From the NCBI GenBank assembly GCA_030691265.1, contig JAUYET010000059.1:1-33847 (forward strand): a stretch of DNA of 33,847 nucleotides, in the 5' to 3' direction. Made by a program: the position numbers and the translations under genes. Source of the DNA: Pseudomonadota bacterium (GTDB lineage: Bacteria; Pseudomonadota; Gammaproteobacteria; Burkholderiales; Thiobacillaceae). Each line of letters begins with the position of its first letter. Position 1 is the first letter of the stretch. This document shows positions 1-33,847 of this stretch, piece after piece. A model generated the notes under the pieces. It saw only the letters and a program-made list of their open reading frames with translations. It was not told the origin of the DNA and did not search any database.

Positions 1-219
1 ATCCTTGGGAACGCCCAAACCACGCAGTGCACGATAAAGCGGCAGTGCACGCAAATGCCTAGCCTGATCTGAAGGCTTAATCACCAGCAAATCCACATCG
101 CTATCCTCGCGCGCATCGCCACGCGCCCGGCTTCCGAACAACATCAATTTGTCCGGTTTGGCCACCTCAACAATCCGCTTGACGATATCCGCCAAAACAT
201 CATTTGTGATTTGTGTCAT
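1..219 (-). CDS. MNT-type nucleotidyltransferase, partial (C-terminus outside window)
   Basis: The first 73 codons are visible; the gene runs off the left edge. The protein starts MTQITNDVL and carries the minimal nucleotidyltransferase signature GSRARGD followed by DSDVDLLV, which is the GS motif plus the two metal-binding Asp of this fold. Such proteins usually act as antitoxins that AMPylate a HEPN toxin, or as stand-alone NTases; the partner would lie left of the window. The ATG overlaps the stop of the upstream VanZ-like fragment (ATGA), so the two were once translationally coupled. The family call is firm; the role as antitoxin is inferred from the family. Confidence 0.85.
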   Translation of the reverse strand, partial: MTQITNDVLADIVKRIVEVAKPDKLMLFGSRARGDAREDSDVDLLVIKPSDQARHLRALPLYRALRGLGVPKD

Positions 220-341
220 TTCCACGCCAAGACATCTTCACCCCCAGCAACCGCCACCCCGCGCCGCCCCAACCACCTCGCCAGCATCACCCCAAGCGCA
301 ATTCCCAACGCATCGAACAGCAAATCATCCCGGTAGTTGTC
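216..341 (-). pseudogene. VanZ-like membrane protein, 3' fragment downstream of the IS
   Basis: Reading on the minus strand from 341 gives DNYRDDLLFDALGIALG and then a short basic tail ending in TGA at 218-216. This is the end of a VanZ-type domain, where a conserved acidic stretch precedes the last helix. It is in the same reading phase as the 5' fragment at 2004-2339. Removing the insertion sequence with one copy of a short target repeat would rejoin them into one open frame. The stop overlaps the ATG of the MNT gene. This fragment has no start of its own and is presumed dead. Confidence 0.8.
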
Positions 342-343
342 AA

Positions 344-356
344 ACTAGTTGTCGCC
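344..356 (+). repeat. Left terminal inverted repeat of the IS
   Basis: ACTAGTTGTCGCC here matches the reverse complement of 1996-2008 exactly. With outward extension to 340 and 2012 the match is 16 of 17 bases. Confidence 0.85.
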
Positions 357-369
357 TAAAAAGGCTTGA

Positions 370-1443
370 TCAAGCGGTATTTTGAATGGTTTTTGAGTCC
401 TTGTTTTGAGGGGTATCCGGGTTGAGGTGTACCTCGTTGATACGGCCCCAATCGCGAGTCTGTCTTGACCAACGATTCGGGTGAGCTTGACGAGCCGCTG
501 CGTAGATTGTGGCGCGTGCATCCAGCAGTGCCTGATCTAGCCCGGCATGACGTTGAGCGGGGGTCACAAAGCCGATGGCGCTGTGGCGATGCGCATGGTT
601 GTACCAATGCACTAACTCGGTGACCCAACGGCGTGCTTGCAGCAGATCTTCGAAGGATTTGATGGGCAGTTTGGGTCGGTACTTCAGGGTTCTGAACAGG
701 GACTCCGAATACGGGTTGTCGTTGCTCACCGCAGGGCGGCTGCGGGTCTGCGCTACACCCAGGCGCTGCATGGTCGCCAGCATGGTTTCCCCTTTCATGG
801 GCGCGCCGTTGTCGGAGTGCACGGTGAGTTGACCCGGCGGGATACCCTGATGTGCGCAGAGATCCAGCAGTAGCTGACTCGCCAACTCCGCGCTCTCGCA
901 ATCAAATACCTGCCAGCCAACGATCTTGCGGCTGAACACATCGACAAACAGGTAGAGGTAGAAGAACGCGCCGCGCAATTGCGTGGGCAGGTAGGTGATG
1001 TCCCAGCAATAGATTTGGTCAGGCGCGGTTGCCACCAAGGCGCGGGGTTTGCTGCGCTTTTGCGGCACGCGTTCGAGCCGACGATGGGCCAACTGCCCGG
1101 CTTCTCGCAGCAAACGGTAGAGCGTCGATTCGCACGCCACATACTGTCCCTGATCCGCCAGGCGGGGCACGATCTGGCTGGGCGGCAGGTCTTTGAACGC
1201 GTCGCTGTTGAGCATATCCAGGGCTGCACGGCGCTCGGCTTCACTGAGTTTGTTGGCTGGGGTCACGCCAGCACGTAGCGCCGCCACGCGATGATCGCCG
1301 TCCTGCGCGTTGGAATGACGCCAGCGCTGCACGGTACGCGCGCTCAAGCCGATCTGGGTACAGGCTTTGTGCAGATGCGCACCGGCTTGCTGAGCTTGTT
1401 CGATCAAGGGCAGCAGGGTTTGGCGCTGTTGGGTGGAGGTCAT
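370..1443 (-). CDS. IS3-family transposase OrfB (DDE/rve integrase)
   Basis: A 357-residue DDE transposase. An N-terminal helix-turn-helix region (about residues 20-60) precedes the integrase core, which shows D148 in WDITYLP, D211 in HSDNGAP and E247 in NPYSESLF. The 35 residues between the second D and E fit the DD35E rule. The K/R seven residues after E typical of IS3 elements is present in the RTLKY stretch. Its ATG shares one base with the OrfA stop (TGATG), so translation is probably by reinitiation or coupling rather than the programmed -1 frameshift used by many IS3 elements. No internal stop or frameshift was seen. Confidence 0.93.
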   Translation of the reverse strand: MTSTQQRQTLLPLIEQAQQAGAHLHKACTQIGLSARTVQRWRHSNAQDGDHRVAALRAGVTPANKLSEAERRAALDMLNSDAFKDLPPSQIVPRLADQGQYVACESTLYRLLREAGQLAHRRLERVPQKRSKPRALVATAPDQIYCWDITYLPTQLRGAFFYLYLFVDVFSRKIVGWQVFDCESAELASQLLLDLCAHQGIPPGQLTVHSDNGAPMKGETMLATMQRLGVAQTRSRPAVSNDNPYSESLFRTLKYRPKLPIKSFEDLLQARRWVTELVHWYNHAHRHSAIGFVTPAQRHAGLDQALLDARATIYAAARQAHPNRWSRQTRDWGRINEVHLNPDTPQNKDSKTIQNTA

Positions 1444-1955
1444 CAGTCCTCGTCCGCCAACAGCGCCTGGAACTTTTTTTGCAGCACCAGCAAGGCGGCC
1501 GCTTCGGCCAGCGCCTTCTCCTTTCGGCGCAGCTCGCGTTGCAACTTCTCATGTTTGACCTGCAGTTCACGCAAGGCCGTCTTGGATTCGCGTGATTCGC
1601 GTGGATCGGCCATGGTGGTGCGGCAAAAGGTTTCATTCCACTGTTTGAGCTGATGCTCGAACAAGCCCTTTTCTCGGCACCAGGCATGCAGGGCGGAACC
1701 CGCCAAGGCATGGCTTTCATGCAGGGCCAACAAGCGTTGTGCAGGGCTCCAATTTCGCGCTAGCAGGTCGCAGGGCAGGCTCGCCAGCGGTGTTGAAGGT
1801 GCGTCACTCCGGCTGGATGACTTGAGCCATCCCTTGAGGGTGCCAACGGACATATTCAACTCACTGGCGACTTCATGCAGCGTGTGGTCGCCACGTTGCC
1901 GGGCCTTGCCGAGGGCCTGCTCTTTGAACTCAGGTGAATATCGATTTCTTTGCAT
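1443..1955 (-). CDS. IS3-family transposase OrfA (helix-turn-helix subunit)
   Basis: 170 residues beginning MQRNRYSPEFKEQAL. The N-terminal helix-turn-helix (about residues 5-50, with LHEVASELNMSVGTLKGWLK) is the typical OrfA DNA-binding domain that recognises the element ends. A charged, probably coiled-coil segment rich in K, E and R lies near residues 115-160 (RELQVKHEKLQRELRRKEK), like the leucine-zipper dimerisation region of OrfA proteins. The middle part (residues 50-110) is longer than in classical OrfA. It ends directly at the OrfB start. Confidence 0.9.
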   Translation of the reverse strand: MQRNRYSPEFKEQALGKARQRGDHTLHEVASELNMSVGTLKGWLKSSSRSDAPSTPLASLPCDLLARNWSPAQRLLALHESHALAGSALHAWCREKGLFEHQLKQWNETFCRTTMADPRESRESKTALRELQVKHEKLQRELRRKEKALAEAAALLVLQKKFQALLADED

Positions 1956-1995
1956 TTCGTGTCGCTCCGGTGCGGATCATCCGCATAAATTTGGG

Positions 1996-2008
1996 GGCGA
2001 CAACTAGT
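1996..2008 (-). repeat. Right terminal inverted repeat of the IS
   Basis: GGCGACAACTAGT on the plus strand is the exact reverse complement of the left repeat at 344-356. Confidence 0.85.
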
Positions 2009-2339
2009 CTGACGCAGGGGGATCCCACCCCGCCGAACGGCCTGGCAGCGACAACTGGCGCCACTCATCCCACAGCCCAACGCCCACGCAAAACGCCACC
2101 ACCCACAGCCCGCGCCGCAAGCCCAGGCCCAAATGCAGCAAACCCAGGCCCAAATGCAGCAAACCGGCCAGCACCGCAAACCAAGCCAGATGCACCCACT
2201 TATCCCACGGCGGCGGAATCAACCCGGCTGCCTCCGGCTGGTTACCGCCCCAGATGAACAGAGACAGCAGCGCCAGGGCCGGGAGCAGGGCAGTCAACAA
2301 CGTTCCATCATTGCGCCGCAGACCATTGCGGAGATTCAA
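2004..2339 (-). pseudogene. VanZ-like membrane protein, 5' fragment upstream of the IS
   Basis: The fragment encodes an N-terminal hydrophobic helix, DKWVHLAWFAVL, a second helical hairpin, and DEWRQLSLPGRSAGWD. This is the conserved VanZ core: DK.xH near the second helix, then DE.xQ...PGRS. The frame is cut at a TAG (2006-2004) formed by the IS end, so the last helix is missing and is found at 216-341. The only in-frame starts are TTG codons (2339 or a few codons on). The gene overlaps the 3' end of the upstream CDS by about 30 bp. VanZ proteins are small integral membrane proteins; the function here is unknown. Confidence 0.8.
2122..2163 (-). repeat. Two perfect 21-bp tandem repeats inside the vanZ fragment
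   Basis: The unit CCCAGGCCCAAATGCAGCAAA occurs twice in a row. It is a multiple of three, so it is translated as a duplicated seven-residue hydrophobic motif (LHLGLGL twice) and lengthens a transmembrane helix hairpin without shifting frame. Confidence 0.9.
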
Positions 2340-3225
2340 TCAAGACGTAGCGCGGCCGACCATTTCCGACCTGCGTCACCATCACTTTGATCCTTGCGGA
2401 TTGCCGCAAACGGGCGTTCAACTCATCCGCATCCTGAATCGCAGGACCGACTTTGCCTCGTACCACCTCATCTTCACCGACAAGTTTGAATTCAAAAGTA
2501 CGCCCCCTCGGCAGGACGCCCTGAAACTCGCCGTCAAGGTATTTCTCACCTTCGCGCAGGTTGTCCTGGCCAAGCCGCGCCAGGCTATTTCGGACTTGGC
2601 CCACATCCGTAAAACGGAAGCCACGATCCCGATACTGCACCGTGCAAATGGCTTCGTAATCAGCCAAGGTCTGCAAAAAAACGCGCACCTTGTCCAAGGC
2701 GCGAGGATCGGTATCGGCGGCCGAGTCGGCCAATTGGTCATCGGTGCCCACCGTACCCTGCAACAGGTTCTGTGTGCGCTCCAGCGCCTGCGCTACCGGA
2801 CTCACCTCATCAAGTCGCAATTGCCCAACCCGGTATTCCTCGAGTTCGAACCCGAATGATCCAAGCGCTGTGCTGGTAATCAACAGTTGATGTTGCTCCC
2901 GATTTGGGATCGGGCCCATCGCAGCCAGTGGCGCGCTCAGTGATGCGGCAACGGCGGCCACCGCCTCCGTGAAGCTGTTGACAGCCTTCATCCCGAATTC
3001 AGCGAAGATGCCGTGACTGCCAATCACAGGTCGGCCATTGAAAGTCAGCCGAACACGTGCAGGTTCCCGCTCATCTACTGGCTCTTCCGCCAAACGTACC
3101 TCGATAGCGCGAAGGCGAGATTCCGTGCTGATACGCATGATTCGTGCGGAATCGGGTAACTCAGCTAAACGTTCCTGTAGAAACTTCCGCTCGGCCAGAA
3201 GATGCATACGATCTTGCTGGTTCAT
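2308..3225 (-). CDS. Uncharacterised protein paired with an NTase-like gene
   Basis: 305 residues, soluble, with no membrane segment or signal peptide. The N-terminus (residues 1-50) is helical and charged, then a segment with FNGRPVIGSHGIFAEFG is followed by an Ala-rich helix. The middle has ELEEY and a long helical stretch; the last 100 residues look like a beta-rich domain (GRTFEFKLVGEDEVVRGKVG). I do not recognise a named domain. Its ATG overlaps the stop of the gene at 3222-3794 (ATGA), so the two form an obligatory pair. The pairing of an NTase-like protein with an unrelated soluble partner resembles toxin-antitoxin or defence cassettes, but that is inference. The gene has several TTC/AAT/GTA codons and lower GC than the right part of the window, consistent with transfer. 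Confidence 0.75.
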   Translation of the reverse strand: MNQQDRMHLLAERKFLQERLAELPDSARIMRISTESRLRAIEVRLAEEPVDEREPARVRLTFNGRPVIGSHGIFAEFGMKAVNSFTEAVAAVAASLSAPLAAMGPIPNREQHQLLITSTALGSFGFELEEYRVGQLRLDEVSPVAQALERTQNLLQGTVGTDDQLADSAADTDPRALDKVRVFLQTLADYEAICTVQYRDRGFRFTDVGQVRNSLARLGQDNLREGEKYLDGEFQGVLPRGRTFEFKLVGEDEVVRGKVGPAIQDADELNARLRQSARIKVMVTQVGNGRPRYVLIESPQWSAAQ

Positions 3226-3794
3226 GATTGCCCTCCTGTTCCTTCAAACTGAGCGAGCCAGGCCAGCGCCTCGGCATCCTCCGTTGGCGCTAACTCGATC
3301 TGTAAAAACCCCTTCCAAGCTTGCGTTCGTCGATGAGACCACATGCTGTACCAGTACGCCGACCAAAACGCCAACTCGCGTGGTTTGACTTGATCAAGCT
3401 CCACGAAATACGCATCGCACCTGAAGCGATCCTTTGCAACGGCCTGATCGAAAAGCCGCATGTCATCATCAGAAATATTGGCATTGGCGGGTGTGTGGAA
3501 GAAGGACACCACATCGATATCTCGTGGCGCACGACGCTCTATCGTTTCGACGTCCTCAAGAAAACTGCCATCGATCCACTGGAATCCATCGGTGAGCCCC
3601 AGGCGATGCAGTTCCGCACGATAACCGAGAAAGCCTTTCAGGACTGTTTGACGCTCCGATGAAGTCGAGAAACGCATTACCACATCCTTCAGGGATACGG
3701 GATAGGGTGAACGGTCTGGGCTGGTTGGCAAATCGGGGTCTATCGGCGGCAACAGGCCCAGTGCGTTCCAGTTGGGAATAGCAACGGTGGTCAT
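3222..3794 (-). CDS. Nucleotidyltransferase-like protein (DUF6932-like)
   Basis: About 190 residues. The start is placed at MTTVAIPNWN because AGAGAGGA lies seven to eight bases upstream; a longer reading frame upstream has no supporting site. The N-terminus (IPNWNALGLLPPIDP) and the core WIDGSFLEDVE...RRAPRDIDVVSFF fit the DUF6932 family as I remember it. The GS followed by an acidic D-x-D (DIDVV) resembles the active site of the nucleotidyltransferase fold, so nucleotide transfer is plausible but unproven. The stop overlaps the start of the 305-residue partner. It lies among two other MNT-type NTases within 6 kb. Confidence 0.75.
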   Translation of the reverse strand: MTTVAIPNWNALGLLPPIDPDLPTSPDRSPYPVSLKDVVMRFSTSSERQTVLKGFLGYRAELHRLGLTDGFQWIDGSFLEDVETIERRAPRDIDVVSFFHTPANANISDDDMRLFDQAVAKDRFRCDAYFVELDQVKPRELAFWSAYWYSMWSHRRTQAWKGFLQIELAPTEDAEALAWLAQFEGTGGQS

Positions 3795-4096
3795 GTAAAT
3801 ATCCTCTCTTCTACTTTCGCTGGAACACGGACATACCGGCGCAAAGATTGGCCTACGCGAGGCTAGCCACCGCCCCGCGCCGCCGGCAAACCCCAACCGC
3901 CCAAATTAAACCCACCCCTTCAGCAACACCTCGTAATCCCCCAGCACCTTATCCCAGGTAAAAGCCGCTGAATGTCTGGCCCGCGCCGCACTTTGCAGAG
4001 CCACCAAATCATCGCCGCCGGTCAGCAAGCGCTCAATCGCCCGTTCGCAACCCGACTCATCGGCGAAGTAAACCCCCGCATCGCCTGCCACCCAAC

Positions 4097-4138
4097 CTCT
4101 GGCTATTCCCTCTCCCGCATGCGGGGGACAGCCAGAGA
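4097..4138. repeat. Degenerate palindromic repeat inside the glycosyltransferase remnant
   Basis: A hairpin with arms TCTGGCT and AGCCAGA encloses CTCTCCCGCATGCGGG. It is a diverged relative of the CTCTCCCGC-n-GCGGGAGAG family found at 14023, 24560 and 27664. It separates the second and third homology blocks of the glycosyltransferase, with further non-homologous sequence extending to about 4230. Confidence 0.65.
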
Positions 4139-4542
4139 CTTGGTCGGCGGTGTTGGGCGGCCTAGTCGGTTGGCTGGTAGTTCCACCAGGGTTAGGGAGG
4201 GGGCCGCCAGCACCGCATTGCCCGTACTTAAAGCCTGAAACCCAGAGCCTCCACCAGGGAAGGATTCGTCCCGCCCACCTGGTGTCCGTGCACGTAGAAG
4301 CGCGCATGAAAGCGCAGCGCCTGCACCACCGGCTTCTCATAAATCGCTCCGGGGAAGATCACCTCATCCGAAGCCGCCGCCTGCACCGCGCGCTGATACG
4401 CATGCCCCGCCTCGTACTTGCCCAATACCACCAACTTGCACCTGCGCGGCTTGCGGCTCCACGCCTGCACCACCTCCAGAATCGAATTCTCCGGCTCGGC
4501 CCGGGCGATCAAAATACTGATTCGCAAGCTGCCTCAGATGTT

Positions 4543-4621
4543 GTGTAGGTTGGGCAAAGCGCAGCGTGCACAACATTTCACGCGCCGATGTTGGGCACGC
4601 TGCGCTTTGCCCAACCTACAC
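4543..4621. repeat. GTAGGTTGGGCAAAGCG palindromic repeat, copy 1
   Basis: Long inverted repeat: GTGTAGGTTGGGCAAAGCG at the left end and its complement ending CCAACCTACAC at the right. It lies within the broken glycosyltransferase gene. Further copies are at 6135-6207, 9218-9329 and 17547-17619. Confidence 0.9.
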
Positions 4622-4883
4622 CCGCGTAGCCAGATGTTTCTTGATCTCCGGATGGTCCGCCACCAAATGGTTGCCCAACCAGCAGCCCGCCCAGTCGTTC
4701 AGCCAGAACCAGGCCTTGGCCACCCCGCCCCACTTCTGCCTGCGCCATTCCACGCCATCCATATTGATGACATTCTTCAAGCCCTTTAGCCGATACAGCG
4801 CGCAAAACACCGCCGTGTTGTAACCCAGCGTCAACACCAAACCCGGTTCACCGGCGGCATGAAAAGTAGATTTACGGTCAAGC

Positions 4884-5093
4884 TCAACCAGCCTGATCTA
4901 GATGTTTAGACAGAACATTCGCCGACTTTGCCAATTCATCCAGCCCCATATGGGGCAAGCCCTGTCGCCGCCATTCGGTGTAATCAAAACGGTCACGGGA
5001 AACCGCAGCAATGAAACGTTCCGCCTCAACCAAGCCCAGCACATCAATCAGTGCACTCATCCCCGCCAAGCGTATTTCCGCGTCAGTTCTCAT
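4884..5093 (-). CDS. Putative antitoxin of the PIN module
   Basis: 69 residues starting MRTDAEIRLAGM. The start is set by GGAG seven bases upstream and by overlap (11 bp) with the PIN gene. The sequence contains VEAERFIAAVSRDRFDYTEW, a pattern I recognise from small proteins that follow PIN-domain genes; it is likely helical and soluble. No DNA-binding motif is obvious. In this arrangement the toxin gene comes first and the antitoxin second, the reverse of the commoner order. The stop coincides with the broken 5' end of the glycosyltransferase remnant, so the module seems to have landed there. Confidence 0.75.
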   Translation of the reverse strand: MRTDAEIRLAGMSALIDVLGLVEAERFIAAVSRDRFDYTEWRRQGLPHMGLDELAKSANVLSKHLDQAG

Positions 5094-5529
5094 ACCATTT
5101 CTCCAAAAACGCCAGGGCATCACCAGGTGGCATGGCGCGTATCTCGTGTCTGCCACGCAACTTATTGAGTAGGCGATCATCCGTTGTCACAAAAACAACC
5201 GCCCCAGCTTTGATAGCCGAAGCCACATGCAAAGCATCATATTCGCCTATGCCACCTGCCAAGAATTCATGAGCAAGTCCAAGAACATCGTCATCCATCA
5301 GAATGAAATGCGCCGCAAGTTTGCGCCACGCGCTAATGGCCTGTTTGTGCTCGGCAAAGGGGCTCTTGGCATTCTCAAAATCCAGCACAGAAGACCAGAC
5401 CAAATCACATTCACCATCACGAACTTTTTGCTGCAATACGATCTTCGCCTCGATTTCCATGCGGATTCGGGTTTGCGTCTGGTCATCGTAGGGCCGGTTA
5501 AAACAACAAAGATCCAAGTAAATGCGCAT
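5083..5529 (-). CDS. PIN-domain ribonuclease toxin
   Basis: 148 residues, a whole PIN domain. It begins MRIYLDLCCFNRPYDD (first catalytic Asp at D6), has an internal acidic position in DFENAKS, a conserved EYDALHVASA block (third acidic site) and TTDDRLL (fourth). VapC-type PIN proteins are Mg-dependent endoribonucleases that block translation by cutting tRNA or rRNA; that activity is inferred from the family. A clear GGAGG lies seven bases before the ATG. The start also overlaps the stop of the HEPN remnant (TGATG). The small gene overlapping its 3' end is the likely antitoxin. Confidence 0.85.
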   Translation of the reverse strand: MRIYLDLCCFNRPYDDQTQTRIRMEIEAKIVLQQKVRDGECDLVWSSVLDFENAKSPFAEHKQAISAWRKLAAHFILMDDDVLGLAHEFLAGGIGEYDALHVASAIKAGAVVFVTTDDRLLNKLRGRHEIRAMPPGDALAFLEKWYEN

Positions 5530-5657
5530 CAGAGTGCCTCCAGATGATTACTTAACCTACAACCATCCACATCGCTCAGATCGAAAAGAGCGCGTGCAGA
5601 AGCGCAAGCGCGGGCCGCCTTCGACATCAATTCGACCGGAGTTGGCCCCCCGCTCAC
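5529..5657 (-). pseudogene. HEPN-domain gene, 5' remnant
   Basis: GTG at 5657 overlaps the stop of the MNT gene (GTGA), as in intact MNT-HEPN pairs. The first 32 codons (VELMSKAARACASARALFD, then LSDVDG) match the N-terminal helix of HEPN proteins. After DVDG the sequence turns into an unrelated CRLSNHLEAL and stops at the PIN start. A normal HEPN domain has 120-140 residues including the catalytic R-x4-6-H motif, which is missing here, so the toxin is dead. The break coincides with the arrival of the PIN module. Confidence 0.75.
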
Positions 5658-5998
5658 AGCAGAACGCCCTCGTTCGCAATGTTCTTCAATAGATCGGGGT
5701 TCGAATAGGTTTCTGGATGCTCCCACTCATCAAGCCACACCGGCAGTGGAGAGATATTGATGCCAGTTTCCAGCAGCACATCGAATGCCAAATCAGCCAT
5801 TGCCAGCTTAGTTGGCAGAAAGCGCTGATGCGCCCCACGCAAGAGCACTGCCACATCCGCATCGCTGTCAGCGCGATGCGTTTGCCGCGCGCGGCTACCA
5901 AACAAGATCGCCCCAGCCGTGTCGTATTGCCCTGTAATGCGTTGCATGAACAGCTTCATCGCACGTTCAGTGTCTGAATCCAGATTTACAGTTTTCAT
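5654..5998 (-). CDS. MNT-type nucleotidyltransferase (antitoxin of a decayed MNT-HEPN pair)
   Basis: 114 residues from MKTVNLDSD. The second ATG is preferred because GAGG lies seven bases before it, whereas the first ATG (6004) is too close. GSRARQTHRADSDADVAVLL supplies the GS motif and the metal-binding D-x-D, placing it in the minimal nucleotidyltransferase family that AMPylates HEPN toxins. The HEPN partner directly downstream is truncated, so the gene is an orphan antitoxin. The C-terminal half (LLETGINISPLPVWLDEWE) fits family members. It is complete and has no internal stop. Confidence 0.88.
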   Translation of the reverse strand: MKTVNLDSDTERAMKLFMQRITGQYDTAGAILFGSRARQTHRADSDADVAVLLRGAHQRFLPTKLAMADLAFDVLLETGINISPLPVWLDEWEHPETYSNPDLLKNIANEGVLL

Positions 5999-6094
5999 GT
6001 GCATACCTCACAACGATTTCGCACGACTTTACAGTCGCACTTATTCAAATCGACGACCCGGCGTAAATCACGAGATTTGTATTGATCAACCCGT

Positions 6095-6270
6095 GCTTAT
6101 CCGGTTAACACAGACACCCACTACCGGTAGTGACGTAGGTTGGGCAAAGCGAAGCGTGCCCAACGAACCGCCGCGATGTTGGGCACGCTTCGCTTTGCCC
6201 AACCTACGGCGCCCTGCCGCGAAATCACGAGCCACTACATCTAGTGGTTGTCTGTGACAACCGGATAAGC
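6095..6270. repeat. Nested palindromic element, copy A (MITE-like outer arms around a GTAGGTTGGG core)
   Basis: Outer arms of about 37 bp: the left starts CTTATCCGGTT and ends GTAGTG (6096-6132); the right (6233-6269) is its imperfect complement ending AACCGGATAAG. Between them sits a 73-bp core at 6135-6207, itself a perfect-ended palindrome (GTAGGTTGGGCAAAGCG). This is the main content of the 450-bp gap between the MNT gene and the HAD gene. Confidence 0.88.
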
Positions 6271-6301
6271 GAGCAAACAACGCTCGCCAAGTCGCTGGTT
6301 A

Positions 6302-6382
6302 TCCCGCCTTCGCGGGAATGACGAACGGGTGGGGGTGCTGAGTAGTCACCTGAAGTCGTTGATTGTGCGAATAAATTCGCAC
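6302..6382. repeat. Two short palindromes in the intergenic gap
   Basis: TCCCGC-CTTC-GCGGGA (6302-6317) and GTGCGAA-TAAA-TTCGCAC (6365-6382). Both resemble common dispersed proteobacterial repeats. Neither is followed by a T-run on the minus strand, so they are not convincing terminators of the HAD operon. I saw no gene between 6005 and 6448. Confidence 0.6.
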
Positions 6383-6448
6383 CTACGAGCACCTCAACCG
6401 AGGTTTCCAGGTTTGTTCGGCATTTCCTTGGGAATAAGGGCGTCCTGT

Positions 6449-7135
6449 CTACAGCGCCAAGTTCAGCCCATGTCTGACGCGCGCGCTGAGTTCCATCGGC
6501 GATTGCGAGATGACTTCCTCGGGGATGGCGAACTTGCGGGTCAGGCGCGCGAAGTTTTCGAAGCCATAAGCGACGATGAACGGGTGCATGCCTGAGGCGA
6601 TGGCGGCGGTGAAATCCTTGTGTTCGTCACCGCAGGCGTAGGTGCGCGCCGGGTTGATGCCGAGGCGTTCGCGCGCGGCCCTGAAATACGGCGTTTTTTC
6701 TTCGCGCAGGGGAATGTGGTGGAGGAAATCCAGCCGGCCGATTTCCAGGCCGTGCCGTGTGAACAGTCGCGCCAGCGTGATTTCGGGTTCATGGGTGACA
6801 TTGCGGGTGACCATGCCGACCCGGATGCCGGGCGTCGCCAACAGATCGCGGATCAGTGCGGCCATGCCCGGGTAGAGGTGCGCTTCTTCCCGGTACACGT
6901 CGGTCAAGGTGGCGAGCAGATCCTTGCGGCCGAGTTTGCCGAAGTGCTTGGTCAGATTGCGCGGAAATTCCTTCAGCCCGCCCAGGTACTTGAACAGGTT
7001 GCGGCGCTTCTGAAAGCGGTCGAGATCGCCGAGGTCCATGCCATGCCGGGCGAATGCCGTTCCGATCGCCGAGAAGGCGTCGATCACCGTGCCATCGGCA
7101 TCGATGATGATCAGGCGGTCGTGGCTTCGGTACAT
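6449..7135 (-). CDS. HAD-family hydrolase (phosphatase) linked to betaine-lipid genes
   Basis: 228 residues. The HAD motif I is DADGTV (D12 nucleophile, D14 acid/base) near the N-terminus. A helical cap follows (residues 20-90), motif II is MVTRN (Thr), and CGDEHKD carries the acidic motif IV region after REEKTPYF (motif III Lys). It looks like a phosphoglycolate-phosphatase-type enzyme. It overlaps btaB by 25 bp and is the last gene of the btaA-btaB operon. A phosphatase that frees phosphate or makes diacylglycerol for betaine-lipid synthesis would fit, but the substrate cannot be told from sequence. Confidence 0.82.
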   Translation of the reverse strand: MYRSHDRLIIIDADGTVIDAFSAIGTAFARHGMDLGDLDRFQKRRNLFKYLGGLKEFPRNLTKHFGKLGRKDLLATLTDVYREEAHLYPGMAALIRDLLATPGIRVGMVTRNVTHEPEITLARLFTRHGLEIGRLDFLHHIPLREEKTPYFRAARERLGINPARTYACGDEHKDFTAAIASGMHPFIVAYGFENFARLTRKFAIPEEVISQSPMELSARVRHGLNLAL

Positions 7136-7863
7136 CGCAACGCGGGCTTGGCGCCGACGAACAGGTAGTAGGGCGCGCGCAGTCCCGGCAGGTAGGGCAC
7201 CGGGGCGCGGCGTTCCTGGAGATACGGATTGACGGACAGGGATTGCAGCGCAGGCAGGTGCTGGCCCGAAAGATGCACGCCGTCATGCGCGAACCAGCGC
7301 TGCCAGAAGCGGTTGCCGAGGCGGTTGGCAAATCGGTTGCCCGCTTCGGGCAGGTGGAAATCGACGATCCCCAGGCGGCCGCCGGGCGCGAGCATGGTCC
7401 AGGCGTTGGTCAGCACGGCGCGCCAGTCCGGCATCATGGTCAGCGCATAAGAGAGGAAGACCCGGTCGACCGGCTGCTGCGGTTGCCAGGTGGTGGCGTC
7501 GGCTTCGATCACTGCCACGTTGGCGTATCGCGCCGTGCGTTGGCGCGCCACCGCCAGCAGGGCGGGGCAGAGGTCGATCAGGTGCACGCTGGCCAGCGTG
7601 TCGAGCGGCCTGGTTTTGCCGAGCGCTTCCAGATTGCTGCCCGTCCCGCAACCGAGTTCGACCACGCGCGCGCCGGCGGGGATTTCCAGGGCTGCGAGCA
7701 GGTCGCCGCGGCCGTGCAGCAGGCGGGCGCGGAAGGCGTCGTAGCGCGCTGCCTGCGGTGCGTAGAAACCCTCCAGGCGTTCGGCATGGCTGCCGCTGCG
7801 CGGTTGGCCGCGCAGCAAGCGCCAGAGGATGCGGGCGTCGGCGGCGAGGTCAGCCGGGGACAT
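7111..7863 (-). CDS. btaB: BtaB-like SAM-dependent N-methyltransferase (betaine lipid synthesis)
   Basis: 250 residues from MSPADLAAD (a longer frame to 7908 exists, but this ATG gives the usual small overlap with btaA). Motif I of class I methyltransferases is VVELGCGTGSNLEAL; an acidic motif II follows (VHLIDLCP), and VFLSYALTMMPDW is the post-I region. The N-terminal HAERLEGFYAPQAARYDAFR resembles BtaB proteins. BtaB methylates diacylglyceryl-homoserine three times to give diacylglyceryl-N,N,N-trimethylhomoserine (DGTS). The assignment rests on the fold plus its place directly after btaA. Confidence 0.85.
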   Translation of the reverse strand: MSPADLAADARILWRLLRGQPRSGSHAERLEGFYAPQAARYDAFRARLLHGRGDLLAALEIPAGARVVELGCGTGSNLEALGKTRPLDTLASVHLIDLCPALLAVARQRTARYANVAVIEADATTWQPQQPVDRVFLSYALTMMPDWRAVLTNAWTMLAPGGRLGIVDFHLPEAGNRFANRLGNRFWQRWFAHDGVHLSGQHLPALQSLSVNPYLQERRAPVPYLPGLRAPYYLFVGAKPALRCTEATTA

Positions 7864-9076
7864 CGGCGATCTTGAAACCGGCATAGGTATGCACGCGGTC
7901 GTCGGCATGCAAACGGGTCGCCAGCGCGTGGTCGAAAGTCAGCGCCTCGTCGAGTCGTTGCCGCTGATGCCCGACCCGGACCCAGTTCAGGAAGGCGGGG
8001 TCGGCATGCGCGCTGCGCAGCAGGATGCGCGCGCCGGTGCGGGCGCGGCCCAGGATGGCGTTCCATTCTTCGACCAGCGCCGCCGGGTGGTAGCTGCTCA
8101 TCCAGTCCATGTGGTCGAGCAGGACGAAGCGGGAAATCGGTTTTTTCGTTTCGTGCAGAAACTCGGTGACCGTGCTGCTGTGCGTCTGGATGCGGTCGAC
8201 CAGGCCGCCTTTCAGCGCCTGGAAGTTGTCGGGCTTGAGGTATTCCGGACAGCACTCGGGTGTGTAGCGGCCATTCACGTAGACCCGCCAGAAATAGTTG
8301 TCCGCCACCGACAGTTGCCGGAACACGTATTCGATCGCCTCGCGGATGAAGCCGGCGACGCCGTCCGGATGCTGCGCCTGTACCAGGCGGCGCTGTGGGT
8401 GCGGCACGCCCAGGAGGCTCATGGTGAGCTGTTGGCCGAGCACCCATTTCATGGTCGGCGTCCACAGCGCCGGGGCGATGCGTTGGTCGTAAATCTGACG
8501 CTGGATTTGCACATCGGCCGCCGCGAACAGGTCTTGCACGTCACTCGCGAGTTTCGGCCGCATGCTGAAGTAAACGCGAAAGCCGCGCGCGACCAGGCCG
8601 GCGAGGCCGTGGTAGTAGAAGCTGCCGAGCGGGCTGGTGAACCAGTTGCCGTGTTTGTCCCACCAGGCGCGGGCGAATTCCGATAACTCGCTGCGCAGGC
8701 TGGAGCGGTACAGTTCCTGAAAACGAGGGTGATAACCGGTGCCGAACAGGGTGAAGAAATCCTCGAACTGGAGCCGGCGGATCGCCGCGATCTTTAGCTC
8801 CAGCAATGCGTTCTGGCGCGGGTTGGCGTCTACCGCGTGGATACGGGCGGGCGCATCCAGCGCGTAGTCGAGTGCGTTGCAACCGGCGCTGGAAATGACC
8901 AGCACGGTATCGTCCGCGCCCAGTTGCAGCGCCCGCCTGTCCACCGCGGGGTCTTCCCAGCAGGTGTTGTAGACCAGTGAGCGCGCATAAAGCGCATTGA
9001 AGACGTTCTGGTCGAGTCGGTCGCGCAGAGTCAATGCGGTGGGGGTGCTATGCAGGTGAATTTCGGGCGCGTTCAT
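7850..9076 (-). CDS. btaA: BtaA, SAM:diacylglycerol 3-amino-3-carboxypropyl transferase (DUF3419)
   Basis: 408 residues, close to the usual size of bacterial BtaA. The family pattern is clear: NALYARSLVYNTCWEDP near residue 30, ISSAGCNALDYAL (SAM-binding glycine loop), IHAVDANPRQNALLELK, FGTGYHP, and LLDHMDWM near the C-terminus. BtaA moves the 3-amino-3-carboxypropyl group of SAM to diacylglycerol, giving diacylglyceryl-homoserine, the first step to the phosphorus-free lipid DGTS, usually made when phosphate is short. It is the first gene of the operon. No Shine-Dalgarno sequence is apparent before the ATG; a Pho-box-like sequence lies there instead. Confidence 0.93.
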   Translation of the reverse strand: MNAPEIHLHSTPTALTLRDRLDQNVFNALYARSLVYNTCWEDPAVDRRALQLGADDTVLVISSAGCNALDYALDAPARIHAVDANPRQNALLELKIAAIRRLQFEDFFTLFGTGYHPRFQELYRSSLRSELSEFARAWWDKHGNWFTSPLGSFYYHGLAGLVARGFRVYFSMRPKLASDVQDLFAAADVQIQRQIYDQRIAPALWTPTMKWVLGQQLTMSLLGVPHPQRRLVQAQHPDGVAGFIREAIEYVFRQLSVADNYFWRVYVNGRYTPECCPEYLKPDNFQALKGGLVDRIQTHSSTVTEFLHETKKPISRFVLLDHMDWMSSYHPAALVEEWNAILGRARTGARILLRSAHADPAFLNWVRVGHQRQRLDEALTFDHALATRLHADDRVHTYAGFKIADVPG

Positions 9077-9078
9077 GG

Positions 9079-9096
9079 ATGACGGATTTGTGAGAG
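9079..9096 (-). promoter_or_regulatory. Pho-box-like sequence before btaA
   Basis: On the minus strand CTCTCACAAATCCGTCAT matches the E. coli-type Pho box (CTGTCATAWAWCTGTMAY) at about 15 of 18 positions, with the two half-sites at the 11-bp spacing. It ends only two bases before the btaA ATG, which is closer than a normal PhoB activator site. Either transcription starts inside, the true start is different, or the match is chance. Confidence 0.35.
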
Positions 9097-9177
9097 TGTG
9101 ATTGCAAGACTAATTCGCCCGTGTGACGGTGGTATGTCCGGCACACATCACATCCCGGCCAAGCGCCGGGTCACAAG

Positions 9178-9352
9178 GCTTATCGGGTTAACACACATAC
9201 CCACTACCGGTAGTGACGTAGGTTGGGCAAAGCGAAGCGTGCCCAACGAACCGGCGCGACGTTGGGCACGCATCGCTTTGCCCAACGAACCGGCGCGACG
9301 TTGGGCACGCTTCGCTTTGCCCAACCTACGTTACTGCGACAACCGGATAAGC
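9178..9352. repeat. Nested palindromic element, copy B
   Basis: Same orientation and layout as 6095-6270. The left arm GCTTATCGGGTTAAC...GTAGTG is followed by an enlarged core (9218-9329) holding one extra half unit (CCCAACGAACCGGCGCGACG occurs twice). The right arm is shortened to a stretch ending CAACCGGATAAGC. It fills most of the 340-bp gap between btaA and the antiporter gene, and may act as a barrier between the two transcription units. Confidence 0.88.
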
Positions 9353-9418
9353 AGTGCTTGTTTCCTCGGCGCGATTTGCGGCTTGAGCCGATTACTGTGC
9401 TAACCCGACGGAGCTGGC

Positions 9419-10825
9419 TCAGTTTCCCCCGCCCACGTTTTTGTTCCGTAGCAGCAAGGTCAGCACCGGCGGTGTGATGAGTGTGGTCAAAATCACCATG
9501 ATGACGATGACCGAGAACATCGCCTCGTTCATCACCCCGAGCTGTTTTCCAACCATGGCGAAGATCAGACCAACCTCGCCGCGCGGCACCATGCCCCAGC
9601 CCACGACCCAGGCGCGCACGCCGCGCCCGGCGGCGAGCCCGGCCAGGAGTTTTCCCGCCACGGCGGCGGCGGTTACGCCGAGCGCTATGGCGACAATGGC
9701 GGGGTCGGCCAGCGTGGCCATATCCACCTGCATGCCGGTCAGCACAAAAAACACCGGCACGAAGAAGTAGCCGATCGGCTCTAGCATGTGCTCGTGCTGA
9801 TGGCGGGTGTGGCGGGTCAACGTCTCGCGCAGAGGGGTGACCAGTTCGTCGACCAGCGTGTTGGCTTCGCCGGGTTTGCCAAGGGGTTTGTCAAAATCCG
9901 GCAGCAACTTCTCGACCTCGCGCACGATGTGGGGCACATCGAAGGTCTTCAAGAACAGCGGTTCGAACAACAGCCCCGCCGCGAAGGCGCCGATGATCGG
10001 CGCCAGGCCGGCGAGGTGCGCCAGCCAGGCCATGAACAGCCCGGTGGCCAGCACTTGCGCGAACAACATGCTGTGGCCGCTGTCGAGCCGCGCCAGCCAG
10101 CGGCTGGAATACGGCGCGAGCGCCCGGCCGATGAGGATGGAACCGACCAGGAACAGCACCGCGTTGGTGACGATGCCGCCCACCTCGCCGAGGCTGACGC
10201 TGCCGGCCTGCACCAGCCCCGTCACCACCGCCAGGATGACCAGGCCGAGCACATCGTCGATCACCGCCGCGCCCAGCACGATGCGCGCTTCCGGCGTGCC
10301 GAGTTGGCCCAAGTCGCGGAACACCCGCCCGGTGATGCCCACCGAGGTGGCGGCGAGTGTCGCGCCGAGGAAGAGGTAGGCATTCGTGCCCAGGCCCGGC
10401 AGCAGCCAGGGTCCGACGACGAAAGTGCCCAGCGTGAATGGAATGGAGATGCCGACGAGGCCGACGCCGGCGGCGCGGCCACCGACCTTGACCAGATCGG
10501 CCAGGCGCGTCTCCAGGCCAATCTGCAACATCAGCACGATGACGCCCAGCTCGGCCATGAAGGCGATGATCGGGTCTTGCGCGATGGTGTCGAAATAGTG
10601 CAAGCCAAACAGCGTCAGGTTGCCCAGCGCCACGCCCAGCAGCAGCTCGCCCAGCACGGCGGGAAAGCCGATGCGCTGCGCCAGCGGCGCAAACAGCCGC
10701 GCGGCCATCAGGATGATGGCCAGCCAGAGCAGGTTCTCGCCGACCACGCCGCCGCCCGCCGCCCAGGCGCTGCCTGGCAACAGTGCAGCCAAGGCCAACG
10801 CCGACAACAGGTGGAACCGGGTCAT
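9419..10825 (-). CDS. CPA2-family cation:proton antiporter (KefB-type)
   Basis: 468 residues, about 12-13 hydrophobic helices after an N-terminal signal-like segment (to about residue 23, ending AWAAGG). The core motifs of CPA2 antiporters are visible: ATSVGIT near 159-165 (unwound helix TM4) and AAVIDDVLGL with the two Asp at 190-191 (TM5, ion site). No C-terminal RCK/TrkA-N domain is present, unlike KefB/KefC. It probably exchanges Na+ or K+ for H+ at the inner membrane. It shares ATGA with the universal stress gene upstream, so the two are coupled. Confidence 0.92.
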   Translation of the reverse strand: MTRFHLLSALALAALLPGSAWAAGGGVVGENLLWLAIILMAARLFAPLAQRIGFPAVLGELLLGVALGNLTLFGLHYFDTIAQDPIIAFMAELGVIVLMLQIGLETRLADLVKVGGRAAGVGLVGISIPFTLGTFVVGPWLLPGLGTNAYLFLGATLAATSVGITGRVFRDLGQLGTPEARIVLGAAVIDDVLGLVILAVVTGLVQAGSVSLGEVGGIVTNAVLFLVGSILIGRALAPYSSRWLARLDSGHSMLFAQVLATGLFMAWLAHLAGLAPIIGAFAAGLLFEPLFLKTFDVPHIVREVEKLLPDFDKPLGKPGEANTLVDELVTPLRETLTRHTRHQHEHMLEPIGYFFVPVFFVLTGMQVDMATLADPAIVAIALGVTAAAVAGKLLAGLAAGRGVRAWVVGWGMVPRGEVGLIFAMVGKQLGVMNEAMFSVIVIMVILTTLITPPVLTLLLRNKNVGGGN

Positions 10826-11724
10826 GCCTGCACCGCCTCGCTGGCGACCGGCGGCAGCACCAGCACATCGCAGTCCGCCGCGTTGGCCACATCCTTGGCG
10901 ACGCTGCCGAGCAGGAACTCCTGCATGCCGCTCTTGCCGCTGCGTCCCACGACGACCAGTTCGGCGCGCAGCGCGGCGACGCGATCGACGATCGCGGCGG
11001 CCGGATAGCCCGCCATGACATGGCAGGTGAAAGCATCGCCTTCGGGTTGCGCGGCCCGCAGCCGGGTTTCCGCTTCCGCCAGCGCGCGGCGGTGGTAGTC
11101 CTCGATGAATGCCGCATCCAGGTCGGCCTGGCGCATCTGCTCATCGAGGCTGGTGTCGTAGACGTGCAGCAACTCGACCCGCGCTTCCGGCGCGATGGCG
11201 CGACACAACGCGGGGGCCGATGCGAGCCCGGGGGAGAAATCCAGTGCGACGAGGGCGTCGCGATAAGGCTTCGGCTCGGAGTGGAGCTTGACGATCAATA
11301 CCGGGCAGGCTGTCGTCCGCAGCACCCGTGCGGCGGTGGAGCCGATCAGCAGATCGAGCAGGGTGTTCTCGCCACGCGCCCCCGCCACCACCAGACCGGC
11401 TTCGACCGCCCGCGCATAGTCGACGATTTCGCTATGGGCGCGGCCGATGCGGGTAGCAGCCTGGGTGGCGACGCCAAAGCGGCTGTGCAGCGTGGCGGCC
11501 AGTTCTTCGAGAAGGGCGCGCGCGTTGACCGCGATGATCGAGTTGTGGCGGGAAAGATCACCCACCCCGATCTCCGGGCCGGGATACAGCGCCAACGGAT
11601 GCACCACATGCAGCAGGTGCAATTCGGCGTTGCTCGCCTGGGCGATCCGGGCGGCGCGGCGCGCGGCCCGGCTGGCGGGGGCGGAGAAATCGGTGGCGGC
11701 GACGATGCGTTGTATGGTGTTCAT
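10822..11724 (-). CDS. Tandem universal stress protein (two UspA domains)
   Basis: 300 residues with two UspA domains, about 1-145 and 155-295. Each ends in the nucleotide-binding pattern G-x2-G-x9-G-S: GARGENTLLDLLIGST in the first and GRSGKSGMQEFLLGSV in the second, so both may bind ATP. GGAGG nine bases upstream supports the ATG. The gene overlaps the antiporter by four bases. Universal stress proteins often regulate or accompany transporters; a link to the CPA2 carrier is a reasonable inference from coupling. Confidence 0.93.
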   Translation of the reverse strand: MNTIQRIVAATDFSAPASRAARRAARIAQASNAELHLLHVVHPLALYPGPEIGVGDLSRHNSIIAVNARALLEELAATLHSRFGVATQAATRIGRAHSEIVDYARAVEAGLVVAGARGENTLLDLLIGSTAARVLRTTACPVLIVKLHSEPKPYRDALVALDFSPGLASAPALCRAIAPEARVELLHVYDTSLDEQMRQADLDAAFIEDYHRRALAEAETRLRAAQPEGDAFTCHVMAGYPAAAIVDRVAALRAELVVVGRSGKSGMQEFLLGSVAKDVANAADCDVLVLPPVASEAVQA

Positions 11725-11777
11725 GGGTCATTCCCTCCAGTTCATGAAATGTGGCGTTCCCGCGGACATTCGTTCGT

Positions 11778-12425
11778 TCACACCCACAGACTCAGGGGCG
11801 GGTCCAGCGTGGCGGCCCGAAGAATATCCCCGCGCGAAACGAAACCGATCAAGGACTCGCGCTCGTCCAGGATCGGCACGCCGCTTTGCCCATAGTCCAG
11901 CATGACGCGCGCGATGCGGCGGATATCCGTGATCGGCTCGGCGGCGACCACCGGGCTGCGCATCACGTCGGCCGCAGTTCTTGCCAGCACGTCGCGCACC
12001 TGGTCATGTTCGACGTTGAGGACGGTGAGCAGATCGCGATCATTCACCAGTCCCAACAGGCGGCGGGCCGGGTCCAGGATGGGAACCTGCCGGATGCCGT
12101 GCTCGACCAGCAGTCGCCAGACCTGCTCGACCGGCGCGTCGCCGCGTGCGCTGATCACGGGGGTGTGCATCACCTGCCAGGCGTGATAGAGCGGCCCGCG
12201 CTCCAGTTCGCGCGGTAGCGTCTGGCGGTAGGCCGCGATAGCCTGCTCCTGGCCGGGCGCAGCGGCCGCTTGCCGGCGACCGGATTCAGGGACCTGCACG
12301 CCAATTTCCTCGCCTTCCCGATTGATGCCGCGCGCGTGGCGGGAAGGCATCACCCCCGGCACCTGGATCAGGTGCTCCAACGTGCCGCGAAAAGTCTGGC
12401 CGGTGATGCCGTGGATCGAGAACAT
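11778..12425 (-). CDS. CBS-domain protein
   Basis: 215 residues. The N-terminal 75 residues (MFSIHGITGQTFRGTLEHL...) form a conserved leader I have seen in stand-alone CBS proteins. Two CBS motifs follow: VMHTPVISARGD...RQVPILD...GLVNDRDLL, then VMRSPVVAAEP...GVPILDE...GFVSRGDIL. Paired CBS motifs bind adenosine nucleotides or c-di-AMP-type ligands and sense energy or ionic state. AAGGA lies nine bases before the ATG. It stands between a universal stress gene and a P-ATPase in the same direction, suggesting an ion- or energy-stress unit. Confidence 0.9.
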   Translation of the reverse strand: MFSIHGITGQTFRGTLEHLIQVPGVMPSRHARGINREGEEIGVQVPESGRRQAAAAPGQEQAIAAYRQTLPRELERGPLYHAWQVMHTPVISARGDAPVEQVWRLLVEHGIRQVPILDPARRLLGLVNDRDLLTVLNVEHDQVRDVLARTAADVMRSPVVAAEPITDIRRIARVMLDYGQSGVPILDERESLIGFVSRGDILRAATLDPPLSLWV

Positions 12426-12465
12426 GATTTACCGTCCTTGCGCCGCGTTCAGCGCGCTGTCTTCA

Positions 12466-15234
12466 CTACCTTATCCCATGCGCGACACGCAGCAGTTTCA
12501 GCATGAGCTTGCGCGCCTCGTCCAGCAGCAGCACGCTGGAGGCCGCCCCCGCCGCCAGCAGCCAGTCTTCCAAGCGCAAATCGGTGGTGCCGAAAATCGC
12601 CTGTGCGGGCGTCCAATGTACCGCCATCACTTGCAAAGCGAGCACGCCGGCCAGCGCCAGCCACAGCTTGCCGTTTCTGAAGAAATTGGCGTTGAACACG
12701 CTGCCGTGTTCGGCGCGGGCGTTGAAGGCGTTGAAAAACTGGAATAGCACAAAGGTGGTGAAGGCCAGGGTCAGCGCGTAGCTTTGTCCCTGCGTGGCCA
12801 GGCCGTGCTGGAACATGAACAGGGTGCCGACCATCATGGTGATTCCATACAACGCCAGCCGCGCCAGCCGCCCGCTGGTGAGAATCTGCGCCGACTGGCG
12901 GCGCGGTTTGTCGCGCATGATGCCGGGGCGGGCGGGCTCGATGCCGAGCGTCATCGCGGGCGGGCCGTCCATGATGATGTTGATCCACAACAGTTGGATC
13001 GCAGTGAACGGCGCGGGCCAGCCCAGCAAGGTGGCCGCCAGCACGGTGAGAATTGCGCCGATGTTGGTGGAAAGCTGGAAGCGCACGAACTTGACGATGT
13101 TGTCGTACACCACGCGACCTTCCTCCACAGCCTTGACGATGGTGGCGAAGTTGTCGTCGGTCAGCACCAGGGTGGCGGCTTCTTTGGTCACCGCCGTGCC
13201 GGTGATGCCCATGGCGACGCCGATGTCGGCGGCTTTCAGCGCGGGCGCGTCGTTGACGCCGTCGCCAGTCATCGCAACGATGTGGCCGTCAGCCTTGAGC
13301 GCCTGCACGATCTTGACCTTGTGCGCGGGTGAGACGCGGGCGAACACATCGATGGCGTCGATGCGCCGCGTCAGCTCGGCATCCTCCATCGCGTCCAGTT
13401 CCGCGCCGCTGACCACGTCGCCGTTCAGGCCTAGTTCGCGACCGATGGCGGCGGCGGTGAGCTTGTGGTCGCCGGTAATCATCTTGACCTGGATGCCGGC
13501 GTGTTTGCAGTGGGCGATGGCGCGTTTCGCCTCGGCGCGCGGCGGGTCCATCAGGCCGGCCAGACCCAGGAACGTCCAGTCTTGCGCCCAGGCCATCAAG
13601 TCGCCTGCCGGATCGAAATCGTGGGCGGAAATCACCCGCCGCGCTACACCCAGCACGCGCAAGGCCTGGGTGGCGAGATGTTCGTTTTCCAGCTCGATAT
13701 GCTGGCGCGTGTTCGCATCCAACAACGTTTCACCGGTCTCGGTTAGCCAGGCATTTGAGTGCGCCAGCAACACGTCTGGCGCGCCCTTGATGAACATTTC
13801 CACGACCTCGCCGGCGTGATGGAAGGTGGCCATGAACTTGTGCGCCGAATCGAACGGGATTTCGGCGATGCGCGGCTGTTCATCCTGCTCAGTTTCCGGG
13901 TCGAGGCCGCCTTTTTGCGCCAACACCCACAACGCACCCTCGGTGGGGTCGCCGATCAATGCGCCGTCGCGCACGCGCGAGTCGGTGCAGAGCACCATGG
14001 GCAACAGGAAGGGACGAATTTCCCCCCTCTCCCGCAAGCGGGAGAGGGGCTGGGGGTGAGGGGCTTTGGATGCTTGGTCGCGCTTGGACACACCCTCTCC
14101 CCAGCCCTCTCCCGCTTGCGGGAGAGGGAGCAAAACAGTGATTTCGCCGGTCGGCAGATAACCCTCGCCGCTTACCGTTAACCGCTGGCCCGCGAACCAG
14201 CCGGCGCGCGCGGTCATCTGGTTCAGCGTCAGCGTGCCGGTCTTGTCGGAGCAGATCACCGTGGTCGAGCCCAGGGTTTCCACGGCGGAAAGTTTTTTCA
14301 GAATCGCCCGGTTTTTCGCCATGCGCCACATGCCGATGGCGAGCGTCACCGTCACCACCGCCGGCAGGCCTTCGGGGATGGCGGCCACCGCCAGCGCGAC
14401 GGCGGTCATGGCGGCTTCTGTCCAGGGCAGGCCGCGCGCGAAATCGAGCGCGAAAATCAGCGTCACCACCACGCCGGCGATCGCGGCGAGCTTCTTGCCC
14501 AAGGTGTCGAGCTGTTTTTGCAGCGGCGTTTCCGACTCGGGGGCGGCGGCGATCATGCCGGCAAGCCGGCCCATCTCGGTCGCCATGCCGGTCGCGGTCA
14601 CCAAAAACTCGGCCCGTCCGCGTGTCACCACGGTGTTCATGTACAGCAGATTGAGTCGATCACCCAACGGCAGGTCGGCGACTTCCAGCGCGGCGGTCGA
14701 TTTTCCGACCGCGTGCGATTCGCCGGTCAGCGCCGCTTCATCCACTTCCAGCGCGTGCGCCGCCAGCAGCCGGCCGTCGGCGGGAATGCGGTCGCCCGCC
14801 TCCAGCAGCACGATGTCGCCGGGGACCAGCAATGTCGCATCCAGTTCGACCACGCGGCCATCGCGCCGCACCCGAGCGCTTGCCGCCAGCATGTTCTTGA
14901 GTGCGGCCAGGGTCTGTTCCGCGCGGTGCTCCTGATAAAAGCCCAGCGCGGCGTTGAACACCACAACGAGGAGAATCACCAGTGCATCCTTCAGGTCGCC
15001 CACCGCCCACGCCAGCGCGGCGGCAAACAGCAGCACGATGACCAGAAAATTCCTGAACTGGTCGAGAAATTTCAGCCACAGCGGCCGCGGTTTGGCCTCG
15101 ATCAGGCGGTTTTCACCGTAACGCGCCAGACGCCGCGCCGTATCTTCGGGAGCAAGCCCGCGCATCGGATCGGTCTCAAGGCCGGCGCAGGCGGCTTCGA
15201 CGGTTTGCGTATGCCAGGGAGTTTGATGGGTCAT
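12466..15234 (-). CDS. P-type cation-transporting ATPase (calcium type, P-IIA/B) with an in-frame repeat insertion
   Basis: 922 residues. Signatures in order: N-terminal cation ATPase domain (PWHTQTVEAACAGL), TGES (170-173, actuator), AAIPEGLPAVVT (M4 ion site), CSDKTGTLTLNQM with phosphorylated D330, GDGVNDAPALK hinge motif, and NIIMDGPPAMTLGIEP in M6. This is the SERCA/PMA1-type pattern, so Ca2+ efflux (or Mn2+) is likely. Residues about 366-406, in the N-domain, are encoded by a palindromic repeat (14023-14128) and absent from normal family members; the frame continues cleanly afterwards. The CaCA exchanger gene ends 16 bp upstream, in agreement with a calcium-homeostasis operon. Confidence 0.93.
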   Translation of the reverse strand: MTHQTPWHTQTVEAACAGLETDPMRGLAPEDTARRLARYGENRLIEAKPRPLWLKFLDQFRNFLVIVLLFAAALAWAVGDLKDALVILLVVVFNAALGFYQEHRAEQTLAALKNMLAASARVRRDGRVVELDATLLVPGDIVLLEAGDRIPADGRLLAAHALEVDEAALTGESHAVGKSTAALEVADLPLGDRLNLLYMNTVVTRGRAEFLVTATGMATEMGRLAGMIAAAPESETPLQKQLDTLGKKLAAIAGVVVTLIFALDFARGLPWTEAAMTAVALAVAAIPEGLPAVVTVTLAIGMWRMAKNRAILKKLSAVETLGSTTVICSDKTGTLTLNQMTARAGWFAGQRLTVSGEGYLPTGEITVLLPLPQAGEGWGEGVSKRDQASKAPHPQPLSRLRERGEIRPFLLPMVLCTDSRVRDGALIGDPTEGALWVLAQKGGLDPETEQDEQPRIAEIPFDSAHKFMATFHHAGEVVEMFIKGAPDVLLAHSNAWLTETGETLLDANTRQHIELENEHLATQALRVLGVARRVISAHDFDPAGDLMAWAQDWTFLGLAGLMDPPRAEAKRAIAHCKHAGIQVKMITGDHKLTAAAIGRELGLNGDVVSGAELDAMEDAELTRRIDAIDVFARVSPAHKVKIVQALKADGHIVAMTGDGVNDAPALKAADIGVAMGITGTAVTKEAATLVLTDDNFATIVKAVEEGRVVYDNIVKFVRFQLSTNIGAILTVLAATLLGWPAPFTAIQLLWINIIMDGPPAMTLGIEPARPGIMRDKPRRQSAQILTSGRLARLALYGITMMVGTLFMFQHGLATQGQSYALTLAFTTFVLFQFFNAFNARAEHGSVFNANFFRNGKLWLALAGVLALQVMAVHWTPAQAIFGTTDLRLEDWLLAAGAASSVLLLDEARKLMLKLLRVAHGIR
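14023..14128. repeat. Palindromic repeat translated inside the P-ATPase gene
   Basis: Two hairpins of the CCCTCTCCCGC-n-GCGGGAGAGGG type face each other (14024-14048 and 14105-14128) with complementary GCTGGGGGTGAGGGG-like segments between. The whole is about 105 bp, a multiple of three, and reads through as about 35 residues ([13 protein letters not shown] ... [13 protein letters not shown]) without a stop. Confidence 0.9.
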
Positions 15235-15250
15235 GGTTTTTCGCGTTCTC

Positions 15251-16201
15251 TCAAAGGGCCAGCGTTGCCGTCACGAAGGCCACATAAGCCGCCAGCAGGA
15301 CGAAGCCGCGCCGGCGCGAGATGGCGCCCGCACGCGGCAGAATCAACAGCACCGTCAGCACGCCGAAGCCCAGCGCCGCTGCGATCTCGCCGACCGGCGC
15401 CTGGATCGGATGCAGGGCGGCGGCGACGCCGACGATGGCCAGGCCGTTGAACAGATTGCTGCCCAGCAAGGTGCCCAGCCCGACGTCGTCGTGGCCGCGC
15501 AGGCGGGCGAGCAGCGTGGTGACCAGTTCCGGCAACGAGGTGCCGATGGCCACCACGCTGGCGCCGATCACATAGGCATGGATGCCCAGCGCCACGGCAA
15601 TGCCGGAAGCGCCCACCACGAATAGCCGTCCGGCCAGAATCAGGCAGGCCAGGCCGACCGCCGCGAACAGCCACGCGCGCACCGGCGAGCCTGTGGATTC
15701 CTCGCCCGCCGCCGCGCTCATCGCTGTGCCCTCGCGGCGATGTTGCATCGCCTGGCGAGCAGCCAGGGCCAGCCAGAACGCGAACAGCGCCAGTAGCAAC
15801 ACGCCCTCCGCCTGCGACAGCGTGCCGTCGAGCGCCAGGATCAGGGTGAGCACAGGCACGGCCAGCGCCAGCAGGAAATCGCGCTTGATTTCGCCAAACC
15901 GCGCCGACAACGACCCGAACAGCAGCGCCAGCCCGAGGATCAGACCGATGTTCACCACGTTGCTGCCCAGCGCGTCACCCAGCCCGATCTCCGGTTTGCC
16001 GGCCAGCGCCGCCAGGCTGGAGACGGTCAACTCCGGGCTGGAGGTGGCGAAGGCGGCCAGCGTGGTGGCTACCAGCAGTTTGGGCAGGCGCAACCAAGCC
16101 GCCACCCCGAGCACCCCCTTGAGAAACGCCTCGCCGCCCAGCGCGGCCAAGGGAATGGCGGCGAGCAGGGCAAGCAGGTCGCTGCCGGCAATGGCTGACA
16201 T
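15251..16201 (-). CDS. CaCA-family calcium/sodium:proton exchanger
   Basis: 316 residues starting MSAIAGSDLLALL; the ATG shares a base with the stop of the upstream small gene. Ten hydrophobic helices form two inverted halves, each with an alpha-repeat: ATTLAAFATSSPELTVS with GDALGSNVVNIGLILG in the first, and GASVVAIGTSLPELVTTL with GTLLGSNLFNGLAIVG in the second. The Glu of each SPEL/LPEL motif is the ion ligand. It resembles YrbG-type antiporters. The P-ATPase follows 16 bp later, so two Ca2+ exit routes are co-transcribed. Confidence 0.94.
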   Translation of the reverse strand: MSAIAGSDLLALLAAIPLAALGGEAFLKGVLGVAAWLRLPKLLVATTLAAFATSSPELTVSSLAALAGKPEIGLGDALGSNVVNIGLILGLALLFGSLSARFGEIKRDFLLALAVPVLTLILALDGTLSQAEGVLLLALFAFWLALAARQAMQHRREGTAMSAAAGEESTGSPVRAWLFAAVGLACLILAGRLFVVGASGIAVALGIHAYVIGASVVAIGTSLPELVTTLLARLRGHDDVGLGTLLGSNLFNGLAIVGVAAALHPIQAPVGEIAAALGFGVLTVLLILPRAGAISRRRGFVLLAAYVAFVTATLAL

Positions 16202-16401
16202 CACGTCTTGATCTCCAGAGCCGGCGGCGCGACAAGGCGGACGAGTTCCTGCACAGCAGGACTGTGCGGCGAGAGGTCGAGGGCTGCCGGCACGCACGCG
16301 TAGGGTTCGCGTACCGGGTTGAGGCGGTTGCTCATGACCACGCCGCCCAGCATGAAGCCAGGATGGAGGTTGGGCGAAGTGTCGGGGGTGATGTCGTCCA
16401 T
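16201..16401 (-). CDS. Small uncharacterised protein
   Basis: 66 residues. The start is well supported by GGAGA six bases upstream. The N-terminus MDDITPDTSPNLHPGFMLG resembles that of the small membrane protein at 31208-31426 (D-x2-PN-x-H-x-GF in both), and their translation initiation regions are also alike. The rest is proline-rich, with no membrane segment long enough to be sure of. The stop shares a base with the exchanger start (TGATG), implying coupling. I recognise no family. Confidence 0.65.
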   Translation of the reverse strand: MDDITPDTSPNLHPGFMLGGVVMSNRLNPVREPYACVPAALDLSPHSPAVQELVRLVAPPALEIKT

Positions 16402-16590
16402 TTTGATCTCCAGTTTCGGTCGATTTCGGCCTGAACATTGACTTCAGACAGGGCGTCGCACGGGGCTGACCCATTTCAGGATAGGCCGCTGCCAACTCCA
16501 AATAAATTCGAATATTCGACCCCTATTGTTCGTATTGCTCGATTCGAAACGCGAGCGCCGCGCCCGCGCATGCCGGGACAGGATCACATC

Positions 16591-16659
16591 GCCAGCAGCG
16601 TAGGTCGGGTTCCCCCTTCGGGGTCGATGACGCTTCGCTAACCCGACCTACACGCTGGC
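16591..16659. repeat. GTAGGTCGGGTT hairpin downstream of the hydrolase gene
   Basis: Inverted arms GCCAGC..GTAGGTCGGGTT and AACCCGACCTAC..GCTGGC surround a CCCCCTTCGGGG mini-hairpin. It begins six bases after the hydrolase stop (16665) on the minus strand. It is related in design, not sequence, to the GTAGGTTGGG family. It could end transcription of the hydrolase gene, but no T-run follows. Confidence 0.75.
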
Positions 16660-16664
16660 GCCCC

Positions 16665-17519
16665 TCACCGCTCGACGTGCTCGCGCAAAAACCCGGCCAG
16701 CACCTCGACCCATTCCGGGCGCATGAAGATGAAGCCGTCGTTGTGGCCACCCGCCAGTTGCAAAAAGACCTTGGGCGCCGCCGCCGCCGCGAACAACCTT
16801 TGCCCGTGGCGGAACGGGATGATCTCGTCGTCCGGACTGTGCGCGACCAGTACCGGGCTGCGGGTTTGCGCCAGCGCTGCGGCGGTGTCGTAACGCAGGC
16901 GCGCCAGCCAGCGCGCCGGCAGCCAGGGATAGAGATCGGCGGCGAGATCGGGCACCGAGGTGAACACCGAGGACAGCACCAGCGCGCCCGGCTGATCCTG
17001 CGGACCCCGCCCTTGCGACCCCAGTTCCGCCGCCAGCCGGGCCGCCACCGCACCGCCGAGGGATTCGCCGAACAGGACGATGCGCGCGGGCGCGATGCCG
17101 CGCTGCCGGGTGAGGTAATCCCAGGCGCTCAGGGCATCCTGATGCAGGCCCGCCTCGGAAGGTTTGCCGCTGCTGCGCCCGTAACCACGATAGTCGAAGA
17201 TCAGCACGCCATAGCCCAGGCGATGGAACATGGCGATGCTGTCCATGCGCTGGGAAATGTTGCCGGCGTTGCCGTGCAGGATGAGCACAACGCCATGTGC
17301 TTGCGGCGCCGGCACGAACCAGGCGTCCAGCCGTTCGCCGTCGGCTGTATCCAGGGTCAGTGCTTGGTAATCCATGCCGTGCTCGCGCGGCGTGGCATGA
17401 ATCTCGCGGCCGATCTGCGGGTAATAGGCCAGCTTGTCCTGAAACAGGAACAGCAGCGCGGCAAAGCCGCCATAGGCCAGGAGCAGGGTGGTCAACAGAC
17501 TGGTCAGCATGTTGCGCAT
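16665..17519 (-). CDS. Membrane-anchored alpha/beta hydrolase (BEM46-like)
   Basis: About 284 residues from MRNMLTSLLTT (an ATG at 17510 is equally possible). An N-terminal transmembrane anchor (residues 4-26) is followed by an alpha/beta-hydrolase: LILHGNAGN (oxyanion hole), FDYRGYGRSSG, GESLGG with nucleophile Ser153, SPDDEIIP (Asp) and GGHNDGF (His). The pattern is that of BEM46/Wis2-type serine hydrolases that act at membranes; substrate unknown. It lies between two palindromic repeats, downstream of the frameshifted mrpE. Confidence 0.88.
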   Translation of the reverse strand: MRNMLTSLLTTLLLAYGGFAALLFLFQDKLAYYPQIGREIHATPREHGMDYQALTLDTADGERLDAWFVPAPQAHGVVLILHGNAGNISQRMDSIAMFHRLGYGVLIFDYRGYGRSSGKPSEAGLHQDALSAWDYLTRQRGIAPARIVLFGESLGGAVAARLAAELGSQGRGPQDQPGALVLSSVFTSVPDLAADLYPWLPARWLARLRYDTAAALAQTRSPVLVAHSPDDEIIPFRHGQRLFAAAAAPKVFLQLAGGHNDGFIFMRPEWVEVLAGFLREHVER

Positions 17520-17546
17520 CCCTTTCTCATCCCGTTGCAAGTAGTC

Positions 17547-17619
17547 GTAGGTTGGGCAAAGCGCAGCGTGCCCAACATGGCGACGGGTTGTTGGGCACGC
17601 TGCGCTTTGCCCAACCTAC
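17547..17619. repeat. GTAGGTTGGGCAAAGCG palindromic repeat, copy 4
   Basis: 73 bp, from GTAGGTTGGGCAAAGCGCAG to its complement ending CCCAACCTAC. Its right end supplies the TAG stop codon of the mrpE reading frame. Confidence 0.92.
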
Positions 17620-18126
17620 GCCGCCAGCCGCAGGCCGAACATCCGCGCCACATGTTGCTCGGCGGCGCGCACCTCGGCGGCGATGGGGCGGCGCGTATCC
17701 AGCACATGCAGGCGCAGATGCGCCCCCTCCAGGCCCACGCTCAGGGTGCCGGGCAAGCAGGTTCAGGGTATTCGCCAGCACCACCCGCCCGGCGCCATCC
17801 GGCAGGCGGAGCGTGATTTCCAGCACGCCGGGGCGCAGATCGAAGCGGGGGCTCAGCGCCATGCCGGCGACCTGGACGCCGCCGCGCACGGATTGCGCCA
17901 GGAAAAACGCGAGATACCCCGCCAGACCGCGCAAGGACAGCCGCTTGCCGGTCGGTGGCAACAAAATCAGGCTGGCGGCCAGTGCCAGAGCCACGCTCAC
18001 CGCGCCCACTCTCCAACTGTCGGCGCGGCCCAGCGTCAGCACCCACCACAGGGCGCTGAACCACGCACCGCGCCAGAGCAGGGCGTGCGCGAAGTGCGTC
18101 GGAGCGATGAGCTTTCGCGCGCGCAA
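17616..18126 (-). pseudogene. mrpE: MrpE/MnhE-like Na+/H+ antiporter subunit, frameshifted
   Basis: The frame opened by TTG at 18126 reads LIAPTHFAHALLW, RGAWFSALWW and then membrane segments with LAGYLAFFLAQSVRGG, FDLRPGVLEI and VVLANTLNLL, which is the MrpE pattern. After NLL one extra base (near 17747) shifts the frame; reading the next frame restores PGTLSVGLEG, LRLHVLDTRRP and RMFGLRLAA, then TAG. The expected C-terminal GTLSV motif is therefore there but out of frame. MrpE is a subunit of a multi-protein Na+/H+ antiporter; the F and G genes that normally follow are absent. Either a dead gene or a single-base sequencing error. Confidence 0.78.
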
Positions 18127-18128
18127 GT

Positions 18129-18938
18129 TCAGGCCGCCGTATCGGGTTCGTCCAGCCGCGCCAGAATCCAGCGGCGGGCGGCATCGCGCAGCCGCAATGC
18201 GGCTTGCCAGTCTTCCCCTTGCGCCGTTAGCGGTGTGCCGATCCGCACTTGCAGTGTGCTGTAGCACGGCCAAAAGCTTTCACCGCGCAGCAGGGCGCGG
18301 GTGCCGAGCAGGGCGACCGGCGCCACCGGCGCGCCGGCGCGGGCGGCGGCGACGAACGCCCCCATCCGGAACGGCAGCAGTCCCGGCTGGCTCTGGAAGG
18401 TGCCTTCGGGAAAGAAGATCAGTGCATCGCCGGTGCGCGCGCGCGCCTCCAGGCCGCGCGTGTCTTCCGCGCCGCGCGCGCTGTCGAAGCGTTCGACGAA
18501 GGCGGCATCGAGCCGGCGCAGCGGAATGCCGGCGAAGGGTTTCTGCAACAACTCCTGCTTGGCCACATAGGCGAAGCGGGGCGGCAGCACGGCGGTGAGG
18601 ATCAGCGCATCCAGATAGCTGGCGTGATTGGCCACCAGGATCAGCGGAGTCGTTGGCGGCTCTGCCGCCTTACGAATCCGGCGTGCCAAGAACTGGTGCA
18701 GCGGAGTCGTTGGCGGCTCTGCCGCCTTACGAATCCGGCGTGCCAAGAACTGGTGCAGCGGAGTCGTTGTCGCTTTAGCGACATTACGAATCCGGCGTAC
18801 CCCTTGCGGGTGCAGCGGCCCGGCGCCGGCGAGGTGGTGCAAGCCTTCCACGCGCGGCCACAGGCCGGTGAGCCGCAAGGCCAGGCGCGCGCCCGCGCGG
18901 GCGATGCGGCGGCGCAGCGCGAGCGACGGGGCCAGCAC
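18129..18938 (-). CDS. PlsC-like lysophospholipid acyltransferase with three in-frame repeat units
   Basis: 269 residues from a GTG two codons after the ligase stop. The acyltransferase motifs are NHASYLD (H-x4-D), FVERFDSARG (second block) and FFPEGTFQSQ (E-G-T substrate site). Just before the H-x4-D motif, 57 residues are a tandem of three 19-residue units (LHQFLARRIRKAAEPPTTP and relatives) encoded by repeats; joining the sequence around them gives a normal VEGLHHLAGAGP-LILVANHAS. In the same frame upstream of the GTG lies a hydrophobic stretch (FWSLWAWTVFASAVSVFW), so the protein was probably the C-terminal part of a ligase-acyltransferase fusion. It likely acylates lysophospholipid at the inner membrane. 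Confidence 0.85.
   Translation of the reverse strand: MLAPSLALRRRIARAGARLALRLTGLWPRVEGLHHLAGAGPLHPQGVRRIRNVAKATTTPLHQFLARRIRKAAEPPTTPLHQFLARRIRKAAEPPTTPLILVANHASYLDALILTAVLPPRFAYVAKQELLQKPFAGIPLRRLDAAFVERFDSARGAEDTRGLEARARTGDALIFFPEGTFQSQPGLLPFRMGAFVAAARAGAPVAPVALLGTRALLRGESFWPCYSTLQVRIGTPLTAQGEDWQAALRLRDAARRWILARLDEPDTAA
18644..18814. repeat. Three 57-bp tandem units in the acyltransferase gene
   Basis: Units start at 18644, 18701 and 18758. The first two are identical; the third diverges, yet keeps both of its mini-hairpins by matched changes. Hairpin 1 is GGCGGC-TCT-GCCGCC in units 1 and 2 and TGTCGC-TTTA-GCGACA in unit 3. Hairpin 2 is CCA-agaac-TGG in units 1 and 2 and CCC-cttgc-GGG in unit 3. 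Confidence 0.93.
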
Positions 18939-18940
18939 GA

Positions 18941-21127
<2,187 letters not shown>

Positions 21128-21132
21128 GCGCG

Positions 21133-22461
21133 CTATCGTAATCCTGGGATCCGATCCAGGCGTTCGGCGCGCAAAGCGGCGCGGCGGCCGCGTCCGGCGC
21201 GCACGCCGGCAAGCAGGATCAGCCCGATGATGAAATAAGCGCCGGTCAGCAGCAGCGCGCGGCGGTGGTCGCCGCCGCTGAACCAGGTGGTGAGGCCGTA
21301 GGTGAGCGGCCCGGCGATGGCGGCGAGCTTCACCGACAATCCCCAGAAGCCGTAGAACTCCGCCAGTCGGGCAGGCGGCGCCAGCACCCCCACCAGCGCG
21401 CGGCCGGCGGATTGCGCCGCGCCCAGGCAGAAACCGGCCAGGTTCGCCGCCGCCCAGAACAAGGCCGGCCCTTCTGGCAACCCCGGCGCCGCCCAGGCCA
21501 GGAGGATAGTCACGATCCAGCCGAGCAAAATCAGCGCGATGGTGCGGACATGGCCGATGCGGTCCTGCACATGGCCGAACAGGAAGGCGCCGATAGCCGC
21601 CGTGAGGTTGACGACGAAAATCAGCAGCAAGGCCTGCCAGGTGGTGAAGCCCATCGCCTGAGTGGCATAGACGGCGGCCAGGGTGATGACGGTCTGGATG
21701 CCGGCCTGATAAAACACGCTGCACAGCAGGAAACGGCGCAGATCGGGGAATAAACGCAAATGCAGATGCAAGCGGTTTAGGGTCAACCGCGGCCGCGCCC
21801 GTGCCGGCCCCGCGCCTTCGGCCGCGCGCGGCGCGGCGCGCTCGCGCAGCAACAGGAAGGTCGGCAGGCTGGCCAGCGCGAAGATGGCGGCGGTGATCAG
21901 CATGGTCACCGGCACGTATTGCGCGGCGGTCTGGCCCTGTGCCTCGGCCCAGGTGACATAGAGCAGACACAGGCCCAGCGTAGTCAGTCCGCCCAGATAA
22001 CCGAGACTCCAGCCCCAGCCGGACACCCGGCCCAGGGCGCGGGACTGGGCTATTTCCGGCAGAAACGCCGCGATCAGGTTCTCGCCGCTGCCGTAAAAGA
22101 AGTTGGCGGCGATCACGCAGACGACGGCGAACCACAGCGTTTCCGTCTGCGCGAAATAAAGCAGGCCGGTGAACAGCACGCAGCCCGCAGTGGTGATTGC
22201 GAGCAGTTTTTTCTTCGCCGCGCGACGGTCGGCCCAGGCGCCGATCAGCGGCGCGGTCAATACGATCAGCGCATAGGACACCGCCAGCGCGGCGGTCCAG
22301 GCGAAGGTGGCCCAGGCCGCATTGCCCGCCACCACGGCGACGAAATAGGCGTTGAACAGCGCGGTGATGACCACGGTGGTAAAGCCGGAATTGGCGAAGT
22401 CGAACATCGCCCAGCCCCACAGTTCGCGGGGGCGGACATCGGCGCGCAGAACCGGCTTCAC
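21133..22461 (-). CDS. MFS transporter, UMF1/Atg22-like
   Basis: 442 residues beginning at GTG (22461), which overlaps the upstream stop as GTGA. About 12 helices. The start RELWGWAMFDFANSGFTTVV and GSGENLIAAFLPEIA are typical of the UMF1 family of the major facilitator superfamily. Loop 2-3 GAWADRRAAKKK is the MFS signature. In a locus with an acyl-AMP ligase and PlsC, a lipid or lysolipid flippase role analogous to LplT is attractive but unproven. No frameshift. Confidence 0.88.
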   Translation of the reverse strand: MKPVLRADVRPRELWGWAMFDFANSGFTTVVITALFNAYFVAVVAGNAAWATFAWTAALAVSYALIVLTAPLIGAWADRRAAKKKLLAITTAGCVLFTGLLYFAQTETLWFAVVCVIAANFFYGSGENLIAAFLPEIAQSRALGRVSGWGWSLGYLGGLTTLGLCLLYVTWAEAQGQTAAQYVPVTMLITAAIFALASLPTFLLLRERAAPRAAEGAGPARARPRLTLNRLHLHLRLFPDLRRFLLCSVFYQAGIQTVITLAAVYATQAMGFTTWQALLLIFVVNLTAAIGAFLFGHVQDRIGHVRTIALILLGWIVTILLAWAAPGLPEGPALFWAAANLAGFCLGAAQSAGRALVGVLAPPARLAEFYGFWGLSVKLAAIAGPLTYGLTTWFSGGDHRRALLLTGAYFIIGLILLAGVRAGRGRRAALRAERLDRIPGLR

Positions 22462-23291
22462 GGAGTTTGCCCACCGCCGGGGCGCCCCAAGGCGGGCATA
22501 GCGCCCCCTCGGGGGGCGGCGGAGCGTGGGGGTTGCCGCCGGCGCAGATGCCGCGCGACCACAAACACAGCCAGCGCGGCGACGACGTGCTTCAGGGTGT
22601 GGCCGCTGACCAGGCCGCCGGTCAGGCCGAAAACCGCGTGATCGCTCAGGTCGAACAGCAGGGCGAGCAGATACAGCCCGATGACGATCAGGATGTCGCG
22701 CCCGCCGCTGTAGCGCGGCGGATACAGCCAGAGCAGCAGCGGAATCAGCAGCATCGGGTAGGCCTGCATCAGCAGGTAGGGGCGCAAGTCGCCGGCGCCG
22801 CGCGCCTCGCTCCAGCCCCAGTAAAAGACGCTGGAGAGGCCGGCGATCAGCAGCAGCGGCAGCAGGATGAGTCCGGCTTTGAGGCCGACGCGCTCGCACA
22901 GAATCGCGCCCAGCCAGGCCATGAACGCCAGCGCGATCGCCGCCCTGTCCCACAGCAGGCTGGCGTTGTCGGGGGCGAGGTGGTAATAGCCGGAGCCAAA
23001 ACCGATCAGGATGGCGGCGAAAAAGAACAGCGCATAAGGCCACGCCTCGCGCGCCTCGACAAACGCGCGCCGCCCGGCCGGGCTGTACAGGAAGCGCAGG
23101 CCGATCAGTCCGGCCAGCACGAACAGGGCGTTGGAGGCGGTATCCAGGCAATTGGGTAGGCCGAAACAGGCGCGTTGATCGGCGAAATCGTGATACTGCG
23201 GCGGTTGCGCGATGGGCGGCAGCGCGAGCGCGGCCAGGATCAGCCCCAGGCCCGGCAGCAGCAGGATGAGCCACTTGACGCCCGGCTTCAT
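22458..23291 (-). CDS. Ceramidase-like CREST-family membrane protein
   Basis: 277 residues, seven hydrophobic helices. The start MKPGVKWLILLL is fixed by an ATGA overlap with the lipoprotein gene upstream. Characteristic pieces are YHDFADQRACFGLPNCLDT (N-terminal family block), GFGSGYYHLAPDNASLLWDR (Ser, His and Asp of the first CREST metal motif) and DHAVFGLTGGLVSGHTLKH (two His near the end). These give the putative zinc site of alkaline ceramidase-type hydrolases. The substrate is a lipid amide or ester by family. The last 25 residues (PRSAAPRGGAMPALGRPGGG) are encoded by a palindromic repeat, so the original C-terminus was replaced. Confidence 0.85.
   Translation of the reverse strand: MKPGVKWLILLLPGLGLILAALALPPIAQPPQYHDFADQRACFGLPNCLDTASNALFVLAGLIGLRFLYSPAGRRAFVEAREAWPYALFFFAAILIGFGSGYYHLAPDNASLLWDRAAIALAFMAWLGAILCERVGLKAGLILLPLLLIAGLSSVFYWGWSEARGAGDLRPYLLMQAYPMLLIPLLLWLYPPRYSGGRDILIVIGLYLLALLFDLSDHAVFGLTGGLVSGHTLKHVVAALAVFVVARHLRRRQPPRSAAPRGGAMPALGRPGGGQTP
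22485..22537. repeat. CGCCCCAAGGCGGG / CCCCCTCGGGGGG repeat at the 3' end of the ceramidase gene
   Basis: Shares GGGCGCCCCAAGGCGGG and GCGCCCCCTCGGGGGGC, plus GAGCGTGGGGG, with a second copy at 31983-32050. It forms the in-frame 3' end of the ceramidase-like gene. Confidence 0.85.
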
Positions 23292-24454
23292 GTCGCCTCC
23301 CGCTCCGCCAGCAGCAGGTCGATCGCCCGCCACAAGCGCCACAGGTCGGGCAGGTCTTCGCGCCAGAAGCGCCAGGAAAACAGGCTGGAAAAACTCAGAT
23401 CGACATGGCCCAGGACGCGATGGATGAGGAACACCTCGGCCTGCCCATCAGGGACCGCGGCGGCCAGCGCCAGGCTCTCCGGCCAGGGAATGAGGTTGTC
23501 GTTGCGGCCATGCACCAGCAACAGCCGCCCCTTCAGCGGGGTCAGGTCGTGGCGCGCGAGGTTCATGCGGTCGATATCCGCGCGCATGGCCGCGGGCAAG
23601 CCGGCGAACAGCTCGGGGAAGCGCGCCGGGTCGGGGTTGACCGCCAACGCATAGACCGCCTTCCCTGCCGCGCTCAAACCCGCGGCCAGCGGTGTCAGGT
23701 CGGCGTGCGGATCGCGGCCGCGCAGTTCCACCATGCGCTCGAACACATCGCGATCCGTCGCCGCGTGTGTCAGGTAATCCAGGCTGGCATAGACCAGCAC
23801 CATCCTGCCGGTGTCGTCCGGGGTGATCTGCCGCCATTTCCCCTCATGTTCAAACCAGCCGGAGGTGAAGTAGCGCATCGCGCGCGGCAAGTCGTGGTAG
23901 CCGCCCAAACCCACGACGAAGCGCACCCGCGCGCGGATGTCGTCTTCCAGCGCGGCGAGCAGCGCCGGGCCGACCGCGTAACTGAAAGCGAACATGCCGG
24001 CGCGGCCATTGGGGCTGAGTTCGGGGCGGCTGACCAGATAGCGGAAGGCAGCGGCGATCTCCTGGGCGTCCGACGGGCGCACGCGCAGCTGGCGGAAGCC
24101 CGGCATTTCCGGCGCCAGCACCGCGAAGCCGGCGCGCGCCAGGGTGGTGGCGAAGGCGATGAAGCGCGGGTCGTCCGAGGCCAGCGGCACCGCGCCGGGC
24201 ACAGCGACGAGGGCGGCGCGCGGACAGTCCGCGCCGCACTTTTCCAGCGGGCCGGGCAGGTACAGATCGGCGCGGTGCGCGCGTCCCGCCACCGTGTAGG
24301 AAACGGACTGCCGCAGCGGCGCGGGCGTGGTCTGCTTGAGTCGGGAAGGGCCTTGCATGGCCGCGACATCCTGCAACACCAGCACGGCTTCGTAGTGTCG
24401 CGTCGGCGCGCAGCCCGCCAGCAGCAGTAGCAGGGAGAGCAGCAAGGCTTTCAT
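23288..24454 (-). CDS. Alpha/beta-hydrolase lipoprotein
   Basis: 388 residues from MKALLLSLLLLLAGC; GAGG eight bases upstream supports this ATG. The lipobox LAGC gives a lipid-anchored Cys15, so it is a membrane-bound periplasmic protein. The hydrolase core has VAVPGAVPLASDD, a nucleophile elbow AFSYAVG (A-F-S-Y-A rather than G-x-S-x-G), HGRNDNLIP (Asp) and LGHVDLSF (His). Substrate unknown; its place in front of the ceramidase-like and ligase genes suggests lipids. It heads the operon that continues to the acyltransferase. Confidence 0.85.
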   Translation of the reverse strand: MKALLLSLLLLLAGCAPTRHYEAVLVLQDVAAMQGPSRLKQTTPAPLRQSVSYTVAGRAHRADLYLPGPLEKCGADCPRAALVAVPGAVPLASDDPRFIAFATTLARAGFAVLAPEMPGFRQLRVRPSDAQEIAAAFRYLVSRPELSPNGRAGMFAFSYAVGPALLAALEDDIRARVRFVVGLGGYHDLPRAMRYFTSGWFEHEGKWRQITPDDTGRMVLVYASLDYLTHAATDRDVFERMVELRGRDPHADLTPLAAGLSAAGKAVYALAVNPDPARFPELFAGLPAAMRADIDRMNLARHDLTPLKGRLLLVHGRNDNLIPWPESLALAAAVPDGQAEVFLIHRVLGHVDLSFSSLFSWRFWREDLPDLWRLWRAIDLLLAEREAT

Positions 24455-24507
24455 GCTGGATTCCTCGTTTGCATGTGCGCTATGGGGGCGGCGCACACTT
24501 TCACGTT

Positions 24508-24557
24508 AACGGGCATGACTTTGAGAGGCGCCCCTGAGCATGAAAGTCATGCCCGTT
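24508..24557. repeat. 15-bp inverted repeat between two genes
   Basis: AACGGGCATGACTTT (24508-24522) is complementary to 24543-24557, forming a long hairpin. It lies downstream of the outer-membrane gene on the minus strand, but without a T-run, so a terminator function is uncertain. Confidence 0.75.
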
Positions 24558-24559
24558 TT

Positions 24560-24599
24560 CCCTCTCCCTCAGCCCCTCTCCCGCAAGCGGGCGAGGGGC
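24560..24599. repeat. CCCTCTCCCGC repeat, intergenic copy
   Basis: A hairpin CCCCTCTCCCGC-AA-GCGGGCGAGGGG with the preceding CCCTCTCCCTCAG segment. Same family as 14023-14128 and 27664-27703. It is a half element here. Confidence 0.8.
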
Positions 24600-24679
24600 G
24601 CGTCAAGAGCCGCTCCGCGTCTTTCATGTTAAGCGGCCTCGCCCCGTTGCGTAAGACCGCCGGGAGGTTTCCGGCGGGA

Positions 24680-25252
24680 TCAGAAGGCTTTCCTGAAGCC
24701 GAGCGCCAGGGTATCCAGGCCGCCTTGATCACCCGTCAGGCCAAAGCCGGTGGAACGATGATGCAGGCGCAACGAGGCCGACCAGTCCTCACCGGGCGGC
24801 CCCAGCGTCAGCTCCATGAACCAGTGGATCAGCCAGGGCTGGCTATCGCCGCGGGTTTCCACTTCCAGCGGCGGGGTGGTGCTGGACCAGGACGGCCCCG
24901 CGCCGAAGGCGGCCGTGGTGGCCACGGTCTGGTTCCAGGGAAAACGATGCCAGCGCGCCACCAGCGGCGCGTTCAATTCCCAGTGGGTCTGCTGGCCGAC
25001 ATGCTTCACCACTTGTCCTTCCATCTCCAGGCTCAGATCGCCGTTCCAATAGCGCGCCAGCGGTTTCGACAGCGCCCCCGCGATCAGGCCGGAGGCGGCG
25101 AAGTCGAGGGAACTGGGCGAACTGAAGAAATCCTCCCAGTGGTTGCGCGTGCTCTGGCCGGCGAAGACGGTGAGCGCGACACCCTCCGACGCCAGGGCCT
25201 GTGCGCCGAGCAGCAGCATGGCGAGGGCGGTCGATACGATTTTCTGTCCCAT
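24680..25252 (-). CDS. Outer-membrane beta-barrel, PagL-like acyloxyacyl hydrolase
   Basis: 190 residues with a Sec signal peptide (to about residue 22, ending QALASEG). AGGAG six bases before the ATG. Alternating beta-strand character and a final Phe (LALGFRKAF) are typical of outer-membrane barrels. SLRLHHRSTGFGL contains the H-x-S pattern of PagL lipid A 3-O-deacylases, in the expected C-terminal third. The fold assignment is good, the enzyme role moderate. If correct, it would trim an acyl chain from lipid A. Confidence 0.7.
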   Translation of the reverse strand: MGQKIVSTALAMLLLGAQALASEGVALTVFAGQSTRNHWEDFFSSPSSLDFAASGLIAGALSKPLARYWNGDLSLEMEGQVVKHVGQQTHWELNAPLVARWHRFPWNQTVATTAAFGAGPSWSSTTPPLEVETRGDSQPWLIHWFMELTLGPPGEDWSASLRLHHRSTGFGLTGDQGGLDTLALGFRKAF

Positions 25253-25352
25253 ACAGGTCTCCTGATTGTGATGACAGCCCTATTCAGCAAGGTCGCCCGG
25301 CCGGTCACAGGTGGCGCGGGCGGTGAGGGCATACATGTAAAGCTCCCCGTGG

Positions 25353-25946
25353 TCATCCGGCGACACCCGCCGAGATAAAGGCCTCGATGCCCTTGCGCAC
25401 CATCATCACGGCGATGGCGGCGAGCAACAGCATGGCGATCTTGGAAACGATTTTCTCGCCCACCCGCCCCAGCACCCGGCTGATGCTGCCGGCGAAACGG
25501 AAGACGATGCCGGCGATCAGGATATTGGCGACGATCGCCGCCGCCGTCCATCCGGCGCCATATTGGTTGAGCAGGAGCATCGAGGTGGTGAGCACGGCGG
25601 GTCCGGTGATCAGCGGCACGCCCAGGGGGACGGCGCCCAGGCTGTCGGCATCGACCCGGCGCTGGAGCTTGTCGTCAGCGAGCAGATCGCCCATGGCCAG
25701 GACGAACAGCAGGATGCCGCCCGCCACCATGAAATCGGCCACCGTGATACCGAGCAGATCGAGGATCGCCGTGCCCAGCGCGAGAAAGGCCAGCGCGACC
25801 GCCGTGGCGGTCGCCATCGAGTGATAAATCGCCCGCCGCGCCTGGGGCGGGTCCATGCCCTGGCTCAAGGAGAGGAACGCGGGCAAGACGCCGACTGCGT
25901 CCACCGCTATGAACAGGGGCACGAAGCAGAGCCAGAATTCATTCAT
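25353..25946 (-). CDS. MarC-family integral membrane protein
   Basis: 197 residues with six predicted helices. Typical MarC pieces: FVPLFIAVDAVGVLPAFLSL at the N-terminus, GGILLFVLAMGDLL in the middle, VPLGVPLITGPAVLTTSMLL, and a second GIVFRFAG. MarC (UPF0056) proteins have no settled function. It overlaps the upstream GGDEF gene by ATGA. The gene ends 100 bp before the start of the PagL-like gene. Confidence 0.92.
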   Translation of the reverse strand: MNEFWLCFVPLFIAVDAVGVLPAFLSLSQGMDPPQARRAIYHSMATATAVALAFLALGTAILDLLGITVADFMVAGGILLFVLAMGDLLADDKLQRRVDADSLGAVPLGVPLITGPAVLTTSMLLLNQYGAGWTAAAIVANILIAGIVFRFAGSISRVLGRVGEKIVSKIAMLLLAAIAVMMVRKGIEAFISAGVAG

Positions 25947-26818
25947 GCCGTGGACTCCTGCCGCGTCTGGATGACCTCATGCAGGACGCTGTTTTTGCCT
26001 TTCTGCTTTGCGTCGTACATCAGCTTATCCGCCTGTTTCATCAATGCGTCGATGCTCTCCGGCGGCGTCCTGTATGTGACCACGCCAAAGCTGCCGGTTA
26101 CCGGCCAGCCGCCCTTTTGCATGTTTTTCGACAGTTGCTGTTGCAGCTTGGTGACGATGGCCGCAGCCGCTTCTCGCCCCGTCTCCGGCAGCAAAATCGC
26201 GAACTCGTCGCCGCCAAGCCGAGCCGCGACATCCGTCGCGCGGATATTTTTCTGTAGCGTCTCGGCAACCGTGCGCAGTACCCGGTCTCCCGCGTCATGG
26301 CCGTCGCGATCATTGACCGATTTGAAGTTATCCAGGTCCAGGGAGATCGCGGTGAGCGGATGCCGGTAACGTTGCGCCCGCAGGGTCTCGGTCGCACCCA
26401 GCTCATAAAAGGCGCGCCGGTTCGGCAACTGCGTAAGCACATCGACCCTGGCCAGGGCGGATTCATGTTCATGCGTCCTTCTCAGCCTATCGACCAGAAC
26501 AATGACCAGCGCAAACACGCCCAGCCTGACGGCATCGTTGACCAGCAGCGCCTGGAGATCGGCTTCAGGTGGAGCTGCCAGCCAATCCGCCGCCGCCCAG
26601 ACCGCCGCGCTGAGCAATGCCGTGACTAAGCCGGCTGTTGCGCTGACGTACCAGCAAACGGCCATCACCGGCAGCAGAAAGACGATGTGGAACTCGTATT
26701 TCGGGCCCGTCAGGTAATGGGCGAGCCCGGACAACTGGATCCAGGCCAGGCTCGCCGCGATCAGCCCTGTCCGCTGGCGCCCGCGCGCTTTCCAATGGAT
26801 GGCCTGGCCAAAGTTCAT
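25943..26818 (-). CDS. Membrane diguanylate cyclase (GGDEF)
   Basis: 291 residues from MNFGQAIHW (the ATG at 26827 would touch the GGA that serves as its ribosome site). Four to five helices (to about residue 110) form the sensor; no known sensor domain is apparent. The GGDEF domain begins about residue 125. RLGGDEFAIL is intact, and RATD five residues upstream is the inhibitory I-site, so it should make c-di-GMP and be product-inhibited. It sits between slipin and MarC genes and is coupled to MarC. Confidence 0.93.
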   Translation of the reverse strand: MNFGQAIHWKARGRQRTGLIAASLAWIQLSGLAHYLTGPKYEFHIVFLLPVMAVCWYVSATAGLVTALLSAAVWAAADWLAAPPEADLQALLVNDAVRLGVFALVIVLVDRLRRTHEHESALARVDVLTQLPNRRAFYELGATETLRAQRYRHPLTAISLDLDNFKSVNDRDGHDAGDRVLRTVAETLQKNIRATDVAARLGGDEFAILLPETGREAAAAIVTKLQQQLSKNMQKGGWPVTGSFGVVTYRTPPESIDALMKQADKLMYDAKQKGKNSVLHEVIQTRQESTA

Positions 26819-26850
26819 CGCGGTCATTCCGTGTGTGGCAGGGATGGGAC

Positions 26851-27615
26851 TTACGCCTTCTCTTGTGGCGTTTTACCCCGCGTCAGCAGGTCCATGAATT
26901 CCCCCGGCACCGGGAAGACGATGGTGTTGGTCTTGTCGCCGGCGATACCGGCGAGCGTCTGCAAGTAGCGCAACTGCATGGCCTGCGGGTTTCTGGACAG
27001 GATTTCGGCCGCCGCCAGCAGCTTTTCCGAGGCCTGCAACTCGCCTTCGGCGTGGATCACCTTGGCGCGCCGCTCGCGCTCCGCTTCCGCCTGTTTGGCG
27101 ATGGCGCGCACCATGGATTCGTTGATGTCCACATGCTTGATTTCGACGTTGGAGACCTTGATGCCCCAGGCATCCGTTTGCGCATCCAGGCTCTTTTGAA
27201 TGTCCAGGTTGAGCTTCTCCCGCTCCGCCAGCATCTCATCCATCTCGTGCTTGCCCAGCACCGAGCGCAGCGTGGTTTGCGCGAGCTGGCTGGTGGCGTT
27301 CATGAAATCTTCCACCTGCAGGATGGACTTGGCCGGATCGACGACGCGGAAATACACCACCGCGTTGACCTTGACCGAGACGTTGTCGCGCGAGATCACG
27401 TCCTGGCTGGGTACGTCGAATACCACGGTGCGCAGATCGACTCGCACCATCTGCTGCACGCCGGGGATGACCAGCACCAGGCCCGGTCCCTTCACTTTCC
27501 AGAAGCGTCCCAGCATGAACACGACGCCGCGCTCGTACTCGCGCAGGATGCGAAAGCTGTATGCCAGTAGCGCCAGGATCAACAGGGGTGCGGTAAGCCA
27601 GCCGATTTCAAACAT
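26851..27615 (-). CDS. Slipin (stomatin-like SPFH/Band 7 protein)
   Basis: 254 residues. One N-terminal membrane segment ([15 protein letters not shown]), then the SPFH domain: [36 protein letters not shown], and a helical C-terminal part with [23 protein letters not shown] seven bases before the ATG. It is coupled to the NfeD gene, whose frame overlaps its first eight bases. Slipin and NfeD form the known membrane-microdomain pair in which the NfeD protease cleaves the stomatin homologue. Confidence 0.95.
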
Positions 27616-29053
27616 GGTCGTTCTCCTTGGTAGTGTGAACGTCGCGTAGCGACGCTTGCCGCTCCCCTCTCCCGCTTGCGGGAGAGGGGTTGGGGGTGAG
27701 GGGTGTAATCGGTTCCACTTCCAGGGTCAGGCCATGCAGCGCCGTGACCCGAATTTTTGCGCCGCGCGCCAGCGGCACGCGGCTTTGCACCCGCCACAGT
27801 TCGCCATGCACGCGCGCCCAGCCTTCGCCGTCGATGTCTTCCAGGGCCTCACCTTCCATGCCCGGCAATTCCTCGCCGCCGGTGAGCACCGGGCGACGCC
27901 GGGCGCGCAGCGCCATGCCGCCGACGGCGAAGCTGAACAGAGCGGAGGTGGCCGCCAGCGGCACGATCAGCGCCCAGGAGATGCCGTAGCCGGGCAGGTC
28001 GGTGTCGATCAGCATCACCGAGCCGAGCACGAAAGCGATGATGCCGCCTAGCCCCAGCGCGCCGAAGCTGGGCAGAAAGGCCTCCGCCAGCATGAAGGCG
28101 ATGCCGAGCGCGATGAGCGCCAGCCCGGCATAGCTGACCGGCATCATTTGCAGCGCGAACAGCGCGAGCAACAGGCAGATACCGCCGACCACGCCGGGAA
28201 ACAGCATGCCGGGATTGGAAAATTCGTAGAGCAGTCCGTAGATGCCTAGCAGCAGCAGGATATAGGCGATGCCGGGATCGCCGATGACCGCCAGCAGCCG
28301 GCTGCGCCAGTCCGGCTCGACGCGGGTGATGCTCAACCCGGCGGTGTCCAGGGTGATTTCACCTGTCATTTCCCCTGTTGCGAGCTTCACCTTGCGGCCA
28401 TCCAGCTGCTTCAACAGGTCGGCCAGATCGGCCGCCACCACGTCCACCACTTTCGCCTTCAGCGCCGCCTCGGCGGACAGGCTGACCGCCTCGCGCACTG
28501 CCCGCTCCGCCCAGTCGGCATTGCGCCCGCGCAGTTCGGCCAGGCTGCGGATGTAGGCGGCGGCGTCGTTGACCGCTTTCCTGGCCTTGGCATCCGGAGG
28601 CGGGGCGTCGGCGAGATTTTCTCCCTTCTTGTCCGGCTTGCCGGTGGGTTTGTCACCCGCGCCGCTGGGCGCCAACTCCACCGGCGTGGCCGCACCCAGG
28701 TTGGTGGCCGGGGCCATCGCGGCGATGTGGCTGGCATAGAGGATGTAAGTGCCGGCGCTGGCGGCGCGCGCGCCTTGCGGCGAGACATAGGTCGCCACCG
28801 GCACGGGAGAGGCCAGGATGGCTTTGATGATGTCGCGCATCGAGCTATCCAGGCCGCCCGGCGTATCCATTTCGATCACCAGCAGGCGGGCTTTCGCCGC
28901 CGCCGCCTGGTTGATGCCGCGCACCAGATAGTCGGCGCTGGCCGGGCTGATGGCGCCCTTCACGGTCAGCACATGCACGCCCTGCGCGTGCGCCGATACG
29001 ACGCACAGCAGGGACAGGCATATCCAGGTGACCAGTCGCGAGATGAGCAGCAT
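27608..29053 (-). CDS. nfeD: NfeD (ClpP-class membrane serine protease), slipin partner, with repeat-derived tail
   Basis: 481 residues from [14 protein letters not shown] six bases upstream supports this start. A signal peptide ends near residue 23. The protease domain spans about 25-240, with nucleophile Ser99 in ARAASAGTY and a Lys in [12 protein letters not shown] (about 159). Several transmembrane helices lie between about 255 and 400, and the NfeD OB-fold near 415-450 ends [13 protein letters not shown]. The final 33 residues come from a palindromic repeat and the leader of the slipin gene ([15 protein letters not shown]...). The normal stop seems to be lost. The activity is family-based: cleavage of slipin C-terminus. 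Confidence 0.9.
27664..27703. repeat. CCCTCTCCCGC repeat, copy at the NfeD 3' end
   Basis: CCCCTCTCCCGC-TT-GCGGGAGAGGGG followed by TTGGGGGTGAGGGG. Half of the composite found at 14023-14128. It is translated in frame as NfeD tail residues. Confidence 0.9.
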
Positions 29054-29064
29054 GTTTTTTCCTT

Positions 29065-29142
29065 TCAGCCTGACGCCTTGCGCACAGGACGCTGCGCCAT
29101 TTTGTGCGCCTCGTCCAGCAGCAGCACGCTGGAGCGCGTCAG
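29065..29142 (-). pseudogene. C-terminal scrap of a P-type ATPase gene
   Basis: A 26-codon open stretch reads RSSVLLLDEAHK and ends with a stop, mirroring the last helix and tail of the calcium-type ATPase at 12466-15234 (SSVLLLDEARKLM). 29 bases (29106-29134) are identical to 12513-12541. No other part of an ATPase is nearby, so this is a remnant of a partial duplication or of an earlier gene. It fills the gap between YbaN and NfeD. Confidence 0.75.
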
Positions 29143-29167
29143 CGGCTGTCGTCATGCTTTCGCTTAT

Positions 29168-29602
29168 TCATGGCTCGCCTCGTGCGCCGGGCGCGTCGCG
29201 CGACGGGATGCGCCACAGAATGAAGCCCAACACGAGCCCGCCGGCTGCCATCGCCAACCTTGCTCGCCAGTCGGCCAGGAAGAAGACGATCGACATGATC
29301 ATGCTCGCCGCCATCAGCCAGAGGCCGGCGCGCTTCGCCCGGTACGGGATGGCGCGGTGTTCGCGCCACTCCAGAACGAGGGGTCCGAGCACGGCGTGGT
29401 TGAGCAGCCAGTGGTGCAGACGGCGCGAGGCGCGGGCGAAACAGGCGGCGGCAAGCAGCAGGAAGGGCGTGGTCGGCAGCAGCGGCAGGAAGATGCCCAC
29501 CACCCCCAGGGCGAGAAACGCGGCACCCAGGCCGACGAAAGCCAGACGCAGCGTGAGCGAGTCGGCGCGCCGCAATTCATGGCTGAAGTCGCGCGCCATC
29601 AT
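29168..29602 (-). CDS. ybaN: YbaN-family (DUF454) membrane protein
   Basis: 144 residues from MMARDFSHE; GGAG seven bases upstream and ATGA overlap with the permease gene. Family pieces: LALGVVGIFLPLLPTTPFLLLAAACFARAS and a helix pair with SIVFFL. The whole is three to four membrane segments. DUF454 proteins are inner-membrane proteins of unknown function. It is part of the leftward operon after the AI-2E family permease. Confidence 0.93.
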   Translation of the reverse strand: MMARDFSHELRRADSLTLRLAFVGLGAAFLALGVVGIFLPLLPTTPFLLLAAACFARASRRLHHWLLNHAVLGPLVLEWREHRAIPYRAKRAGLWLMAASMIMSIVFFLADWRARLAMAAGGLVLGFILWRIPSRDAPGARGEP

Positions 29603-30666
29603 GGCGATTCTCCGGCGGCATCCTCATCCAGATGCACCGCCCATTCGCGCCACACCGCCCAGGCCACCGCCAGCACGATGGGGCCGGCGAACAAGCCCAC
29701 CAGGCCGAAGGCGAGCAGGCCGCCCAACACGCCGAACAGCACCAGCAGGAAGGGAATCGCGCCGACGCTGCTGATGAACAGCGGGCGCAACACGTTGTCG
29801 ATCTGGCTCACCACCGCAGCGCCCCAGATCCAGACGCCGATGGCCGCCCCGGTCTCGCCCTGGAACAACAGCCAGGCGCCGGCGCCGCCCCAGGCCAGGG
29901 GGGTGGCGAAGGGAATCAGCGCGAACAAGGCGGTCAGTACGCCCAGCGTCACCGGCGAAGCCAGCCCGGCCACCCAGTAGCCGGCGCCGGCGAAGGCGCC
30001 CTGGACCAGGGCGGTGAGCAGCACGCCGTAGACCACGGCGCGGGTGGTGGTTCCGGCGGCGGCGAGATAGCCGTGCGTGCGCGGGCCGATGAAACGCGCC
30101 AATACATGGCGTAGCTCACTCACCATGCGCGCGCCATCGCGGTAGAAGAAGAACAGGATCACCAGTACCAGCACCAGCTTGGCCAGATTGCGGCCGATAC
30201 CGCCGGCAAGCTGGGCCGCATCCCCGGCATGCGCCGCAAACCAAGTCTTGAGCGCTGCGATCACACCTTGCGGGTCAGCCAGCAGCAACGACCGTTGTTG
30301 CGCCAGCCAGTCTCCCAGCCAGGGGATGCCGAGCAGGAATTCCGGCACGTCCGGCGGTGCGGCCACGAAAGCCAGCAAGGCGCGAACTACCCCGCCCACC
30401 TCCTGCTGCGCCACCCAGCCCAGCCACAGCAGGGGCGCGAACAGGGTCAACGCGGCCAGCCCGGTGGCCAGGCTGGCGGCCAGCGTATCGCGGCCGCCGC
30501 AACGCGCGCGTATCCACTCGGCCAGCGGCCAGGAAGCGTAGGCCAGCACGCCCGCCCAGACCAGCGGCACGAGGAAGGGCGTCAACACCAGGAAGGCGAG
30601 CAACGCCAGGCCGGTCAAGGCCAGCCAGGGGGTCAGACGGCGGCTGAGCGGCGAGGCGGCGGCCAT
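29599..30666 (-). CDS. AI-2E family transporter (permease)
   Basis: 355 residues, start MAAASPLSRR with AAGGAG eight bases upstream. About eight hydrophobic helices. Conserved blocks: LVLTPFLVPLVWAGVLAYASWP, LFFFYRDGARMVSEL and NVLRPLFISSVGAIPFLLVLFGVLGGL. The family is named for TqsA/YdiK-type exporters but includes Na+/H+ exchangers, so the cargo here cannot be told. It lies between YqhA and YbaN, with overlap on the YbaN side. Confidence 0.92.
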   Translation of the reverse strand: MAAASPLSRRLTPWLALTGLALLAFLVLTPFLVPLVWAGVLAYASWPLAEWIRARCGGRDTLAASLATGLAALTLFAPLLWLGWVAQQEVGGVVRALLAFVAAPPDVPEFLLGIPWLGDWLAQQRSLLLADPQGVIAALKTWFAAHAGDAAQLAGGIGRNLAKLVLVLVILFFFYRDGARMVSELRHVLARFIGPRTHGYLAAAGTTTRAVVYGVLLTALVQGAFAGAGYWVAGLASPVTLGVLTALFALIPFATPLAWGGAGAWLLFQGETGAAIGVWIWGAAVVSQIDNVLRPLFISSVGAIPFLLVLFGVLGGLLAFGLVGLFAGPIVLAVAWAVWREWAVHLDEDAAGESP

Positions 30667-30671
30667 GTCGG

Positions 30672-31211
30672 TTACTCCTTGTCGTCCCCGTGTTTCGTCG
30701 TGGCAGCGCCATGATTGCCGCCGGCGATGCGATCCATCAGGGCGAACATCACGCCGGAGAACACCAGGGTGAGGTGGATGATCACCACCCACATCAACTC
30801 ATGCTCGGTGGCCTGTTTGACATTGACGAAGTACTTCAGCAGTTCGATACCGGAAATGGCGACGATGGAGCCGATCAGCTTGAGTTTGAGGTCGGAGAAA
30901 CTCACGTGGCCCATCCATTCCGGCCGGTCTTCGTGGTCGCCGGTGTCGATCTTGGAAATGAAGTTTTCGTAGCCGGCGAAGATGATGATCAGCAACAGAT
31001 TGGCCACCAGGGTGATGTCCACCAGGGTCAGGATGGCGATCATGGCATCGCCGCCGCTGCCTTCGAACACCACCGGCAAGGCGGCGATAAAGGCTTTGGC
31101 GAACTTGATCAGCAACAGGCCGATGGCGGCCACCAGGCCCAGATAGAACGGCGCGAGCAGCCAGCGGCTGTTGAAGATGAAGGTTTCGAGTCCGTGTTCG
31201 AGGCGTTTCAT
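30672..31211 (-). CDS. yqhA: YqhA-family (UPF0114) membrane protein
   Basis: 179 residues. It begins MKRLEHGLETFIFNSRWLLAPFYLGL, the standard UPF0114 opening; four helices and FSDLKLKLIGSIVAISGIELL, then an end rich in His and charged residues (GGNHGAATTKHGDDKE). The family function is unknown. Start overlaps the stop of the small gene upstream (ATGA), and it is five bases from the permease gene. Confidence 0.94.
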   Translation of the reverse strand: MKRLEHGLETFIFNSRWLLAPFYLGLVAAIGLLLIKFAKAFIAALPVVFEGSGGDAMIAILTLVDITLVANLLLIIIFAGYENFISKIDTGDHEDRPEWMGHVSFSDLKLKLIGSIVAISGIELLKYFVNVKQATEHELMWVVIIHLTLVFSGVMFALMDRIAGGNHGAATTKHGDDKE

Positions 31212-31426
31212 GGGTTTTCTCTGGGTTGAACGGGTACGGGGGCGTCCGGGGGCGGCGCTTCCCGGAGGGATTCATGGGTTTCCAGGGCCCGCGTGGTGGC
31301 GGATTGCTTCATTGCCACACTGCCCAGCATGACGAACAGGGCGATCAGGGCAAGGCCCGCCACGCCCACGGCGATGCGGAAGCCGAGGTGGGCGTTGGGT
31401 GCAACGTCAGATTTCGTTTCGTTCAT
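31208..31426 (-). CDS. Small single-helix membrane protein
   Basis: 72 residues with one transmembrane segment (about 19-38, [18 protein letters not shown]) and a proline-rich C-terminus. GGAG six bases before the ATG. Its N-terminus MNETKSDVAPNAHLGFRIA shares D-x2-PN-x-H-x-GF with the small gene at 16201-16401. It is coupled to YqhA by ATGA. No family was recognised. Confidence 0.75.
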   Translation of the reverse strand: MNETKSDVAPNAHLGFRIAVGVAGLALIALFVMLGSVAMKQSATTRALETHESLREAPPPDAPVPVQPRENP

Positions 31427-31452
31427 CTCGATCTCCGGTTTCGATTGATCGT

Positions 31453-32508
31453 TTAGCCGCCGCGCACCATCGTCATCACCCGGCCCATGTCGAGCGTTTC
31501 GGCCTGCTCGCGGATTTGCGGCAGATAGTGCGTCTGCAACTGCTTGGCAGGCCCAAGCAGGTTCTGGAAGGTGTCTTTCAGCGCCGCCGTGCTCATCACC
31601 CGCCCATCGGCGTAATAGCGTTTGGCAACCTGCCTCAGCGCATAGGTGGTGGCGAAGGAGAAGGCCATGCCGGTGGCCGCCCCCCCCACGTTACCCAAGG
31701 TCTTGCCCGCCATCTTGCCGAGCAGCCCGCCCAAGAGCTTGCGGCCGATTTGTTCGAGGTATTGCGAGGTCAGGCCGACCCCGGCGGCGACGATGAATTC
31801 CTTGATGTGGCCCTGGTCGAGCTCCACTCCGTGCGCGTGCCCGATGCCGTAGACCATCTTGATCTGCAACGGAATGATCGCCATCGACGCCCACGACTGC
31901 GGCAGCAGTTCCAGCGCGCCGTTCATCAGGCTGTAGTTGAGGATGGACTGGTCCAGTTCCTCTGCGGACACATTCACGCCGTCGGGCCGCCCCAAGGCGG
32001 GAATTTCGCCCCCTCGGGGGGCAGCGAACGGGAGTGAGCGTGGGGGCTGTTCATTCGCCCGCGCCGCCACCACCGGGCCGGCGGCTGTTACTACCGCAGC
32101 GGGTGCGGCAGCCTCGGAAAGATCGACGATGGCGTCAGCTTCGCCTTCGATGACATCCGCCTGCGCGGCATCGAGATCGAGCAAGGTTTTCAACTCGTTC
32201 AGGACACGGCGCTCCGCCTCGCTCGGGCGACCGTCGGCATTGCAGACGCAGTCTGCCATTTCATACGCCAACTGGCGTTCGCCGGGCTCACTCAGCGCGG
32301 CGGCGGCCGCTTCCAGCGTCACCCGCTTGAGCAGCACGTCCTGATAGAGCCGGGCCAGATCGGGCGCGCCGGCTTCACCGGAGAGCGGGGTGGCAAGTGA
32401 CTCGGCGATGCGGCGGATCTCTTCGCGCTCGCGGTCGTCCTTGACGCCGTCGGCGAAGGCCGCATACAGGGCGATGGTGAGGATGGCGCGTTGCTGTTCA
32501 GGGTTCAT
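31453..32508 (-). CDS. TerB-like plus DUF697 protein with in-frame repeat
   Basis: 351 residues. The N-terminal 130 residues form a TerB-type helical domain (ALYAAFADGVKDDREREEI and VCNADGRPSEAERRVLNEL, two acidic EF-like loops). The C-terminal part, about 190-351, is a DUF697 membrane-associated domain (QIKMVYGIGHAHGVELD, AAGVGLTSQYLEQIGRK, RQVAKRYYADG). The linker (PRSLPFAAPRGGEIPALGR) is coded by a repeat also present in the ceramidase gene. GGAG seven bases before the ATG. TerB-like domains bind divalent metal and occur with TerC, whose gene lies upstream. Confidence 0.87.
   Translation of the reverse strand: MNPEQQRAILTIALYAAFADGVKDDREREEIRRIAESLATPLSGEAGAPDLARLYQDVLLKRVTLEAAAAALSEPGERQLAYEMADCVCNADGRPSEAERRVLNELKTLLDLDAAQADVIEGEADAIVDLSEAAAPAAVVTAAGPVVAARANEQPPRSLPFAAPRGGEIPALGRPDGVNVSAEELDQSILNYSLMNGALELLPQSWASMAIIPLQIKMVYGIGHAHGVELDQGHIKEFIVAAGVGLTSQYLEQIGRKLLGGLLGKMAGKTLGNVGGAATGMAFSFATTYALRQVAKRYYADGRVMSTAALKDTFQNLLGPAKQLQTHYLPQIREQAETLDMGRVMTMVRGG
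31983..32050. repeat. CGCCCCAAGGCGGG / CCCCCTCGGGGGG repeat inside the TerB-DUF697 gene
   Basis: Second copy of the repeat at 22485-22537, here with the extra GCAGCGAACGGGAGTGAGCG segment. Read in frame without a stop, it forms the linker between the two domains. Confidence 0.88.
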
Positions 32509-32525
32509 GGTCGTACTCCGAAAGT

Positions 32526-33212
32526 TCAGTGTTTGAGCGCTTCAGTCAGTTTCAGCCCGGCGAGCGCATGGATCGTGCGCGCCAGGTAGTAGAGCGCCAG
32601 CATCATGATCAGCATCGACGGCAGCGCGATCATGGGATAGCTCAGCAGGGTGAGCCGCCCCAGTTCCTCGTTGAAGGCGGCGCTGCCTGCCGGGCTGACG
32701 ACGATCCAGGTGGCGAGGCCGTAATTCATGACGGCGGAGAAGAAGAACGAGCCGGCCAGCATCCAGGTGGCCGTTCTCAGGCGCGCCTCGAAGGCGGCGC
32801 GGTTGCCGCGCTGATCGAGGGCGCTCTGGATACGCTCGACGTCCATCAGCGCCGGGGTGAACAGCAGCACGCGCACCAGCGGGTAGCGGGTATGCGCGGA
32901 GATCGCCACGACCAGGCCGAGCAGGCCGGGGATGGCGGCTTCCTTGATCGCCAGCCATTGGGTATCCAGTTGCAGCAGGCCGATGCCGCCGGTGAGCAGG
33001 ATGCTGACCAGGCCCAGCGCGGCGAACAGGTTGAGCTTGCGCCGCGCGATAAAATCCCGCGCGCCCCAGCCCAGCGGGAAAGCCAGCGCCAGCAGCAGCG
33101 CGCCCGCCGCACCCAGACTCTCCGGGCCGGAGAGTTTCATCAGGATGAGCGAGGGAATGACCAGCGTGACCAGGAGTTCGAGCAGCGGGTTGGGTTTGTT
33201 GGGGTCGGTCAT
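32526..33212 (-). CDS. VC0807-like integral membrane protein
   Basis: 228 residues with six to seven hydrophobic helices. It opens NPLLELLVTLVIPSLILMKLSG, and has LGWGARDFIARRKLNLFAALG, then MLAGSFFFSAVMNYGLATWIVV and an end LARTIHALAGLKLTEALKH. This arrangement fits the VC0807 family, which is related to intracellular septation protein A in fold; function is unknown. The gene lies between TerB-DUF697 and the rhodanese gene. Confidence 0.8.
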   Translation of the reverse strand: MTDPNKPNPLLELLVTLVIPSLILMKLSGPESLGAAGALLLALAFPLGWGARDFIARRKLNLFAALGLVSILLTGGIGLLQLDTQWLAIKEAAIPGLLGLVVAISAHTRYPLVRVLLFTPALMDVERIQSALDQRGNRAAFEARLRTATWMLAGSFFFSAVMNYGLATWIVVSPAGSAAFNEELGRLTLLSYPMIALPSMLIMMLALYYLARTIHALAGLKLTEALKH

Positions 33213-33225
33213 GGTGTGCTTTACC

Positions 33226-33636
33226 TTAATTCCTGACGACCGGATTGCCTTCGCCGATCCAGCCGGCGATGCCGTTCTGCACGTTGTAGACCTGCGTATA
33301 GCCCATCTTTTCCATCAGTTCGCGCGCCAGCGAGTCGGTACGGTTGCCGGTGCGGCAGATGACGATGACCGGCTGATCGCGACGCACTTCCCGCGTGATG
33401 GCGGGGAAGAAATCCGACTGCGGGCGGCTGCCGGCATCGACGAAGGTCAGTTTGCGGCTGCCCGCCACCACGCCGGTCTGCCGCCATTCCTCCGGCCGGC
33501 GGACGTCGTAGATCGGCACGCCCTGCGCCAGCAGCGTTTTCAACTGGGCGTTATCGACGTTGGTATAGGGCGGCTCGGCGCAGCCGCCGAGCGCGAACAG
33601 GAAAAGCGCACTGGCGAACAAGCGCGTCAACATCAT
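33226..33636 (-). CDS. Rhodanese-like lipoprotein
   Basis: 136 residues. Signal peptide with lipobox ALGGC, so Cys19 would be lipidated. The rhodanese domain follows ([22 protein letters not shown]) with the active-site Cys94 in a CRTGNR loop, a single-domain sulfurtransferase pattern. Periplasmic, membrane-anchored; probably thiol or sulfur handling. It overlaps the TerC gene by ATGA, so the pair is coupled. Confidence 0.93.
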
Positions 33637-33847
33637 GCCGTCCTCTTGCGCGTGGCGATCAGACTGGCGACCACGCTGGCCCCGATCAGCACCGCGACGA
33701 TGGCCAGCGAAGCCTGCACCGGCACGTGATACCAGGGCGCGATCAGCATCTTGGCGCCGATGAAGGTGAGCACCATGGCGAGGCCGTATTTCAGCAGCTG
33801 GAAGCGGTCGGCCACCTCGGCCATCAGGAAGTACAACGCGCGCAGGC
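33633..33847 (-). CDS. TerC-family membrane protein, partial (N-terminus outside window)
   Basis: The last 71 residues are visible. [35 protein letters not shown] is the typical end of TerC/Alx proteins, with the conserved YLMA..DRF..LKYGLA..L.FIG.KM pattern, followed by a last helix. TerC proteins export Mn2+ or protect against tellurite. The gene continues beyond the right edge and leads into the rhodanese gene. Confidence 0.9.

Follow-up and report, generated by a model that had tools for sequence, protein, structure and literature searches.

Three 57-bp units within a plsC-type gene are copies of a small folding mobile repeat dispersed through genomes of sulfur bacteria

The plsC locus and its three-unit array

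The window, by which we mean the whole 33,847-nucleotide stretch of DNA that was analyzed, carries an open reading frame (ORF) of 269 amino acids with a PlsC domain (Table 1). Positions 18643-18813 form a head-to-tail array of three 57-bp units, in frame within this ORF, and Tandem Repeats Finder reports a repeat at 18642-18798 (period 57, 2.8 copies, 93% matches). The initial annotation had already described three tandem units of 19 residues each; it placed them at 18644-18814, one base out of register, and each unit does supply 19 codons on the minus strand.

Table 1. Coordinates of the window features discussed in the text
Feature	Position	Strand	Description
Two intact, uninterrupted GTTGGGC..GCCCAAC REP hairpins	17551..17615		Family is a target of the element elsewhere
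PlsC-type acyltransferase ORF with 57-aa insert (residues 43-99)	18129..18938	-	Pfam PF01553, E 1.2e-24, residues 95-210; open frame continues upstream
Element unit 1 (57 bp)	18643..18699	+	Minus strand reads 19 residues; covariance-model match 67.2 bits; fold z -3.67
Element unit 2, same sequence as unit 1	18700..18756	+	Covariance-model match 68.1 bits
Element unit 3, other subtype of the same element	18757..18813	+	Model match 83.1 bits; fold z -4.37
AMP-binding and acyl-carrier ORF	18941..22564	-	One fused frame with the PlsC domain in G027; different frame in the window

The insert immediately precedes ILVANHASYLD, which holds the catalytic H-x4-D motif and beside which it had been placed; an alignment of the ORF to PDB 5kym begins at residue 94. 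The 57 residues are absent from the four closest PlsC homologues, those of G027 (74% identity) and of G052, G046 and G041 (48-50%), where the preceding residues pass straight into the strand before H-x4-D. The plsC units therefore read as an in-frame insertion, one that, judged by sequence comparison, adjoins the catalytic motif and lies outside the motif itself.

In G027, the PlsC domain is the terminal part of one long AMP-binding/carrier/PlsC frame. The split frame of the window may represent a separate or recoded gene, or else damage or a sequence error. If plsC is decaying, it says less about tolerance of the insert; the other host genes described below are independent of the plsC case. 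A transposase-like ORF with an integrase core domain lies at 370-1443 of the window.

Abundance and distribution of the element

The three units are copies of a small, folding mobile repeat, mostly 54-57 bp in length, that is dispersed through genomes of sulfur bacteria. The window's own genome (a 2.02 Mb assembly, 58% complete) holds at least 43 element matches by BLAST, with the best 40 of 72 candidates scored, and 76 by covariance-model search; a 17-base core pattern, allowing up to three mismatches, occurs 121 times versus 10 for its reversed control. Local slippage, with no mobile element behind the 57-bp tandem repeat of plsC, would suit the identity of units 1 and 2, but it is refuted by the 76 dispersed copies and by unit 3, which is a different subtype, and we give it next to no chance.

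Of the 61 related genomes, 26 have element matches, divided among the genus (19 of 23 genomes), the rest of the family (5 of 14) and the order (2 of 24). Copy numbers per relative are lower bounds, the best 91 candidates having been scored in each; G011 has the most matches, G021 carries 27 copies, and G001, G003, G005 and G012, all of the same genus, returned zero in the model search of relatives. A core-pattern scan of named genomes found 26 stretches, distributed among Thiobacillus (7), Hydrogenophilales (6), records named Pseudomonadota bacterium (9) and others (4). The array had no match in plasmid and phage records at E 0.001, the core pattern had no exact match in viral contigs, and an Rfam search of the window gave no match at the gathering score. 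A published description of the element, its 14-base core included, was not found in the literature collection searched.

Ten records, including T. denitrificans RG (two units) and G027 (outside the window's genus), carry one to seven units directly before an ABC1/UbiB-type kinase gene, apparently an old site (L142:2592-2741, L140:575-971 and eight more); in L142, the downstream gene matches Pfam ABC1. The unit end before this gene reads GGGTACACT, which by eye resembles a -10 box and could contribute to a promoter.

Fold and covariation of the element

The element strand features an imperfect hairpin that has an RCAG foot, the stem CGGA.TCGT..ACGA.TCCG with a G/A mismatch inside it, and an apical stem that varies; 3' of it is a second small hairpin, GTRCCC..GGGTRC. 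When the element strand is folded as single-stranded DNA, every unit shows both of the mini-hairpins originally reported, at z -3.67 (first two units, which are identical) and -4.37 (unit 3), and none of 200 shuffles folds equally well. Unit 3 differs from units 1 and 2, as noticed from the start, yet it is the same element in a different subtype (83.1 bits). The compensatory differences are also real: hairpin 2 reads GTGCCA..TGGTGC in unit 1 versus GTACCC..GGGTGC in unit 3, such that A-T becomes C-G and a G-T wobble becomes A-T, and hairpin 1 has a new apical stem, GGCGGC/GCCGCC in unit 1 versus GTCGC/GCGAC in unit 3.

Both hairpins covary in larger sets of copies, whether from the own genome, from other genomes or from within genes only. 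Pair counts use distinct rows, and the own-copy alignment takes in 48 of the 76 own copies. Across 43 distinct own copies, 95.3% of cells are paired, with 9 pairs and 38 cells changed on both sides; on none of the five measures does any of 500 shuffles attain the observed value. When the own-set structure is applied to 57 other-genome copies, 96.3% of cells are paired (9 pairs, 34 cells); no shuffle of 500 scores as high, and further pair types are reached in 11. The 14 distinct intragenic copies, a set that overlaps the own-copy set, are paired in 91.5% of cells, with 8 pairs (2/500) and 21 cells (0/500), and further pair types are reached in 78 of 500 shuffles. The copies are related to each other, such that the shuffles overstate significance and their counts are not probabilities. 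Sliding the stem partners lowers paired cells to 28-48% in all three sets.

In the second hairpin of the 57 other-genome copies, T-G and G-T are the commonest pair types at two positions (32/57 and 29/57). These pairs become A-C mismatches on the complement, and the structure therefore belongs to one strand. A strand-specific hairpin built on an imperfect palindrome is a feature of GTAG-superfamily REPs that the element shares. Its foot tetranucleotide is GCAG in 30, ACAG in 12 and another sequence in 6 of the 48 own copies, and GCAG in 27, ACAG in 14 and another in 16 of the 57 other-genome copies; GTAG occurs in neither set.

What do the compensatory changes in plsC mean? Unit 3 had been taken to indicate selection on nucleic-acid folding within the plsC frame. 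Selection on folding is borne out insofar as the stems covary widely; that unit 3 reveals it within plsC itself is not supported. Outside plsC, five copies share the apical stem of unit 1, GGCGGCTCTGCCGCC, and two share the apical stem of unit 3; the second hairpins of units 1 and 3 occur in four and three copies, respectively, elsewhere in the own genome. Because stems of both units occur outside plsC, the compensatory differences need not have arisen there, and the plsC array can be assembled, stem by stem, from pre-existing element subtypes. A 28-base string from the first hairpin of unit 1 occurs only in plsC.

One alternative is selection at the level of the host, which would preserve the hairpins as RNA structure in the plsC mRNA, with the insert regulating or stabilizing the transcript. 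Such selection would be consistent with the pairing that intragenic copies retain (91.5% of cells) and with RNA folds of the plsC sense strand that beat most shuffles (z -2.35, 6/200 as good; z -3.35, 0/200). The plsC mRNA strand nonetheless folds worse than the opposite strand, stems of both subtypes are present outside the gene, and the ten strongly supported host genes read the element both ways: sense in four (murD, murG, a DUF3683 protein and a comF-like gene) and antisense in six (plsC, cobS, mpl, murB, rhuM and a threonine-phosphate-decarboxylase-like gene). Since the G-T wobbles suit one strand only and genes read both orientations, mRNA folding is an unlikely target, and we consider this alternative very improbable. 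We infer that selection on the mobile DNA strand accounts best for the pairing.

Empty sites, bursts and nesting in REP hairpins

The element has exact empty sites. The orthologous REP in L144 reads GTAGGTTGGGCAAAGCGAAGCG and is intact across the junction GTTGGGC^AAAGCG, where G006 (L241) has exactly 57 extra bases after GGGC. Likewise, murD of G007 reads GAGACCTTGGGC (GAGAC^CTTGGGC), and the own genome reads GAGAC, 57 bp, CTTGGGC.

Copies also arise in bursts. We examined 18 top-scoring (not randomly sampled) copies from each of two relatives; 14 of those in G011 and 12 of those in G006 have the same sequence across the element. Those of the G006 burst follow GGTTGGGC of one REP family (GTTGGGC type) and those of the G011 burst follow ATCGCGGGC of another (GCGGGC type), with the GCGGGC/GCCCGC hairpin hosting 15 of the 20 non-tandem G011 copies listed. 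Hairpins with a stem of at least 6 contain 15/18 of the top-scoring copies in G006 and 16/18 in G011. In the own genome, copies lie in GTTGGGC-family REPs, in GGCGGAA..TTCCGCC hairpins, in one GGCGGCA..TGCCGCC hairpin and in what looks by eye like a GCCCCC..GGGGGC repeat. Hairpin targeting there is only moderately enriched: a stem of at least 8 spans the site for 8/70 copies versus 100/4000 random positions, and a stem of at least 6 for 20/70 versus 567/4000, with the three plsC copies and three near a contig end omitted.

The burst copies of a given genome mostly share one REP family, one position and one orientation (G006, G011), as they would if the element did not move by itself and REPs with the element in their loop were spread as composites by the REP's RAYT. 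Against composite spread, the REP at the L144 empty site is already intact, identical elements lie among differing REP loops and spacers, and no REP surrounds the own-genome copies in murD and plsC. We judge it improbable.

Of 69 own copies read at a fixed offset, 54 have a purine both before CAGCGG and after GGGT, and in 44 of these the two purines are the same (Fisher p 1.8e-4); the murD insertion is an exception. As to the two hallmarks of a MITE, a target duplication of one purine is possible, and terminal inverted repeats are not seen in the element consensus. We had considered a two-base GC or AC target duplication and dropped it after the murD and L144/G006 empty sites.

The window itself holds eight intact GTTGGGC..GCCCAAC REP hairpins, partly as a 39-bp tandem array (4590-4615, 6139-6203, 9222-9325 and 17551-17615). 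An uninterrupted GCCCCC..GGGGGC repeat lies at 32008-32047; by eye, the same kind hosts the element in murB, mpl and the decarboxylase-like gene.

In-frame copies within conserved genes

We scanned with Pfam 46 ORFs, out of 120 that span a copy, that have at least 45 residues on either side of it. These scans place the element in plsC (three copies), cobS, murD, murG, murB, mpl and rhuM, some of which encode cell-wall enzymes, and further in genes for a DUF3683/FAD protein, a comF-like product and a threonine-phosphate-decarboxylase-like protein. Weaker cases are a TPR protein in L203, L007, and a lipoyl protein in L026, the last being weaker because its right flank does not look coding. By codon usage of the immediate flanks, eight copies are in frame on one strand (murD, cobS, comF-like, L203, murG, L007, DUF3683 and rhuM), and the L008 and C26:20380 copies are flanked by one coding strand but in different frames on either side. 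The plsC, mpl, murB, decarboxylase-like and lipoyl copies miss the threshold; their immediate flanks are mostly other units or, by eye, REP sequence.

Solved structures also outline the inserts. MurD residues 15-160 and 185-480 align to structure chain residues 10-152 and 152-447, breaking at the insert, and MurG residues 10-164 and 195-395 align to 2-156 and 156-354. For MurB, Mpl and the threonine-phosphate-decarboxylase-like protein, whose inserts are longer and by eye include the GCCCCC..GGGGGC repeat, the alignments flank the insert on both sides only. All 15 intragenic copies are 54 or 57 bp long, whereas 27 of the 61 others are divisible by three (Fisher p 5.6e-5), a comparison that is partly by construction given that an unbroken frame was the way intragenic copies were found; 32 of the 61 others are 55 or 56 bp.

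As is typical of RPEs, the element lies in frame in conserved genes whose relatives lack it. Among 19 same-genus murD genes in an alignment of 22 loci, from which four more distant hits and second pieces were omitted, two contain the element, two another insert and 15 none. The own genome has one unit; G013 has two tandem units by eye, of which the model reports one. In G005 (L308) and G011 (L300), a REP-like insert occupies the codon at which the own genome has the element. We had initially regarded it as an unrelated repeat, and the alignment instead shows likeness to the GCCCCC..GGGGGC repeat. A degenerate match (19.5 bits, E 0.006) is only suggestive of an element nested in the G011 insert. 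The murD codon may be a tolerant site that was hit more than once, or the insert may have been gained and lost. On contig C26 of the own genome (L204 and L004), several copies cluster around murB, murG and murD, and one of this cluster is flanked by coding sequence in two different frames.

Search for a mobilizing enzyme

The own genome has six Y1_Tnp hits, five of them above the cut-off, and none emerges as the element's own transposase. The search for nearby copies covered 23 of the 35 Y1 loci in the genus (further Y1 hits have no locus); one element match each occurs in three of the 23. The matches in L074 and L267 lie nested within a different REP, and the one in L261 is about 1.1 kb from the Y1 gene. 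The RAYT-like gene at L074:1318-1944, which is below the Pfam cut-off, sits amid GGCGGAA..TTCCGCC REPs, and the element interrupts one of these. A search of G021, with its 27 copies, gave no Y1_Tnp hit, and Y1_Tnp hits did turn up in G003, G005 and G012, all without element copies. The Y1 distribution and the 23 Y1 loci searched thus do not support a RAYT as the element's own transposase.

IS110-type transposases, the type to which ISPpu9 belongs, were likewise rejected as the mover: they were found in 3 of 9 genomes searched and do not track the element, and the Transposase_20 domain was not found in G011. Across these searches, no transposase dedicated to the element was found.

The element could also be a true GTAG-superfamily REP that bears GCAG or ACAG as its tag and is mobilized by a RAYT of its own. 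The imperfect hairpin with its inner mismatch and four-base foot would fit, E. coli REPs likewise have a bulge required for activity (PMC8266576), and Y1 genes occur in the six genomes with the most copies (with G000, G006, G007, G008, G009 or G027, the last outside the Y1 search, close in number). Standing against it are the tag, with RCAG in 42 and GTAG in none of the 48 own copies, the three matches at 23 Y1 loci, two of them nested in another REP, and a unit that has a second hairpin and forms head-to-tail arrays. Overall, we consider membership in this superfamily unlikely.

Proposed mode of spread

The array very probably consists of three copies of a non-autonomous mobile palindromic element. 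Its copies are dispersed, spread in bursts of identical sequence, covary in their stems, have exact empty sites, and enter both REP loops and genes. We propose that the element moves as folded single-stranded DNA and that a Y1/HUH enzyme of the RAYT or IS200/IS605 kind may mobilize it in trans. A non-autonomous element of the IS200/IS605 type would depend on a cognate Y1 transposase acting on both end hairpins, and Y1 genes are present in the own genome and in several relatives. Copies that do not fold would not spread, and covariation would arise in this way. Within genes, the survivors would be those with lengths divisible by three, an open frame and a tolerant site, and tandem units could form by duplication or by repeated insertion beside an existing copy. 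The plsC insert would then be a tolerated passenger peptide.

A bolder version, which we advance tentatively as having a little less than an even chance, is that the element is a hyperparasitic, minimal two-hairpin mobile DNA that enters the loops of several unrelated REP families as single-stranded DNA targets. Its 54- and 57-bp subtypes would have become compatible with coding and so reside within many conserved, even essential, proteins of a single genome (plsC, murB, murD, murG, mpl and cobS), in some cases joined to a REP as a composite.

The element is abundant, has exact empty sites and comes with natural compensatory mutants, and it offers a case for asking how REP-like hairpins move. 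The same case bears on why hairpins enter other hairpins and on how proteins gain insertions of 18-57 residues with function kept.

Comparison with known systems

We class the element with intragenic REP/RPE-like elements and not as a GTAG or CGTC superfamily REP, since the tests for these tags and for RAYT flanks failed as far as they were run. GTAG- and CGTC-tagged REPs are short imperfect hairpins in high copy. Some are intragenic, including clusters in Thauera and R. conorii that encode 43-82 residues; a few families are located inside other palindromes, and the CGTC type is apparently without a dedicated transposase (PMC3733652). The element is likewise a short imperfect hairpin in high copy, with intragenic examples and some copies within other palindromes, but it differs in its mostly RCAG foot, head-to-tail arrays, second hairpin and entry into several REP families. 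By eye, the CGTC (TGTC, CCTC) tag with an AT-first stem of 8-9 bp, as described in PMC3733652, is absent from the element consensus.

The substrates of TnpAREP enzymes must be strand-specific hairpins that carry a tetranucleotide at the foot and, in the E. coli case, a bulge in the stem (PMC8266576). The element resembles them in form, given its RCAG foot and G/A mismatch. By analogy, the element appears to work like a REP, and within genes like an RPE; we treat the TnpAREP resemblance as a lead rather than as membership.

RPEs are small palindromic repeats that lie in frame in conserved genes, and a guanylate kinase that contains one is both translated and active, its affinity for substrate being altered (PMC2229807). 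Compared by description, the element shares this in-frame placement. The RPEs of that study measure 105-146 bp and have terminal inverted repeats (PMC2229807), whereas the element is mostly 54-57 bp, has two unlike hairpins, occurs in Thiobacillus-type hosts and nests in REP loops.

Insertion sequences of the ISPpu9 kind also insert into REPs (PMC8450116), but they encode a transposase, and the IS110-type Transposase_20 domain was not found in G011. Similarly, Correia elements and enterobacterial RU are small mobile sequences with open frames fused in genes, and they mostly have terminal inverted repeats and TA ends (PMC2229807). The element is alike in being small, mobile and fused in genes; it differs in that neither terminal inverted repeats nor TA ends are seen in its consensus. 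Finally, in-frame palindromes have been described in Rickettsia, Thauera and others (PMC3733652) and in Neisseria and enterobacteria (PMC2229807), and the copies reported here add Thiobacillus-type bacteria to these hosts.
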